NCBI RefSeq assembly: GCF_002128425.1
Contig: NZ_NESS01000002.1
Location: 310,001 to 374,000 of the forward strand
Reading direction: 5' to 3'
DNA length: 64,000 nt
DNA from: Gottfriedia acidiceleris
GTDB taxonomy: Bacteria; Bacillota; Bacilli; Bacillales; Bacillaceae_G
Part shown: positions 1 to 64,000 of the stretch, piece by piece
Position numbering within the stretch: the stretch's first letter is position 1
Layout: each line of letters begins with the position of its first letter
Position numbers and translations under genes: made by a program
The notes under the pieces: model-generated
What the model saw: only the letters and a program-made list of their open reading frames with translations
Told to the model about the DNA's origin: nothing
Database searches by the model: none

Positions 1-707
1 CTTATAATGATTTAAATGCTTTACAAAATGAAATAAATGAAAATACTGGAGCAATAATTTTGGAGGTAATCCAAGGTGAGGGTGGTGTAATTGTTGGTAA
101 TAATGATTTTTTTGAAGGGATTCAAGCTCTTTGTAAAAAACATGAATTATTACTCATTGTTGATGAGGTACAAACCGGAGTGGGCAGAACAGGAACAATG
201 TTTGCCTATGAACAAACTCCACTAGATCCAGATATTATTACACTAGCAAAAGGTTTAGGGAATGGTTTTCCAGTTGGGGCAATGCTAGGTAAGAACAAAT
301 TAGCTGAATCATTCTCACTAGGTGCGCATGGTTCAACTTTTGGCGGAAATTATTTAGCAATGGCAGCTGCATTTGAAACAATTAATATAATAAATGACAT
401 TCCGTTTTTGAATACTGTAAAGGATAAAGGGAATTATTTATTTGATAAATTAGTCGAAGTAAAAAAAGAGTTTCCACAAATTTTGGAAATTCGCGGTAAA
501 GGATTAATGATTGGTATCGAATTAAATCTGCCAGTTGAACAACTAGTAGAACAATTTTTAAAGAATGGGTTAATTGTAGGTACAGCAGGGGCTAATGTAT
601 TAAGATTATTACCACCGATCAATTTATCATACGGAGAAATAGATGAAGCAATTCAAATAATAAAACAAGTACTTTCTTCCTGTTTTTTAAATACCCAAGT
701 TAAATAA
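1..707 (+). CDS. argD: Acetylornithine aminotransferase (ArgD-like), 3' part only
   Basis: This is the C-terminal part of a class-III PLP-dependent aminotransferase. The reading frame is open from base 3, so the gene begins outside the window. Visible family motifs are a GAIILEVIQGEGGV stretch, the IVDEVQTGVGRTG cofactor-binding segment and TLAKGLGNGFP, whose lysine (codon 249-251) should form the Schiff base with PLP. The GSTFGGN phosphate-contact motif and a typical C-terminal small domain follow. Such enzymes convert N-acetylglutamate semialdehyde to acetylornithine in arginine synthesis. Ornithine or GABA aminotransferase is the main alternative, because the substrate-defining N-terminus is missing. 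The frame closes with TAA and a terminator follows. Confidence 0.8.
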   Translation, partial: YNDLNALQNEINENTGAIILEVIQGEGGVIVGNNDFFEGIQALCKKHELLLIVDEVQTGVGRTGTMFAYEQTPLDPDIITLAKGLGNGFPVGAMLGKNKLAESFSLGAHGSTFGGNYLAMAAAFETINIINDIPFLNTVKDKGNYLFDKLVEVKKEFPQILEIRGKGLMIGIELNLPVEQLVEQFLKNGLIVGTAGANVLRLLPPINLSYGEIDEAIQIIKQVLSSCFLNTQVK

Positions 708-729
708 TATAGAGTAACTTTTAACTAGG

Positions 730-770
730 AGGCATTCATGGAACTAGACCATGATGCCTCTTTATTGTTT
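730..770 (+). terminator. Rho-independent terminator after argD
   Basis: An 11-bp stem (AGGCATTCATGG at 730-741 against CCATGATGCCT at 749-759, one bulged base) is followed by a T-rich run. It ends the argD transcript. Confidence 0.75.
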
Positions 771-864
771 AGGTCTTTCTACTTGATTCGTAAAAATAAA
801 TTGAAAGTTGAATTAAATTTTTAGATAATGGGATAATCACTTTTATTAGGGGAGGAGATAGGTT

Positions 865-1332
865 ATGTATCATATTCGTGTAAGAGCATGTGCTTTAATT
901 GTTGAAAATGATTCGGTATTATTAATTCAATTTACAGATGAGGACGGAATTCATTATAATTTACCTGCTGGTGGTACTGAACCTGGTGAGACAATTATAG
1001 AGGCTGTAAAAAGAGAAGCTTTTGAAGAAGCAGGTGTGGAAGTTGAGGTTGGAGAACTTGTATTTGTTTCAGAAAATGCACCCCATATGACCGGTCATAA
1101 AATACATGGATTAAGTTTAATGTTCCGCTGTCATATTAAAGTAGACTCAGTTCCAACGATGCCAATAAATCCAGATCCAAATCAAACTGGCGTAAAGTGG
1201 GTTCCAATAAATGAATTAGACAATATCATCTTATTTCCAAATATTAAAGAACAGATTATTCAATATGTAAAAGGTAAGTATAAAAATAATCGTTTAATTG
1301 AAGAGTACAAATTAAAAGAACAACTAATTTAG
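865..1332 (+). CDS. Nudix hydrolase
   Basis: This 155-aa protein carries a complete Nudix box (G-x5-E-x7-R-E-x2-E-E-x-G-V) spanning residues 36-58, with the REAFEEAGV core that binds the catalytic divalent metal. Nudix enzymes hydrolyse nucleoside diphosphates linked to another group; the substrate cannot be read from the sequence. The ATG at 865 follows a GGGGAGGAG ribosome site. The gene is monocistronic, with terminators on both sides. The catalytic motif is intact and the length is normal for a stand-alone Nudix protein. Confidence 0.9.
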   Translation: MYHIRVRACALIVENDSVLLIQFTDEDGIHYNLPAGGTEPGETIIEAVKREAFEEAGVEVEVGELVFVSENAPHMTGHKIHGLSLMFRCHIKVDSVPTMPINPDPNQTGVKWVPINELDNIILFPNIKEQIIQYVKGKYKNNRLIEEYKLKEQLI

Positions 1333-1336
1333 TGGT

Positions 1337-1396
1337 AGTTGAGTTTCTACATGTAATTTTGCAAAAAAAAAAAAGTGTAGGACTCAACTTTCTATT
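1337..1396 (+). terminator. Terminator after the Nudix gene
   Basis: A long hairpin pairs AGTTGAGT..CTACA (1337-1351) with TGTAG..ACTCAACT (1376-1389). The loop contains a 12-A run, and TTTCTATTTT follows. Confidence 0.7.
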
Positions 1397-1474
1397 TTCA
1401 TCAATTCATACATGTACTCCAAATTTTCAATAATAATTCATTAAATACTATTGTTAATAGAAAAGGGTGATTTA

Positions 1475-2386
1475 ATGATAACTCTTCCAGATCAATTTAT
1501 TAAAACCATTAAAGCGATCCATAAAGAAAAAGGAGAAATATGGCTCGAGAATTTCGAAGACTTGTGTATTAAATGCGAAAATCGATGGAATATGAAGATA
1601 TTAGCACCATTTGAATTATCATATAATTTTGTAGCTCCAATTTTAATTGATGGTCAAAAAAAAGCAGTTATTAAACTAGAAGTTCCTAATGAGGAATTTA
1701 ATAGTGAGGTTGAAGCTCTAAATGAGTTTAAAGAAAAAGAATTCGTTAAAGTTATTGATGCCGATCTTAATGAAGGCATACTAATTTTAGAACAACTATT
1801 ACCTGGCGAAACTCTTGCTACGATTGAAAACGAAGAAGAGGCAATGAATATAGCAGTCAAAGTGATGAAAAATTTATGGATAACTGCGCCAAAATCTACA
1901 AAAATACCTACAATATTAAGTCGAGAAGATAGCTTTAGCCGAATTGTTGAAAAGTTCCCTAATGGCTTAGGTCCCGTTTCAAAAGAAATGCTATTAGATG
2001 CGTTTTCTATTTTTAAAGAAATGAATAAAACACAATCAACACAATACTTACTTCATGGAGACTTACATCATTATAATATATTAAATGCAGGAGAAAACTC
2101 ATGGAAAGTTATTGATCCAAAAGGATTAATAGGCGAAAGAGAATATGACATCATCCAGTTTCTATTGAACAACTTAAAAGATAAAGATATACCTAAAACC
2201 ATAGAAAAACGAATTGATCTACTAGTAAAAGAATTAAATTTAAATAAAGAAAGAGTACTACTTTGGGGTTATTCGCACGCTGTATTATCAACATGTTGGA
2301 GTTTAGAAGATGAAGGTACTTTTACTGAATACTTTTTTCAAGCTATAAATATTTTTAAAAATTTACATACAAACTTTTATAAATAA
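1475..2386 (+). CDS. APH(6)/hydroxyurea-type antibiotic kinase family protein
   Basis: This 303-aa protein has the fold signatures of the aminoglycoside/hydroxyurea kinase family (PF04655, which includes streptomycin 6-kinases). They are an N-terminal lobe with an AVIKLEVPN ATP-lysine region, the catalytic loop LLHGDLHHYNIL, and the metal-binding VIDPKGLIGEREYD segment that is specific for this family. Family members phosphorylate streptomycin or related small molecules; which substrate is used here is unknown. I prefer the ATG at 1475 because AAAAGGGTGA lies at the right distance. A TTG 24 bases upstream is less likely. The gene stands alone, with its own terminator. Confidence 0.8.
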   Translation: MITLPDQFIKTIKAIHKEKGEIWLENFEDLCIKCENRWNMKILAPFELSYNFVAPILIDGQKKAVIKLEVPNEEFNSEVEALNEFKEKEFVKVIDADLNEGILILEQLLPGETLATIENEEEAMNIAVKVMKNLWITAPKSTKIPTILSREDSFSRIVEKFPNGLGPVSKEMLLDAFSIFKEMNKTQSTQYLLHGDLHHYNILNAGENSWKVIDPKGLIGEREYDIIQFLLNNLKDKDIPKTIEKRIDLLVKELNLNKERVLLWGYSHAVLSTCWSLEDEGTFTEYFFQAINIFKNLHTNFYK

Positions 2387-2430
2387 AAATTTATATTGGC
2401 TCTACGGGTCTAACTGTTGATCATTGAAAA

Positions 2431-2458
2431 AAAGGCTGTCTATTTAGATAGCCTTTAG
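2431..2458 (+). terminator. Terminator after the APH(6)-like gene
   Basis: AAAGGCTGTC (2431-2440) pairs with GATAGCCTTT (2447-2456) with one G-U pair. It lies between the convergent kinase genes. Confidence 0.65.
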
Positions 2459-2502
2459 CAGATTTAACGAGTAATTTTCTTATACCGCATGCGTTACTTG
2501 AA

Positions 2503-3174
2503 TTACAATTTATTATTAAAATACAAAACTGGATTATTTAAATCATTATTTCTAATGACTACATCAGCATTAAGTTGAGGAGAGTGTTGCTCCAAATAGA
2601 GTTTCGAAGCTGCATGATACCTTTTAATAAACATTTCTTCGGCTTTTTCATAGCTTCCGAATGCTCGTTCTTCACGTATAGCCCCTCTTTTTCTTGCTAT
2701 ATCAAAATCGGTATCTACGAATATTTTAAAATCGTACAGGTTACATAAATCTCTCTTAAATAAAAATGTTCCATCTATAATAAAAATCATATCCTTAGTC
2801 GCAACTTCTAAATCTGAATTAACATACTCATCCTTATGCAAGTCGAGGGAAATTGTTTGATAATGCAGGTTGCCATTTGGTCCTAAAGGAATTAAAAGTT
2901 TATGCTTAAAAGACTCGTAATCATGGGCAGACTCATAATAACCTAAAGCAGACTCCTTCCCGAGTTTGTAACGAATCTCTCTTGGGTTATGAAAATGATC
3001 AATACTTGTTCTAATCACGTTCTTTTTTCTGCAAATAAGTTCTTCAGCAAGTTCATTAGCAATAGTTGTCTTACCAGATGCCGTGATTCCACTAACCCCC
3101 ACTCGAAGTGGATGATCTATTTTTAAGCACAATATTTTATTTACCAAATCAGAAATTAGTTTACTCCTTACCAT
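2503..3174 (-). CDS. Uridine-kinase-like P-loop kinase
   Basis: This 223-aa protein belongs to the uridine kinase/phosphoribulokinase group of P-loop kinases. It has a Walker A motif GITASGKT at residues 29-36, a DHFHNP segment where uridine kinases bind the nucleoside, a hydrophobic strand ending in IDGTF (Walker B region), and the lid-like KRGAIREERAFGS. It probably phosphorylates a nucleoside or similar small molecule; the substrate is not certain. The start at 3174 is chosen because GAAAGGAG precedes it; an upstream in-frame ATG has no ribosome site. It converges on the APH(6)-like gene. Confidence 0.75.
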   Translation of the reverse strand: MVRSKLISDLVNKILCLKIDHPLRVGVSGITASGKTTIANELAEELICRKKNVIRTSIDHFHNPREIRYKLGKESALGYYESAHDYESFKHKLLIPLGPNGNLHYQTISLDLHKDEYVNSDLEVATKDMIFIIDGTFLFKRDLCNLYDFKIFVDTDFDIARKRGAIREERAFGSYEKAEEMFIKRYHAASKLYLEQHSPQLNADVVIRNNDLNNPVLYFNNKL

Positions 3175-3559
3175 AAATTCTCCTTTCAACAAAAACATTT
3201 ATTAAAATTAATCTAAGGCAAGCGTTAATTAAACAGTGTGTAATATTCAAAAAATAACATTAAGGTGATAAAAGTTGGTTTTAAATAAATGATTTCCTAA
3301 GCAAATTACAATAATTGCTACTTTAGATATAACTTTCGATTGTGTTAGCAACTAAGAAAATCGGCCAAAATTTAAAGTTGCTATCATTTTAAATCTTTTT
3401 ATTTATATTCTAGAATTAGTGATTTTTTCCTGTTCTTTTCAACTCATCTTCAATTATGCCTATCCTAATCCCTGTACTAATAAGAACAAACCCCGAAAAT
3501 GGGAAAATTTAGCGAATATCAAGATTAAAAAAAGTCATAATATTAAACTATAAAAAGTA
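3175..3559. other. Intergenic stretch with a possible minus-strand gene remnant
   Basis: No complete gene is visible. On the minus strand, 3415-3509 reads as about 30 residues ending at a stop (FPFSGFVLISTG..., then IIEDELKRTGKNH). There is no start codon and an in-frame stop lies just upstream, so it looks like the tail of a lost membrane protein. The rest shows nothing I recognise. Confidence 0.3.
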
Positions 3560-3595
3560 AAGAACCTATTTTGATATGTCTCAAAATAGGTTCTT
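3560..3595 (-). terminator. Bidirectional terminator after the membrane protease gene
   Basis: A perfect 15-bp inverted repeat (AAGAACCTATTTTGA at 3560-3574 and its complement at 3581-3595) is followed on the minus strand by a TTTACTTTTTA run. Confidence 0.85.
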
Positions 3596-3601
3596 CTTCT
3601 C

Positions 3602-4681
3602 TTATTTACCTAAAACATGTTCAATTAATCCATAGCTCCAAAATCCAAGTAAAGCTAAACTACTCGCCAGAATGATGTAAGCAATAAAAATTTGCCATTT
3701 TTTACGATTACTAGATACATAGTAAGTTTCTAATGTTTTTTGTTGCTTTAGTAAAGGTGCAATCTTTTTATGCTTAATCTCTTGAATCTTTTCATCAATA
3801 TAATTTCTCCAATCTAAGTCTGGTTCGTGGAAGCGTGCTCGAACAGATCGAATTAGATAATTTATTTCAAGACGTTCCTTATGAATTTGAAATTCTAGTT
3901 TTTTATTATCCTCAAAAAAAGGAAAAAAGAAACGTTTTACAATCGTACGATCAGAATAGACATTAAAAATACCAAATTGAAATTGTTTAATTGTATGTTC
4001 ATATAGTTTTATTTTTTCTTTAATTACATTTAACTGGTAAGCTTCTCGGATTCGTTTAATGAATGTCGTAATACCTAAAATAATAATATAAAATGCGATA
4101 AAATTAGGTTGATAAAATAAATACACTAGCATCAACATAATACCGATAAACCAGAAAATTGGAGGTAATACACTTAATATTCTCCCTCCATCTAAAGGAG
4201 AAATAGGAATTAAATTAAACAAATTAAGTATACAGCCTAAAGCAATTACTAATCCGAAAAATTCATTATGTGTGTAATGATAAAGCGGAATTGCTGGTAG
4301 AACTGAAATTAAGCCTAAAAACGGACCACCAAATGCTACATAAGATTCAGTTACAGCATCTTTTGGCATTTCTTTAAGTGAAATAACCGCCCCGACAAAA
4401 GGAATAAAAAATGCTGGTGAAGTTGGTAGACCCTTTTGTTTCGCTGCTATTAAATGCCCACCTTCATGACAAATTAATAAGTAAACAAGTGCGAATGCAA
4501 AATACCATCCAAATGTAAATCCGTATACAAATAAATACAATACCATGCTTAAAAAAGATAAAAATTTTGCAGCTTTTAATAAAGGTAAAAGCAGCTTTAA
4601 TTTAGTGCCAATTATTGCGATTACAACACCAATTCTTGTTAACGACTTTTTCGTCTTACTATTGATTATTGGTTGTGCCAT
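3602..4681 (-). CDS. Site-2-protease-family (M50) membrane metallopeptidase
   Basis: This 359-aa integral membrane protein has the two hallmarks of M50 proteases: HEGGH (H72, E73, H76) inside a hydrophobic helix as the zinc site, and SPLDGGR (D164) supplying the third zinc ligand. About six hydrophobic segments fill residues 15-225. A charged, probably cytoplasmic region and a last helix near residue 340 follow. Such proteases cut substrates within the membrane, often anti-sigma factors; no partner is visible here. AAGGTGA precedes the ATG. The gene is monocistronic, with its own terminator. Confidence 0.85.
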   Translation of the reverse strand: MAQPIINSKTKKSLTRIGVVIAIIGTKLKLLLPLLKAAKFLSFLSMVLYLFVYGFTFGWYFAFALVYLLICHEGGHLIAAKQKGLPTSPAFFIPFVGAVISLKEMPKDAVTESYVAFGGPFLGLISVLPAIPLYHYTHNEFFGLVIALGCILNLFNLIPISPLDGGRILSVLPPIFWFIGIMLMLVYLFYQPNFIAFYIIILGITTFIKRIREAYQLNVIKEKIKLYEHTIKQFQFGIFNVYSDRTIVKRFFFPFFEDNKKLEFQIHKERLEINYLIRSVRARFHEPDLDWRNYIDEKIQEIKHKKIAPLLKQQKTLETYYVSSNRKKWQIFIAYIILASSLALLGFWSYGLIEHVLGK

Positions 4682-4850
4682 TCATTTCACCTTCTCGCTA
4701 ATTATGATATGATTATGTAGTATCAAAATTATATCATTAAAAATTATTTGTTTGATAGAATAATAAAGAAATAGGGACTAAAGTCTGTACTTTTACTGAT
4801 TTTAAACGAAAAATCATAAGAAAATAATTACAAAATAGATGGAAAAGAAT

Positions 4851-4885
4851 GTTAGAAAGTTCGCTTTCTAACTTTTGCATTTTTC
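4851..4885 (+). terminator. Orphan UUCG-loop hairpin with T-run
   Basis: GTTAGAAAG (4851-4859) pairs perfectly with CTTTCTAAC (4864-4872) around a TTCG tetraloop, and TTTTGCATTTTT follows. It has the form of a terminator, but no plus-strand gene lies upstream of it. It could end a small RNA or attenuate the acyl-CoA ligase gene. Confidence 0.6.
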
Positions 4886-4943
4886 TAGAATATTTAATTA
4901 GATGAAATACTAACAATGAAATTAACTAAGGATTGATAAAGTA

Positions 4944-6413
4944 ATGAATATATATGGGATGGTCAAAGAAGTAGCAGATAATAAAAGTAAAAACATAGCT
5001 TATATATACAATGGAAACAAAATAAATTACGAAGAACTTATGTCATCTTGTGAAAACATAGCCCACATATTAGTTGAAAATAAGATTGAAAAGGGAGATA
5101 AAATAGCGATTTTACTAGGAAATTCACCTGAGTTTGTTCAAACCTATTTAGCAATATTAAAACTCGGTGCAATTGTTATTCCGTTAAATCCATCTTTTAC
5201 GGAAAGTGAACTTAGCTATATTTTAAAAGACTCTGCAACTAAACTTGTAATCGCTACTAGTGATCAGAAGGAAAAACTTAAAAGTGTAAAAAAACAGTGT
5301 CATACATTATTAAATATTATTTTAATAGATGAAATAAAACAAAATGAAATTGTAAATATTCAATTAGAAGAAATTGAAATAGGGCAAAATGATACGGCAG
5401 TTATTTTATATACATCAGGAACAACCGGTAACCCTAAAGGTGCAATGTTGTCTCATTCAAATTTAATTGAAAATGCTAGTGATTTTACAAAGTTAATCGA
5501 ATTAAGTGATAGTGATCGAATGATTGCAGTCCTTCCGATGTTTCATTCATTTTGCTTAACATTATGTGTAAATATGATTTTGTTAAATGGAGCATCAACA
5601 ATCATCATTCCTAAATTTAATCCTGCTGAACTAGTTGAGGTAATAAAAAAAGAAAAAGCTACATTAATCGCTGCAGTACCGACAATTTATAATTATTTAT
5701 ATCAATTAAAAAGTGCAACTGCAAACGACTTTAGAACCTTGAGAGCTTGTATTTCTGGTGGAGCTTCAATACCGCTTGAATTATTACAGTCAATACAAGA
5801 AAAATACAATATTTTAATTGTTGAAGGCTATGGATTATCCGAAACAGCTCCAGTGCTTACTTTCAATCCATATCGTGGTATTTGTAAACCAGGGTCAGTT
5901 GGTCTTGATCTACCTAGTGTTGAGACAAAAATATTCAATGAAAATGGTGAGGAAGTTCCATCTGGTGAAGTAGGAGAAGTTGTTGCGGTTGGCCCGAATG
6001 TGATGAGAGGTTATTTAAATAAAATAGAAGAAACTGAAAAAGCATTTATTAACGGTTGGTTTAAAACGGGTGATCTCGGTAAAAAAGATGAAGATGGCTA
6101 TTTATTTTTATTAGATCGAAAAAAAGATGTCATTATTACAAATGGATATAATGTGTACCCTAGAGAAATAGAAGAGCGCCTATATGAACATCAAAATATC
6201 ATTGAAGCAGCGGTTGTTGGAAAACCTGATCAATTAATTGGTGAAAGTGTATGTGCTTATTTAGTCGTTTCGAATGATTCACTATCAGAAAGTGAAATCA
6301 TTGATTTTTGTAAAAAAGCTCTAGTTTATTATAAAGTACCTAAGGAAATTTATTTTGTAAAAGAACTGCCTAAAAATAGTACTGGGAAAATTTTAAAAAG
6401 AAAACTTAGATAA
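4944..6413 (+). CDS. lcfB: Long-chain fatty acid--CoA ligase (LcfB/YhfL-like)
   Basis: This 489-aa member of the AMP-forming acyl-CoA synthetase (ANL) family activates fatty acids to acyl-CoA through an acyl-adenylate. Motifs in order are: LYTSGTTGNPKGAMLSH near residue 155 (ATP phosphate loop), the EGYGLSETAP adenine motif, WFKTGDLG with the ribose-binding Asp, DRKKDVIITNGYNVYPREIE at the hinge, and the catalytic C-terminal lysine in NSTGKILKR. Similarity is closest to Bacillus LcfB (YhfL), and the protein is slightly shorter. The ATG at 4944 has only a weak AAGGAT site. The gene is monocistronic between an orphan hairpin and a strong terminator. Exact chain-length preference cannot be read. 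Confidence 0.85.
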   Translation: MNIYGMVKEVADNKSKNIAYIYNGNKINYEELMSSCENIAHILVENKIEKGDKIAILLGNSPEFVQTYLAILKLGAIVIPLNPSFTESELSYILKDSATKLVIATSDQKEKLKSVKKQCHTLLNIILIDEIKQNEIVNIQLEEIEIGQNDTAVILYTSGTTGNPKGAMLSHSNLIENASDFTKLIELSDSDRMIAVLPMFHSFCLTLCVNMILLNGASTIIIPKFNPAELVEVIKKEKATLIAAVPTIYNYLYQLKSATANDFRTLRACISGGASIPLELLQSIQEKYNILIVEGYGLSETAPVLTFNPYRGICKPGSVGLDLPSVETKIFNENGEEVPSGEVGEVVAVGPNVMRGYLNKIEETEKAFINGWFKTGDLGKKDEDGYLFLLDRKKDVIITNGYNVYPREIEERLYEHQNIIEAAVVGKPDQLIGESVCAYLVVSNDSLSESEIIDFCKKALVYYKVPKEIYFVKELPKNSTGKILKRKLR

Positions 6414-6469
6414 TTTCGGAGACCAATTTAGTTAATAGTACTACCATTAAAAAAGCAAACTTATCATTG

Positions 6470-6497
6470 CCACCAGATCTGTTCTGGTGGTTTTTTG
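6470..6497 (+). terminator. Terminator after the acyl-CoA ligase gene
   Basis: CCACCAGA (6470-6477) pairs with TCTGGTGG (6483-6490) and is followed directly by TTTTTT. Confidence 0.9.
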
Positions 6498-6554
6498 TGA
6501 AAAAATATGAATAAACTCATTAATGTTTCATCATTAGTAGGAGAGGATAAGATA

Positions 6555-6940
6555 TATACTCATAAGTGGATCATGAGTTAGAAAAATAGCGAAAAGACGG
6601 ATTCTACTTACTCATAAGGTGTTCATGAGTAAGTAAAAAAGGGAAAAGATGGATTCTACTTACTCAAAAAGGGTTCATGAGTAAGTAAAATGGCGAAAAG
6701 ATGAACTTTATTTACTCATAAAGGGTTCATGAGTAAGTAAAAAAGGGAAAAGACGAACTCTATACTCATAAAGGGTTCATGAGTAAGTAAAAAAGGGAAA
6801 AGACGGATTCTACTTACTCATAAGGTGTTCATGAGTAAGTGAAAAAGGGAAAAGACGAATATACAACTCATAAAAGGTTCTTGAATAAGTAAAATAACAA
6901 AAATATGAAAATACCTTACTCATAAGGAATTCAAAAGTAG
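6555..6940. repeat. Tandem palindromic array A, 52-bp period, about 8 copies
   Basis: The motif TTACTCAT-N9-ATGAGTAA recurs with its right arm starting at 6573, 6625, 6677, 6729, 6779 and 6831, giving a period of 52 bp (one step of 50). Two more degenerate copies run to about 6940. Each unit can fold into an 8-bp hairpin. The linker between hairpins is also conserved (GTAAAAAAGGGAAAAGACG type), so this is a true tandem repeat rather than a spacer array. It lies between the lcfB terminator and the 3' end of the NERD gene. The same unit recurs at 24440-24870. Confidence 0.9.
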
Positions 6941-6982
6941 TAATAAAAATGTATTCACAATAATGAGTACAAGCTAAAGTCA

Positions 6983-7891
6983 CTAAACAAAATAACTATA
7001 TTTCCCATGTCCTTCCATTTTGAAGTTTTCACGAAGGACTTTCCATATACCTTTTTTTGATTTATAAATTGCACACCACTCATAGACTACATTAGTGGTA
7101 ATTTTTCTATCTGGAAAGAGCAATTTCAGTTCTTCAATACTTCTTAATATTCCAATGGGAAGATCTTCTTCGTAGCCACAAGTTTGACATTTCAGTTTAC
7201 CCTTTTTAACTTCTGTAAAATACGTATTACAGTTAATACAGTTAATCCCCTTTATTAGTTTGTCATAGTGATATTTTGGATATTGTGTGTATTTTGACTC
7301 TGATTTGTGAAGTGTTAAAAATACTTCAGCGAGTCGAAAATGGTTAACATTTAATTTGAAATGTTGCATGTTTAATTCGTTTATTAAAAGATTTAATTGT
7401 GCTGGAAAAATAATGGGAAGGTTCATAGGGGCATTGAATAAAAAAAATTCGGGGTTTACAAAAACTAAATGAGGTATTATTTTAAAATGAATCTTGTCTT
7501 CATTTAATAATTTTCGTAACATAGATTCTGTTCTTTTAAGCTGTTCGTAAGGGTTTTTTATTTCAGTCTTTGGGGTTTTATACCATCGATCTCCTTCAAT
7601 ATAATAATCTCCTTCGTAATTTTTCACTTCAAATAAATGGATTGTTTCTCCAGAGATACCAATCGAATCAATTTGGAATTCTGATTTGTTACATTCGAAC
7701 AATAAATCGTTAAGAAAAAGCCAATTATCTGAGAGTTTTGAAGTCCATTCATCAAATTTCTTCTCACCTTCGAACCCTTTTTCTAAATAGGATAAGTATG
7801 CTAATTCCTCATCGGATAGACTACTCCTAGCATTTAATCTTTGATAAATCCTTAAATCATTTGATTTAAATCGTTCTTTTAGATTTTTCAT
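6983..7891 (-). CDS. NERD-domain protein with C-terminal zinc ribbon
   Basis: This 302-aa protein contains a nuclease-related (NERD) domain around residues 35-150. The conserved order is GEKKF, an aspartate in QIDSIGIS and LFEVKNYEG, resembling the D-ExK core of restriction-like nucleases. A C-terminal zinc ribbon holds two CxxC pairs (CINC and CQTC). Nuclease activity in NERD proteins is predicted from fold, not shown here. The start at 7891 is used because AAAGGA lies 8 bases before it; the ATG at 7900 overlaps that ribosome site. The gene is monocistronic, and repeat array A sits just past its 3' end. Confidence 0.8.
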   Translation of the reverse strand: MKNLKERFKSNDLRIYQRLNARSSLSDEELAYLSYLEKGFEGEKKFDEWTSKLSDNWLFLNDLLFECNKSEFQIDSIGISGETIHLFEVKNYEGDYYIEGDRWYKTPKTEIKNPYEQLKRTESMLRKLLNEDKIHFKIIPHLVFVNPEFFLFNAPMNLPIIFPAQLNLLINELNMQHFKLNVNHFRLAEVFLTLHKSESKYTQYPKYHYDKLIKGINCINCNTYFTEVKKGKLKCQTCGYEEDLPIGILRSIEELKLLFPDRKITTNVVYEWCAIYKSKKGIWKVLRENFKMEGHGKYSYFV

Positions 7892-8147
7892 ATTCCACAT
7901 CCTTTCAATCTATTATTACATAATTATAAACATAATAACTTGACGATTTTTTACTATTTTATTAATTGAGTATTGTTTAGACTTATTTCACACAAATTTT
8001 ACACTTTTTTAAGATTTATATGATATAGTTCTTTTAATTTGAAAAGAAATGATTTTTAAATCTAAAAATTATGGTTTATGAAAGTAGATTGCAAGCTAAG
8101 AATAAAAATAATCTAAATAAAATCATATTATCGAGTGAGTGAAAGAA

Positions 8148-8774
8148 ATGTCAATTAAAATGAGGTTTCAGTTTTCATATATTGGGGTGATTTTTTTTCA
8201 ATCACATTATTATTGGCTGCAGGTTTCTTAATAATTTTTGCAAAAACAGGAGATGTAAAATCAGTTGAACATCTATACAAGAAAACATATGTACAAAAGC
8301 CTTTAACAACAGTTGAAGAAAGTGTGTTTCTCGATTTGAAGCTTCTTGCTAAAAATAATCCTATGCAGTTACTAAAATACGAAGGAAATTAAAAATATTG
8401 AGCATAAGAATATCGAAATTGTAGTTCGAAAAGGAACTTATGTCGAGTACGCTTCCCCTTCGCTAGACAAAAAAGTGTTGGAACGAGCGCTTCCTGGGTT
8501 TGAGGCAACGAATATTAATACTCGCGATACGATAAAAATAAATGATGTGTTTTTTACGTATGTGAAATTTGATTTTTATTTTCCAGATCAAAAACAAGGG
8601 AGTATTTTTGTTTTAAGGAAGGCAAGCTCCTATACCGCGGTTTTTCGTAATCTGTTTCCAATTTTACTAGGTTTACTGTTTTTTTTATTTATCATGATAA
8701 TTGGAATGATAAATTACTTAGTTTCACGAAGCATTCACATAGTGGCGGTTTTTTTATTTATTGAAACCATCTAA
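8148..8774 (+). pseudogene. Frameshifted and truncated sensor histidine kinase (N-terminal part)
   Basis: The sequence starts MSIKMRFQFSYIGVIFF, a first membrane helix, then loses frame at a run of eight T (about 8191-8198). It continues in a second frame (SITLLLAAGFLIIFAKTGD, then an extracytoplasmic region) to a stop near 8390, and then in a third frame through 8475-8774 with a second membrane helix ending INYLVSRSI. Joined together this reads as the sensor half of a two-helix histidine kinase. The HAMP, dimerisation and ATPase domains are absent, replaced by unrelated sequence and a stop. At least two frameshifts and a 3' deletion make it non-functional. No response regulator gene is beside it. 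Confidence 0.75.
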
Positions 8775-8892
8775 GTTGTTGCTTAGTTAACTACATGACA
8801 ACTGCAGAAATAGCTACAAAATAATAAGCTCAGGAGAAATATAATTGATATAATTGCCTTATACAATGATTTACTAACATAAGGGGTTAATA

Positions 8893-9087
8893 ATGGAATT
8901 ACTATTTGATTTAACGTTTAATGTATTAGGTAGTATTATATTTGGTTGGTTTATAGTACTTTCAATGATTAAGATACAAGAAGGTTTGACTGGTGCTAAA
9001 TTTGAAAAACATCATAAAAGGTATTTATACAAATGAGGAATTTTATTAAGTATAGCAATAGGATTAATTTTTTATTTTATTGGATAG
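8893..9087 (+). pseudogene. Small membrane protein broken by an in-frame TGA
   Basis: After AAGGGG, an ATG at 8893 opens a 47-codon frame (MELLFDLTFNVLGSIIFGWF..., one membrane helix) that stops at TGA 9034-9036. The same frame continues at once with GILLSIAIGLIFYFIG, a second membrane helix, and stops at TAG 9085-9087. A two-helix protein of about 64 aa with a nonsense change, perhaps from TGG, is the simplest reading. The family is not recognised. The 47-aa product might still be made. Confidence 0.5.
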
Positions 9088-9244
9088 TAGTATGAAAATT
9101 CTTTTACAAACGCATGGAATAGATACATAATTTTTGGGGGGCGGAACAGAAGCTCTTCTTTTACTTTCTAAAAATATAGATGATTAGGACTAGGATTGTT
9201 AAAAAGGTGAAATTTTAATTGAAAAGAGATGATTAAAGTTAGAG

Positions 9245-9493
9245 TTGAATGAAAAAATTGATGGTGTTAATAGTCGTGAAGATTTAATCAGATTAATTTT
9301 CGACTTGAGAATGGATATACAAAATAATAGAGGAAAATGGGAGAATATAACACTCGAAAACTATTTAGAAGCTATGGAGGCTTGGGTAAATGATATGGAT
9401 GGTTATTATTTGAATACAATTTAATCTATGCCGATACAACAAACCTGGAAAATAATTGCCGATATTCTATATGCTTCAAGTTTATATGAGTAA
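9245..9493 (+). pseudogene. DUF7660-like small protein, interrupted
   Basis: An open frame reads LNEKIDGVNSREDLIRLIFD..., then ENYLEAMEAWVNDMDGYYLN, stops at TAA 9422-9424, and resumes in the same frame with QTWKIIADILYASSLYE before a final stop. The pattern EAMxAWxxDMDGYY...W...ADILYAxxxYE matches small DUF7660-type proteins often found among immunity genes (family assignment from memory). There is an in-frame stop upstream and no good start, so the gene is dead. Confidence 0.6.
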
Positions 9494-9790
9494 TCAACAA
9501 CTAACATTCCCTTTAGTTTAACAAAAAGAATTGTATATATTGTGAGTATTTGAATTCCTTATGACTGTCTACTTGACAGTCATATTTTAGTTCAAAAAAA
9601 TACATTTTAGTTTATTAGTGCAATCTATAAAGAAATATTATTAAAAATTTTATCCTTTTTTAATAATTTGTTTAGATGGAGTTTTCATTTAAGGATTAAC
9701 ATAGATTTCAGACGAACTAAGGTCTAACTAATGAGCAAGATTGGAGGAAAATTTCCCAGGAATAAAACGATATTTTCATGTTGATTTGTA
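9494..9790. other. Non-coding stretch inside the decayed region
   Basis: No gene is visible. A perfect 9-bp hairpin (ATGACTGTC at 9561-9569, GACAGTCAT at 9575-9583) followed by ATTTTAG may be the leftover terminator of the dead gene before it. Confidence 0.4.
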
Positions 9791-9921
9791 GTGGATAAGG
9801 AGGTCGTTGAACTTTTGTTGAAGTTTTACCAAATCATGAAAATGTTACCCCTTTACAGCATACACGTGAAAAAGGTTTTAAAGAAATCGAAGAGATTTAG
9901 ATATAAGCAGGTGCTAAATAA
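9791..9921 (+). pseudogene. Ankyrin-repeat protein remnant
   Basis: One frame reads VDKEVVELLLKF and, after a frame change, the next reads NHENVTPLQHTREKGFKEIE and then EI-stop-I-stop-AGAK. This is the last repeat of an ankyrin protein (TPLxxAxxxG...EIxxxLixAGA) with one frameshift and two stops. Only the 3' end survives, directly in front of the lipoprotein gene. Confidence 0.65.
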
Positions 9922-9990
9922 GGAAAGTTTTTGAATAAATGGAGATTATATAAAAAACAATTCATCGAAAATTTGAGGAGACGATTAAAA

Positions 9991-10962
9991 ATGAATAATA
10001 AAACAAAAACAATTTCATCCATATTACTCGGATTAACTTTAGTAGTAACAGGATGCAATACAGCTGCTAACGCACAAGAAGAGCATAATAAACAAAAGCA
10101 AGAAAGAGTTTACAAAGCACCTAAAAAAGTTAAGAATAAATTAACAAAAGGTCAGGTAATGGCTAATATTTTAAGTAGTACAAACTGGCAAGGTACAAGA
10201 GTGTATGATAAAAATCATCATGACTTAACAAAAGAAAACGCAAATTATATTGGTCTTGCTAAATATGAAGCAAAATCGGGTAGATACGAATTTTTTGATG
10301 CAAAAACAGGTCAAAGTCGTGGCGATAAAGGAACATTTTTTATTACAAATGATGGTAAAAAACGAATTTTAATTTCTGAATCAATGAATTACCAAGCTGT
10401 AGTCGATATGACAAAACTTAATAAAAACGTATTTACTTATAAAAGAATGGGTAAAGATGCAAACGGTAACGATGTAGAAGTTTACGTAGAACATATTCCT
10501 TATAAAGAAAAAGAACTTTCTTTTACAGATCCTGATAAAAAATTGGATTCTAAAACTGGCGAGATTGTAAAAAAAGTTGATGGCGATAAAATTTTAGGTA
10601 GAACACTTTGGAATGGTACAAAAGTACTGGATGAACATGGGAATGACGTAACGAAATATAATACGAATTTTATTAGTCTTGCAAAATTTGATGGAATCAC
10701 TAATAAATATGAGTTTTTCAATCTTGAAACTGGTAAAAGCCGTGGTGACTATGGCTATTTCGATATTGCCCACGAAAATAAAATTAGAGCACATGTTTCA
10801 ATCGGAGCAAATAAGTATGGTGCTGTTCTTGAATTGACTGAGCTTAATAATAATAAATTTACTTATAAAAGAACAGGTAAAGACAAAGATGGTAAAGATA
10901 TAACTATATTTGTTGAGCATGAACCTTATAAAGGTGATTTTAAACCAATGTTTAGTTTTTAA
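9991..10962 (+). CDS. Lipoprotein with two DUF4822 domains
   Basis: This 323-aa protein has a lipoprotein signal peptide with lipobox VVTGC, so it should be anchored to the outer face of the membrane. The mature part carries two homologous domains, roughly residues 45-170 and 185-320. Each runs from an NWQGTRVYD/LWNGTKVLD motif through a YEFFDAKTGQSRGD-type motif to FTYKRxGKD and EHxPYK, matching DUF4822 (name from memory). The function is unknown. The start at 9991 follows GAGGAG; a longer frame begins at 9931 but would bury the signal peptide. It follows a zone of broken genes and is itself intact. Confidence 0.8.
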   Translation: MNNKTKTISSILLGLTLVVTGCNTAANAQEEHNKQKQERVYKAPKKVKNKLTKGQVMANILSSTNWQGTRVYDKNHHDLTKENANYIGLAKYEAKSGRYEFFDAKTGQSRGDKGTFFITNDGKKRILISESMNYQAVVDMTKLNKNVFTYKRMGKDANGNDVEVYVEHIPYKEKELSFTDPDKKLDSKTGEIVKKVDGDKILGRTLWNGTKVLDEHGNDVTKYNTNFISLAKFDGITNKYEFFNLETGKSRGDYGYFDIAHENKIRAHVSIGANKYGAVLELTELNNNKFTYKRTGKDKDGKDITIFVEHEPYKGDFKPMFSF

Positions 10963-10967
10963 TAAAC

Positions 10968-10999
10968 AAAAAGGAGTGGAGAAATCCATTCTTTTTTAT
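10968..10999 (+). terminator. Terminator after the DUF4822 lipoprotein gene
   Basis: AAAAGGAGTGG pairs with CCATTCTTTTT (G-U pairs included) around a short loop and is followed by TTTATTT. Confidence 0.7.
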
Positions 11000-11344
11000 T
11001 TGAATAAGAAAATTTCAATAAATAATAATTAAACTGAACACATCCGTGCGTTTAAATATTAATTTATTTTATAAAATGGTGGATTTAGTTTATCATTTTA
11101 ATCGTTTTGTTGTTGTTTTTTCAGAATTCCCCCAATACAACTAATATTAATTTCTTGATTTCATAAGGTTTATAACTGTTGTTAACCAAAAATTGGGAAT
11201 TATCGCATTATTTTTAATACAAACGTAGTAAAAAAACCCCAATAGTAATTATATGAATTCCCTTGTTTAATTATAGTGTGGATGAAATTATGTTAATTAA
11301 TTTATTTGTAACTTCTAATCTATTATTTGAAAAGGGGAATTAAA
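11000..11344. other. Intergenic, nothing recognised
   Basis: An AT-rich stretch of about 340 bases lies before a 50-codon gene. No frame or clear RNA was recognised. Confidence 0.4.
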
Positions 11345-11497
11345 ATGGAATACAATTCTACATACTACAATGGCAGCATACCAGAATATGAAATTCCAAT
11401 AGAAATTGGGAAACAAAAAGACAATGCTGATATCTTTGATGAAGAAGAACCTAGAATAGACGATGAGATAAAACATCATTTTATAATTCGTTTATAA
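11345..11497 (+). CDS. Small acidic protein, 50 aa, unknown
   Basis: A 50-codon frame follows a strong AAAAGGGGAA ribosome site at good spacing and is closed by a strong terminator, which together argue for a real gene. The product begins MEYNSTYYNGSIPEYEIPIE and has an acidic centre (DEEEPRIDDE). It has no membrane segment or cysteine and belongs to no family I recognise. It is probably cytoplasmic. Confidence 0.65.
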   Translation: MEYNSTYYNGSIPEYEIPIEIGKQKDNADIFDEEEPRIDDEIKHHFIIRL

Positions 11498-11517
11498 TAG
11501 AGTATATATAAATTTCA

Positions 11518-11564
11518 AAAGCTTGTAGACATTGGGAATTAACCCGAGTTTACAAGCTTTTTTG
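11518..11564 (+). terminator. Terminator after the 50-aa gene
   Basis: A 13-bp stem (AAAGCTTGTAGAC at 11518-11530, GTTTACAAGCTTT at 11548-11560, one G-U pair) is followed by TTT. Confidence 0.85.
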
Positions 11565-11670
11565 ATTATTCACTTACTCATTACAATAATCGTATTATTC
11601 GAACTAATCACAGAAAGAGCTCTCAATACATACAATAAATGGGCACAAATACAATACATCTTAAAAGGAT

Positions 11671-12405
11671 GTGAGAAAGATTTATCCATTAACTAATTAT
11701 AACTTAGTAAGTATGCGATCTGATTATTCAACCCCTCAATATCAAAGTGCTTTCCAATCACGAAATATGAATAGTAATTATACGATTAAAGCAACAGGAA
11801 AAGGTGAAGTATTTGTGAAGCCCGATCAGTCGTTTGTACTATTAGGATCAGTAGTAGAAGATATGAAAGTACAAAAGGCCCAGACAGAGAATGCAATCAT
11901 TTCGAATAAAATAATAGAAGCACTAAAAGGGGTGGGAATTAAACAAGAAGAAATTGAAACGAATTCTTATACAATCGACCGAATTATTGATTACCAAGAT
12001 TCACAGCAAATTTTTAAAGGATATCGAGTAGGTCATATGTTTAAAGTAATCGTGAAGGATCTTGCAAATGTTGGGAAAGTGATTGATGTTGCAGTTGAAA
12101 ATGGAGCAAATGAGGTACGGAATCTTACATTTGAAGTATCAAATCCTGATCCATATTACGGAGAGGCACTACAAAAGGCTACTTTAAATGCAAAAATGAA
12201 TGCAGAAAACATCGCAAAATCATTTGGTTTAACGATTAATAACATACCAATCTGGTTGGCTGAAGAAGGGATTCAAATCGTACGTCCGATGTCCTCTTTA
12301 ACAATGACTGCGGCTGCATTCAGCGGTCCAACAACACCAATTCAAGAGGGACAAATAAAAATAACTGCTTCAGTACAGGCTTTGTTTAATTATGTAAGTT
12401 ATTGA
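11671..12405 (+). CDS. SIMPL (DUF541) domain protein
   Basis: This protein of up to 244 aa carries the SIMPL/DUF541 fold. It begins TIKATGKGEVFVKPDQ and continues with the EIETNSYTIDRIIDY and KGYRVGHMFKV strands and the helix-strand repeats with ANEVRNLTFEVS. Bacterial members are linked to oxidative-stress tolerance (YggE type) but have no defined enzyme activity. The start is uncertain: GTG 11671 is the first possible codon, but AAAAGG sits only 2 bases from it, and ATG 11713 or 11767 lack ribosome sites. No signal peptide is visible. The gene is monocistronic. Confidence 0.8.
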   Translation: MRKIYPLTNYNLVSMRSDYSTPQYQSAFQSRNMNSNYTIKATGKGEVFVKPDQSFVLLGSVVEDMKVQKAQTENAIISNKIIEALKGVGIKQEEIETNSYTIDRIIDYQDSQQIFKGYRVGHMFKVIVKDLANVGKVIDVAVENGANEVRNLTFEVSNPDPYYGEALQKATLNAKMNAENIAKSFGLTINNIPIWLAEEGIQIVRPMSSLTMTAAAFSGPTTPIQEGQIKITASVQALFNYVSY

Positions 12406-12469
12406 ATAGTATAATAAATGGCAAGAATTTGTTTGGAAAAATTAACGTTAGATAAAATTGATCAAAACA

Positions 12470-12498
12470 TTTACAAAAAAATGGAAAAATGCGATAAT
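12470..12498 (+). promoter_or_regulatory. Sigma-A promoter of the ABC-F leader
   Basis: TTTACA (12470-12475), a 17-base spacer and GATAAT (12493-12498) form a near-consensus vegetative promoter. It lies about 30 bases before the start of the leader peptide. Confidence 0.75.
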
Positions 12499-12529
12499 AT
12501 AGAAAATTCCAAAGGAGGAAAGTAAGTTT

Positions 12530-12550
12530 ATGATGCCAACTAATTGCTGA
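12530..12550 (+). CDS. Leader peptide MMPTNC upstream of the ABC-F gene
   Basis: A six-codon frame (MMPTNC) follows an AAAGGAGG ribosome site (12511-12518), far stronger than a random short frame would have. It sits between a good promoter and two terminator-like hairpins, 430 bases before an ABC-F gene. Resistance ABC-F genes in Firmicutes are often controlled by ribosome stalling on such leader ORFs. The peptide itself probably has no other role. Confidence 0.6.
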   Translation: MMPTNC

Positions 12551-12586
12551 TATTAATTTATTTAAAATTAATATGTTTTCCTAATG

Positions 12587-12735
12587 AGTACAAAATTGCC
12601 TAATGTGTAGGCTTATTTGTTATGATCTTATGGAAATAAGGCAAATTAGAAGGTAACTTACTTTACTGATAACGAAATGATGATTTATCTAATACTGGAT
12701 ATCTTTTAAAGTATTTCATCGGTTTTTTTGTTTAA
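12587..12735 (+). promoter_or_regulatory. Candidate attenuator structures of the ABC-F leader
   Basis: AATTGCCT near 12590 can pair with AGGCAA downstream, while CTTATTT and AAATAAG between them give a competing stem. Further on, GATGA (12679-12683) plus AATACT (12691-12696) pair with AGTATT (12710-12715) plus TCATC (12716-12720) and are followed by GGTTTTTTTGTTT, an imperfect intrinsic terminator. Mutually exclusive pairings of this kind are typical for attenuators; the exact fold is inferred by eye. Confidence 0.5.
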
Positions 12736-12804
12736 CTGATGAGAGGTATATAAGAATTGTATGCTTATATAGCTCTAGATAAATGATAAATTACTAAGTT
12801 TATT

Positions 12805-12844
12805 AGACTGTGAGAAGATACTTTCTTCTTATAGTCTTTTTTAT
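12805..12844 (+). terminator. Second leader terminator before the ABC-F gene
   Basis: A 14-bp stem with two G-U pairs (AGACTGTGAGAAGA at 12805-12818, TCTTCTTATAGTCT at 12824-12837) and a 5-base loop is followed by a T-run. It lies 133 bases before the ABC-F start and would block read-through unless antiterminated. A weak promoter candidate (TTCGAA-N18-TATAAA, 12850-12879) follows it. Confidence 0.8.
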
Positions 12845-12976
12845 TTTGGTTCGAAAATCTTAACAAATTTTAATATAAATGAGCCGTAATTAAATAATCA
12901 AATCGTATCTAAGTTCACTTCTTTACCTTGTCCATATAAGGCATAACGAAATTTATGGATGAAAGAAGGAAATTTT

Positions 12977-14896
12977 ATGTTTGAATTAAAAATAAATGGT
13001 CTTAAAAAATATATGGAAGCAACTTTAGTGCTTAAAAATATTACATTTGAAGCATTTGAAGGTGATAAAATCGGTATTATTGGTATCAATGGAAGTGGCA
13101 AAAGCACCATTCTAAAGATAATAGCTGGTATTGTACCGATGCATTATTATCCGGGATATCCTCAAACTTCTAGTTATGGTTATGATGAAGGGTTAATTAA
13201 TTTCGTACCAAAAGGACTCACCACTGCTTATTTAGAACAAATGCCAGATTATCCTAAAGGCATAAAAGTAATTGATGTTTTAAATATGGCGTTTGATGAA
13301 GTTATTCAATTAGAAAATCAAATGCGTGAGTTAGAAGAACAAATGAAAGACTTAGAAAATAATGCTCTAGAAAAAGTAATGAAAAAGTATAGTGATATAG
13401 TTCATTTATTTGAAGTAAAAGGCGGCTATGACCGGGAAGAAAAGTTAGGAAAGGTATGTACCGGTCTTAAATTTGAAGAAAGTTTATTAAAAAGAGATTT
13501 TTATTTATTAAGTGGTGGTGAAAAAACGACTGTATTACTTGGTAAACTTTTAATAAATAGCCCTGATATTTTATTGCTTGATGAACCTACGAATCATCTC
13601 GATATGGACTCAATAGAATGGCTAGAAGGCTTTCTAAGAAATTATAAAGGAATTGTACTGATTGTTTCCCATGACCGTTATTTTTTAGATCATGTCGTAA
13701 CAAAAATTGTAGAAGTTGAAGAGATGGAATCAATTACGTATAAGGGCAACTATTCATCTTTTGTTGAGCAAAAAGAAAAAAACTTACAGCTCCAATTTGA
13801 ACATTTTAAAGAACAACAAAAAAAAATAAATGCTATGGAAAATACCGTAACGAATTTAAGAGATTGGGCGATGCGTGCAGATAATAACAAATTTTTTAAA
13901 AGGGCTGCCAGTATACAAAAAAAACTTGATAAACTAAATAGAATTGAAAAACCAGTTTTTGAAAAAGAAAATATGAAATTAGATTTAAAGGGTTCCAAGA
14001 GATCAGGAAATGAAACAATTAAGGCAATTGGGCTATCTAAATCTTATGAAGATAAAGTAATCTTCAAAGATACGGATTTATTGATTAAATATGGGGAAAG
14101 AATCGGGCTTATTGGGCCTAATGGAAGTGGCAAAACTACATTCTTAAAGATGCTGTTAGGCGAAGAAAAACCAGATCATGGTGTAGTACAACTAGGTGCA
14201 AATGTGCTGAGGGCATATTTACCTCAAAAAATAAGCTTTAATAACGAAGAAATGACAGTAATAGAATGTTTTAGAAAGGATATCTCAATTACAGAAGGAA
14301 AAGCAAGGGAATACCTTTCTAAATTTATGTTTTATAAACAAAATGTTTTTAAAAAAGTTAAGTTCTTGTCAGGTGGAGAGAGAATTAGGCTAAAATTAGG
14401 AATGTTATTATACGAAGACATCAATTTGTTAATACTTGATGAACCTACAAATCATCTTGATATTGATTCAATTGAAACGCTTGAAGAAGCACTTAGTGAT
14501 TTTAAAGGGACAATTTTCTTTATTTCGCATGACAGATACTTTATTAACAAAATGAGCCAAAGAGTAATCGCTGTTGAGGATTATGGTTTAAAAAGTTATC
14601 TTGGCAATTACGATGATTATAAAAGTATAAAAGAAAAAATTAGTTTAGAAGAAACAAAAGAACCTGTTGAAAAAATAGCCAATCGAAAAAAAGTTATAAA
14701 TAAATATGATAACAACCAAGAAGCAATCAAAGCTAAGGCTCTAAAAAAAATAGAACGATTTGAAAAGGAAATAAATGAGATTGATTTAGCAATGAATATT
14801 GAGGAAGATTATAATAAGCTAAATAATTTATATTGTAGGAAAATAAAATTAAGTAAAGACTTAGAAACTGCAATGGAGTTTTGGTTAGGGTTGTAA
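12977..14896 (+). CDS. ABC-F ribosomal protection-type protein
   Basis: This 639-aa protein has two ABC ATPase domains and no membrane segments. Domain 1 has Walker A GINGSGKST (36-44), LSGGE and LLLDEPTNHLD; domain 2 has GPNGSGKTT, LSGGE and LILDEPTNHLD. Between them, about residues 250-320, lies a charged helical linker (NLRDWAMRADNNKFFKRAAS), the part that reaches the ribosomal P-site in this family, and a basic coiled tail follows domain 2. Such proteins dislodge ribosome-targeting drugs; a CplR-like pleuromutilin/lincosamide/streptogramin role is the likeliest, with a housekeeping translation factor as the alternative. The start at 12977 follows GAAGGA. The attenuator-like leader supports an inducible resistance role. 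Confidence 0.75.
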   Translation: MFELKINGLKKYMEATLVLKNITFEAFEGDKIGIIGINGSGKSTILKIIAGIVPMHYYPGYPQTSSYGYDEGLINFVPKGLTTAYLEQMPDYPKGIKVIDVLNMAFDEVIQLENQMRELEEQMKDLENNALEKVMKKYSDIVHLFEVKGGYDREEKLGKVCTGLKFEESLLKRDFYLLSGGEKTTVLLGKLLINSPDILLLDEPTNHLDMDSIEWLEGFLRNYKGIVLIVSHDRYFLDHVVTKIVEVEEMESITYKGNYSSFVEQKEKNLQLQFEHFKEQQKKINAMENTVTNLRDWAMRADNNKFFKRAASIQKKLDKLNRIEKPVFEKENMKLDLKGSKRSGNETIKAIGLSKSYEDKVIFKDTDLLIKYGERIGLIGPNGSGKTTFLKMLLGEEKPDHGVVQLGANVLRAYLPQKISFNNEEMTVIECFRKDISITEGKAREYLSKFMFYKQNVFKKVKFLSGGERIRLKLGMLLYEDINLLILDEPTNHLDIDSIETLEEALSDFKGTIFFISHDRYFINKMSQRVIAVEDYGLKSYLGNYDDYKSIKEKISLEETKEPVEKIANRKKVINKYDNNQEAIKAKALKKIERFEKEINEIDLAMNIEEDYNKLNNLYCRKIKLSKDLETAMEFWLGL

Positions 14897-15309
14897 GTTC
14901 AGCAAAATTTTCAATTTCTTCCACTGAAAAATCAGAAATATATAAAATTAACAATAGGATTGTTAATTTGAAAATATAGAGATATAATAAATCCGAATGA
15001 TATGGAAACATAATAATGTATTTGTTATGAATCTATTAAATTCATTTAACTTAATTGGATTGGTATTTTAGTAAATTTTTTGCTAATTAACTATTCCACC
15101 AAGAAGACAGAAAGCCTTAATGGGCTAATTGTCTTCCTGGTGGAATTTTTTTTTCAAAAAGTTGAGAAGGGAATGAAATAGTGAGGAATTAGATCAATCA
15201 AAAGTTAGTTTACCTAAACTTCATCCAAGGAATTTGTAAATAGGTTGATAAAAAATGTGCAAGTATAATAGGAAAGTAATTATAAATTATAAATTGAGGC
15301 GATTAAGTA
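14897..15309. other. Intergenic stretch holding only a terminator
   Basis: Apart from the strong terminator at 15093-15152, no gene or RNA is recognised in these 410 bases. Confidence 0.5.
15093..15152 (+). terminator. Strong terminator after the ABC-F gene
   Basis: A 17-bp stem (15093-15109 against 15130-15146) with an inner AGCC/GGCT stem is followed by nine T. It lies about 200 bases past the ABC-F stop. Confidence 0.85.
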
Positions 15310-15654
15310 ATGTCGAAAAAAATACATGAATTTAATGATATGATGAGAAAACTTCGGAAAGATTTGTTTGGAAAGGGTCCGGAGAGGATTCATACAGTGT
15401 TCGTAGAAAACATGGCCGTATCAACTTTATATGGTAATTTGACTCCAACTGAAAAATTTATTTCCGGAACAATGAATGGAGCCGAAATGGTTCATACTGC
15501 ACGAACAAAAATGATTCAAGAATTGTACTTAAATAACGCACCAGAAGGTTTAGAAGAACTTGTGGGAGCTAAATTAGTCCATTTATTTTCAGATATGAAG
15601 GTAGAAGAAAATATTGCTATTTCAGTTTTTGTATTTGATCGAAATATTATATAG
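15310..15654 (+). CDS. MpsC-family / DUF2294 protein
   Basis: This 114-aa soluble protein fits DUF2294, now called the MpsC family, with conserved GKGPERIHTVFVENMAVSTL and LTPTEKFI and a C-terminal region containing VFVFDRNI. Homologous parts occur in the Staphylococcus MpsABC cation/bicarbonate system, but a stand-alone MpsC protein has no firm function. The ATG follows a weak GAGGCG site. The psiE gene follows 93 bases later on the same strand, and co-transcription is possible since no terminator lies between. Confidence 0.75.
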   Translation: MSKKIHEFNDMMRKLRKDLFGKGPERIHTVFVENMAVSTLYGNLTPTEKFISGTMNGAEMVHTARTKMIQELYLNNAPEGLEELVGAKLVHLFSDMKVEENIAISVFVFDRNII

Positions 15655-15747
15655 AAGAAGCAGTACGATTAAATGATATTGTTTATCATTTATTTTACTA
15701 GAATTAAAAAAGAAACTTTTTATTGGGGACAAAATTGGAGGAGACTA

Positions 15748-16158
15748 ATGCTTGGAACGGGTTGGTTTAAAAAACGAAAATTTCTGATTAAGCTTTATCA
15801 AACTGTGTTAAATATTTCATTACTTTTACTGAGCTTGATACTTACTTATTTTCTCTTTAGAGAACTTTATTATATTTTTACCGATTTGTTATTAGGAAAT
15901 AAAAATGTTCATCAGATTTTTGGCAAAGTTTTAATTTTTTTCTTATATTTTGGATTCATTTCAATTATTGTTCAATATTTTAAAGAAAACTATCATTTTC
16001 CAATTCGCTATCTTCTTTATATTGGGATTACGGCTACTATTCGTTTTATTATTGTAAACAATGGAGAATCGACCCATAATTTTTGGTTAGCAATTATCAT
16101 TTTAGTCCTTACAATTAGTTATATCATTTTACCTTTTGGAGAAGCGAGAAATGGCTGA
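15748..16158 (+). CDS. psiE: PsiE-family membrane protein
   Basis: This 136-aa protein has the same length as E. coli PsiE and four hydrophobic segments (about residues 14-38, 50-70, 80-100, 108-130). The family signature YHFPIRYLLYIGITA is clear. PsiE was named for induction by phosphate starvation in E. coli; its biochemical role is unknown. The start at 15748 is chosen for its GGAGGAG ribosome site; an earlier ATG at 15673 has none. Confidence 0.85.
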   Translation: MLGTGWFKKRKFLIKLYQTVLNISLLLLSLILTYFLFRELYYIFTDLLLGNKNVHQIFGKVLIFFLYFGFISIIVQYFKENYHFPIRYLLYIGITATIRFIIVNNGESTHNFWLAIIILVLTISYIILPFGEARNG

Positions 16159-16241
16159 AAATACCGGATATAGAGGCAAAAAAAGTTGAGGTATTACTTA
16201 ATTAAAAAACTTTTATTTGAATAATGAATCTCTATTGAATA

Positions 16242-16267
16242 TTAACCCAACCTTATGGTTGAGTTAA
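16242..16267 (-). terminator. Possible terminator for the Cys-tail protein gene
   Basis: TTAACCCAACC (16242-16252) pairs with GGTTGAGTTAA (16257-16267) around a 4-base loop. The T-run on the minus strand is poor, so termination is uncertain. Confidence 0.45.
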
Positions 16268-16305
16268 TGGAATTATACTTAGATGACAGGATTAATTTTA
16301 ATAAA

Positions 16306-17253
16306 TCAACTTGAACAAACTGAACTGCAACTCGAACTAGAACACGAAGAGTGAGAACTACTAGAACATGAAGAATGTGATGAACTAGAGCATGAAGAGT
16401 GTGAGTTATGATGATGACTATCACTCTTGCTTGAACAATCATTTGAACTTTCATTTAATGCAAAAAAAGTATTTGTAGCTAAAAATGTTGAATTAATATG
16501 CCCATCATCTGATTTTTTGCTTGAAGATGAACGATTAGCTGAATTTTGGTAAGATTTTTGTGATTGGTGTTTAGTATTTGCTTCTTCATTTTCTTTTTCT
16601 ACTAAATTTTTTTGAATTCTAGCAAACTCGTTTAAAAAATTATTTTTAGTTTGTGAGTTTAAATGTGAAACGAAACTTTTTGTTTGAATTGTTTTGCTCG
16701 ATAAATATTCTTGAACTTTAGTATTTTTATCATTAACAACTAAATTTCCTAAGACATAGGTATTTACAGATGTCGTTTCAAACAAAGTATTATATAACAA
16801 ATTGTAAACAGCTCTAGTATCGCTTCTATCTGTTATAGTTACATCTTCTTTAAGAATATTTGGTTCATGGTGGATCATTTCACCACAAAAAGCCTCGCAG
16901 AAGTTATGGTAACTTTTCGTAAATAAAATCATTTCGTGCCAGATTTTATCAACTTCTTGACTATACATTGGAACGTTTTCAAAGATTGCTGTCATTAAGA
17001 AAAAGCGCTTTAATTCCCTTTCAATGAAGGAATACTTTTCATTGCTCCAACCTTCTTTTTCTATAACTCTTTCTTTAACATTAGCTAGGAAATCCATTTC
17101 CCATGCTTTTTCTAGTCTAGAAACGAACGATAAATTAGCAAAGTTGGAATTTACCTTTAAGTCTTTTGTAATAAACTGATTATAAAGATCATTATAGTAT
17201 GCATTATCATTTTTTAAATTCTTTTTAAAAATTCTTCCGAAAATTTTTTTCAT
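16306..17253 (-). CDS. WH/FC/IHH-domain protein with Ser/Cys/His tail
   Basis: This 315-aa protein has a helical domain around residues 40-150 with the pattern VDKIWHEMILFTKSYHNFC, then GEMIHHEP, as in glycine-rich-domain (GRDP)-like proteins. A polar middle region (residues 200-245) and a low-complexity tail follow. The tail repeats an 8-residue HSSCSSSS unit three times and ends with two more cysteines (six in all). No signal peptide or membrane helix is visible. Cys-rich C-terminal tails of this kind recall TIGR04222-type proteins. The function is unknown; metal binding or disulfide cross-linking is a guess. AAAGGAGG precedes the ATG. The gene is monocistronic. Confidence 0.65.
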   Translation of the reverse strand: MKKIFGRIFKKNLKNDNAYYNDLYNQFITKDLKVNSNFANLSFVSRLEKAWEMDFLANVKERVIEKEGWSNEKYSFIERELKRFFLMTAIFENVPMYSQEVDKIWHEMILFTKSYHNFCEAFCGEMIHHEPNILKEDVTITDRSDTRAVYNLLYNTLFETTSVNTYVLGNLVVNDKNTKVQEYLSSKTIQTKSFVSHLNSQTKNNFLNEFARIQKNLVEKENEEANTKHQSQKSYQNSANRSSSSKKSDDGHINSTFLATNTFFALNESSNDCSSKSDSHHHNSHSSCSSSSHSSCSSSSHSSCSSSSCSSVCSS

Positions 17254-17574
17254 ATAAACCTCCTTTTATTTATTTTTAATACAATTATATAATTAAAAAA
17301 TTTACAAAAGAAGAAAATTGTTAAGATTAGGAAATAGTTGAATTCTGGATTAACATATCTATAATTCTAGAAGAGAGACCAATAGGTTGACGGATATATC
17401 ATTAATAGTATGTTAATTCCTTATTAACTTCGCATTTATTTCAACTAACTGCGAAGTTTTTTGATATGTAAAAATATGGTACAATATATTTATATTTAGA
17501 TTTATTAAAGGCTAAATCTCAAGCGGAAATAGTTCTAAAACGAGGTATTTATAAATTGTTTGGAGGGTTTAAAG
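17254..17574. other. Divergent intergenic region with an orphan hairpin
   Basis: AACTTCGC (17426-17433) pairs with GCGAAGTT (17451-17458) and is followed by TTTTTT, a terminator form with no plus-strand gene upstream. It may end a small RNA or act as a leader for the VOC gene. Nothing else is recognised. Confidence 0.5.
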
Positions 17575-18009
17575 ATGACACAAGAACAAGTTATACCGTT
17601 TATATCAGGGCAAAGGATTACTCCATTTCTTACGTTTAAGGGTAATGCGGAGGAAGCAATGAATTATTATGTTCGTACTTTTCCGAATTCTAAACTCGTT
17701 TCTCTTCGAAGATTTACGGAAGGTGATCGAGGTGTAGAAGGGAAAATCATGAATGGCATCATTGAAATTTTAGGACAGACTTTTATGGTTTTAGATATGG
17801 ATGAAGAATCTTGTCCTGATTTTACTTGGGCTGTTTCTTTTTACTTAGAATGCAAAGACGATGCGGAGTTTGATTTAATTTTTGGTGGCTTGAAAAGTGA
17901 TGGGCAAGTACTTATGGGGCCAGTAGAGATGAATGATTTTAGTAAGGTAACCTGGGTTACTGATTGTTTTGGTGTTACTTGGCAGCTAGTGTTAAGAAAA
18001 AAATCTTAA
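17575..18009 (+). CDS. VOC-superfamily protein (PhnB/3-demethylubiquinone-like)
   Basis: This 144-aa protein is of the PF06983 type within the vicinal-oxygen-chelate fold. It opens with ITPFLTFKGNAEEAMNYYVRTF, contains GQTFMVLDMDE and SFYLECKDDAEFD, and ends with WVTDCFGVTWQLVL. Members are often annotated as PhnB-like or as 3-demethylubiquinone methyltransferase-like, but Bacillus homologues have no proven reaction. The start at 17575 is chosen because GGAGGG precedes it. It is monocistronic and lies upstream of hutP with its own spacing; no functional link to hut is implied. Confidence 0.8.
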   Translation: MTQEQVIPFISGQRITPFLTFKGNAEEAMNYYVRTFPNSKLVSLRRFTEGDRGVEGKIMNGIIEILGQTFMVLDMDEESCPDFTWAVSFYLECKDDAEFDLIFGGLKSDGQVLMGPVEMNDFSKVTWVTDCFGVTWQLVLRKKS

Positions 18010-18153
18010 ACAAACGGCGATTATCCCTTTTTCTGTTATTAATTGATGACAAATGGACAAGTTTTCTTAAATAATAATTTATTGATAAGTATTTTGAATA
18101 TTTCAACAAGTTTTAATAAAAAAATATTTTTTAAAAATAATAATCTGAATATA

Positions 18154-18182
18154 TTGAAGTTTACTAATTGTTGGCATATAAT
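18154..18182 (+). promoter_or_regulatory. Sigma-A promoter of the hut operon
   Basis: TTGAAG (18154-18159), a 17-base spacer and TATAAT (18177-18182) lie 50 bases before hutP. Confidence 0.7.
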
Positions 18183-18232
18183 GTAATCAGATACTAGTTT
18201 ATTAGAGAAAGTAAGTAAGAGGTATTAGCGAA

Positions 18233-18664
18233 ATGGCAGAGCAAAATCAACGAATTGGTCGAACAGCTATGATGCTTGCTTTGACTGATCAAGAAGATGA
18301 ATTAATGAAAAATGAAAACGTTGTATGGTGTGTAGGTAAAGTCGGTACAATGGATGCTCAAAAAGTTGTTGCTGCGATTGAAACCGCTGCCAAACAAAAT
18401 GGTGTAATAAATGGAGCTCTATATAGAGAAGTTCATTCATTATATCATGCAACACTTGAAGCAATTCAAGGCGTAACAAGAGGTCACGTTCAATTAGGTG
18501 ATGTTCTTAGAACAGTAGGACTTAGATTTGCTGTTGTTAGAGGAAAGCCATATAAAAACGTGAACGAGGGTGACTGGATAGCAGTTGCACTATACGGAAC
18601 AATTGGTGCTCCTATTAAAGGATCGGAGCATGAATCAGCAGGACTTGGCATTAATCACATATAA
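18233..18664 (+). CDS. hutP: Hut operon positive regulatory protein HutP
   Basis: This 143-aa RNA-binding antiterminator is activated by L-histidine and Mg2+. It binds the leader transcript and prevents termination before hutH. The sequence is recognisable throughout, from [17 protein letters not shown] to the C-terminal [19 protein letters not shown] region, which holds part of the histidine/metal site, and length is near the usual 148 aa. It is the first gene of hutPHUIG, just after a TTGAAG/TATAAT promoter. A near-match to a CcpA cre site (18312-18326) lies inside the coding region. Confidence 0.95.
18312..18326 (+). promoter_or_regulatory. Possible CcpA cre site inside hutP
   Basis: ATGAAAACGTTGTAT fits the cre consensus WTGNAANCGNWNNCW except at the conserved C near the end. 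Carbon catabolite repression of hut is established in B. subtilis, but this particular site is only a one-mismatch candidate. Confidence 0.3.
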
Positions 18665-18670
18665 TCGCCC

Positions 18671-18748
18671 ATAGTTTATTAGATGATAGGGGGCTATGAT
18701 TCGTAAGTTTATATTTACGTCTCATAGCCTCCTTCTGTGTTTTTTTTT
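18671..18748 (+). promoter_or_regulatory. HutP-responsive antitermination site and terminator
   Basis: Three UAG triplets spaced 4-5 bases apart (TAGTTTATTAGATGATAG, about 18671-18689) run into a long hairpin. AGGGGGCTATGA (18688-18699) pairs with TCATAGCCTCCT (18722-18733), with an inner CGTAA/TTACG stem, and nine T follow (18740-18748). This is the arrangement HutP uses in B. subtilis: binding NAG triplets opens the terminator so that hutHUIG are transcribed. Confidence 0.85.
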
Positions 18749-18772
18749 GACAAAATTCGGAGGTGTTTTTTA

Positions 18773-20281
18773 ATGGTAACTTTAACTGGTAATAGCTTAA
18801 CAATGGAACAAATGAAAAGTATTTTATTCGATAAGGTATATGTAAAAGCAAGTGAAGATAGCTTAGTAGCGGTAAAAGCATGTAGAGAAAAGGTTGAAGA
18901 AATCGTAAATAACGGCAAAGTTGTTTATGGTATTACAACAGGTTTCGGAAAATTTAGTGATGTTTTAATTGAAAAAGAAAATGTTTCAACTCTTCAATAT
19001 AACTTAATTGCTTCACATGCATGTGGAGTTGGTGAACCGTTCCCTGAATTAGTTTCAAGAGCAATGTTAGTTCTTCGTGCAAATACAATGCTAAAAGGTC
19101 ATTCTGGAGTTCGTTTAGTAGTAGTTGAAAAATTACTTTCACTAATTAATGCACATATCCACCCAGTTATCCCGTCTCAAGGATCATTAGGCGCAAGCGG
19201 AGATTTAGCTCCTTTATCTCACTTAGCACTAGTTTTACTTGGTGAAGGTGAAGTTTTCTATAAAGGAAAACGTATGGAAACAGCAGAAGCTTTAGCAAAA
19301 GAAGGAATTTTACCAATCACTCTAGAAGCAAAAGAAGGTTTAGCTTTAATTAATGGTACTCAAGCAATGACAGCGATGGGTATTCTTACTTACCTTGAAG
19401 GTGAAGAGTTAGCATATCAAAGTGAATTAATTTCTTCTATTACATTTGAAGCATTAAATGGTATTACAGATGTTTTTGATGAAAGAATTCATATTGCACG
19501 TGGATATAAAGAACAAATTGAAGTAGCAGAACGTTACCGCAATATTTTAGCAACAAGCCAATTAACAACTAGACAAGGTGAAATCCGCGTTCAAGACGCT
19601 TATACATTGAGATGTATCCCTCAAGTTCATGGGGCAAGTTGGCAAGTTCTGAACTATGCAAAAGAGAAATTAGAAATCGAAATGAATGCAGCTACTGATA
19701 ATCCATTATTATTTGGTGATGATGTATTCTCTGGTGGTAATTTCCATGGTCAACCAATTGCGTTTGCAATGGACTTCTTTAAATTAGGTGTTGCTGAGTT
19801 AGCGAATATTTCAGAAAGACGTATTGAACGTTTAGTGAACCCGCAATTAAATGATTTACCACCATTTTTAAGTCCAGAACCAGGATTACAATCTGGTGCA
19901 ATGATTATGCAATACGTGGCAGCTGCTTTAGTTTCTGAAAATAAAACATTAGCTCATCCAGCAAGTGTTGACTCAATTCCTTCTTCAGCAAACCAAGAAG
20001 ACCATGTAAGTATGGGTACAATCGGAGCACGTCATGCGTATCAAATTCTACAAAACGCTAGAAGAGTTTTAGCAATCGAATGTATTTGTGCAATGCAAGG
20101 TGTTGAATATAAAGGAATCGAAAAAATGTCTGAAACAACTAGAAAGTTTATGGAAGATGCTCGTAAAACTGTTCCATCAATTACAAGAGATCGCGTATTC
20201 TCAAAAGACATTGAAAAATTAACAACTTATTTAAAAGAAAATTTCTTAGCAAGAAACTATACAAAACAAACACAAATATAA
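18773..20281 (+). CDS. hutH: Histidine ammonia-lyase
   Basis: This 502-aa enzyme catalyses the first step of histidine breakdown, histidine to trans-urocanate plus ammonia. The Ala141-Ser142-Gly143 triplet in [12 protein letters not shown] forms the MIO electrophile. The family motifs [22 protein letters not shown] and QEDHVSMG are all present. The length is standard. The start at 18773 is fixed by GGAGGTG; an upstream in-frame start would lie in the terminator T-run. Expression depends on HutP antitermination at the hairpin just upstream. hutU follows after 17 bases. Confidence 0.97.
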
Positions 20282-20298
20282 GAAGAGGTGGAATTAAA

Positions 20299-21957
20299 AT
20301 GGAAATCACAAAAGGATCTTTAAAAGCGCCAAGAGGTACTGAATTAAACACGAAAGGTTGGATTCAAGAAGCAGCACTTCGTATGTTATTAAATAACTTA
20401 GACGAAGAAGTAGCAGAAAGACCAGAAGATTTAGTTGTATACGGTGGAATCGGTAAAGCTGCACGAAACTGGGAAAGCTTTGATGCAATTATTGAATCAT
20501 TAAAGAAATTAGAGAGCGATGAAACTTTATTAGTTCAATCAGGTAAACCAGTAGCAGTATTTAAGTCTCACGAAGATGCACCACGTGTATTATTAGCAAA
20601 TTCAAACTTAGTTCCAAAATGGGCAACTTGGGAACACTTCCGTGAATTAGATGAAAAAGGCTTAATGATGTACGGTCAAATGACTGCTGGTAGCTGGATT
20701 TACATCGGTACTCAAGGGATTTTACAAGGTACTTATGAAACATTTGGTGAAGCTGCTAAACAACATTTCGGTGGAAGCTTAAAAGGTACAATTACAATTA
20801 CTGCTGGTCTTGGCGGTATGGGTGGGGCACAACCACTTGCTGTAACAATGAATGGTGGAGTTGTAATCGGTATTGATGTGGATGAAACTAGAATTCAACG
20901 TCGTATTGACACTAGATATTGTGACGTATTAACTCACGATTTAGAGGAAGCATTACAACTTGCTACTGAAGCTAAAAATGAAGGAAGAGCTTTAGCAATC
21001 GGTTTAGTAGGAAATGCTGCTGAAATTTTACCTCAATTAGTTGAACGTAATTTTGTACCAGATTTAATTACTGACCAAACTTCAGCACATGATCCATTAA
21101 ATGGTTATTTACCAATCGGAATGACAATGGAAGAAGGAAAGAAACTTCGTGTAGAAAATCCAGATGAAGTAATTAAACGTGCAAAACATAGTATGGCAGT
21201 TCATGTTGAAGCAATTTTAGCGATGCAACAACGTGGTGCGATTGCATTTGATTACGGTAATAACATTCGTCAAGTTGCATTAGATGAAGGCGTTAAAAAT
21301 GCATTTGATTTCCCAGGTTTCGTACCTGCATTTATTCGTCCATTATTCTGTGAGGGTAAAGGTCCTTTCCGTTGGGTAGCACTTTCTGGTGATCCAGAAG
21401 ATATTTACAAAACAGACGAAGTCATTTTACGTGAATTTGCTGACAACGAGCATTTATGTAATTGGATCCGTATGGCTCGTGAAAAGGTAGCATTCCAAGG
21501 TTTACCATCACGTATTTGTTGGTTAGGCTACGGTGAGCGTGCTAAATTCGGTAAAATCATTAACGAAATGGTTAAAAATGGCGAATTAAAAGCGCCAATC
21601 GTAATCGGTCGTGACCACTTAGATTGTGGATCAGTAGCATCTCCAAATCGTGAAACAGAAAGCATGAAAGATGGTAGTGACGCAGTAGCTGACTGGCCAA
21701 TCCTAAATGCACTTATTAATGGTGTAAATGGTGCAAGTTGGGTAAGTGTACACCACGGCGGTGGAGTAGGTATGGGATACTCTTTACATGCTGGTATGGT
21801 AATTGTAGCTGACGGAACAGATGCAGCTGCAAAACGTATTGAAAGAGTATTAACTTCAGATCCTGGTATGGGTGTAGTTCGTCACGTTGATGCAGGTTAT
21901 GATTTAGCTGTTGAAACTGCGAAAGCAAAAGGCGTAAACATCCCAATGATGAAGTAG
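20299..21957 (+). CDS. hutU: Urocanate hydratase
   Basis: This 552-aa NAD-dependent enzyme converts urocanate to 4-imidazolone-5-propionate. Recognisable parts are the [10 protein letters not shown] dinucleotide-binding glycine motif, [15 protein letters not shown], the [12 protein letters not shown] region with the catalytic cysteine zone, and the C-terminal [11 protein letters not shown]. Length equals that of B. subtilis HutU. AGAGGTGG precedes the ATG. The stop codon is directly followed by the hutI start region, so translation is probably coupled. Confidence 0.97.
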
Positions 21958-24175
<2,218 letters not shown>

Positions 24176-24182
24176 AATGTGA

Positions 24183-24216
24183 AACTCGTAAACTTAGTTG
24201 TTTGCGAGTTTTTTTT
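24183..24216 (+). terminator. Terminator of the hut operon
   Basis: AACTCGTAAAC (24183-24193) pairs with GTTTGCGAGTT (24200-24210) and is followed by T8. Confidence 0.9.
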
Positions 24217-24244
24217 GTAGGTAAGGGCGGCAAATAATACTGTG

Positions 24245-24332
24245 TAAAGTGCAAATAGGAGATGTGTGACTGCAAATAAGAGATCAAGAGCTGGTGATAA
24301 GTGCAAATAAAAATTTCAAAAGTGTAAATATA
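24245..24332. repeat. Phased TGCAAATA repeat, copy 1
   Basis: TGCAAATA-type motifs begin at 24250, 24271, 24302 and 24323, spaced 21, 31 and 21 bases, which is about 2, 3 and 2 helical turns. The last copy is TGTAAATA. The same motif with exact 21-base spacing occurs at 43431-43545. Confidence 0.75.
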
Positions 24333-24439
24333 ATCGAAAAATTGCTAGTGGCAAGCGAGCTTGCTATAATCAAAATGAGAATAAATGTTCGACTGATTTT
24401 AAAAAAATAATAATTATAGAAATCTACACAGGTTGATCA

Positions 24440-24870
24440 AGTATTAACTCCAAAAGAGTTCATGAGTAAGCAAAAAAGCAAAAATAGTAAATTTAGTAAC
24501 TCATAAAGGGTTCATGAGTAAGAAAAAAGCAAAATTAAGAAATATAGTAACTCATAAAGGGTTCATGAGTAAGTAAAAAAGCAAAATTAAGAAATATAGT
24601 AACTCATAAAGGGTTCATGAGTAAGTAAAAAAGCAAAATTAAGAAATATAGTAACTCATAAAGGGTTCATGAGTAAGTAAAAAAGCAAAAATAATAAATT
24701 TAGTAACTCATAAAGAGTTCATGAGTAAGTAAAAAAGCAAAAATAGTAATTTTAGTAACTCATAAAGAGTTCATGATTAAGTAAAAAAGCAAAAATAGTA
24801 ATTTTAGTAACTCAAATGGTTCATGAGTAAGTAAAAAAACAAAACTATTTAATTTAGTAGCTCATAATAG
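24440..24870. repeat. Tandem palindromic array B, 52-bp period, 8 copies
   Basis: ATGAGTAA right arms start at 24462, 24514, 24565, 24617, 24669, 24721, 24773 (degenerate) and 24823, a period of 52 bp with single steps of 51 and 50. Left arms read AACTCAT, so each unit folds as (T)ACTCAT-N9-ATGAGT(A). Linkers are conserved (AAGTAAAAAAGCAAAA...TTTAG type). The array ends just before the ribosome site of the gene at 24887. Core and period match array A at 6555-6940. Confidence 0.9.
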
Positions 24871-24886
24871 AAAAGGAGGAAGAGTT

Positions 24887-25456
24887 TTGTTAAATAATGA
24901 ATCAAAAAGAAAAATAATTCTAGATTTAGCAGTTACATTAGATGGTTTTATTGAAGGGAAAAACGGAGAAGTTGATTGGTGCATAATGGACCCTGAAATG
25001 GAATTCTCAAATTTCTTGAATCAAATAGATACTATTTTATATGGTCGTAAGAGTTATGATTTATGGGGACATTATATTCCAAGCATAGATGACTCTGTAT
25101 CTGATAAAGAAATGTGGGATTTAGTTCATAGCAAGGAAAAATATGTGTTTTCCAGAACTCAAACAAATGATGATAATAATGCAAAATATATAAATAAAAA
25201 TATAGTTGAAGAAGTAAATAAATTAAAAGAGCAGCCAGGTAAAGACATCTGGTTATATGGCGGATCGAGCCTTATTACAACATTTATAAATTTAGGCCTA
25301 GTAGATGAATTTAGAATATCAATCCATCCTGTTATATTAGGAGAAGGAAAACTTTTGTTTGTAGACATTAAACAGAGAAAAAATTTAATTATGATGAAAA
25401 CGAGAACTTTTTCTTCTGGAGTTGTTCAGGTTATCTATTATTTGAATGAAGAATAA
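24887..25456 (+). CDS. RibD C-terminal/dihydrofolate-reductase-like protein
   Basis: This 189-aa protein has the RibD-C/DHFR-like fold. It begins KRKIILDLAVTLDGFIEG, has the LYGRKSYDLWGH motif near residue 60, the nucleotide-binding DIWLYGGSSLITTF and DEFRISIHPVILGEGKLLF. Relatives (YyaP/YwjB type) are presumed NADPH-dependent reductases of unknown substrate. The start is a TTG with a strong AAAAGGAGG site, so it should be well translated. Repeat array B occupies the whole region upstream, so its promoter must lie in or before the array. Confidence 0.85.
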   Translation: MLNNESKRKIILDLAVTLDGFIEGKNGEVDWCIMDPEMEFSNFLNQIDTILYGRKSYDLWGHYIPSIDDSVSDKEMWDLVHSKEKYVFSRTQTNDDNNAKYINKNIVEEVNKLKEQPGKDIWLYGGSSLITTFINLGLVDEFRISIHPVILGEGKLLFVDIKQRKNLIMMKTRTFSSGVVQVIYYLNEE

Positions 25457-25508
25457 GTTCCTTGAGGGATTCCTTAAAAAGTTTTCCATTCACATACAAA
25501 TTCACAAG

Positions 25509-25530
25509 CTGCTTAATTGCAGTTTTTTTT
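25509..25530 (+). terminator. Weak terminator after the RibD-like gene
   Basis: CTGC and GCAG (25509-25512, 25519-25522) form a short stem followed by eight T. The stem is short, so efficiency is doubtful. Confidence 0.45.
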
Positions 25531-25645
25531 ATTCCCATACTTCTTTAATAAAGACTTTTTCCCAACACCTCAATATAACTATTTGCTCATCAATTTCTTC
25601 ATGCTAAATTGATTACAATTTTTTCTAAAGAACTTATGGTACAAA

Positions 25646-25675
25646 AAACCGAGAACAAGTGAATATTCTCGGTTT
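25646..25675 (-). terminator. Terminator of the minus-strand membrane protein gene
   Basis: A perfect 10-bp stem, AAACCGAGAA (25646-25655) with TTCTCGGTTT (25666-25675), is followed on the minus strand by a T-run. Confidence 0.85.
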
Positions 25676-25696
25676 AAATGTTTTTATTTACGTTAT

Positions 25697-26161
25697 TTAT
25701 AAACTTCGTTGTTTTGAAACGTCTTGATAAACGTCTTGCTTGCCTTGTGAAGTAGCAATCCACCAAAGAACCCCCTGTGTGAGAAAGAACAGACTCCACA
25801 TTAATACAAGACCAATCGAAGTTAAATCAGTACCTCCATCACCGTATATACCATTGACTGTAACACAAGTGATGAGACCACTAAATATAAGAACAATCAA
25901 CTTAATAATTAACGGCGTTTTAGAAATAGATGTATCTATTTGTAGGGAATCATTTGAACTTGTTACGAATGGTTTTTTATAAGACCTAGCATAGTCATGA
26001 ACACCTCTCTTAATCTCATCCTGTAATTTTTCTTCGTCACCTATTGCCATCTCTTTCGTAATGTAAATTAATGAAAATGCAAAAGGTACTACAATTACTA
26101 ACCATCCTAAAGCAAATGCTATACCACCGAAATCAAGATGTAAATCTCCAAAAGGCGTCAT
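25697..26161 (-). CDS. Membrane protein of unknown family
   Basis: This 154-aa protein has three hydrophobic segments: about residues 12-34, 83-105 and 113-135. A charged loop between the first and second (EEKLQDEIKRGVHDYARSYKK) is probably cytoplasmic. I do not recognise a family. AAAGGAGAG precedes the ATG and a strong terminator follows, so it is a well-formed single gene. A perfect TGTGA-N6-TCACA palindrome lies 84-99 bases upstream of its start and may control it in response to oxygen or another Crp/Fnr signal. Confidence 0.65.
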   Translation of the reverse strand: MTPFGDLHLDFGGIAFALGWLVIVVPFAFSLIYITKEMAIGDEEKLQDEIKRGVHDYARSYKKPFVTSSNDSLQIDTSISKTPLIIKLIVLIFSGLITCVTVNGIYGDGGTDLTSIGLVLMWSLFFLTQGVLWWIATSQGKQDVYQDVSKQRSL

Positions 26162-26244
26162 TATTCATCTCTCCTTTATATGTAGACAATAAACACATGC
26201 ATTGTTCATCTGAATTCATAATACTGAATAACAATTTTTTTGTG

Positions 26245-26260
26245 TGTGATTTAAATCACA
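26245..26260. promoter_or_regulatory. Crp/Fnr-type operator
   Basis: TGTGA-TTTAAA-TCACA is a perfect match to the TGTGA-N6-TCACA consensus of Crp/Fnr regulators, within a 22-base palindrome (26242-26263). It lies between the minus-strand membrane protein gene and a short plus-strand frame. Fnr is the known Bacillus regulator of this site. Confidence 0.6.
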
Positions 26261-26312
26261 CACTCAGTACTATTAAATAGCAAAAATTCTTGTGAATAAA
26301 AGGGGAGAGTTT

Positions 26313-26369
26313 ATGTTTACTAAATCAACTATAACAAATCAAAATTATGATTATATAAGAATAATTTAG
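26313..26369 (+). other. 18-codon frame with a strong ribosome site
   Basis: An ATG with AAAGGGGAGAG upstream opens an 18-codon frame (MFTKSTITNQNYDYIRII). It may be a leader peptide, the stump of a deleted gene, or chance. No terminator is attached. Confidence 0.3.
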
Positions 26370-26480
26370 GGACACTTTTCAAAATTACATATATAATTAG
26401 ATAGGCTATATCAAAAGGCATAACATTGAAGTGAAAATTAATAACTATGTTGTTCAGTTGGAAAGAGAGAATAATAAATT

Positions 26481-27185
26481 ATGAAATATGATTTAATTTT
26501 TGATTTAGACGATACATTAATTCAAACCCAAGCCGCATTTAGGGATAATACAGATTTATGTGCAAATCTAGTACACCATGCGCTAGGTGGAAAAGTACTA
26601 ATTAATGACATTAAAGAAGTTTTTAATAAAATCGATTTGGAACTAATAAAAGATATGGGATTCAGTAAAAAACGATATCCTTATGCATGGGAATCAACTT
26701 TAGATTTATTTGCAACACGACATAATATAGAGATATCAAGCATTGTCTTTGAACAATTACAATCATTAGCCAAAACGATATTTAAAGTAACTGTTCCACT
26801 GCAAAGTGATACATTTATAATAGATGAATTGTCAAATCACAAAGATGTTGCAAGTATGACTATATTGACTTTAGGTGAAAAAGACGTACAAACAAAACGA
26901 GTGATGGATACTGGCTTAGTACATCATTTTGATAACGTTTTTATTACAAATAAAAAAGATAAAAATACCTATCTTGAATTAAAGGAAAAATTAAGTAATC
27001 CAGTAATGATTGGGAACTCTCTTAGAAGTGATATTGTACCTGCTATAGATGCAGGGATGAAAGCAATTCATATTATTAGAGATTCATGGTCTTATGACGA
27101 AATTGAGCATAATCATAGAATAGAGAGTATTCATTCTTTAGTTGAAATAAAATTACTTTTATTTGGAAATTTGATAAACCTATAA
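26481..27185 (+). CDS. HAD-family hydrolase
   Basis: This 234-aa haloacid-dehalogenase-type phosphatase has motif I DLDDTL (nucleophile D8, acid/base D10), motif II as the threonine in TILTLGEKD, a lysine in TNKKDKN for motif III and the acidic GNSLRSDIVPA for motif IV. A helical cap lies between motifs I and II. The substrate cannot be predicted. GGAAAGAG precedes the ATG. It is monocistronic with a terminator after it. Confidence 0.85.
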   Translation: MKYDLIFDLDDTLIQTQAAFRDNTDLCANLVHHALGGKVLINDIKEVFNKIDLELIKDMGFSKKRYPYAWESTLDLFATRHNIEISSIVFEQLQSLAKTIFKVTVPLQSDTFIIDELSNHKDVASMTILTLGEKDVQTKRVMDTGLVHHFDNVFITNKKDKNTYLELKEKLSNPVMIGNSLRSDIVPAIDAGMKAIHIIRDSWSYDEIEHNHRIESIHSLVEIKLLLFGNLINL

Positions 27186-27261
27186 GGGCTTTTTTTCAGT
27201 TCGTTTTATTTATCAATAGTTCAACAACAAATAGAGGATTATCTTTAATGAGGATGTTGAG

Positions 27262-27305
27262 AAATCGGTAAAGGGGATTAAACTCCTTTCCCGATTTGTC
27301 TTTTT
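27262..27305 (+). terminator. Terminator after the HAD gene
   Basis: AAATCGG (27262-27268) pairs with CCGATTT (27291-27297), with an AAAGG/CCTTT inner stem, followed by TTTTT. Confidence 0.75.
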
Positions 27306-27538
27306 AGGTTATTTCATCGTGTTAAAACATGTTTTTATCAAGCTGTCTTGTTTAATTTATTACTTTAACCATTTTTTAAAATTTAGAGCAATGTTGAGCT
27401 AATGCATTGCTTTAGTTGAACGAAACAATCTGCTTATAGTCGATTTTTTATGTAACTAATCGTAGTTTTATGGTATAAGGAAAAAACTAAAGAAGACATT
27501 TGAAAAGGATTATTTAAAAAAAACGAGGTGATTAATTA
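27306..27538. other. Intergenic with a stray TAGTCGATTTTTT element
   Basis: No gene is visible. ATAGTCGATTTTTTA near 27437 matches three terminator 3' arms further on (28557, 29510, 29587), as if a cassette end remained here after its gene was lost. Confidence 0.4.
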
Positions 27539-28294
27539 GTGAAGTTAAATCAAGAATCTCAATACATTAGGTCTGTGAATCTTAAAAGTGAGCAAATTTC
27601 ATCATATGGTCAATTCCCACTTAATCTTCCAGTAATTCGGAATTTCCAAGAAATAACGTTTCATCCAAGTGTTACTTATATTATTGGAGAAAATGGAATG
27701 GGGAAGTCAACTTTACTTGAGGGGATTGCTATAGCTTTAGGATTTAATCCAGAAGGTGGAACGTTAAACTTTAATTTTACTAGTTACGACTCCCACTCAA
27801 ATTTAGATGAATACCTGCAAATAGTAAAAGGAGTAAATAGAGCAAAGGATTCTTTTTTCTTTAGGGCAGAAACGTTTTATAATGTAGCAACTAATATAGA
27901 AGAATTAGATAAAGAACCATTTTCTGGCCGTAAGATAATTGATTCATATGGAGGCAAATCATTACATGAACAATCTCACGGTGAATCTTTTTTCGCAGCA
28001 TTTATGGAGCGTTTTCAAGGAAGTGGTTTATACATATTAGATGAGCCAGAAGCTGCTTTGTCACCATTGAGGCAAATGTCGATGTTAGCTAGAATTAATG
28101 ATCTTGTTAATCAAGGTTCTCAGTTTATTATTTCCACCCATTCACCAATAATTATGGCGTATCCTAATGCTAAAATTATTCAGCTTACAGAAAACGGAAT
28201 GAGTGATTCTAAATTAGAAGACACGAATCATTATTCAATTATGAAGCAATTCTTTGAAGATAAAGATCGATTATTGCACCATCTTTTTGAGTAA
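27539..28294 (+). CDS. Single-domain AAA/ABC-type ATPase
   Basis: This 251-aa protein carries a complete RecF/ABC-like ATPase domain: Walker A GENGMGKST (50-58), a degenerate signature around EQSHGES, Walker B LYILDEPEAALSP and the switch histidine in ISTHSP. No membrane or DNA-binding part is attached. Stand-alone ATPases of this kind occur in Bacillus genomes and sometimes in defence or toxin loci; a role cannot be assigned. The start is GTG after GAGGTG. The gene is followed by a terminator and then a zone of small and broken genes. Confidence 0.8.
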   Translation: MKLNQESQYIRSVNLKSEQISSYGQFPLNLPVIRNFQEITFHPSVTYIIGENGMGKSTLLEGIAIALGFNPEGGTLNFNFTSYDSHSNLDEYLQIVKGVNRAKDSFFFRAETFYNVATNIEELDKEPFSGRKIIDSYGGKSLHEQSHGESFFAAFMERFQGSGLYILDEPEAALSPLRQMSMLARINDLVNQGSQFIISTHSPIIMAYPNAKIIQLTENGMSDSKLEDTNHYSIMKQFFEDKDRLLHHLFE

Positions 28295-28337
28295 AGTAGG
28301 CTATTGTTAAATTCATAATTTAAGAATGTTTTAGTTG

Positions 28338-28369
28338 TACTACGAGCGACTGCTTCGTGGTCTTTTTTT
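28338..28369 (+). terminator. Terminator after the AAA ATPase gene
   Basis: ACTACGA (28339-28345) pairs with TCGTGGT (28355-28361) and is followed by CTTTTTTT. Confidence 0.7.
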
Positions 28370-28537
28370 ATTGGAAAGAAGACAACAAGTGATTCTGATG
28401 ATGGTTTAACAATCTCGCAAAATGTTGATCTGATAGATTACCTTATTCCACTTTTAAGGGTAACATTAGTAATTGGAATTTTTGGAGCAATTGTTGGCTT
28501 AGGAATATTTGTAATAAAGAATAAAAAAATTAATTGA
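28370..28537 (+). pseudogene. C-terminal remnant of a small membrane protein
   Basis: An open frame without a start codon reads SDSDDGLTISQNVDLIDYL..., then a membrane helix (VTLVIGIFGAIVGLGIFVI) and a KNKK tail. It begins right after the ATPase terminator, so the 5' part has been lost. The family is not recognised. The terminator at 28546-28566 is its likely own end. Confidence 0.5.
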
Positions 28538-28545
28538 AATCCTTG

Positions 28546-28566
28546 ATCGACTGAGATAGTCGATTT
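28546..28566 (+). terminator. TAGTCGATTTTTT-type terminator 1
   Basis: TCGACT and AGTCGA form a perfect stem around a short loop, followed by TTTTTT. The 3' arm is repeated near 27437, 29510 and 29587. Confidence 0.75.
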
Positions 28567-28713
28567 TTTATTGAGGAAAATGGCAGTTTAGTTTAGTAGG
28601 ATTAATAGAATAATATTTTTTTGTGTTAGAAACAATATAGTTCATGGTAAAATATGGATATATTCTTGTGTTGAAAATTATTGAAAACTGATGATTTTTA
28701 GAGGGGAATTACG

Positions 28714-28874
28714 ATGATTAACGCTTTATTCATGATTGACTCAGTTTTCGGAGTTTTTTTCGATTATGGCAGTGTTAAATACACGGAAAATCCATAGGTA
28801 TTTACCAAAAATTTATGGAAAAAGGAAGAAAAAATAATCTTTCTTTCAGTATAGACCTTGATTTTGATGATTAA
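28714..28874 (+). pseudogene. Probable decayed small gene
   Basis: A good GAGGGGAA site leads to ATG 28714, but the frame closes after 27 codons (MINALFMIDSVFGVFF...). Other frames carry on with VLNTRKIHRYLPKIYGK and then KGRKNNLSFSIDLDFDD to TAA 28872-28874, as expected for a frameshifted gene of about 50 codons. The family is not recognised. Confidence 0.35.
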
Positions 28875-28920
28875 TATAAAAATCAATCCAAAAGAGTCTT
28901 CTTTATAAAGGAGAATGATT

Positions 28921-29070
28921 ATGAAAAAGAGCGTTAAACAAAGGGAAATTCAATCAAAATACAGAAGAATTATGAGTGAAAATAAAGAAAAGCCAGATAA
29001 AAATGGGATTTTTTTTGTCATCATATTGTTCATACTTCTTATATGCAACTTACTATTTAAAGGGTTTTAA
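28921..29070 (+). CDS. Small single-helix membrane protein, 49 aa
   Basis: A 49-codon frame starts after AAAGGAGAATG. The product has a basic N-terminal half (MKKSVKQREIQSKYRR) and one C-terminal membrane helix (FFVIILFILLICNLLF), so the N-terminus is probably cytoplasmic. No family is recognised. It lies 51 bases before the barstar gene on the same strand with no terminator between, so they may be co-transcribed. Confidence 0.6.
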   Translation: MKKSVKQREIQSKYRRIMSENKEKPDKNGIFFVIILFILLICNLLFKGF

Positions 29071-29121
29071 AATTGTTGAACCAATTTTATTTATAATTCA
29101 ATACTTTAAGGGGATTTAACT

Positions 29122-29475
29122 GTGTCAGTTACTTTAAAAGGCTTTTTAATATTACTGTTTGCACTATATCACATTCTTAATAGAGAAGAAGTTGAAAAAT
29201 CAGAAGTAGAAATTGATGTATCGAACATAAAAACAAACAAAGAGTTGCATCTTCTATTGAAAAAAAAGCTTAAATTTCCAAATATTTATGAAGAAAATTG
29301 GGAGGATTTTTGGGAAACAATTACCGGTCGGATTGAATTACCAAATAAGATTAAATTTGTTGGCTGGAAAGTTTTAGAATCAAGATTACCTGAAGATACA
29401 AAAATATTACAAGATTACATTCTCGAACATAATCTTGAGTTTCCAGATTGGGAATGTGAATGTTTATTCAACTAA
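29122..29475 (+). CDS. Barstar-family protein with N-terminal hydrophobic segment
   Basis: This 117-aa protein has a barstar domain from about residue 28 to 116: EIDVSNIKTNKELHLLLKK, then the diagnostic NWEDFWETITGRIELP and the FVGWKVLE strand. Barstar proteins bind and block barnase-type ribonucleases. No ribonuclease or toxin gene is next to it, so it may be an orphan immunity gene. Residues 1-22 add a hydrophobic stretch (KGFLILLFALYHIL) not usual for barstar; it could be a membrane anchor or the result of a changed start. The start is GTG after AAGGGG. A TAGTCGATTTTTTT-type terminator follows. Confidence 0.8.
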   Translation: MSVTLKGFLILLFALYHILNREEVEKSEVEIDVSNIKTNKELHLLLKKKLKFPNIYEENWEDFWETITGRIELPNKIKFVGWKVLESRLPEDTKILQDYILEHNLEFPDWECECLFN

Positions 29476-29492
29476 CACATGCTTAAGTTTAA

Positions 29493-29523
29493 TAAAAAAA
29501 TCGATTGTTTAGTCGATTTTTTT
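29493..29523 (+). terminator. TAGTCGATTTTTT-type terminator 2
   Basis: AAAAAAATCGA pairs perfectly with TCGATTTTTTT around TTGTTTAG, just after the barstar gene. Confidence 0.75.
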
Positions 29524-29559
29524 ATCTCACTAAAACGCAAGATTTACAAAAACTCTTAC

Positions 29560-29602
29560 TTTAGTCGAACAGCATGATTGGCTGAATAGTCGATTTTTTT
29601 AT
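29560..29602 (+). terminator. Extra TAGTCGATTTTTT element without a gene
   Basis: A TTAGTCGAACAGC...GCTG...TAGTCGATTTTTTT block lies 60 bases after the previous terminator with no gene between. It looks like the leftover end of a deleted cassette. Confidence 0.45.
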
Positions 29603-29693
29603 TGAATAAGTAAAAAATCTACCTAATTACCAAAGTTGTAAGGTTGGATTTAATTTAACTAAAACAATTTATTCTTTTAATCGAGGTGTTATT

Positions 29694-29891
29694 ATGATTT
29701 GGTTGTTATTAATAGATGTTATCTTGTTGTTTTTGACAATTACTTATTTTGTTAAAACCTTTTTAAATGGATTTAAGAATAGTATGACTTTTAAAGAAAT
29801 CATTAAATCAAATTACATATGGATTTTATTTTTTTTACTTATTCTTTATCCTATAATCTTCAAGGATTTAAATCGATATTTATTAAAATAA
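29694..29891 (+). CDS. Small two-helix membrane protein, 65 aa
   Basis: A 65-codon frame follows CGAGGTG at good spacing. Two hydrophobic helices (about residues 2-24 and 40-58) flank a short loop with FKNSMTFKEIIKSN. No family is recognised. Its placement behind the barstar gene and duplicated terminators puts it in the accessory cassette zone. Confidence 0.55.
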   Translation: MIWLLLIDVILLFLTITYFVKTFLNGFKNSMTFKEIIKSNYIWILFFLLILYPIIFKDLNRYLLK

Positions 29892-30006
29892 AACTAATGT
29901 AAAAGATGTCAACTTGAAACTATTACACCACTCTCCTTCATCTTGGACTAATTTGTTTTACATCCTCCATCAATGGCAAAACTATTGATAAAAGGAGGAG
30001 ATAAAA

Positions 30007-30315
30007 ATGACTCAAGATCGATTTGAAGAAGCGTATGAAATGTATAGAAATCAAAGTGAAAACGAACAAATGGTAGAAGAATCAGTGAATCAAGATAGGG
30101 AACATATTGTTGCAGTTCGTAAAAATGAAGATGGTGATTTAATTGGTTTTAGAACAAGTTTAAACCGTGAACTAGATTATCTTCAAGCTTTACAAGAAGC
30201 AAAAAGTGGAAATTTAGCATATGTTGATGTCATCCATAAATATGGTCGTGACATACTAAGAAGTGAACCGGATGGTATGGCAGAAAATAATTTGAGTAAT
30301 CTACCAGAATTTTAA
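30007..30315 (+). CDS. DUF3892-type protein, 102 aa
   Basis: This is a short soluble protein. A polar N-terminus is followed by EHIVAVRKNEDGDLIGFRT, a helix with DYLQALQEAKSGNLAYVDV and the C-terminal LRSEPDGMAENNLSNLPEF. The pattern (VRKNEDGDI...A..A..G.......GR..LRSxPDG...NNLxxLP) matches DUF3892, common in Bacillus. The function is unknown. AAAGGAGGAG precedes the ATG and a clean terminator follows. Confidence 0.75.
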   Translation: MTQDRFEEAYEMYRNQSENEQMVEESVNQDREHIVAVRKNEDGDLIGFRTSLNRELDYLQALQEAKSGNLAYVDVIHKYGRDILRSEPDGMAENNLSNLPEF

Positions 30316-30333
30316 AAATTAAGATAAAACAAG

Positions 30334-30364
30334 AAAGCTCAGTCTAAATTACTGAGCTTTTTAC
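30334..30364 (+). terminator. Terminator after the DUF3892 gene
   Basis: A perfect 10-bp stem, AAAGCTCAGT (30334-30343) with ACTGAGCTTT (30351-30360), is followed by TT. Confidence 0.85.
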
Positions 30365-30508
30365 AATGTCAATTTTGAAAACAAGAAGATACTCTATTAT
30401 TAATAAATATTAGGATCGATAGAAAACAAAAATAACTTGTCCACATTTTTGCTTTTTAAAATTGATGACCATACTTAGACATTAATAGTAACCAACAATA
30501 ATCATAGA

Positions 30509-30952
30509 TTAAGTTCCAAGAGTTCTTATTCTTGGTAATTCGAATTGTTCTGCACTCGCTGCTTCCATTCCTCCTCCTTCGTTATGCTCGGAATTAGTTC
30601 TAATTCTGCTTCTATTAAGTCTACTGTCTCTGATTTTTATTCCTTGCTGTCCTCCTAATTCATCATTATCTTGTCCTGCAATGCCACTTCTTCCATTACC
30701 ATCTGCAAATTGAGAATTAGTATTTGAAGTTTGACTATTGTTTCTAGCATTTTGTCCGCCTTGATTTGCGTTCATTCCAACATTTCGATTAATTTGTCCT
30801 CCGCCTTCAGCCCTTTGTTCGACTTGGACGCGATTCTCTTTAATTTCAATGTTGAAAAAATTAAAATTGATTGAATCATTCGGATTAGCGGATGCAAGGA
30901 TCTCCTGAATCTCTTCTTTTAATGCTTTGAAATCATCTAATTCTGCTGCCAT
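30509..30952 (-). CDS. Asn/Gly/Gln-rich protein of unknown family
   Basis: This 147-aa protein has two parts. The N-terminal 45 residues are a helix plus strands (MAAELDDFKALKEEIQEILA...NFFNIEIKENRVQV). The middle, about residues 48-105, is low-complexity and rich in Asn, Gly and Gln (GGGQINRN, NANQGGQNARNN). An Arg-rich end follows. No membrane segment or cysteine occurs. Such composition is common in spore-coat or surface proteins, but that is only a suggestion. AAAGGAG lies 14-15 bases before the ATG, a rather long spacing. Confidence 0.55.
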   Translation of the reverse strand: MAAELDDFKALKEEIQEILASANPNDSINFNFFNIEIKENRVQVEQRAEGGGQINRNVGMNANQGGQNARNNSQTSNTNSQFADGNGRSGIAGQDNDELGGQQGIKIRDSRLNRSRIRTNSEHNEGGGMEAASAEQFELPRIRTLGT

Positions 30953-31231
30953 AGTAAAATATACACACTCCTTTCTATCAATACTTACACTATATTCATT
31001 TTTAATAGATTCTGATTAGACATTTAATAGAATAAATTTCGACTTTTATGTAATTTAGTGAAAAAAAGGTCAAAGCAAACATTTTGAAAGAGTTATTTTT
31101 AGAAATATATTTTATTCTCCCGGAATTTTCAACTATAAATTTGTTGTTTTTCCCAAGAATTAGTTCCAAATTACATAGAATAATCATTATTTCACATTTA
31201 AATCATAGATTAGTAATGGAGTGTGATCTAG

Positions 31232-31528
31232 ATGAATCCTTTTTTAATAAAAATATTAAAATCATTTTGTGGTGTAATTGTCATCGACCTGTTTTTACTT
31301 ACTTATTGCTTGTTACTAGGGAGCTATTTTCATATTTTACATTCATTTACTTGGTTTGGATTTAAAATAATTGTTTTACCGTTTAGCATTTTAGCATTTA
31401 TTATTTCAATGGTTTATTTTAGTAAAAAAATAGAAATCGAGGCATTGGAAGATAGTAATGAGCTTGAAGAAGGTGAAATTGAACATTCAACAAGAATGGA
31501 AAAATACCATCAACTCGAAAAAAATTGA
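31232..31528 (+). CDS. Small membrane protein upstream of the triterpene cyclase
   Basis: This 98-aa protein has two hydrophobic helices (about residues 8-35 and 43-64) and an acidic C-terminal tail (EIEALEDSNELEEGEIEH). The ATG follows TGGAGTG. It ends 14 bases before the cyclase gene, so the two are very likely one transcript; a role in membrane association of the cyclase or its substrate is possible but unproven. No family is recognised. Confidence 0.65.
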   Translation: MNPFLIKILKSFCGVIVIDLFLLTYCLLLGSYFHILHSFTWFGFKIIVLPFSILAFIISMVYFSKKIEIEALEDSNELEEGEIEHSTRMEKYHQLEKN

Positions 31529-31542
31529 ATTGAGGTGGTAAA

Positions 31543-33408
31543 ATGGACCTCGAAAATATTGTTTTACGAAATATTGAAGAGCGGATCAATCGTCTAACAA
31601 GGAAACAAGGTGAAGATGGATCATGGGAATTTTGTTTTGAAGGTTCATTATTAACTGATAGTTTTATGGTTTTATTAATGAATGATCTAGAATACAAGAA
31701 TCAAAAGGTAATAGATGGGATTATTGATCGTATCATCAATCTTCAACATCCGAATGGAGCTTGGAAATTATACGAGGATGAAAAAGATGGAAACTTAACT
31801 GCAACTGTACAAGCTTACATAGCTTTACTAATTTCAAAAAAGTATACAAAAGAACATTCAAGTATGAAAAAAGCTGAAAAATTTATTCGTGAAAACGGCG
31901 GTATTAAAAAAACACATTTTATGTTAAAAATGATTCTGGCTACTCATGGTTTAATTGAGTATCCTAAATTATTTTACTTTCCAATGAGTTATTTTTTACT
32001 TCCAAATAAAATGCCGTTGAGTTTATTTGATTTAAGTAATTATGCTAGAGTTCACTTAGTTCCAATGATTCTTTGTATTAATAAGCGGTTTAAATTGAAA
32101 TTGGATGACAATCTAAATATCGATCATCTTCTAGAGACTAATGAAGTAGAATGGTTTTACGAAGAGCGAGGGAGTTTTTATCAATTTTTACTTGAGGAAG
32201 GTAAGAAGCTTGCTTCATATCCTCTTTATTTTCACCAGAAAGGATATGAAAAGGCTGAAAGATTTATTCTAGATCGTATTGAAACAAATGGAACATTTTA
32301 TAGCTATGGCAGTTCTACATTTTATATGGTCTATGCTTTAATGGCTTTAGGTTATGAATCAAATTCATCCGTTATTCAAAATGCACTTCATGGACTTTTA
32401 TCATACGCAACCGATACAGAAGCCGGACTTCATATTCAAAATTCACCATCGAAAGTATGGGATACTGCATTATTGTCTTATGCAATTCAAGAAGCTGGTT
32501 ACCAAGTAAGTGATCCAATCGTTTCGAAATCTTTAAGCTACTTAATTAAGAAGCAACAAAATATGATTGGGGACTGGTCGGTTCATGCTAAAAATTTAAG
32601 TCCTGGTGGTTGGGGATTTTCAGATGTTAACTCTTTTATTCCAGATAATGATGATACTGGCGCAGTTTTAAGGGCATTATCAAGAAGTGCTTTGAATCAA
32701 ACGACTATTCATGAAAGTTGGTTGAAGGGAGTTCATTTTTTACTTGGACTTCAAAATGAAGATGGTGGTTGGGGAGCATTCGAAAAAAATGTAACGAATA
32801 AATGGTTAACCTTTTTACCGATTGATAATGCAAAAGATGCAATCATTGATCCTTCTACTGCAGATTTAACAGGACGTGTATTGGAATTTATTGGGCATTA
32901 TACGACGATTTCAAAAGATGATCCGATTGTGAAGAAGACGGTTGATTGGCTATTAAAAAATCAGAAATCAAATGGAAGTTGGTATGGTAGATGGGGAATT
33001 TGTTATATATATGGAACTTGGGCAGCGATTACTGGTCTTAGAGCCGTGGGGATTCCTAAAAGTCATGAGGCAATTAAAAAAGCTGAGAAATGGTTAGTTA
33101 GTATTCAAAATGAAGACGGAGGCTGGGGAGAATCAGGTCTTTCACCTGTTAAAAATAAATATGTTCCTTTAAAATATAGTACTCCCAGTCAAACAGCATG
33201 GGCAGTCGATACTTTACTTTCGATTCGTAATAAAGAAGACGAAGTAATTAGAAAAGGGATTAAATTTTTAACGACTCAAAGTGAATTATCTAATAAAGCA
33301 TTAAATTATCCAACTGGATTAGGATTACCCGGTCAGTTTTACATTCATTATCATAGCTATAATGAAATTTATCCGCTATTAGCACTAGCACACTATAAAA
33401 ATAGTTAA
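31543..33408 (+). CDS. shc: Squalene-hopene / sporulene cyclase family protein
   Basis: This 621-aa class-II triterpene cyclase folds squalene or a C35 isoprenoid into polycyclic products at the membrane. The catalytic acid motif D-x-D-D-T is present as D368-N-D370-D371-T372. Several QW repeats are seen (GSWEF, NEDGGWGAF, NGSWYGRWG, NEDGGWGES). Length suits B. subtilis SqhC (sporulene synthase, also called tetraprenyl-beta-curcumene cyclase) as well as hopene cyclases; the sequence alone does not decide between them. GAGGTGG precedes the ATG. It follows a small membrane protein gene by 14 bases. Confidence 0.9.
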   Translation: MDLENIVLRNIEERINRLTRKQGEDGSWEFCFEGSLLTDSFMVLLMNDLEYKNQKVIDGIIDRIINLQHPNGAWKLYEDEKDGNLTATVQAYIALLISKKYTKEHSSMKKAEKFIRENGGIKKTHFMLKMILATHGLIEYPKLFYFPMSYFLLPNKMPLSLFDLSNYARVHLVPMILCINKRFKLKLDDNLNIDHLLETNEVEWFYEERGSFYQFLLEEGKKLASYPLYFHQKGYEKAERFILDRIETNGTFYSYGSSTFYMVYALMALGYESNSSVIQNALHGLLSYATDTEAGLHIQNSPSKVWDTALLSYAIQEAGYQVSDPIVSKSLSYLIKKQQNMIGDWSVHAKNLSPGGWGFSDVNSFIPDNDDTGAVLRALSRSALNQTTIHESWLKGVHFLLGLQNEDGGWGAFEKNVTNKWLTFLPIDNAKDAIIDPSTADLTGRVLEFIGHYTTISKDDPIVKKTVDWLLKNQKSNGSWYGRWGICYIYGTWAAITGLRAVGIPKSHEAIKKAEKWLVSIQNEDGGWGESGLSPVKNKYVPLKYSTPSQTAWAVDTLLSIRNKEDEVIRKGIKFLTTQSELSNKALNYPTGLGLPGQFYIHYHSYNEIYPLLALAHYKNS

Positions 33409-33521
33409 ATAATACTATTATGTAAACAAAGTATATTTATTTTTGGGAATTTTTCCATAAATGTCTTTTCTTTATCATATAAATATAGTAAACTGTGTTA
33501 TATTCAATATAACTAAATAAT

Positions 33522-33623
33522 CCTTATCGAGAGCGGTGGAGGGACTGGCCCTTTGAAACCCGGCAACTTTAGCGAAAGCTAAAAAGTGCTAAATCCAGCA
33601 TGTTTAAAACATGAGAGATAAGG
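33522..33623 (+). ncRNA. SAM-I (S-box) riboswitch aptamer
   Basis: The conserved S-box core is clear: CTTATCGAGAGCGGTGGAGG, GACTGGCCC, GAAACCCGGCAAC, a GCGAAAGC-capped hairpin, a GTGCTAAATCC segment and the closing GAGATAAGG that pairs with the 5' CTTATC. Bound SAM turns the downstream genes off. It controls the yitJ-metH pair. Confidence 0.95.
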
Positions 33624-33638
33624 CGTAATCTACATTTT

Positions 33639-33678
33639 AACGTCATTCTTTCATTTTTTGAGAGAATGGCGTTTTTTA
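33639..33678 (+). terminator. Riboswitch expression-platform terminator
   Basis: AACGTCATTCT (33639-33649) pairs with AGAATGGCGTT (33663-33673) and is followed by a T-run. It forms when SAM is bound. Confidence 0.85.
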
Positions 33679-33703
33679 TTTTATATAAACGGGAAGTGAT
33701 CGT

Positions 33704-35530
33704 ATGAGCTTATTGAAAAAGTTAAATGAAGGAATTGTTTTAGGTGATGGCGCAATGGGAACACTTTTGTATTCTGGAGGACTTCACAGCTGTTTTGAAG
33801 AACTCAATATTACTGAGCGTGATCGAATCATTCATATACATGAACAATATATAGATGCTGGCGCAGAAGTTATTCAAACAAATTCGTACGGGGCAAATGC
33901 TGGAAAACTAAGACAATATGGTTTGGAAAAACTGGTTAAGCAAATTAATCAAATGGCTGTTAGAAATGCTAGAGAGGCTTCAAAAGGAAGAGCTTTAGTA
34001 ATTGGTGGTATTGGTGGAATGAAATATGTAGGTTCTACTTTTACAACTCCTTTAGAACGCGAGATGATGCTACTTGAGCAAGCTTCTGCATTACTAGAAG
34101 AAGGCGTAGATGGAATCATGCTTGAAACATTTTATGATGAAAATGAATTATATGATGCGGTAAATCTATTAAGGGGAAGAACAGATTTACCGATTATTGC
34201 ACAAGTAACATTACAAGAAATTGGCGTTATGCAAAGTGGTCAATATATTGAAAAAATTCTTCCTAACTTAATTGATTTGGGTGCAGATGTAGTTGGTATC
34301 AATTGTCATCTTGGACCACTTCATATGCTTGAGTCTTTAAATACTGTTTCATTACCAACGAATGGTTACTTATCGGCATTTCCAAATTCAGGATTGCCAT
34401 TATACAATGAGGGGAAATATGTATACAAATCGAATCCAGAATATTTTGAAGATATGGCAAAACCATTTATTGAACAAGGCGTAAGACTAATTGGTGGATG
34501 TTGCGGTACAACACCTGCGCATATCGCTGCTTTACGAAGTAAGATTGATACTTTACAGCCTGTTACAAAAAAAGAAGTGAAAAACAGAACAATTAAAATT
34601 ACGATTCCTAAGCAGGTAGAACAAAAGAATGAAACTTTACCAGAAAAGGCAACAAAGAGAACGACAATCATTGCCGAACTTGATCCGCCAAAAACATTAC
34701 GAACGAGAAAGTTTTTTGAAGGAGCAAAAGCATTACATACCGCAGGGGCTGATGCAATTACGCTAGCAGATAATCCACTTGCTTCACCTAGAATTTCGAA
34801 TGTGGCGATGGCATCACTTCTTCAAAGATTGGATGTACCAGTCTTGACGCATTTAACTTGTCGAGATCGTAATATGATTGGACTTCAATCTCATTTAATG
34901 GGGCTATCAACATTAGGATTAAATGAAGTTCTTGCAATTACGGGCGATCCTGCAAGGGTTGGAGATTTTCCAGGTGCAACTTCAGTATATGATGTAGCAT
35001 CACTTGAACTGATTCGAATGATTAAAGAAATGAATGATGGAAGGCTTTATTCCGGTAAAAGCTTAGGAAATGGCACGAGATTTTCTGTTGCGGCTGCATT
35101 TAACCCGAATGTTCGGAAATTTGATGCGGCAATTAAAAGGCTTGAGAAAAAGGTCGAGGCTGGAGCTGATTATTTTTTAACTCAACCAATTTATGATTTT
35201 GAAACGATTGATAAGTTATATGAGGCAACACGTCATATTAAACAGCCAATATTTATTGGGATTATGCCACTAGTTAGTAAAAGGAATGCTGATTTTATTC
35301 ATTATGAAGTTCCAGGAATTACTTTATCCGAAGAAGTAAGAAATAGAATTACATCAGTTGAACCAGAGAAAGCAGTTGATGAAGGTAAAAAAATTGCAAA
35401 AGAGCTTATTCATTATGCTAAAGATAAATTTAACGGCATTTATTTAATCACTCCATTTTTGAAGTATGAAATAACCGAGGATTTAATTCAGTTTACTAAA
35501 AGCAGCAATAAAGAGGAGATACAACTATGA
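33704..35530 (+). CDS. yitJ: Bifunctional homocysteine S-methyltransferase / methylene-THF reductase
   Basis: This 608-aa fusion protein has two domains. Residues 1-290 form a homocysteine methyltransferase domain with zinc cysteines C201 (NCHLG) and C266-C267 (GGCCGTTPAHIAAL). From about residue 320 to 600 lies a methylenetetrahydrofolate reductase domain (TIIAELDPPKTL, LTHLTCRDRN, AITGDPAR, TQPIYD), which makes 5-methyl-THF. The architecture equals B. subtilis YitJ. The gene is directly behind the SAM riboswitch and overlaps metH by four bases (ATGA), so the methyl-THF maker and user are translationally coupled. Confidence 0.92.
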   Translation: MSLLKKLNEGIVLGDGAMGTLLYSGGLHSCFEELNITERDRIIHIHEQYIDAGAEVIQTNSYGANAGKLRQYGLEKLVKQINQMAVRNAREASKGRALVIGGIGGMKYVGSTFTTPLEREMMLLEQASALLEEGVDGIMLETFYDENELYDAVNLLRGRTDLPIIAQVTLQEIGVMQSGQYIEKILPNLIDLGADVVGINCHLGPLHMLESLNTVSLPTNGYLSAFPNSGLPLYNEGKYVYKSNPEYFEDMAKPFIEQGVRLIGGCCGTTPAHIAALRSKIDTLQPVTKKEVKNRTIKITIPKQVEQKNETLPEKATKRTTIIAELDPPKTLRTRKFFEGAKALHTAGADAITLADNPLASPRISNVAMASLLQRLDVPVLTHLTCRDRNMIGLQSHLMGLSTLGLNEVLAITGDPARVGDFPGATSVYDVASLELIRMIKEMNDGRLYSGKSLGNGTRFSVAAAFNPNVRKFDAAIKRLEKKVEAGADYFLTQPIYDFETIDKLYEATRHIKQPIFIGIMPLVSKRNADFIHYEVPGITLSEEVRNRITSVEPEKAVDEGKKIAKELIHYAKDKFNGIYLITPFLKYEITEDLIQFTKSSNKEEIQL

Positions 35531-38500
35531 AAACTTTAGATGTAGCATTAAAAGAAAAAATATTACTTCTTGATGGAGCAATGGGAACGATGATCCAACA
35601 AAGAAACTTAACAGCAGAAGACTTTGGTGGAGAAGAATATGAGGGATGTAATGAATATTTAGTTGTTACAAGACCCGATGTTATACAAGAAATTCATGAG
35701 GAGTATATAGAAGCAGGTTCTGACATTATCGAAACGAACACATTTGGAGCAACAAATATCGTTTTATCCGATTATAATTTACAGCATTTAGATATTGAAC
35801 TAAATGAAATTGCAGCAAGGATAGCAAGGCAAGCAGTTGAAGCATCGGGTAAAGATGTATATGTTGCAGGTGCAATGGGGCCAACAACGAAAGCAATCAG
35901 TGTTACAGGCGGTGTAACTTTTGATGAATTAATTACTGCATATAATCGACAAGCAACTGGATTAATAAATGGTGGCGTCGATGTTTTATTAGTTGAAACT
36001 TGTCAAGATATGAGAAATGTAAAAGCTGCATGTATTGGGATTAGTGATGCATTTAACGAATTAAATATAAAATTACCAGTTATGATTTCCGGAACAATTG
36101 AACCGATGGGGACAACATTAGCAGGTCAAACGATAGATGCTTTTTATTTAGCCATTGAACATATTACGCCTATATCAGTTGGATTAAACTGTGCAACAGG
36201 ACCTGAGTTTATGAGAGATCATGTTCGTACATTGTCGGAGCTATCTGAGACTTTTGTTTCTTGTTATCCAAATGCTGGCTTACCAGATGAAGACGGACAC
36301 TATCATGAATCACCAGAATCATTAGCAATAAAAGTACGTGATTTTGCTGAACAAGGATGGATCAATATTATAGGTGGTTGTTGTGGAACAACCCCAGATC
36401 ATATTAAAGCAATGAAAGAAGCGATAAGTGGAATTACACCTCGTCAGCCTAAAAAAAGAGAGGATCATGCTGTAAGTGGTTTAGAATCACTTCGATATGA
36501 TGATAGTATGCGACCACTTTTCGTCGGTGAAAGAACAAATGTTATTGGGTCTCGTAAATTTAAAAATTTAATAGCTGACGGAAAATTTGAAGAAGCTTCA
36601 GAAATTGCGAGAGCTCAAGTGAAAAAAGGTGCTCATGTAATCGACGTTTGTATGGCTGATCCAGATCGCGATGAAGTTGAGGATATGGAAAACTTCATAA
36701 AGCAATTAGTGAATAAAGTAAAAGTTCCAATTATGATTGATTCAACTGATGAAAAAGTAATTGAATTAGCATTAACTTATATTCAAGGTAAAGCGATTAT
36801 TAATTCGATCAATCTTGAAGATGGTGAGGAACGCTTTGAGAAGATCTTACCTTTCATTCATAAATATGGTGCTGCAGTTGTAGTAGGTACGATTGATGAA
36901 GATGGGATGGCTGTATCAGCAGAAAGAAAATTAGAAATTGCCAAAAGAAGTTATCAACTATTAACTGAAAAATATAAGATTCGTGCTACAGACATCATCT
37001 TTGATCCACTTGTTTTCCCTGTTGGAACAGGTGATACACAATATATCGGTTCTGCAAAAGCAACAATTGATGGCATTAAATTAATTAAAGATGAATTTCC
37101 GGAGTGTTTAACGATCTTAGGTTTAAGTAATATTTCTTTCGGATTACCAAATGCTGGTCGTGAAGTATTAAATGCAGTTTTCTTATACCATTCTACAAAA
37201 GCAGGTCTTGATTATGCGATTGTTAATACTGAAAAACTGGAACGATTCGCTTCAATTCCTGCAAAAGAGCGTGAGCTTGCTGAAAATTTATTATTTCATA
37301 CGTCTCAAGAAACATTAGATAAATTTGTTGAGCATTTTAGAAATTCAGTAAAGAAAGAAGAAAAACCAAAAGAACAGCTTCCAATTGAAGAAAGGTTAGC
37401 CGCTTGTGTAATTGAAGGTTCAAAACAAGGATTAATTGAAGATTTACAGGCTTGTCTTGATAGAGGAGACACACCACTAAATATTATTAATGGTCCACTA
37501 ATGACTGGGATGGATGAAGTTGGAAGACTTTTTAATAATAATGAACTAATCGTAGCTGAAGTATTACAAAGTGCAGAAGTTATGAAGGCATCTGTAAACT
37601 TTTTAGAGCAATTTATGGAGAAAACTGAAAGCTCTAGAAAAGGAAAAGTTATCTTAGCAACAGTTAAAGGTGATGTTCATGATATCGGTAAGAACTTGGT
37701 TGATATTATTTTGACGAATAATGGCTTTGATGTCGTCAATTTAGGAATTAATATTCGACCAGATGATTTAATTACAAAGATTCGTGAAAACAAACCAGAC
37801 ATTATTGGATTATCAGGTTTATTAGTAAAGTCTGCTCAACAAATGGTCATTACAGCTGGTGACTTAAAAAGTGCCGGAATTAACACACCAATTTTAGTTG
37901 GTGGAGCTGCATTAACTAGAAAATTTACTGAAAACCGTATTCAACCAATTTACGATGGATTAGTTGTTTACTCTAATGACGCTATGACTGGTTTAGATTT
38001 AGCAAATAAAATTGTTAATCCAGCTGAGTTAAAAGCATTAGAAGATAAGAAAAAAGCAATTAAAAAAATAGACAATGTAATTGAATTGCCTGTTCCAGAA
38101 ATTAGTACAAAGAGATCAGCAATACAAAAGTCAGATTGTCTAGTTCCTTCATCATTAAGTAAAACGGTCATAAAAAATATTCCAGTAGCTCAAGTGGCAC
38201 CATTTATTAATTATCAAATGCTAATAGGACATCATTTAGGTGTGAAAGGTAAGTGGGAAAATCAAGAACGTGGCCAAGAGTTATACGAGTTAGTTCAAGA
38301 ATTCTTAAAAGATGGAAATGAATATTTCGACTGCCAAGTAATCTATCAATTTTTCCCAGCTCAAAGTGATGGCAATGATGTCATTATCTATGATTCTGAA
38401 ACTAAAAAACCGATTGAGCGTTTCCAATTTCCAAGACAAAGAAAAGAGCCTAACCTTTGTATAAGCGACTTTTTAAATCCTGTTGGTGAAGAAATGGATT

Positions 38501-38904
38501 ATGTTGGATTCTTTTCTGTTACATCGGGACCACGAGTAAGAAATATTGCTGAAAGATTGAAACAAGAAGGGGAGTATTTAAAGAGCCACGTTTTATTCTC
38601 ATTAGCTTTAGAATTAGCAGAAGGCTTAGCTGAGAAAACTCATATGTTGATGAGAGAAAAATGGGGATTCCCCGATCGTCCAGATTTCACGATGTCAGAG
38701 CGTTTTAAAGCGAAGTATCAAGGAATCAGGGTTTCATTTGGTTATCCTGCTTGTCCAAATCTAGAGGATCAAGAAAAGTTATTTAAGCTAATTAACCCAA
38801 ATGAAATAGGGATTAATCTAACAGAAGGATTTATGATGCTACCAGAAGCTTCTGTAACAGCAATGGTATTCTCGCATAAAGATGGTAGATATTTTTCAGT
38901 TTAA
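35527..38904 (+). CDS. metH: Cobalamin-dependent methionine synthase
   Basis: This 1125-aa enzyme transfers the methyl group of 5-methyl-THF to homocysteine through B12. Domains in order are: homocysteine-binding (about 1-310, zinc ligands C222, C285, C286), pterin-binding (about 330-600, GERTNVIGSRKF), B12 cap plus Rossmann domain (about 625-870, DVHDIGKNLV with cobalt ligand H718), and a C-terminal reactivation domain (about 880-1125) with GYPACPNLEDQ. All four modules are intact. It is controlled by the upstream SAM riboswitch and requires an outside B12 source or synthesis. Confidence 0.96.
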   Translation: MKTLDVALKEKILLLDGAMGTMIQQRNLTAEDFGGEEYEGCNEYLVVTRPDVIQEIHEEYIEAGSDIIETNTFGATNIVLSDYNLQHLDIELNEIAARIARQAVEASGKDVYVAGAMGPTTKAISVTGGVTFDELITAYNRQATGLINGGVDVLLVETCQDMRNVKAACIGISDAFNELNIKLPVMISGTIEPMGTTLAGQTIDAFYLAIEHITPISVGLNCATGPEFMRDHVRTLSELSETFVSCYPNAGLPDEDGHYHESPESLAIKVRDFAEQGWINIIGGCCGTTPDHIKAMKEAISGITPRQPKKREDHAVSGLESLRYDDSMRPLFVGERTNVIGSRKFKNLIADGKFEEASEIARAQVKKGAHVIDVCMADPDRDEVEDMENFIKQLVNKVKVPIMIDSTDEKVIELALTYIQGKAIINSINLEDGEERFEKILPFIHKYGAAVVVGTIDEDGMAVSAERKLEIAKRSYQLLTEKYKIRATDIIFDPLVFPVGTGDTQYIGSAKATIDGIKLIKDEFPECLTILGLSNISFGLPNAGREVLNAVFLYHSTKAGLDYAIVNTEKLERFASIPAKERELAENLLFHTSQETLDKFVEHFRNSVKKEEKPKEQLPIEERLAACVIEGSKQGLIEDLQACLDRGDTPLNIINGPLMTGMDEVGRLFNNNELIVAEVLQSAEVMKASVNFLEQFMEKTESSRKGKVILATVKGDVHDIGKNLVDIILTNNGFDVVNLGINIRPDDLITKIRENKPDIIGLSGLLVKSAQQMVITAGDLKSAGINTPILVGGAALTRKFTENRIQPIYDGLVVYSNDAMTGLDLANKIVNPAELKALEDKKKAIKKIDNVIELPVPEISTKRSAIQKSDCLVPSSLSKTVIKNIPVAQVAPFINYQMLIGHHLGVKGKWENQERGQELYELVQEFLKDGNEYFDCQVIYQFFPAQSDGNDVIIYDSETKKPIERFQFPRQRKEPNLCISDFLNPVGEEMDYVGFFSVTSGPRVRNIAERLKQEGEYLKSHVLFSLALELAEGLAEKTHMLMREKWGFPDRPDFTMSERFKAKYQGIRVSFGYPACPNLEDQEKLFKLINPNEIGINLTEGFMMLPEASVTAMVFSHKDGRYFSV

Positions 38905-38967
38905 AAAGAAAGAATAATTATTCATTTTGTTCAATAAAACTAAAATTTAGGTTAAACAGATTAAATA

Positions 38968-39008
38968 GGTAGTAGATACATTTTATTCACCATTCTACTG
39001 CCTTTTTT
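38968..39008 (+). terminator. Terminator after metH
   Basis: GGTAGTAGA (38968-38976) pairs with TCTACTGCC (38994-39002) and is followed by TTTTTT. It separates metA from the riboswitch-controlled unit. Confidence 0.75.
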
Positions 39009-39032
39009 CAAGGAAAAAAAGGAGTGGAAAAA

Positions 39033-39938
39033 ATGCCGGTCATTATTAACAAAGATTTACCTGCAACGGAAATACTAACGAAAGAAAATGTTTTTTATAT
39101 GACAAAAGAGAGAGCGGAGTCTCAAGATATAAGACCGCTCCAAATAGGAATATTGAATTTAATGCCAACTAAAATTGAAACCGAAACGCAAATATTACGT
39201 TTAATCGCAAATTCACCTTTACAAGTAGATATCGATTTAATCGGTACGGAATCATATAAGCCTAAAAACGTATCAGAAGAGCACGTTTCAAGCTTCTATA
39301 AAACAATTTCACAAATTCAAAATACAAAATATGATGGATTTATTATTACCGGTGCTCCAGTTGAGACATTGGAGTTTGAGGAAGTTGAATATTGGCCAGA
39401 GCTTAAAGAGATTATGGATTTCACAAAAGAAAATGTAACTTCTACTTTACATATATGTTGGGGTGCACAAGCAGGTCTTTTCCATCATTATGGAGTTCCA
39501 AAATATTCATTAGATAAAAAAATGTTTGGCGTTTTCCCACACTCAGTAGAGGATCGTTTTGTGAAGCTAGTACGTGGCTTTGATGACGAGTATTATGTAC
39601 CACATTCAAGACACACTGAGGTTAGGAAGGAAGACATCGATAAAATAGGAGAATTGAAGATTTTAAGTCTATCTGATGATGCAGGTGTGCATCTTGTTAC
39701 GAGTGAAGACGGAAAGCAAATTTTTGCGACTGGACATCATGAATATTGTATTAATACTTTAAAGTCGGAATATGAAAGAGATGTACAAAGAGGAGCGGAA
39801 ATTGCTATTCCCAAAAACTATTTCCGAAATGATAATCCAAAGGAAACACCGATTGTGCGTTGGAGAAGTCATGCTAATTTACTTTTCTCAAATTGGTTAA
39901 ATTATTACGTTTATCAAGAAACCCCTTACAATTTATGA
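39033..39938 (+). CDS. metA: Homoserine O-acetyltransferase (MetA type)
   Basis: This 301-aa glutamine-amidotransferase-fold enzyme acylates homoserine, the first committed step to methionine. The nucleophile C142 (HICWGAQAG), HSRHTEV and the GHHEYC motif are present. Residue 111 is Glu (GAPVETLEF); in the MetA family Glu111 goes with acetyl-CoA use and Gly with succinyl-CoA, so this should be an acetyltransferase. The start at 39033 is fixed by AAGGAGTGG. The gene lies after the metH terminator and has no S-box of its own, so its regulation differs from yitJ-metH or relies on read-through. Confidence 0.93.
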
Positions 39939-40007
39939 TTTTTTAATTTTCGTTTCATAATTTGTAAAATACGAAATAAAAATAATTGGAAAATTTAAAA
40001 AAAGTGT

Positions 40008-40036
40008 TTGCTATTTTCATAAAATATTCTCATAAT
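40008..40036 (+). promoter_or_regulatory. Promoter of hom-thrC-thrB
   Basis: TTGCTA (40008-40013), 17 bases and CATAAT (40031-40036) form a reasonable sigma-A promoter, 35 bases before hom. Confidence 0.55.
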
Positions 40037-40070
40037 GTAAATAATATCAAATTTTAACGGAGGAGATCAT

Positions 40071-41375
40071 ATGAAGGACTGTATTTCTATTGGACTATTA
40101 GGACTAGGAACTGTTGGAAGTGGTGTTGTAAAAATTGTTGAAGATCATCAGGACAGGTTAGCCCATCAAATCGGTTGTTCTGTTCAAGTAAAAAAGGTTC
40201 TTGTTAAAGACCTTGAAAAGGAACGTTCAATTTCAATTCAGAAGGATTTATTAACTACAAATGCTTATGAAATTCTAGATGATGCTGAAGTAGATGTTGT
40301 TGTAGAGGTAATGGGTGGAATTGAAGATGCTAGACAATACATAATCCATGCTCTTCGAAATAAAAAGCATGTAGTCACAGCAAATAAAGATTTAATGGCT
40401 TTATATGGTACTGAATTACTCCGTGTAGCAAATGAAAATAAATGCGATTTATTCTATGAAGCTAGTGTTGCTGGAGGTATACCAATTATTCGTAGTTTAG
40501 TAGATGGTTTGGCTGCAGACCGTGTAACTAAGTTAATGGGTATTGTAAATGGAACGACAAATTTTATCCTTACAAAGATGAGCAATGAAGGAAAAGCATA
40601 TGAGGATGTGTTAAAAGAAGCTCAAGAACTTGGCTTTGCAGAAGCAGATCCTACTTCTGATGTAGAAGGACTAGATGCTGCGAGAAAAATGACAATTTTG
40701 GCTAAATTAGGTTTTTCAATGGATGTTGAACTAGAAGATGTGCAAGTACGTGGAATTAGTTCAGTATCTTCAGAAGACATCGATTTTGCTAAATACTTTG
40801 GTTATACAATGAAATTAATTGGTTATGCAAAGAGAAACGATAATCGAATTGAAGTTAGTGTTGGACCAACTTTAATTGCACATAATCATCCATTGGCATC
40901 TGTTAGCAATGAATTTAATGCAGTTTATGTATATGGTGAAGCAGTAGGAGAAACGATGTTTTATGGACCAGGTGCTGGTAGTTTACCAACAGCAACTGCA
41001 ATCGTATCTGACTTAGTAGCAGTAATGAAAAACATGCGATTAGGTGTAAACGGCACTAGTGCTGTTTTACCACAATATCCAAAAGAATTAAAAGAAGATA
41101 ATGAGATTTATTTTAAATCGTTCTTCCGCTTTACAGTAAAAGATCAATTAGGTTCGTTCGCTAAAATTACTTCAATTTTTACAGAATCTGATATTAGCTT
41201 TGAGAAAATTATTCAAGTTCCATTAAAGCATAAAGGGCTAGCTGAAATCATTTTAGTAACTCACAATGCTTCATATTCAGCATACAAAAAAGTAATAGAT
41301 AATTTAGAAACATCTGATGTAGTCGATGAAGTACGTAGCTATTATCGAATTGCAGGTGAAGATCGTGATGTATAA
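40071..41375 (+). CDS. hom: Homoserine dehydrogenase
   Basis: This 434-aa NAD(P)H-dependent enzyme reduces aspartate semialdehyde to homoserine. The N-terminal nucleotide-binding [11 protein letters not shown], the catalytic centre with [20 protein letters not shown] and the [14 protein letters not shown] motif are followed by a C-terminal ACT domain (about residues 350-425), which in this family allows feedback control by threonine. GGAGGAG precedes the ATG. It overlaps thrC by 8 bases. Confidence 0.95.
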
Positions 41376-42426
41376 AGGATTAATCGAAAAATATTCAAGT
41401 TTCTTACCTATAAATGAAGAAACACCAAAATTAACTTTAAATGAAGGAAATACGCCATTACTGTTCTTACCTCGTTTATCCGAGGAGTGGGGAATTGAAT
41501 TATTTGTAAAATTAGAAGGACTTAACCCAACAGGTTCATTTAAAGATCGTGGTATGGTAATGGCAGTTGCTAAGGCAAAGGAAGCAGGAAGTTCAGCAAT
41601 CATTTGTGCATCGACAGGTAACACATCTGCTGCGGCTGCTGCTTATGCTGCAAGAGCTGGAATGAAATGTTTTGTTATTATTCCTAATGGCAAAATTGCA
41701 TACGGCAAACTTGCGCAGGCTGTCATGTACGGAGCACATATTATTAGTATCGATGGGAATTTTGATCACGCATTACAAATGGTAAGGAAAATTAGTCAGT
41801 CTGAACCAATTACTCTAGTAAATTCGGTAAACCCATATCGAATCGAGGGTCAGAAAACAGCTGCCTTCGAAATTTGTGAACAATTAGAAGAAGCTCCTGA
41901 TGTATTAGCAATACCAGTTGGAAATGCAGGGAATATTACAGCTTACTGGAAAGGGTTTAATGAATATAATTTTTCAAAAGGTTATCAATTACCTAAAATG
42001 CATGGTTTTCAAGCAGAAGGTGCAGCACCAATTGTAAATAATAAAAAGATTGAAAATCCTGAAACAATCGCAACTGCAATTCGAATTGGAAACCCAGCAA
42101 GCTGGGAGCACGCAGTAAATGCCATCGGGCAATCAAACGGTGCAATCGATAGTGTATCAGATGAGGAAATATTACAAGCGTATAAATGGATTGCATCAAA
42201 AGAAGGCGTATTTGCAGAACCAGGTTCATGTGCAAGTATTGCTGGTGTATATAAACAAGCACAGTCTGGTGTAATCAAAAAAGGCTCTAAAGTAGTAGCC
42301 ATTTTAACAGGTAATGGATTAAAGGATCCAGATATCGCAATTGAATCAAGTAAAATTGAACCAATTTTATTACCGAATGAAGAAAAAATTGTATTAGAAC
42401 ATTTACAAGGTGTGGTTTCGATATGA
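41368..42426 (+). CDS. thrC: Threonine synthase
   Basis: This 352-aa PLP enzyme converts O-phosphohomoserine to threonine. The PLP lysine lies in [11 protein letters not shown], and the cofactor phosphate loop is in [24 protein letters not shown] supports the assignment. I use the ATG at 41368, which overlaps the hom stop and has AGGTGA upstream; a TTG 42 bases earlier gives an unusual N-terminus. It overlaps thrB by four bases. Confidence 0.94.
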
Positions 42427-43331
42427 AAAAACTTTTCCAAATAACAGTTCCTGCAAGCACTGCAAATGTGGGACCTGGTTTTGATTCGATAGGTATCGCT
42501 TTAGATCGATACTTAACAATTGAAGTATTTGAACACGTTCAATATAGCTGTGAGGGATTTAGTGAATATTTGAAAGATATTCCACTTGATCAGACAAATT
42601 TAATTTTAAAAACAGCAATTGATGTTGCAAAAGCAAATCATAAAACTTTGCCAACATGTCATTTAAAGCTTGAAAGTAATATACCGTTAACAAGAGGTTT
42701 AGGAAGTAGTGCATCTGCAATAGTAGGGGGCATTATTCTAGCGAATGAACTTTGTGATCTTCAATTATCTCTAGAAGAACAGCTTAGAATCGCAACTTCA
42801 ATTGAAGGCCATATGGATAATGTCGGTGCTTCAATTTATGGCGGTTTAGTTATTGGGACTTTTATCGATGGAAAAGCGTATATCCAACACTCGACTTTAA
42901 ACAAAGTGTCAGTAGTAGCAATAATACCAAAATACGAATTAGAAACTGTACATGCAAGAAATATATTACCTTCAACGATTCCTTATAAGGATGCGATACA
43001 ATCTAGCAGCTATAGTAATTTATTAGTAATAGCACTATTATCAGAAAATTGGAAACTAGCAGGCGATATGATGAAAAGAGATCTGTTTCATGAACCATAT
43101 CGATGCAAAATTGTAAAAGAGCTAGACACTCTAAAACAAATCGAATTACCTGAGTATGTACATGGATTTGTTTTAAGTGGTGCCGGTCCAACAGTATTAG
43201 CCTTTGTTTCGAAAGAGGGAAGTCCTGAAGCAATTGATTATTTTACAAGTCTTTTTCCAAATTGTGATGTAAGTGAAATAAAAATAGAAAACAAAGGTGC
43301 AACAGTTAAACATTCAATCCACTCGAATTAA
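42423..43331 (+). CDS. thrB: Homoserine kinase
   Basis: This 302-aa GHMP kinase phosphorylates homoserine to feed threonine synthase. Motif 1 ([16 protein letters not shown]), the ATP loop [16 protein letters not shown] and motif 3 ([11 protein letters not shown]) are intact. Its ATG is part of an ATGA overlap with the thrC stop. It ends the hom-thrC-thrB operon at a strong terminator. Confidence 0.95.
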
Positions 43332-43338
43332 AAAACAC

Positions 43339-43378
43339 AACCGCTCAATTATAGATAGTTGAGCGGTTTCTTTATTTT
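43339..43378 (+). terminator. Terminator of the thr operon
   Basis: A perfect 10-bp stem, AACCGCTCAA (43339-43348) with TTGAGCGGTT (43359-43368), is followed by TCTTTATTTTT. Confidence 0.85.
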
Positions 43379-43414
43379 TGAAAGATATTAGATGGAGAAT
43401 AAATATATTTTGAA

Positions 43415-43552
43415 AGTGCAAAGGTTAGACTGCAATTAAAAACTGTGAAAGTGCAAATAAAAAAGGTAAAACTGCAAATAAAAATTGGGTAAGAGCAATT
43501 AAAAAGATCGAACCTTCAAATAAAATCACTAAAACAGCAAATAAGAGCATGA
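43415..43552. repeat. Phased TGCAAATA repeat, copy 2
   Basis: Six copies of a TGCAAATAAAAA-type motif begin at 43431, 43452, 43473, 43494, 43515 and 43536, an exact 21-base period (two helical turns), with a further partial copy at 43417. Short A-runs follow each core, so A-tracts are in helical phase. The same motif occurs at 24250-24332. Confidence 0.8.
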
Positions 43553-43622
43553 ATTGTGAGTAGATTAAACGAAAACCACAAGAAATATCAACAAAAATAG
43601 AGTAAGGAATAATTTATTTTTT

Positions 43623-43757
43623 TTATTTTTCCCGTTCTTTCATATGTTTTTCTGCTAGTAATTGTTTAACTTGATTATAAGTTAAACCAGAATTTGAATT
43701 TTTTCTTTTCACTTCGTTAATGTCAGTTCCAGTTATCGTAAAACGTTTATCTTTCAT
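43623..43757 (-). CDS. Small basic protein, 44 aa
   Basis: A 44-codon minus-strand frame follows GGAGATG. The product begins MKDKRFTITGTDINEVKRKN and continues SGLTYNQVKQLLAEKHMKE. It is charged, with a helix that could bind nucleic acid or protein, and has no membrane segment or cysteine. No family is recognised. It lies beside the phased repeat. Confidence 0.55.
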   Translation of the reverse strand: MKDKRFTITGTDINEVKRKNSNSGLTYNQVKQLLAEKHMKEREK

Positions 43758-43918
43758 TTGGTTTCATCTCCAAAACAAAATATTTAATTTTATTATTTAT
43801 TTGTTAAACGGAAAATATGCTTTTAAAAGATTATGAAATAAAACAATTTATTCCTTATTTTTATTGGAATAAAGACATGATAAAATTATTGGTAATATAA
43901 GGAAAAGGGGATAAAACC

Positions 43919-44293
43919 ATGCATGAGGTTATCTTTGGAATAGTAGGTTTTATTTTTCGAATCATTTCTTGGTTTGTTATGGAAATAATAGTTCAATTTT
44001 TCTTTGATTATTTGCCAAAGAAGTTTTTTGGTTATCCTAATAATGAGAAGGATGATGAATTAATACAAGGGAAAATTTACATATTAGAAAAAGAACCTTG
44101 GTTTGGACCATACAAAGACTATTCATTGGAAATTTCTCAAAGAAAAAGTATTCGAAAATTAATCATAAATTTAAAGATGTTAGAGATTCAATCAAATGAA
44201 GAAAAGAGAAATGAATTCTTATTTGAATTAGATTGCCGATTATATGACTTAAATCCAAATGGAATTACAAATAGAAAAACGAGCCCGAATTAA
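43919..44293 (+). CDS. Membrane-anchored protein, 124 aa, unknown
   Basis: The N-terminal 35 residues form a hydrophobic segment (EVIFGIVGFIFRIISWFVM), and the rest is soluble with a helix rich in Lys and Glu near residues 75-105. AAAAGGGG precedes the ATG. Its last codons overlap a terminator hairpin shared with the convergent LysM-3D gene. No family is recognised. Confidence 0.6.
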   Translation: MHEVIFGIVGFIFRIISWFVMEIIVQFFFDYLPKKFFGYPNNEKDDELIQGKIYILEKEPWFGPYKDYSLEISQRKSIRKLIINLKMLEIQSNEEKRNEFLFELDCRLYDLNPNGITNRKTSPN

Positions 44294-44303
44294 CGGCTCG
44301 TTT
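44277..44303. terminator. Bidirectional terminator
   Basis: AAACGAGCC pairs with GGCTCGTTT between two convergent genes. Ts on the plus side are interrupted; the minus side has GTTTTTCTAT. Confidence 0.65.
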
Positions 44304-44305
44304 AC

Positions 44306-44878
44306 TTATTTTTTATAAACTTTTACAGTAACTGTTTTAACTCCCCATTTTAGGGCGTTTTTCTGATTTGGGATAAATACATCAATTTTATTTCCTTTTA
44401 GTGATCCGCCTGTATCACCAGCAATTGCATAGCCATAGCCTTCTACATATACTTTAGAGCCTAGCGGAATTACCTTTGGATCCACAGAAATAACTTTTGC
44501 TTTTGGATTCTTTTTTAAGTCTATTCCAGTAGCTGTTTTTCCACTACATCCTTTACAGCTTCCAGTGTAAGCTGTAGCTTTCATTTTGATTACTTTATAA
44601 GGTGTAGCAGCTTTAGCTGTAGTTTTTTTAGTTGTTGTTTTTTTAGTCGTTGTTTTTTTCTTAGTTGTAGGGTTAATTTGTAATACTTGATTTACTTTAA
44701 TAAGGTCTGATTTTAAATGATTCCATGTTTTAATTTGAGAGACTGTTACCTTTTGTTTTTTTGCGATAGCAGATAAAGTATCTCCAGATTTAACTTTGTA
44801 AGTTGCTGCGTATGTATTTGTCGTAAATCCCATTGTTAGAAAAACAGTAGTAACAAAACATGTCATTAATTTTTTCAT
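44306..44878 (-). CDS. Secreted LysM-3D domain cell-wall protein (YocH-like)
   Basis: This 190-aa exported protein has, in order, a signal peptide (MKKLMTCFVTTVFLTMGFTT, cut after TYA), one LysM domain (about residues 26-70, YKVKSGDTLSAIAKKQKVTV), a Lys/Thr linker (about 72-90) and a 3D domain (about 95-190). The 3D domain has AYTGSCKGCSGKTATG, DPKVIPLGSKVYV, AGDTGG and KIDVFI; the three aspartates give the name and probably the lytic-transglycosylase-type active site. It should bind and cut peptidoglycan, like B. subtilis YocH. An isolated gene. Confidence 0.9.
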   Translation of the reverse strand: MKKLMTCFVTTVFLTMGFTTNTYAATYKVKSGDTLSAIAKKQKVTVSQIKTWNHLKSDLIKVNQVLQINPTTKKKTTTKKTTTKKTTAKAATPYKVIKMKATAYTGSCKGCSGKTATGIDLKKNPKAKVISVDPKVIPLGSKVYVEGYGYAIAGDTGGSLKGNKIDVFIPNQKNALKWGVKTVTVKVYKK

Positions 44879-45513
44879 ATTTCCCGCTCCTGTCCATCTT
44901 CTATGTATAATACTTTACCATGGAAATGTGACAGTAAGATTTCAGTAGCTTTATTTTATATTACAAATATATTACCTTTTTTATAATTTTCTATAAATTC
45001 TGCAAAATAGTTACAGTTCGTTTCGACATAATTCTAATTTAAGAAAGTGAAAAGGTAAATTATTGGCTAAAATGCTTGATTTTAAAGGGCTGAACAGGTG
45101 GAAACATAGAATAATACGGAGAAATTAAACAGTGAAAACATTTCAATAGGCTTTTAAATAGTCCATAAAAAACATACTTTTTTACTCTATTAAAGATGGG
45201 TTTTATTAATTTTGAATTAAAAACAATGTAACAAATTGAGAGGTTTTGTAATATTAGATTTTAATTTAAGGAGTTTATATGCCTAAATTTAAGTTCTATA
45301 ACCGACTAAAATTTACTAAAAGTTACTAAAAGTTACGTTCATTAGCAAATATACGAAAAAATATTACATACTTTGATAAATAGATAGAATGTATGAATAA
45401 ACCAAATAAGCTTGAGTATGATTTAGAATTGGACATAAGTAGTATGATTAGACTAAATATTTTGAATAATGTATAATAACAAATGTACTTATAAAACCAA
45501 AAGGTGGGGTCGT
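44879..45513. other. Intergenic, 635 bases, one short frame
   Basis: The only candidate is a 16-codon frame at 45279-45329 (MPKFKFYNRLKFTKSY) behind AAGGAG; it may be a leader peptide or chance. The divergent promoters of the LysM-3D and peptidase genes must lie here. Nothing else is recognised. Confidence 0.35.
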
Positions 45514-47295
45514 ATGTCAACGAATACATATTCACTTACGTGGGATTTAGATGTTTTCTTTAAAGGAGGAAGTGAATCTCCTGAGTTTGGATCATACATA
45601 AAAGAAATTACTAGTCTAGTAGAAAGATTAGAGAGACAAGTTTCTTTGTTTTCTGCTCCTAAAAGTAGTGTTGAAATCGAGGAATTAGCTGATATCATAA
45701 GTAATATTGAAGTAATCGGTAAAAAGTTATCACAAGCAAGTGGATTTGTTAGCTGTTTACAAGCTCAAAATATGGCTGATCAAAAGGCTAATTTATTAGA
45801 AGGAACATTAACTCAAACTTATGCAGCATATTCAACTTCTTTAACAAAATTCCATAGTCAATTAACTATAATTGAAGAATCTGTTTGGAAAAATATTTTA
45901 GAAACTGATGAGTTTAAGGAAATTTCTTTCGCATTAAATGAGCGTCGTCAAAGTGCTAGTGAGTTATTATCAGTTGAACAAGAAGCATTAATTACTGCAC
46001 TTTCAGTTGATGGATATCATGGTTGGGGTCAAATGTATGACACTGTGGTTGGAAAAATGCAGATTGAACATGATGATAAAGTTTTATCTGTTGGTCAAGC
46101 GTCAAATCTTTTTTCTTCTAAGGAACGAAGTGTTCGTAAAGAGGTTTTTGAAAAATGGGAAGAAACATGGGGGAATGAGTCAGATTACTTCGCAAAAATA
46201 TTAAACCATCTTGCAGGTTTCCGTTTAAGTGTATATGGACAACGTGGATGGAATAATGTATTAAAAGAACCACTATCAATCAATCGTATGAGTCAAGAAA
46301 CACTTGATTCTATGTGGGGCGCGATAATCGACAATAAAGCTCCATTTGTTGAATATTTAGAAAGAAAAGCTAAATTACTAGGCGTTGAGAAATTAAGTTG
46401 GTATGATTTAGATGCGCCTGTTGCTGATACTGATTCTTCTGTTTCATATTCTGAAGGAGCAGAATTTATATTAGATCAATTTGGCCAATTTGGTGATGAA
46501 TTAACTAATTTTACAAAGATGGCGTTCGAAGATTCATGGATTGAAGCAGAGGATCGTGCAGGTAAACGTCCAGGTGGTTTCTGTACGGGATTCCCTGAGA
46601 GCGGTCAATCTCGTATTTTTATGACTTATTCAGGTACACCTTCAAATGTTTCAACATTAGCACATGAATTAGGTCATGCTTTCCATTCATTTGCGATGAA
46701 AGATGTTCATACATTTAATAAATATTACGCAATGAATGTTGCAGAAACAGCATCTACTTTTGCAGAAATGATCGTAGCTGATGCAGCCGTTAAAAATGCA
46801 AATTCAGATCAGGAGCGACTTGCACTATTAGAAGACAAAATTCAACGTAGTGTTGCATTTTATATGAACATTCACGCTCGCTTCTTGTTTGAAACGCGTT
46901 TTTACGAAGAGCGTAAAAATGGTGTTGTAAGTAAAAATAGAATAAATGAACTGATGGAAGAAGCTCAAAAAGAAGCATACTCTGGGGCTTTAGAAGAGTA
47001 TCATCCACATTTCTGGGCATCTAAACTACACTTCTATATTACAGGTGTTCCGTTCTATAACTTCCCATATACTTTTGGATACTTATTCTCATTAGGAATT
47101 TATGCAAAAGCATTAGAAGAAGGTAAGAGCTATGAACAGAAATATATTGCTCTTTTAAAAGATACAGCTTCTATGACAGTTGAAGAATTAGCTCAAAAAC
47201 ATTTAGGTGTAGATTTAACAAAACGCGATTTCTGGGAGAAAGCTGTAAAACTATCTCTTAAAGATGTTGAAGAATTTTTATCGATCACTGAATGA
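45514..47295 (+). CDS. M3-family oligoendopeptidase
   Basis: This 593-aa zinc metallopeptidase of the PepF/M3 group has LAHELGHAFHSFA (H384, E385, H388 bind zinc and activate water) and the third ligand glutamate in NVAETASTFAEM. It acts on short peptides in the cytoplasm. The start at 45514 follows AAGGTGGGG and gives MSTNTYSLTWDLD; an earlier in-frame ATG lacks a ribosome site. A second family member lies at 53372-55183, with clearly different sequence, so the two are paralogues and not a recent duplication. Confidence 0.92.
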   Translation: MSTNTYSLTWDLDVFFKGGSESPEFGSYIKEITSLVERLERQVSLFSAPKSSVEIEELADIISNIEVIGKKLSQASGFVSCLQAQNMADQKANLLEGTLTQTYAAYSTSLTKFHSQLTIIEESVWKNILETDEFKEISFALNERRQSASELLSVEQEALITALSVDGYHGWGQMYDTVVGKMQIEHDDKVLSVGQASNLFSSKERSVRKEVFEKWEETWGNESDYFAKILNHLAGFRLSVYGQRGWNNVLKEPLSINRMSQETLDSMWGAIIDNKAPFVEYLERKAKLLGVEKLSWYDLDAPVADTDSSVSYSEGAEFILDQFGQFGDELTNFTKMAFEDSWIEAEDRAGKRPGGFCTGFPESGQSRIFMTYSGTPSNVSTLAHELGHAFHSFAMKDVHTFNKYYAMNVAETASTFAEMIVADAAVKNANSDQERLALLEDKIQRSVAFYMNIHARFLFETRFYEERKNGVVSKNRINELMEEAQKEAYSGALEEYHPHFWASKLHFYITGVPFYNFPYTFGYLFSLGIYAKALEEGKSYEQKYIALLKDTASMTVEELAQKHLGVDLTKRDFWEKAVKLSLKDVEEFLSITE

Positions 47296-47307
47296 TAACT
47301 ATGATGA

Positions 47308-47342
47308 GGACTCGTTTAATTACGAGTTCTTTTCCTGTTTTA
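47308..47342 (+). terminator. Terminator after the M3 peptidase gene
   Basis: GGACTCGT (47308-47315) pairs with ACGAGTTC (47322-47329) and is followed by TTTTCCTGTTTT. Confidence 0.65.
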
Positions 47343-47440
47343 AATGGCTTTATTAAGATTTTTGTAGATTTATTAAAAAGAGATAAGAAAATACGGAGGG
47401 GTTTTTTAATCATTACCTCTTTAGTAGGGGAGTGACTAAA

Positions 47441-49180
47441 GTGAATAGTTTTAAATTTTTAAAACCATATAAAATAACAATTTTCGCGGCAATCGTCTTT
47501 TTACTATTAGAATTAGTAGTTGAATTATTTCAACCTTACATTTTATCTAATATTATAAACAATGGAATAGTAAACAAAGACATGGCTTATGTTACAAAAT
47601 GGGGAATCGTTATGATCGGGTTATCGATTGTAGCTTTTATTGGAGGGGTATTAAATACTTTTTATGCAACCCATGTAGCCCAAAGCTATTCATTTATGTT
47701 AAGGAAAACATTATTTGAGAAAGTGCAAACTTTTTCATTTACTACATTTAGTTACTTACCAACCTCATCCATCATTACTAGATTGACAAATGACGTATCA
47801 CAATTACAAAGTGCAGTATTTATGAGTTTAAGGATTATTTTAAGAGCGCCATTAATTGTAACTGGTAGTGTCGTAATGGCATTAATTTTAAATTGGAGGC
47901 TTTCTTTTATTCTATTTTTAATTTTACCTTTCTTATTTATGTTTCTTAATTGGATGGTTAAAAAAGGTAGAGGGCTATTTAAGAATGTTCAAGATAATGT
48001 GGATATCGTAAATAGTGTACTTAGAGAAAATTTAGTTGGAATGAAATTAATTAAAGCGTTTGTACGAAATGAACATGAAAATAATCGATTTCAACATATA
48101 AATCAAAATTTAAAACAAAAAACTTCTGTTGCATTAAGAACAATGGAAATTACGATGCCAGTAATGCTTCTATTTATGAATGCTTCCATTCTGATCGTAT
48201 TATGGTTTGGAAATAGTAAAGTACATTCACACGAAACAAATATTGGAGATATTGTTGCAATTGTAAATTATATTTCTCGTATTACTTCATCATTTACTGT
48301 TTTTTCATTTATCATTAGTGCATTTTCAAGAATGAGAGCTTCTTCTGAACGTATCGATGAAATTTTAACAATTGAAGAAGACTTTGTAGAAAAGAATGAA
48401 GGAAATCAACTATCAAATCGATTAGAAGGAAAAATTCAATTCCATCAAGTTTCCTTCAGTTATCCGAATTCTGAAAAAGAAGTGCTAAAAAATATTTCAT
48501 TTGTTGCATACCCTCAAGCAACAATTGCAATATTAGGTTCAACTGGGTCAGGAAAAACATCATTATTCCAATTAATCCCTCGTTTATATGATGTTAATTC
48601 TGGAACCATTTTAATTGATGATCAAGATATACGTAAAATAAACAGTAAGCAACTAAGAGGACAAATTGGTTATGTACCTCAAGAAGCTTTACTGTTTACA
48701 GGTACAATCAAAGAAAATTTATTAATGGGTAGAGAAAGTGCATCAGATGAGGAAGTTTATTTAGCGGCAAAACATGCACAAATTCATGATACAATTTTGA
48801 CTTTTCCAAATGGATATGAAAGTTTAATTGGTCAAAAAGGTGTTAACCTTTCAGGTGGTCAAAAACAAAGACTTTCTATAGCAAGAGCAATCCTCAGAAA
48901 ACCTAGTATTTTATTACTTGATGATAGTACAAGTGCATTGGATTTAAAAACTGAAGCTAGCTTGATTGAAGCTTTAAAAAATTACGAGTGTACGACATTA
49001 ATCATTACACAAAAAATCAGCACTGCTAAAAATGCAGATAAAATATTAATTATTGATGAGGGTGAATTAGTAGAAGAGGGTACACATGAATCCTTATTAA
49101 AAAGTTCAAAACTATATAAAGCTATCTACTATTCACAATATGGAAAGGAGGAGATTCATAATGTTAAAGGAGCTAACTAA
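47441..49180 (+). CDS. ABC exporter half-transporter, subunit A (degenerate Walker B)
   Basis: This 579-aa type-IV ABC exporter subunit has a membrane domain with six helices (about residues 10-290) and an ATPase domain with Walker A GSTGSGKTS and signature LSGGQKQRLS. Walker B is LLLDDSTSALD, in which the catalytic Glu is replaced by Asp. Together with the next gene it should form an asymmetric heterodimer with one weak ATP site. The start is GTG 47441 after AGGGGAG. It overlaps the next gene by 20 bases. Confidence 0.88.
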   Translation: MNSFKFLKPYKITIFAAIVFLLLELVVELFQPYILSNIINNGIVNKDMAYVTKWGIVMIGLSIVAFIGGVLNTFYATHVAQSYSFMLRKTLFEKVQTFSFTTFSYLPTSSIITRLTNDVSQLQSAVFMSLRIILRAPLIVTGSVVMALILNWRLSFILFLILPFLFMFLNWMVKKGRGLFKNVQDNVDIVNSVLRENLVGMKLIKAFVRNEHENNRFQHINQNLKQKTSVALRTMEITMPVMLLFMNASILIVLWFGNSKVHSHETNIGDIVAIVNYISRITSSFTVFSFIISAFSRMRASSERIDEILTIEEDFVEKNEGNQLSNRLEGKIQFHQVSFSYPNSEKEVLKNISFVAYPQATIAILGSTGSGKTSLFQLIPRLYDVNSGTILIDDQDIRKINSKQLRGQIGYVPQEALLFTGTIKENLLMGRESASDEEVYLAAKHAQIHDTILTFPNGYESLIGQKGVNLSGGQKQRLSIARAILRKPSILLLDDSTSALDLKTEASLIEALKNYECTTLIITQKISTAKNADKILIIDEGELVEEGTHESLLKSSKLYKAIYYSQYGKEEIHNVKGAN

Positions 49181-50996
49181 ACCTTTCCAATATAAACACT
49201 TACAATTATCAAAGAACAAGAAGAGAAACGAATCTTCTCGCGCAAACAATGTTTCCTCCACATTGAAAAGAATATGGTCTTACCTTGCACTAATGAAGGG
49301 TAAACTAGTTGTTGTACTATTAATGGTTTTAGTAAGTTCTGTACTAGGCTTATTAGGACCTGTATTAGTAGGCTATTCAATTGACCATTATATTTTAAAA
49401 AATAATTTAAGTGGTTTAAGTTTGTTAATCATTGCGTTAGTGTTTATTTACTTAGGTTATTCGGCATCATTGTTTTTACAAAATTTTTGGATGATCGATA
49501 TAGCTCAAAACACTGTAACCAAAATGAGAACCGAATTATTTAATATGTTTCATAAATTACCAATGTCATTTTTTGAAAAAAGACAACACGGTGAGTTAAT
49601 GAGTCGTGTGACGAATGACTTGGAAAATGTCAGTTCGACTTTAAATACTTCGGTAATCCAAGTATTTTCAAGTGTTTTAACTTTAGTTGGTACTATTTCA
49701 GTTATGCTTTGGTATAGCCCAATTTTAACTTTATTGACTTTATCAATTGTTCCAGTATTAATAATTGGTATAAAATGGATTACACACCGTACTGGCCAAC
49801 TTTATAAAATTCAGCAACGTAACTTAGGTGAGTTAAATGGATTTATTGAAGAAACAGTATCTGGTCAAAGAATCATTAAGACTTTTTCACAAGAAGATAA
49901 AATGATTCGAGACTTTTTAAATAAAAATGAAAAATTGAGAAACTCAGGGTTTTGGGCATTTATCTTTGCCGGATTTATTCCTAAATTCATGAACGTTTTA
50001 AATAATGTAAGCTTTGCAATTATTGCAGGTATTGGTGGCTACTTTGCATATAAAGGTCATATCTCTATTGGTACAATTGTCGTATTTACTGAGTATTCAA
50101 GGCAATTTACTCGTCCACTAAACGATTTATCAAATCAGTTTAATACATTACTTTCTGCGATCGCTGGAGCTGAAAGAGTATTTTCAATTATTGATGAAGA
50201 TATTGAAGCAATTGATGAGTCTCACATTATCAACGATCAAAAAGTTATTCAAGGTGAAGTGGAATATAAAAATGTTAATTTTTCTTACGGGAAAGATTCA
50301 AATACATTAACAAATGTTTCATTTAAAGTGTCACAAGGAGAAACAATTGCTTTAATCGGACCGACAGGAGCAGGTAAAACGACAGTAGTAAATTTACTTT
50401 CACGCTTTTATCAAATCAATAGTGGTGATATACTCATAGATGGTGTAAGTATTGGTCAATATTCTAGAAAAAACTTGAGACAGCAAATGGCATTTGTTTT
50501 ACAAGATTCATTTTTATTTAAAGGAACAATTCGCGAAAATATACGGTATGGTCGTTTAGATGCAACGGATGAAGAAGTAGAAGAGGCTGCAAAGCTTGCC
50601 AATGCACATAGTTTTATTATGAAATCTACTAAAGGATATGATACAATCTTACAACAAGATGATCAGCAAATTAGTCAAGGTCAAAAGCAACTTCTCTCAA
50701 TTGCTCGTGCTATTCTAGCAAATCCTGCAATTTTAATTTTAGATGAAGCGACAAGTAGTATTGATACGATTACTGAAATTAAAATTCAAGAAGCTTTACA
50801 AAGACTAATGCAAGGCCGAACAAGCTTTGTTATTGCTCATCGACTAAATACAATAAAAAATGCTAATCAAATACTTGTTTTGAAAAATGGAATGTGTATA
50901 GAGAGAGGTTCACATGAAGAATTAATTGATAAACAAGGCTTTTACTATGAATTAGTAAATCATCAAGGGATGAATGAAGATCAGCATATACAATAA
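49161..50996 (+). CDS. ABC exporter half-transporter, subunit B (degenerate signature)
   Basis: This 611-aa partner subunit has an N-terminal cytoplasmic extension of about 35 residues, six membrane helices, and an ATPase domain with Walker A GPTGAGKTT and a normal Walker B LILDEATSSID. Its signature reads ISQGQKQLLS in place of LSGGQ. Since the signature of B pairs with Walker A/B of subunit A, both defects fall in the same ATP site. The start at 49161 follows AAAGGAGG. Substrate is unknown; drugs or lipids are typical. The nitroreductase gene follows after 11 bases. Confidence 0.88.
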   Translation: MLKELTKPFQYKHLQLSKNKKRNESSRANNVSSTLKRIWSYLALMKGKLVVVLLMVLVSSVLGLLGPVLVGYSIDHYILKNNLSGLSLLIIALVFIYLGYSASLFLQNFWMIDIAQNTVTKMRTELFNMFHKLPMSFFEKRQHGELMSRVTNDLENVSSTLNTSVIQVFSSVLTLVGTISVMLWYSPILTLLTLSIVPVLIIGIKWITHRTGQLYKIQQRNLGELNGFIEETVSGQRIIKTFSQEDKMIRDFLNKNEKLRNSGFWAFIFAGFIPKFMNVLNNVSFAIIAGIGGYFAYKGHISIGTIVVFTEYSRQFTRPLNDLSNQFNTLLSAIAGAERVFSIIDEDIEAIDESHIINDQKVIQGEVEYKNVNFSYGKDSNTLTNVSFKVSQGETIALIGPTGAGKTTVVNLLSRFYQINSGDILIDGVSIGQYSRKNLRQQMAFVLQDSFLFKGTIRENIRYGRLDATDEEVEEAAKLANAHSFIMKSTKGYDTILQQDDQQISQGQKQLLSIARAILANPAILILDEATSSIDTITEIKIQEALQRLMQGRTSFVIAHRLNTIKNANQILVLKNGMCIERGSHEELIDKQGFYYELVNHQGMNEDQHIQ

Positions 50997-51007
50997 AGGG
51001 TGGAAAC

Positions 51008-51655
51008 ATGGATTACAATTCGTTTAAAGAAATTATTCACGGAAGAAGAAGTATTCGAAAATTTACTGATCAAGCAGTTTCAAATGAAATAATTGAAGAA
51101 ATTATTGACTGCGCACGTTATGCTCCAAGTGATACAAACTCACAAACTTGGGAGTTTATTATAATTAAAAACACTGACAAAATTAAAAAAATTGAAGAGA
51201 TGACTTGGGATTCTTTACATGAAGTTGCTGAAAAAGCAAAAGAAAAAGGATTAGAAAAAGAAGGTAAATTATTAGTTCGCTCTTTTGGTCCTTATGCAAC
51301 AGCATTTAGAGAAGCACCAGTTTTAATTATTTGTTTAGCAACACCTTACGAATCAAAATTCAGAACAAAAATATTTGATCCAATTGGCTTTGTTGAAAAT
51401 GAAGTTTGGAAAGAAGAAGGAATTAAAAGTAGCTGCTTAGCATCACAAAACTTAATGTTAGCTGCTCACGCATTAGGATTAGGAACATGTCCAATGACAG
51501 GTCCAGTTCTATTAGCTCAAGATAAACTTAGAACATATTTAGAGATCGAGGATAACCGTGAAATTAATATGGTCATTTCACTTGGATATCCATCTGAACC
51601 AGCAAAAAAACTTGCACGTAAAGAAGTAGCAGAAATTATTCGTTACGTTGATTAA
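51008..51655 (+). CDS. Nitroreductase-family FMN protein
   Basis: This 215-aa flavin enzyme has the N-terminal RRSIRKFTD FMN-binding motif, APSDTNSQTWEFIII, the LMLAAHALGLGTCPMTG segment and a C-terminal SLGYPSEPAKK. Such enzymes reduce nitro compounds, quinones or flavins with NAD(P)H. It follows the ABC exporter by 11 bases with AAAGGGTGG, so the three genes are probably one operon, which could pair reduction of a toxic compound with its export (inference). Confidence 0.88.
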   Translation: MDYNSFKEIIHGRRSIRKFTDQAVSNEIIEEIIDCARYAPSDTNSQTWEFIIIKNTDKIKKIEEMTWDSLHEVAEKAKEKGLEKEGKLLVRSFGPYATAFREAPVLIICLATPYESKFRTKIFDPIGFVENEVWKEEGIKSSCLASQNLMLAAHALGLGTCPMTGPVLLAQDKLRTYLEIEDNREINMVISLGYPSEPAKKLARKEVAEIIRYVD

Positions 51656-51667
51656 TAAACTAAGTAG

Positions 51668-51698
51668 CCCACGAGGAAATTACTCGTGGGTTTTTTTG
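51668..51698 (+). terminator. Terminator of the exporter-nitroreductase operon
   Basis: A perfect 8-bp stem, CCCACGAG (51668-51675) with CTCGTGGG (51683-51690), is followed by T7. Confidence 0.92.
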
Positions 51699-51929
51699 TG
51701 TTTATACAGTAGATTCAATTAATATTAATAATCTATTAACTAAGTTCACAACTTTATTAATATAATTAGTTTGTATTTTAGAGTGTGAGATATTTGAAAA
51801 TTTACTTTTACACCTATTTGAAATACTATACTAATATATAATAACAATTGAATTTATATTAATATATCTGTATAATTACTCAAGGTATTATAAGCAGAAG
51901 ATTTTTTTATTGAAAGGTGCAGTATCATC

Positions 51930-53318
51930 ATGGATTCGACTAAAAAATTAGGTGTAATGGGTTTATCATTTTTAAGCATAAATGCAATATTAGGTTTGCG
52001 TAATATTGCTTTCGCTTCAACAATTGGTCCTTCAGCATTATTTTATTGGATTGTTGCAGCATTAATCTATTTTATTCCAATTGGATTGATCGTAGCTGAG
52101 CTATCTACAACCTATCCAAACCAAGGCGGAATGGGTGTTTGGGTTCGAAAAGCTTTTGGAGAAAAAGCTTCATTTTTATGTTCGTGGTTTTTTTGGATTG
52201 CTAATTTTACATACTATCCTTCACTTTTATTAACAACTACAATTGCGATTGCATATGGAATTAACCAGCCACAAATGGCAACTCACCCTATGAAAACAGC
52301 TATTATATCAAGTGTTATATTTTGGATCGTTACTTTACTTACATTAAAGGGTACTAAAATGAGCGGAAGGCTTGCGTCGATTGGGGCACCACTTGGGGTT
52401 TTAGTTCCTGCAATTTTAATATTTGGTTTTGGATTTTATAGTATGTTTAGTGGTGAGCCAAGCGCTACTCACTTTACACAGAGTACAATCATGCCAAATA
52501 ATTTATCTCTTGGAACGATTATGTTTTTATCAACATTAATGTTTGGATTTTCAGGGGCAGAAATGTTAGGAACAATTGCGGGGAATGTAAGGAACCCACA
52601 AAAAACATTTCCAAGAGCAATTTTTATCACATCTATTATTATTGCATTAGTCTATATACTTGCAACAGTTGCATTTCAATTTGTCATTACTATTTCATCT
52701 GACCAAACTGCGACAGCACTTTACTTATTTGCAAATAAAATAACATCTCAATTTGGACTGAATTTTTCACTCTCACAAATTTTAGGAATCTGTTTTGTGT
52801 TAGCATTTGTAGGATCTCTTTCATTTTTAATTTTGAATCCTAGTGTAATGATTGCTGAAAGTTCAAAAGAGGTTCTTCCTAAAAATTTATTAAAAGAAAA
52901 TAAAGATGGAATGCCATCAATTTTAGTATTAGGTCAAGCAGTTGCAGTTACATGCATTTTAATTCTTTCTGCTTTTGTACCAAGTGTCTCAAAGGCATTA
53001 AATATGTTAATTTTAATGTCGACTTTGGCGTTTTTTATCCCTTACGTATTTTTAATTAGTGCTTATATTAAACTTCGAATGACTGATAAAAAAGTAAACA
53101 GACCGTTTAAAATTAAAAGCAATTCAGTAGCTTTATTTGTTGCACTAATTGGAATGATTTCAGTAGTTGGAACAATCGGATTAACACTTATTCCAGCTCC
53201 AGATACTACATTATTAGAATATTTACCAATTGTGCTTGGACCGATTTTATTCGGATGTATAGGATTTATTCTATATAGTAATGGAACAAAAGGTAAAAAG
53301 AAACATATGAAAAACTAA
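51930..53318 (+). CDS. APC-superfamily amino acid permease
   Basis: This 462-aa protein has about 12 hydrophobic helices. The first contains the broken-helix region GVMGLSFLSINAILGLRNIA, and the APC pattern continues with TYPNQGGMGVWVRKAFG and GFSGAEMLG. It resembles the glutamate/GABA-antiporter and YjeM-type branch more than classical lysine permeases; the substrate is uncertain. GAAAGGTG precedes the ATG. It is monocistronic, and its terminator is shared with the convergent pepF. Confidence 0.85.
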   Translation: MDSTKKLGVMGLSFLSINAILGLRNIAFASTIGPSALFYWIVAALIYFIPIGLIVAELSTTYPNQGGMGVWVRKAFGEKASFLCSWFFWIANFTYYPSLLLTTTIAIAYGINQPQMATHPMKTAIISSVIFWIVTLLTLKGTKMSGRLASIGAPLGVLVPAILIFGFGFYSMFSGEPSATHFTQSTIMPNNLSLGTIMFLSTLMFGFSGAEMLGTIAGNVRNPQKTFPRAIFITSIIIALVYILATVAFQFVITISSDQTATALYLFANKITSQFGLNFSLSQILGICFVLAFVGSLSFLILNPSVMIAESSKEVLPKNLLKENKDGMPSILVLGQAVAVTCILILSAFVPSVSKALNMLILMSTLAFFIPYVFLISAYIKLRMTDKKVNRPFKIKSNSVALFVALIGMISVVGTIGLTLIPAPDTTLLEYLPIVLGPILFGCIGFILYSNGTKGKKKHMKN

Positions 53319-53321
53319 TAA

Positions 53322-53366
53322 AAACACCTAAATTATTTATAATAGAATAATTTAGGTGTTTTTGAT
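53322..53366. terminator. Bidirectional terminator between the permease and pepF
   Basis: A perfect 16-bp inverted repeat (53322-53337 and 53347-53362) with T-runs on both sides. Confidence 0.92.
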
Positions 53367-53371
53367 ATTTT

Positions 53372-55183
53372 TTAGAAAAGTGACTCTAATTCAGTCACTA
53401 ATGAACCAACATACTCAACAGCTTCTTTGATTGGTGCACTTGTCGTTAGATCAACACCAGCCATTTTTAAAAGTTCAACAGGTTTTTTCGATCCGCCTGT
53501 TTTTAATACTTCAATCCAAGCATCAATAACTGGTTGTCCCTCAGATGCAATTCTTCGTGAAATAGCGGTAGATGCAGTCAAACCAGCAGAATAAGTATAT
53601 GGATAAAGACCCATATAATAATGAGGCTGGCGCATCCAAGTTAAACTTGCACCCTCATCTAATTCAACAGAATCTCCCCAAAATTCTTTCAGAACATTAC
53701 CTTTAACTTCACAGAATGTTGTCGCAGTAAGAGGCGTACCTTTTTCAGCAAGTTCATAAACTCTTCTTTGAAACTCACCTTCAAGTAAATGAGTTACAAA
53801 ATTATGATAATAAGTACCTAGCAATTGAAGAATCACCCAACGCTTCATTTTTGGATCATTCGTTTGTTTTAATAAATATTGTCCTAATAACATCTCGTTA
53901 AATGTCGAAGGTGCTTCAACAAAATACATAGAAGGACGAGTATTTACAACACGTTGATATTTGTTTGCATAATAGAAATGACCAGCATGTCCGAGCTCAT
54001 GAGCAAGTACAAATGCATTTCGCATAGTATCCTGCCAGCTAATTAAAATGTAAGGGTGTACTCCATATGGACTAGAGCAAAAAGCTCCTGTTGATTTTCC
54101 AACATTATCGGAATAATCAATCCAACGCTCGTCAAACGCTTTTTCCATAATCGAAATATAGTCAGGTCCCATAATTTCTAGTGATTTTAAAATCGTTTCT
54201 TTTGCTTCTTCATATGTAGTACTCGGATTGAAATCTGGATCTAGTGGAGCTTTTAAATCATAAAAATGCATCGTTTCTAGTCCAAGTTGTTTTTTCTTTA
54301 AGTTAGCTAGTCTACGCATATGTGGTGCAAGTTCTTTAAAGATGATATTTAATTGATTATGATACATTTCTAAAGATACTTTGTGGTCTTGCAGTAGCAT
54401 ATGTGTAACTGATTCATATTTACGCAATTTACTTAAAGCGACTTCCTTTTTTACTTGAGTAGCATAAATCGAAGCATATGTATTTTTGTATTGGGTAAGC
54501 GTTTTAGTAAAAGATTCATACGCTTGTTTTCGTACTGTATGATTTGGAGAGAATTCATATAAATTTTCAAACATAGCAAAGGAATTTTCTAATTCTTTTC
54601 CATTTTCATCTTCAAAGGAATCGAATTTTAAATCAGCGGCCTTACTTGTTTGGTAAATTCGATATGGGGCAGAAGTAACTTCGCCAATCGCAGCTAAAGC
54701 CTCTTCAGTTTCAGGGAGTAATTTATGTTCCTTAGATGCAATAATTTCTTCTAATAATAATTTAAAAACCTCAATTTCGTTTTCTTCCTTAATAAATGCT
54801 TCTAACATTTCATTATTTAAATGTAAAAGCTCTGACTGAATAAACGTTAAAGTTGTATTTGCTTTCGTACTTAAGCTAGAAAATTGTAAACTATCAGATT
54901 GATTTTGAGAATCTGAACCATCTCCAGACTGACGTAAGCTGACATATGTACCACAACGAATTAATTGAAGCATAATAGATTCATAAGTTAATAATGCCTT
55001 TTTTAAACTTTCAGCAGACTTAAGGACAGAACCTTTCAACGATTTTGCCTCTACTAAATCATTTTCAATAAGTTCTAAAGCAACAAGCCACTCCGCACGA
55101 GTCGGATATAAATCCTCTAATTTCCATGTCATTTCTGTTGGAACCTCAGCACGGGTTAAACGTTTTACTAACATTTTTTCCAT
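53372..55183 (-). CDS. pepF: Oligoendopeptidase F
   Basis: This 603-aa M3B metallopeptidase has the zinc motif AHELGHAGH (first His at residue 395) and the third-ligand glutamate in VEAPSTFNEM. The C-terminal half has the WGDSVELDEGASLTWMRQPH and YPYTYSAGL patterns of true PepF. It hydrolyses oligopeptides in the cytoplasm; overproduced PepF affects peptide-signalling in Bacillus. The ATG at 55183 follows AAGGAGG. Confidence 0.94.
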   Translation of the reverse strand: MEKMLVKRLTRAEVPTEMTWKLEDLYPTRAEWLVALELIENDLVEAKSLKGSVLKSAESLKKALLTYESIMLQLIRCGTYVSLRQSGDGSDSQNQSDSLQFSSLSTKANTTLTFIQSELLHLNNEMLEAFIKEENEIEVFKLLLEEIIASKEHKLLPETEEALAAIGEVTSAPYRIYQTSKAADLKFDSFEDENGKELENSFAMFENLYEFSPNHTVRKQAYESFTKTLTQYKNTYASIYATQVKKEVALSKLRKYESVTHMLLQDHKVSLEMYHNQLNIIFKELAPHMRRLANLKKKQLGLETMHFYDLKAPLDPDFNPSTTYEEAKETILKSLEIMGPDYISIMEKAFDERWIDYSDNVGKSTGAFCSSPYGVHPYILISWQDTMRNAFVLAHELGHAGHFYYANKYQRVVNTRPSMYFVEAPSTFNEMLLGQYLLKQTNDPKMKRWVILQLLGTYYHNFVTHLLEGEFQRRVYELAEKGTPLTATTFCEVKGNVLKEFWGDSVELDEGASLTWMRQPHYYMGLYPYTYSAGLTASTAISRRIASEGQPVIDAWIEVLKTGGSKKPVELLKMAGVDLTTSAPIKEAVEYVGSLVTELESLF

Positions 55184-55402
55184 CAAATTGCCTCCTTCAG
55201 TAGTAGTTGGTACGAGTCTATTATACTGTATAAAAACATTTTAAGGGTGAAATTATTCGATAAAATTGAAAATTATAACAATTCGACTGCACAAGTCCTC
55301 ATTATTTTGATAAAATTAATTGTATTTGGTTAAAAATTTCAACTATTAGAAATAATTTTGGAAATTAATTTTATTCGTAAGAAGGGAGTTTTTTAAGAAC
55401 GA

Positions 55403-55924
55403 ATGAAAAATTTTAAAATGGTCTGTTTACTAACTTTGGCAACTATTGCACTATCAGCATGTACAATTAAAAAACCTCCACAAAATTTGGCTATTCATGC
55501 AGACGGAAGTTTTGATCCTAAAAGTATTGGAATTAAAGTGGAATCATCACTTCCTAAAAATGCAAAATTTAATATTCTGTTTAAAGATGATGATACAAAG
55601 AAGGTAATCTACGAAACTACTATTAAAACGGATGAAAGAGGCACTGCAAATAAGAAAATTGCAATAGACTTAGGCGATAAAAATTTAACAGGATTCTTAT
55701 TTTTTAAACCTGATGAGCAACCAAAAAACATTCAAGACAAATTTGGTAAAAATGGTGAAAATATTCGATCAAATACAATGGGATATAGGGTTGGGAAGAA
55801 GAATAACCAAAAGTATATATACATAAAGCAATACGGGACATTTTGGAAATTTGGTAAGTTAGATGATGGAGGTTTTCTAGTATTTAGTAAAGAGAAGATA
55901 AAGCAAGAAAAGGAGGGGAAATAA
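55403..55924 (+). CDS. Lipoprotein, unknown family
   Basis: This 173-aa protein has a lipoprotein signal peptide (MKNFKMVCLLTLATIALSAC; cysteine at residue 20). The mature part is lysine-rich and mostly beta-strand by composition, and no family is recognised. GAAGGGAG lies rather far (15 bases) from the ATG. Two Opp-type permease genes follow on the same strand after 34 bases, so it may be the extracellular partner of that membrane complex. A 7-bp hairpin (ACACAAT at 55926, ATTGTGT at 55945) lies between them. Confidence 0.7.
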   Translation: MKNFKMVCLLTLATIALSACTIKKPPQNLAIHADGSFDPKSIGIKVESSLPKNAKFNILFKDDDTKKVIYETTIKTDERGTANKKIAIDLGDKNLTGFLFFKPDEQPKNIQDKFGKNGENIRSNTMGYRVGKKNNQKYIYIKQYGTFWKFGKLDDGGFLVFSKEKIKQEKEGK

Positions 55925-55958
55925 TACACAATTAGACTAATAAGATTGTGTATAAAAT

Positions 55959-56837
55959 ATGATACAAACTAGTAGAATTATTTCTAAATATCTTCTTCAG
56001 TTTTGTTTAACTGTATTCGGAATTGGTTTAATTACGGCTACTTCTTTTACTCTATTTTTACCAAAAGGAGAGCGGCTAGCTGAGTTTTGGAATCAACTAC
56101 AAATCTTTTTTTGGAGTTTTTTTTACTTCGATAATTTGGAAGTTTACTTAAAAGAATTTCAATATGTTCCTTTTTCTTCCGTATTTTTAGAGCCATACGT
56201 TTATTCTTTTACAATCCTTTTTTCGGCGTTTTTACTATCAATCATTGGCGCATTAATTATTTCTTACATAGTAAATTTAGGTCCAAAGTCATTTAGAAAA
56301 ATAATGAATAGTATTCTATTTTTCCTACAATCTATACCAGATGTAATAATGATTTGCGCATTACAAATATTCTTTTTATGGATTTTTAATAAAACCGGCG
56401 TTAAAATTGTGGATCCAGTAAATGGCTTTGAATCTAAAGCTTACGCATTACCGATCATCCTTGTATCGATCATTCCTACGATCCAACTTTTCCAGATGTT
56501 ATTTCTAGCAATACAGGAAGAGAAAATTAGAGACTATGTAGATTATGCAAAAGCAAAGGGGCTTTCTGATTCTTGGATTATAATCCGCCATATATTCCGA
56601 AATGTTACGATTACTTTATTAAGTAATAGTAAGCTAATATTTTGGCTGATGATTTCAAATCTATTAATAGTAGAAAAGTTCTTTAATATGAAAGGTTATT
56701 TTTCATTTTTATTTAATAATAGTAGATCTCCTGAAATCTTTTTTATGGCACTAGTTTTACTATTTATCCCATTCTTTTTGCTAGATATTTTGTTTAAACA
56801 AATTGTTAATAAAATGAAAGGGGGAGAAGCTGTATGA
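55959..56837 (+). CDS. OppB-type ABC transporter permease
   Basis: This 292-aa membrane protein has about six helices and the cytoplasmic EAA-like loop RDYVDYAKAKGLSDSWIIIRH that docks to an ATPase. It belongs to the binding-protein-dependent permeases of the peptide/nickel type. The ribosome site is weak. It overlaps the next permease gene by four bases (ATGA). Confidence 0.85.
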   Translation: MIQTSRIISKYLLQFCLTVFGIGLITATSFTLFLPKGERLAEFWNQLQIFFWSFFYFDNLEVYLKEFQYVPFSSVFLEPYVYSFTILFSAFLLSIIGALIISYIVNLGPKSFRKIMNSILFFLQSIPDVIMICALQIFFLWIFNKTGVKIVDPVNGFESKAYALPIILVSIIPTIQLFQMLFLAIQEEKIRDYVDYAKAKGLSDSWIIIRHIFRNVTITLLSNSKLIFWLMISNLLIVEKFFNMKGYFSFLFNNSRSPEIFFMALVLLFIPFFLLDILFKQIVNKMKGGEAV

Positions 56838-57889
56838 TAAAAAATAGAAAGTATTTACCAATCATAATAGGAAGCTTTATCATACTTGGCTTAATCACCT
56901 TTAGTTTTATTTATACTTACTTTATAAAAGATACATTAAAGCCACCTCCAGCCTTGTTATACAATGCTGAAGGTAAATTAATAGATTCATATGGATATCC
57001 GCCAAGCCTAAAATATCTTTTTGGTGTTGACCGGTATGGAAGAGATGTATTTTGGATGGTAATTGATGGTGCTAAATACACTTTATCCATTGCCATAGTT
57101 GTTGGATTAATTAGAGTCATATTTGGCGGTTTATTAGGTGCTTTTTTCGGGTTCATGAATCAAAGATTATTAAAAATTATTGAACCAATTTTGAATGCAT
57201 TTCGATTTGTACCAGCTGTTATCATTATATTTCCATTTTTTGAGAAACTAAATGACGTTCCAGAAGCAGCCAAAGAAAAAACGATTGCCATTCAATTATC
57301 ATTACTAATCATTATTTCGATACCAGTACTGATGAATTCAATTGGTGAAGAAGTTAGAGATTTTTTAAAAAATGATTTCATTACTAGCTCTAGAATCATT
57401 GGTGCTCGAAATGGTTGGATACGACGAAAACACGTCATCCCATATTTACGTAGCCGTATTCTTTTATTATTTGTACAACAGACTATTCAAACTTTATTTT
57501 TACTAACACAATTAGGTGTTTTCAAACTATTTATTGGTGGAGTTAAAGTCCTATCCCTAGATATCAATGTTGATCGACCAATGTCAAAAGCAAACGAATG
57601 GTCGGCGATGATTGGTGCAAATTATATCGAGTTATCGATCGATCCATGGGTCATTGTAGGACCAAGTATAGCTTTTATTATTTCAATATTTGCTTTTAAC
57701 CTTATGAAATTGGGCATTGAGCGTTTAATGGACAACCAAACAATCCATAAAAAGAAGCAACTAATGAAAAATGAGAGTTTATATCCTGGATTAAATGATT
57801 TTGATTTTGTGAATAAGGAAAAATTTAATGAAGCTAGTAGGAAAGTAGAGGACGAACCTAAATCGAGTGGGCAGCTTGCAACTAGATAA
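56834..57889 (+). CDS. OppC-type ABC transporter permease
   Basis: This 351-aa membrane protein has an N-terminal helix, a long extracytoplasmic loop with GVDRYGRDVFW (the OppC signature) and a permease domain with the docking loop SSRIIGARNGWIRRKHVIPY. A charged C-terminal tail of about 60 residues is longer than usual. No ATPase or classical solute-binding protein gene is near, so it must borrow an ATPase or do something other than standard import. Confidence 0.85.
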   Translation: MIKNRKYLPIIIGSFIILGLITFSFIYTYFIKDTLKPPPALLYNAEGKLIDSYGYPPSLKYLFGVDRYGRDVFWMVIDGAKYTLSIAIVVGLIRVIFGGLLGAFFGFMNQRLLKIIEPILNAFRFVPAVIIIFPFFEKLNDVPEAAKEKTIAIQLSLLIIISIPVLMNSIGEEVRDFLKNDFITSSRIIGARNGWIRRKHVIPYLRSRILLLFVQQTIQTLFLLTQLGVFKLFIGGVKVLSLDINVDRPMSKANEWSAMIGANYIELSIDPWVIVGPSIAFIISIFAFNLMKLGIERLMDNQTIHKKKQLMKNESLYPGLNDFDFVNKEKFNEASRKVEDEPKSSGQLATR

Positions 57890-57900
57890 TAAAGTAATAG

Positions 57901-57945
57901 AAAACCTTTGTTCTAAATTGAGAATAAGGGTTTTTTATTTTTTTT
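57901..57945 (+). terminator. Terminator of the lipoprotein-permease operon
   Basis: AAAACCTTTGTTCT pairs with AGAATAAGGGTTTT (G-U pairs included) and is followed by a long T-run. Confidence 0.8.
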
Positions 57946-58070
57946 GGCTCTATTTTGTCGAGTTTTATTAACATTTAGTGGAAGAAGAATTTTTAAAAAA
58001 CAGCCATTTAAATCCCAATATATGGTAAAATTTATCAGTACAGTAATTAATTTTTAGGAGTGTTCTAACT

Positions 58071-58250
58071 ATGCAAAATAAATATACGGTACTATTTTTA
58101 CTATTGTTTATTATTTCAATTACAGGTGGATTAGCACTTAAAAATGTTCTCGAGTTTTCGATGATATATGGCGTAGGATTAGGACTGGTATTTTTAGTTT
58201 GCTCGATCTACATTTTAGTAAAAAGTCAGAAGAAAATAAGTGCACGTTAA
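58071..58250 (+). CDS. Small two-helix membrane protein, 59 aa
   Basis: A 59-codon frame follows TAGGAG at 11 bases. Two hydrophobic helices (about residues 5-22 and 31-52) and a basic tail (KSQKKISAR). No family is recognised. It converges on the zinc-ribbon gene after 10 bases. Confidence 0.6.
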   Translation: MQNKYTVLFLLLFIISITGGLALKNVLEFSMIYGVGLGLVFLVCSIYILVKSQKKISAR

Positions 58251-58260
58251 ACTTATTATC

Positions 58261-58431
58261 TTATTTACTATCTAAAGAAATGTTTATAGCCTCTAAACGA
58301 ATATTGCCATGACATTGTACACAACAATATAATAACTTTCTGTTCTCCTTGTACAACTTATATTCCTTACTACCTTCGTATAATCTAAATTCCTTTTTAC
58401 AACAAAAACAAGTGATATCATAAAAAAACAT
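58261..58431 (-). CDS. Small zinc-ribbon-like protein, 56 aa
   Basis: This 56-aa protein has two cysteine pairs, CFCC near residue 7 and CVQC near residue 40, spaced as in a zinc ribbon, with a charged stretch between (EFRLYEGSKEYKLYKENRK). The start at 58431 is chosen for its GGGGAGG ribosome site; a longer frame starting 27 bases earlier includes that site. The partner and function are unknown. Confidence 0.6.
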   Translation of the reverse strand: MFFYDITCFCCKKEFRLYEGSKEYKLYKENRKLLYCCVQCHGNIRLEAINISLDSK

Positions 58432-58463
58432 TGTACATCCTCCCCAGAGATGACACATTTGTT

Positions 58464-58697
58464 TTAAGATAATATGGATACATTCTTATAGTAGGTGAAC
58501 TTAATTATATCAGCTAGGCCGTGAAAACAAACTATGCTTGGATTTTCTTTATTACCAAATTCGTAATATCTCACTTTTTTATTCTCTATGTTTAACAAAA
58601 CTTTCTGCAATTTCGGAGCCCCCAAATGACTTTTATATAAATAAAAACTTCTATAATTTTGTTCAATTTCCTCTTTACAAAAATAGTTTCTATTCAT
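58464..58697 (-). pseudogene. N-terminal remnant of an alpha/beta hydrolase
   Basis: The frame reads KKVRYYEFGNKENPSIVCFHGLA, the opening strands of an alpha/beta hydrolase through the oxyanion HG motif, then breaks into unrelated sequence and stops after 77 codons. The nucleophile elbow and the remaining catalytic residues are absent. No good ribosome site precedes it. Confidence 0.6.
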
Positions 58698-58915
58698 TTG
58701 ATTGTTTATCTGTTATTAACTAATCTGTCAGCTTGTTCAAAAGAAGTATTTGAGGATTCATGGCTGGCTAACGCATGTATTTGTGACATAAGAGAACAGT
58801 CGCTTTTGTGGCATTATTATTCATATAAATGTTTCGATAAGTCAGAAAATTCGCCTTAAATTGGATAATTATGGTAAAATTATTTAATATAATAAGCATT
58901 AGGGAGGTTGGCAAA
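58698..58915. other. Probable decayed sequence
   Basis: On the minus strand about 35 residues (CHKSDCSLMSQIHALASHES and onward) end at a stop near 58706, with stops upstream and no start. On the plus strand a frame with an LSAC-like lipobox has no ribosome site. Both look like remnants or chance. Confidence 0.25.
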
Positions 58916-59104
58916 ATGAATAATAAAGCCAGAACTATTATAACCCTAATATTTAGTTTACTTATTTTTGCTCTTGGAATGTTTAGGATACTTACAGAAA
59001 CACTCTCTTCAACATCATTGTTTGTAGCATATATTTTTGCTATTACTGGGTTACTTGGGGTTGTTACAAATGGTTTAATCCTTGGAAAACTACAATCTAA
59101 ATAA
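58916..59104 (+). CDS. Small two-helix membrane protein, 62 aa
   Basis: A 62-codon frame starts behind GGGAGGTTGG. Two hydrophobic helices (about residues 7-25 and 34-56) with a short loop. No family is recognised. A hairpin with TTTTTC follows. Confidence 0.6.
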   Translation: MNNKARTIITLIFSLLIFALGMFRILTETLSSTSLFVAYIFAITGLLGVVTNGLILGKLQSK

Positions 59105-59106
59105 CC

Positions 59107-59143
59107 AAAGCTGATTGCGGCTCATTTAAAGAATCGCTTTTTC
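59107..59143 (+). terminator. Possible terminator before vgb
   Basis: AAAGCTGATT (59107-59116) pairs with AATCGCTTT with one bulge and is followed by TTC. Confidence 0.5.
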
Positions 59144-59232
59144 TTATCCAACTAAACATGTGTTAATTGAACAACTTGAACGATAGTAAATTTATATGTC
59201 AGTTAAAGGTAATATTTAATGGAGGGGTTAAA

Positions 59233-60123
59233 ATGAAATTTGATCTGCAAGAAATAAATATTCCAATTTCTGATTCGGGTCCATACGGGGTAGCCGTTTC
59301 GCCTGATGGGAAAATATGGTTTACTCAGCATATAGCAAACAAAATTAGTTGTCTAGATCAAGAAGGACATATTCAAGAGTATACTGTTCCCACTCCTAAT
59401 GCTAGAGTGATGTGTTTAACAGTTTCTTCAAAGGGGGATGTTTGGTTTACAGAAAATGGAGCCAACAAAATAGGTAAGTTCTCGCCAAGTGGTGTATTTA
59501 CAGAATATCCCCTACCGCACCCAAAATCAGCCCCGTATGGTATTACAGAAGGATCAAAAGGAGATATCTGGTTTACTGAGATGAATGGAAATCGGATAGG
59601 TAAATTGACTTTAGAAGGGAAGATCCATGAATATGAACTTCCTACCAAAGATTCATATCCTTCTTTTATTACACTAGGTTCTGATAACTCTCTTTGGTTC
59701 ACTGAAAACCAAAACAATGCTATTGGTAAAATAACGGAATCTGGTGAATTAATGGAATTCCCAATTCCAACACTCGCTTCAGGACCTGTAGGGATAACAA
59801 AGGGGAATGATGATGCACTTTGGTTTGTAGAAATAATTGGGAATAAGATAGGGAGAATCTCTTATTCTGGTGAGATAATAGAATTTAACATCCCTACACC
59901 AAATGCACGCCCCCATGCTATTACTGTTGGTGAAGAATTTGATATATGGTTTACTGAATGGGGGGCAAACAAAATAGGAAGATTAACAAAAGATCAAAAA
60001 ATTGTAGAATATACCATTAAAACACCTAATGCAGAACCACATGGAATTGTATGCGATAAAGATGGTGTCGTTTGGTTCGCATTAGAATGTAACAAACTCG
60101 GAAAACTAACCATAATAAAATAA
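59233..60123 (+). CDS. vgb: Virginiamycin B lyase (streptogramin B lyase)
   Basis: This 296-aa seven-bladed beta-propeller enzyme linearises type-B streptogramins by an elimination reaction without hydrolysis. Seven repeats of a WFTE-type blade motif run through the protein (residues 29, 71, 113, 155, 197, 239, 281). The known catalytic His228 and His270 fall at exactly those positions here (ARPHAI, AEPHGI), and an essential Glu is at 285. No signal peptide. GGAGGGG precedes the ATG at 59233; an upstream longer frame lacks a site. Similarity to the staphylococcal enzyme is high along the whole length. Confidence 0.93.
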   Translation: MKFDLQEINIPISDSGPYGVAVSPDGKIWFTQHIANKISCLDQEGHIQEYTVPTPNARVMCLTVSSKGDVWFTENGANKIGKFSPSGVFTEYPLPHPKSAPYGITEGSKGDIWFTEMNGNRIGKLTLEGKIHEYELPTKDSYPSFITLGSDNSLWFTENQNNAIGKITESGELMEFPIPTLASGPVGITKGNDDALWFVEIIGNKIGRISYSGEIIEFNIPTPNARPHAITVGEEFDIWFTEWGANKIGRLTKDQKIVEYTIKTPNAEPHGIVCDKDGVVWFALECNKLGKLTIIK

Positions 60124-60363
60124 GAGTCAAGTAGTTAGCTTGTTTAATATATTTATGCCAAATCAAGTTATGTTTAACGGAAATGAAGGGAATTTTTTAA
60201 AGATTAAGAATTAACATAATATGGTAATCAAAAAGTGGATCATAAGAAAGTATTTAGGGTTATTTCATATGTATATTTTCATTTAAAAAGGTGAAAACGA
60301 ACATTTGTCCAATTGTGGGATTAGTCACGATAAGATAGTTTAAACAAATAGGAGTTGAGGAGA

Positions 60364-60837
60364 ATGGAGCAATTTTTATTTAATCAGTTAGCTTTTGTAA
60401 GAAATCAAACTTTAAATGTACTACAAGGTTTAACAGAAGAAATGGCTGACCAAATTCCGAATGGGTTCCGAAATTCGATCCGTTGGAATTTAGGACATAT
60501 CTATGTCGTTGAGGAACGATTCGCATTTCAACACTTGGGACTTCCTCAAAAGTTACCAGAAGGATTTAAGGAACAATTTGAATACGGTACAACACCAGTA
60601 AATGCCCACAAATTTCATGTACCTACTTTAAAGGAATTAGAAGATCTACTAAAAGAACAACAAGTTCGAATTCAAGAAACACTTATAGACTTATTAGATG
60701 TAAATGTTGATCCATATACTACATCTGCAGGAATGACATTAGAGACACCAAAACAATTTCTAACTTTTATTTTGTATCATGAAGGTATGCATTTTAGTGT
60801 TATTAAACTTTATAAATCATTATTATCACGTTTATAA
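60364..60837 (+). CDS. DinB-family protein
   Basis: This 157-aa four-helix protein has the DinB metal triad: a histidine in RWNLGHIYVVEE and two in LYHEGMHFSVI. DinB/BSH proteins act as metal-dependent thiol transferases or detoxifying enzymes in bacilli (for example bacillithiol transferase); the exact substrate is unknown. The start is ATG 60364 with GGAGTTGAGG upstream. Confidence 0.85.
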   Translation: MEQFLFNQLAFVRNQTLNVLQGLTEEMADQIPNGFRNSIRWNLGHIYVVEERFAFQHLGLPQKLPEGFKEQFEYGTTPVNAHKFHVPTLKELEDLLKEQQVRIQETLIDLLDVNVDPYTTSAGMTLETPKQFLTFILYHEGMHFSVIKLYKSLLSRL

Positions 60838-60933
60838 ATAAGAATGATAGCTTAAATGTAGAAAGAATATTTTAATTGAAAGTCCTTTAATAATCTTTTC
60901 TGCCCTATTTCATATATTGTTGTTCAAGGTATT

Positions 60934-60966
60934 GGAGCCGATTTATTGGCTCCTATTTTAGTTTTT
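60934..60966 (+). terminator. Terminator after the DinB gene
   Basis: TTGGAGCC pairs with GGCTCC (60948-60953) and is followed by TATTTTAGTTTTT. Confidence 0.65.
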
Positions 60967-61010
60967 AACATTTTAGTTAGAAAAGGACTACTAATTATGA
61001 GGTGAGAAAA

Positions 61011-61496
61011 ATGAATATTTTAATTAAAGATCTACCTGAATATGAAATTGCTTTTTTCAGACGTGTTGGATCTTATTTTGAACCAAATGCCGAACATTGG
61101 GACAAATTATTAAATTGTGCAATAGAAAACGGACTCTTTCCTCCACATCAATCTTTTATAGGAATTTCTTTAGATAATCCAGATTTAGTAGAAAGTCATA
61201 ATTGTCGTCATGATGCTTGTGTTACGTTACCTGATGGTTTTGATAAAGAAAAACATGAAAATATACAATTTAGAAAATTAGATGGTGGGCAGTACGCTTT
61301 GTATCAATATTATGATTCTCCTAGTATGTTAAATAGTGGATATAAATTTATGTATGAACAATGGTTACCAAATAGTGAATTTGAACCTGATTACGAACGA
61401 TATAACTTAGAATTTAGTATGAATAATCCTGCCGAAGACCTAGATGGAAAAGCAATAGTTCATTTATTTGTACCAATTAAAAAACGTACATCTTGA
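61011..61496 (+). CDS. GyrI-like / AraC effector-binding domain protein
   Basis: This 161-aa protein is a single GyrI-like small-molecule-binding domain: LPEYEIAFFRRVG, then SFIGISLDNPDLV, a central beta-sheet, GGQYALYQYYDS and WLPNSEFEP. Members bind drugs or act as DNA-gyrase inhibitors (GyrI) or hydrolases; no DNA-binding part is attached here. The start at 61011 follows AGGTGAG. It may be drug-responsive given vgb nearby, but no link is shown. Confidence 0.8.
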   Translation: MNILIKDLPEYEIAFFRRVGSYFEPNAEHWDKLLNCAIENGLFPPHQSFIGISLDNPDLVESHNCRHDACVTLPDGFDKEKHENIQFRKLDGGQYALYQYYDSPSMLNSGYKFMYEQWLPNSEFEPDYERYNLEFSMNNPAEDLDGKAIVHLFVPIKKRTS

Positions 61497-61667
61497 ACAA
61501 ACCTTTTAGTATAACGATATTAAGATTAGTAAATAACTAAAATTATTATCTACTAACCTAAACATCTTCTTTCATAATGATGTAAGTGTTGTTATTTCTT
61601 GGAAATAATACTATAATTAAACAGAATTTAAATTAAAATTATATCCTTTGTGAAAGGGTGTTAGACA

Positions 61668-61760
61668 ATGAATTTCACTATTTATTTTGGAAATCATGAA
61701 GATAAAGAAGTACATACAATGGATTGCTATGTGGACATTGAGGAAGAAACTGTTTCTTAA
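61668..61760 (+). CDS. Possible 30-aa protein
   Basis: A 30-codon frame follows GAAAGGGTG at good spacing and precedes a strong terminator, so it may be a genuine microprotein. It is acidic, MNFTIYFGNHEDKEVHTMDC followed by a short Glu-rich end. It could also be a truncated gene. Confidence 0.45.
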   Translation: MNFTIYFGNHEDKEVHTMDCYVDIEEETVS

Positions 61761-61787
61761 GTTATCGATTTAAATAAGTTTAATTTC

Positions 61788-61819
61788 AAGGATGCGAAAA
61801 ATTTTCGTATCCTTTTTTT
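61788..61819 (+). terminator. Terminator after the 30-codon gene
   Basis: AAGGATGCGAAAA (61788-61800) pairs with TTTTCGTATCCTT from 61803 (G-U included) and is followed by a T-run. Confidence 0.8.
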
Positions 61820-61918
61820 CATTTTTGAGATTTACATTTTAAAACTTATTGTGTATGATAAAAATATAAAATGCGAACTAATGTTCTGTATATAGATTTT
61901 AGAAGGAAAGGAACTTGC

Positions 61919-62602
61919 ATGATGAAAAGAACTGGAGCAACTAAAAGGAATTCAAAATCACCTATTATATCCAATACAGGTTTTATCGGGGCAAGTTTCA
62001 TTGATACGGAAGAAATGAAAGAAAATCAATATTATTTTTCAAGGAAGCATCCTTTAATTATACATGAAGTATTAAACGGTCTATTACGAGCTGCATGCAC
62101 TTTATTCCAAAAACAAAATATCCCAGCATATATAGCTTGTGAATATTTACGTACGGAAAAGAAAATAGGCTTAATTTTATCAAAAAAGCCATTCGAAAAA
62201 GAAGAAGGAATTCGTTTTTTTATTGAATATCTTCGTGAGATTGGTCACTTAAAAAATGATAAAACAATAAGGGCTGAAATTTCAAATACTGGATTTATTG
62301 GAGTAATATTTGTGGATTTATCTTATATTACAAGGTTTACATTCGAGACGGAAATGAAGTTGCTTTCTGCTTTCGTTATTAATTTCATGGAACCGTTAAA
62401 AGAAATCTATCATCAAAATAAAATTCATTTATATATGTCAGGTGTAGAACTTCAAAAGGAAGATAAATTAGGATTTGTACTTTCTAAAAATCCTTATGAT
62501 GAGCGAAAAGAGGCGAACTTGTACTTTAAGGAATATTTGAGAGAAAGAGGCATGCTAAAAAATTATAAAGAGAATGTATTTATTCAAAGACATCGAGCAT
62601 GA
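61919..62602 (+). CDS. Protein with two copies of an unrecognised domain
   Basis: This 227-aa protein is two tandem copies of one domain, about residues 17-113 and 121-217. Each copy starts ISNTGFIG, has F(I/V)D, then a helix, then a K(I/L)G(L/F)(I/V)LSK motif and ends in a YLRExGxLKN helix. No signal peptide, membrane helix or cysteine cluster is visible. I recognise no family. AAGGAAAGG precedes two adjacent ATGs (61919, 61922). It is monocistronic with a strong terminator. Confidence 0.65.
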   Translation: MMKRTGATKRNSKSPIISNTGFIGASFIDTEEMKENQYYFSRKHPLIIHEVLNGLLRAACTLFQKQNIPAYIACEYLRTEKKIGLILSKKPFEKEEGIRFFIEYLREIGHLKNDKTIRAEISNTGFIGVIFVDLSYITRFTFETEMKLLSAFVINFMEPLKEIYHQNKIHLYMSGVELQKEDKLGFVLSKNPYDERKEANLYFKEYLRERGMLKNYKENVFIQRHRA

Positions 62603-62652
62603 CTTTTATAAATTAAACGTTGTATTATGATTTTTATTATACATATTGAATC

Positions 62653-62687
62653 AAAGAGGAACTGAAGGGATCAGTTTCTCTTTTTTT
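62653..62687 (+). terminator. Terminator after the duplicated-domain gene
   Basis: AAAGAGGAACTGA pairs with TCAGTTTCTCTTT around a 5-base loop and is followed by a T-run. Confidence 0.85.
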
Positions 62688-62821
62688 ATTCAAAAAAGTT
62701 CATAATTTGTTTACAGTTAGAAACTTTCTTAAAACATTCCTTTGCATAATATATAGAAAGGAAATAACTAAGAAGTAAAGAATAATATAGTATAGGACTA
62801 AGCAAAAAGGAGGTTAGTACG

Positions 62822-63196
62822 ATGGCGAATAATGGGAAGTATGTAGATTGGTTAAGTGAAATTGTTCAACGTCATGAAAAAGAAGGTGGATTTGAAGATT
62901 TACCTGGATTAGGTAAACCATTACCTAAAGAGCTCCTAAAAGATGATCTATTAACAACTGTTATTAAGAAATCCGGCTATAAACCAGATTGGGTAGTTCA
63001 ACAGAAGAAAATTTATCAGAAGCTTGAAACGATTTTAAAGAAATTAAATTCTGATGAAAATAGTAAAGAAATAGCTAAAATGATTTCAGAAGTTAATGAT
63101 GAAATTAAGAAATATAACTTAGGCTGTCCTTTTCCAATGCAAAGAAATTATGTAAATAAAGAAAACCTTGAGAATCAATTGATTTATTGGAATTAA
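62822..63196 (+). CDS. DUF1992 / DnaJ-C28-type domain protein
   Basis: This 124-aa protein is a stand-alone DUF1992 domain: WLSEIVQRHEKEGGFEDLPG, then GKPLPKELL, then a helical region. In eukaryotes the domain is fused to DnaJ; the bacterial single-domain proteins have unknown function. AAGGAGG precedes the ATG, and a strong terminator follows. Confidence 0.8.
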   Translation: MANNGKYVDWLSEIVQRHEKEGGFEDLPGLGKPLPKELLKDDLLTTVIKKSGYKPDWVVQQKKIYQKLETILKKLNSDENSKEIAKMISEVNDEIKKYNLGCPFPMQRNYVNKENLENQLIYWN

Positions 63197-63228
63197 ACTT
63201 GTGAAAAATCGAACGTATTCACTATATT

Positions 63229-63265
63229 GATGTTTATACGATTAGACAGTATAAACATCTTTTTT
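63229..63265 (+). terminator. Terminator after the DUF1992 gene
   Basis: A perfect 11-bp stem, GATGTTTATAC (63229-63239) with GTATAAACATC (63249-63259), is followed by TTTTTT. Confidence 0.9.
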
Positions 63266-63377
63266 ATTTTCTTAGCCTTTATTCACATGTAATTTTTTAA
63301 AAATGGTAATCTATGAAAAAATCTTAATTTAATGTTAATGTATTAAATAGATAGAAGTTGTACAAGGGGGAAGAGGA

Positions 63378-64000
63378 ATGAGCGCCACTCTTGAAATGAG
63401 GAGATTAGATCGGAATTTTCCATTTTGTTTATTTTCAAATGATGGATTAACTTTAGTTGGTCATCATTGGCATAAACTTGTAGAAATTATTTACGTACAA
63501 AAAGGCATTTTAAAGATTGGTGTAAATGATGAGTTACTTCAATTAGAAGAAGGGGAATTTTATATCATTAATAGTGGTGACATACATTATTTTTTATCTT
63601 CACCGAATAGTATGAGATTGGTCGTGCAATTTGATTTTTCTATTTTTGAAGATGTACAGTTTTTGAAAAGACATAATATGGAACTAATCGAATTGTTTAA
63701 TTGTATTCAAAAATCTAGTGTGTTTTGGAACGAAGAAGTTAAACAGAAAATGATAACCTATTTAAAAGAACTTGAAAGTGAATATATCGATAAAAAAGAA
63801 GGATATGAACTAGCGATCAGAGCTAGATTATACGATATTTTACTACTAATCTATCGAGAACTACCCCACACAGAAAATAATAAGCAAAACTACCCTAATA
63901 GGAAAGCTAGTCTATTGAAATTAGAAAAAATATTTCACTACATAGAAGAGAATTATATGAATGATATTACATTAAATGATGTTGCGAATTATATCGGTTT
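63378..64000 (+). CDS. AraC-family transcriptional regulator, 5' part
   Basis: The frame is open to the end of the window (207 codons seen). It begins with an AraC-type sensing cupin (HWHKLVEIIYVQKGILKIGV, LQLEEGEFYIINSGDIHYFL) and reaches the first helix-turn-helix of the DNA-binding domain (IEENYMNDITLNDVANYIGF). AAGGGGGAAGAGGA precedes the ATG. The target genes are outside the window. Confidence 0.85.
   Translation, partial: MSATLEMRRLDRNFPFCLFSNDGLTLVGHHWHKLVEIIYVQKGILKIGVNDELLQLEEGEFYIINSGDIHYFLSSPNSMRLVVQFDFSIFEDVQFLKRHNMELIELFNCIQKSSVFWNEEVKQKMITYLKELESEYIDKKEGYELAIRARLYDILLLIYRELPHTENNKQNYPNRKASLLKLEKIFHYIEENYMNDITLNDVANYIG

Follow-up and report, generated by a model that had tools for sequence, protein, structure and literature searches.

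Array B, a run of eight units of about 52 bp in the genome of Gottfriedia acidiceleris, belongs to a family of tandem arrays whose period is rigid while the linkers drift. In the same arrays the dyad is better conserved than the linker, the units are homogenised, and copy number shifts fast at fixed sites. It is the pitch rather than the linker that is conserved, in arrays that turn over fast between close species. The window analysed is a stretch of 64,000 nucleotides, and positions are given within it unless a locus is named; the genome that it comes from is referred to below as G000 or as the own genome.

Arrays A and B and the distribution of their family

Two arrays of the family lie in the window, about 17.5 kb apart. 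The + strand of an array was defined as the strand carrying the A-rich linker 3' of the dyad.

24445..24867, + strand: array B, eight units of ~52 bp, each with an A-rich linker after the imperfect dyad TWACTCAT-N9-ATGAGTAA (TRF and unit spacings)
24649..24700, + strand: typical unit of array B, dyad then linker (sequence)
6557..6903, + strand: array A, seven units of the same family as array B (TRF and unit spacings)

Using TRF, array B was resolved at 24445-24867 with a period of 52, 8.2 copies and 92% matches, and its unit spacings are 52, 51, 52, 52, 52, 52 and 52. In each unit an A-rich linker of ~27 bp comes after the imperfect dyad, whose consensus is TTACTCAT-N9-ATGAGTAA. Array A, flanked by an acyl-CoA ligase-like gene (+) and, convergent with it, a NERD-domain gene (-), was resolved at 6557-6894 with a period of 52, 6.6 copies and 84% matches, with spacings of 52, 52, 52, 50, 52 and 50. 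A preliminary description of this DNA had assigned both arrays one core and one 52-bp period with differing linkers, which agrees with the TRF periods, the modal spacing of 52 and the linkers themselves (AAAAAAGCAAAA in array B and AAAAAAGGGAAAAG in array A, the latter with GGGAAAAG where array B has GCAAAA). The NERD-domain gene beside array A (window 6983-7900; L107, L109, L110, L111 and L112 in relatives) was also looked at, and inner stops were counted in G005, G010 and G011; its match is split in G002 and G009.

BLAST of array B against the own genome gave 35 matches at 27 loci, which is far above chance (second-best place, E 2.9e-123), and 25 of the 27 have at least two units at E <1e-3. 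Six loci (L010, L012, L013, L019, L024 and L030) reach a contig end, and L010 and L012 have an identical 60-base block. As contig-end loci may be halves of the same arrays, the true number in the own genome is about 24-27. The contig ends inside arrays are the start of C45, both ends of C10, the ends of C2 and C16 and the start of C4; the assembly thus seems to break at the repeat, and array lengths there are incomplete.

To follow the family across relatives, a covariance model built from 75 two-dyad sequences was employed, with 150 candidates scored per genome, so that high counts may be lower bounds. This gave 136 matches in G000 and 133, 111, 106, 101, 79, 76, 38, 26 and 22 in nine other members of the genus, with no match in genus members G001, G004 and G008 or in six other members of the family. 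BLAST of 60 genomes returned matches in 11. Ten of these are among the 13 genus members, counting the own genome; the 47 genomes of other genera yielded a single match, 32 bp long. A pattern scan of an 84,980-species genome collection, in which the exact pattern misses diverged units and records near the window's genome were possibly excluded, found two stretches, in Bacillus sp. FJAT-25509 and AFS001701. At one array site Bacillus sp. FJAT-25509 is orthologous to G009, with flanks 92-97% identical. Judged from these sequence searches, the array B family is dispersed and clade-specific. Among the papers listed in literature searches, no title or abstract describes this family, subscription journals being mostly outside the scope of those searches.

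An origin from the mobile genome was considered and rejected: plasmid and phage collections gave no match (blastn, E 1e-5), and neither did viral contigs (one exact pattern).

Rigid pitch, drifting linkers and turnover of units

For determination of the pitch, 256 adjacent spacings were collected at 55 array loci, after L041 had been dropped as spurious and L003-L006 as duplicates. Of these spacings 252 fall within 40-60 bp, and 218 of the 252 are exactly 52, leaving 34 that deviate; the four outside this range are 38, 78, 102 and 104. The 55 loci share ancestry, some being orthologous and six lying at own contig ends, and are therefore not independent. The preliminary description had named variable periods in other arrays as evidence against its proposal. 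A spacing of 52 was modal at 40 of the 44 loci with at least three units, and the remaining four have just two, differing, spacings each.

The linkers behave differently. Adjacent units spaced by exactly 52 differ by a mean of 7.9 mismatches per 52 positions (198 pairs). The comparison of linker consensus proposed earlier was carried out across 23 own arrays, whose consensus units differ at 12.2 of 52 positions overall, with 8.5 of 27 differing in the linker (about one third) versus 3.7 of 25 in the dyad. For each mismatch there are ~0.017 net length changes in the arrays (34 off-52 spacings against 7.9 mismatches per pair), compared with 0.17 in the noncoding flanks of orthologous loci (137 indels, 800 substitutions). 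The first value is the net change in spacing from one unit to the next, and the second counts gaps in between-species BLAST alignments; since the two statistics differ, the flank pairs overlap and the array loci share ancestry, the deficit of length changes is roughly tenfold, not exact.

A period of 52 bp is about five helical turns, so that the 25-bp dyads face one side of the DNA. Our leading interpretation, which we hold tentatively and at slightly less than even chance, is that the dyads are helically phased DNA-level sites for an inferred protein, carried in arrays that expand and spread in the manner of BIME or BOX elements. A dimer of a sequence-specific protein would bind each dyad, and the in-phase spacing would allow neighbouring dimers to cooperate, loop or stack into a complex. 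Such a complex would act on the chromosome, through organisation, insulation or segregation, and not on one gene. Unequal recombination or slippage would create new units, and those that break the phase would tend to disappear. The preliminary description had set selection on spacing against a dispersed repeat family as alternatives. Both hold together, in that the family is dispersed and clade-specific and the period is far steadier than the linkers; selection of the spacing for protein binding is inferred, as are the binding protein and the role of the arrays.

Constraint on the dyad was examined at its stem. One stem position has A..T as its prevailing form in 22 of the 23 own arrays, L028 having one A..T and one G..T unit, and C..G prevails in all three fetched G010 arrays, at the array-A site of G011 and in two of three G005 arrays. 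In one of three G012 arrays C..G occupies half of the scored units, and mixed pairs also occur. A two-sided change was seen at the two copies of this position in 8 and 9 of the 75 rows. Paired cells, two-sided-change cells and the covariation score all lie above all 500 shuffles, although related rows can beat shuffles without structure. Two other counts do not stand out: as many pairs with a two-sided change were reached by 150 of 500 shuffles, and as many pair types by 381 of 500. Two of the nine stem pairs (columns 4/32 and 6/30, with their counterparts) are unpaired in 39-45 of 75 rows. As only one stem position has many two-sided changes, support for constraint on the dyad comes mainly from that position, and the dyad-preserving double changes could stem from hairpin template-switch repair instead.

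Copy number varies widely at one and the same site, as beside a PH-domain gene that is present in all 13 genomes. At E <0.01 this site holds 16 units in G000, 9 in G007, 5 in G012, 3 in G006, 1 in G005 and at least 1 in G003, where the contig ends. No units were counted in G009, G010 and G011, which have weak matches (E 0.015, 0.27 and 0.033, respectively) and visible remnants, and none in G001, G002, G004 and G008. The array-A site, scanned at seven loci, holds 14 units in G006, 7 in G000, 6 each in G005 and G010, 5 in G011, 2 in G009 and 1 in G002. Whole-locus BLAST grouped the loci into 11 graph components, one of which merges the array-A and PH-domain-gene sites and another two own contig ends. 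With arrays absent from three genus genomes and their sites variable, no single array is essential. Differences per 52 positions average 10.4 between units within an array (48 arrays), 13.8 between orthologous arrays (27 pairs) and 15.7 between other sites of the same genome (275 pairs). Units are more alike within than between arrays, and so the arrays evolve in concert.

The array ends were then compared. Many right ends bear a distinct half-site, GAAAATAMCWTACTCATAA, as judged by eye. A further feature on that side, at 8 of the 55 loci (six independent sites), is the right arm of a palindromic element of larger size, core GGAAAGCGAG, always in the same orientation (at most 6 of 22 positions mismatched); at equal stringency 454 kb of own DNA contained 6 matches to this arm. 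Half-site and further arm together hint at a composite, BOX-like unit, for which a constant left end is not established. A larger palindromic interspersed element with core GGAAAGCGAGC and ends like TTGATTGGAACGG and GGAAATCAAC was noted at L140, L145, L152, L174, L181, L182, L186 and L206, and its right arm recurs on the right of some 52-bp arrays.

These properties bring in a serious rival, to which we give a little over one chance in three: an interspersed satellite of the BIME or BOX kind, selfish or neutral, which spreads and amplifies in tandem and has no host function, 52 bp being simply the unit length inherited through whole-unit copying. Homogenisation within arrays can propagate one common unit length. 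The range from weak remnants to 16 units at a single site, the rise of divergence from within arrays to orthologous arrays to other sites, and the half-site and larger-element arm recurring at right ends all fit such a satellite, as does the array after hutG, which is present in G000 and missing from 11 relatives read for 1.5 kb. It does not readily account for the roughly tenfold scarcity of length changes, per mismatch, relative to flanking noncoding DNA, nor was a mobilising enzyme seen with the arrays (Y1 family searched).

The palindromic repeat families of bacteria are commonly put down to transposases or to RNA hairpins. Y1_Tnp matches were detected in 8 of the 13 genomes, 7 of them over the cut-off, and are mostly fragments. 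Y1 transposase genes without inner stops occur only in G010 and in array-free G004, which has five matches; the others are fragments or have stops. The G010 copy (L061:1432-1950), with undetermined bases near its start and no inner stops, looks like an ordinary IS200-type tnpA. The Y1 loci L061-L072, covering up to ~1.5 kb on each side, contain no array match at E up to 1. Within the Y1 family searched, a RAYT/Y1 transposase was rejected as the mobiliser, because the G010 copy looks ordinary, array-free G004 has matches, the rest are fragments or have stops and the Y1 loci hold no units.

The array B locus and the placement of arrays

Array B occupies the slot between hutG and a RibD_C-domain gene, which is made up as follows.

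23207..24175, + strand: hutG, last gene of the hut operon, upstream of array B (named by reading of the ORF)
24181..24216, + strand: intrinsic terminator between hutG and array B (stem-loop at 24181-24212 with a T tail)
24342..24370, + strand: promoter of the RibD_C gene, TTGCTA - 17 - TATAAT (counterpart kept in 7 relatives)
24378..24391, + strand: LexA-box-like sequence AGAATAAATGTTCG beside the RibD_C promoter (AGAACAAATATTCG in 5 of 7 relatives)
24875..24879, + strand: ribosome-binding site GGAGG of the RibD_C gene (sequence)
24887..25456, + strand: RibD_C-domain gene, 189 aa, whose leader contains array B (ORF and Pfam-type scan of flanking proteins)

An orthologue of hutG was found in 13 of 13 genus genomes, and a unit array 3' of it in G000 only, the 1.5 kb read in 11 others being reduced to 330 bases in G003. 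The RibD_C promoter is among the matches of a promoter scan, but such matches were no commoner than in shuffles, and the evidence for it is its conservation: of the 13 genomes eight could be anchored, and in each of these a promoter precedes the gene. The -10 box and the start codon are separated by 56-84 bases in seven relatives versus 516 in G000, and most of the extra leader length is array B. As far as these alignments can be read, array B is an insertion between the conserved promoter and the RibD_C gene that is unseen in readable relatives. The relatives align on either side of it, but the G000 flanks are too diverged for the insertion boundary, and hence any target-site duplication, to be defined.

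The element at 24378-24391, which we take to resemble a LexA box, lies in the same place in eight genomes, and the G000 change is in the opposite half-site to that of the relatives. Degenerate repeats of ~18-21 bp with core GCAAATAA occur at window positions 24240-24330 and 43420-43505, and several relatives have them in the hutG-RibD_C slot as well.

Array B ends at 24867, directly before GGAGG at 24875-24879 and the TTG start at 24887, as the preliminary description had it. Having landed in a probable transcribed leader, array B may well change expression of the RibD_C gene, as a local effect of one copy. The same description had also placed hairpins in the 5' leader of this gene; for array B the position is supported, with the promoter upstream, but no general leader or hairpin role emerged from the 21 own arrays with ORFs on both sides. 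Six of these are convergent, 2 divergent and 13 co-directional, the last comprising 7 with the array strand and 6 against it. For all 48 loci with ORFs on both sides the corresponding numbers are 17 convergent, 5 divergent, 16 with and 10 against; these counts come from simple ORF calls, some of them short, at loci that are partly orthologous.

An element working at the RNA level, with transcribed hairpins that stabilise, terminate or attenuate transcripts and array B acting as the RibD_C leader, is improbable in our estimate, at roughly one chance in nine. It would suit the position of array B between a conserved promoter and a ribosome site and the 16 to 10 excess over all 48 loci, and the RNA of two dyads does fold better than shuffles (z -3.9 on the + strand and -7.0 on the - strand). 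The own genome, at 7 to 6, shows no such excess, however, and a single + strand RNA hairpin is weak, at just -4.3 kcal/mol. Of 25 gene 3' ends that face an own array, 12 have a strong terminator ahead of it, compared with 1 of 25 in a single mononucleotide shuffle (L029 left out of the count), and at the PH-domain-gene site the array sits between two convergent terminators. The near-equal strand counts of the own genome and these terminators speak for the DNA-level reading, against which the 16 to 10 count stands. No terminator-like site was found within array B on either strand. Neither array matches an Rfam family at the gathering threshold, the sole match in the window being a SAM riboswitch at 33521-33624 (RF00162, 90 bits).

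The arrays avoid coding sequence. None of the 27 own loci overlaps a retained ORF of at least 70 aa (slack 40-60 bases), and 3 of 28 loci in relatives (L032, L039 and L056) overlap a simple ORF call. With replication-strand polarity or a macrodomain in view, array places were mapped in G011 and G002, where they are scattered over the chromosome with strands mixed; as grouped here, 5 of 6 arrays in the first half of G011 are on the + strand and 4 of 7 in the second half are on the - strand.

We also weighed a tandem operator bank, in which one ordinary regulator controls the genes beside each array. The dyad symmetry is typical of dimeric regulators, and MarR and GntR regulators are encoded beside two arrays. 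The 27 flanking proteins scanned, 26 of them with a Pfam match, nevertheless have no common theme, and many arrays lie at gene 3' ends. Nor was a single source dyad, at up to 3 mismatches, present in nine array-free genomes of the genus and family. On this evidence we consider an operator bank very improbable, the least probable of the explanations weighed.

Other phased repeats and known repeat systems

Other repeats of the clade were surveyed for their periods. In array-masked intergenic DNA from 400 kb of G002, strong repeat lags were obtained at 21, 42, 62, 63, 84, 105, 124 and 126 bp; they were missing from the G001 sample, and G000 gave only a weak peak at 20. Samples of five genomes contained 25 noncoding tandem arrays of at least 2.5 copies, with periods mostly of ~20-21, 41, 51-52 (one as 102), 61-62 and 84. 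Array-free G001 has one of these, with a period of 21. The clade's other noncoding tandem periods, mostly ~20-21, 41-42, 61-62 and 84 bp, likewise lie near whole helical turns, a point in favour of phased sites; off whole turns, and counting against them, lie the periods 80 and 18 and single spacings of 46, 42 and 38, and the GCAAATAA repeats are less regular, mixing 18 and 21 bp.

Among the G002 loci L133-L152, tandem arrays of 21, 42 and 62 bp have cores like TTCGTTGATA and TATCAACGAA (for example L145:15838-16059, L134:18979-19188, L137:9645-10205 and L149:2181-2455). The 62-bp array (L137) adjoins hutG, the same slot as that of array B in G000. In relatives GCAAATAA or ATCAACGA repeats stand in the hutG-RibD_C slot in place of array B. 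A broader proposal, which we rate at about one chance in four, is that the clade fills intergenic slots with putative protein-binding arrays whose pitch is a whole number of turns (~21, 42, 52 and 62 bp, for 2, 4, 5 and 6 turns), unrelated repeats swapping in the same slots. If this were true, selection would act on phase and array presence and not on one sequence, in an architectural system that spans the chromosome, evolves fast and has one or more DNA-binding proteins of its own.

With a family of this kind, the old question of a DNA-architectural role for dispersed bacterial repeats becomes directly testable, and orthologous sites with unequal unit numbers provide a natural dosage series.

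Several known systems are similar in part. The REP/BIME and REPIN elements of Pseudomonas and enterobacteria occupy many sites as short extragenic palindromes, which in some cases form ordered tandem clusters (PMC3116915, PMC3733652). The array B family has in common with them short extragenic palindromes in many copies, as the 136 model matches in G000 attest. It differs in its fixed 52-bp pitch and drifting linkers, in lacking the conserved GTAG or CGTC tag described for the end of REP palindromes (PMC3733652; column counts, 75 sequences), and in having no Y1/RAYT linked to the arrays, in contrast to the repeat-flanked RAYT of REP/BIME.

CRISPR arrays also consist of regular, palindrome-containing repeats, but their spacers are unique, whereas the linkers of array B are homologous to each other, with conserved G and A positions. 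The F plasmid centromere parS (sopC) has twelve 43-bp tandem repeats with inverted-repeat protein sites (PMC6238139), and tandem inverted-repeat sites are likewise found in the array B family. Unlike sopC, the family is chromosomal, occurs at two dozen or more places in one genome and was not found in the plasmid and phage collections. Centromeres of the ParB/parS type are bound by a ParB-like protein that is usually encoded close by; no partition gene was present among the 27 scanned proteins flanking 52-bp arrays. The BOX elements of Streptococcus pneumoniae, boxA-boxB(n)-boxC, are interspersed and have a variable number of tandem inner modules (PMC3049150). A variable module count is common to both, with 0 to 16 units of the array B family at one orthologous site. 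Of possible counterparts to the constant outer modules on both sides of BOX, the right half-site GAAAATAMCWTACTCATAA is recurrent and the further right arm is present at 8 of 55 loci, with no constant left module established.
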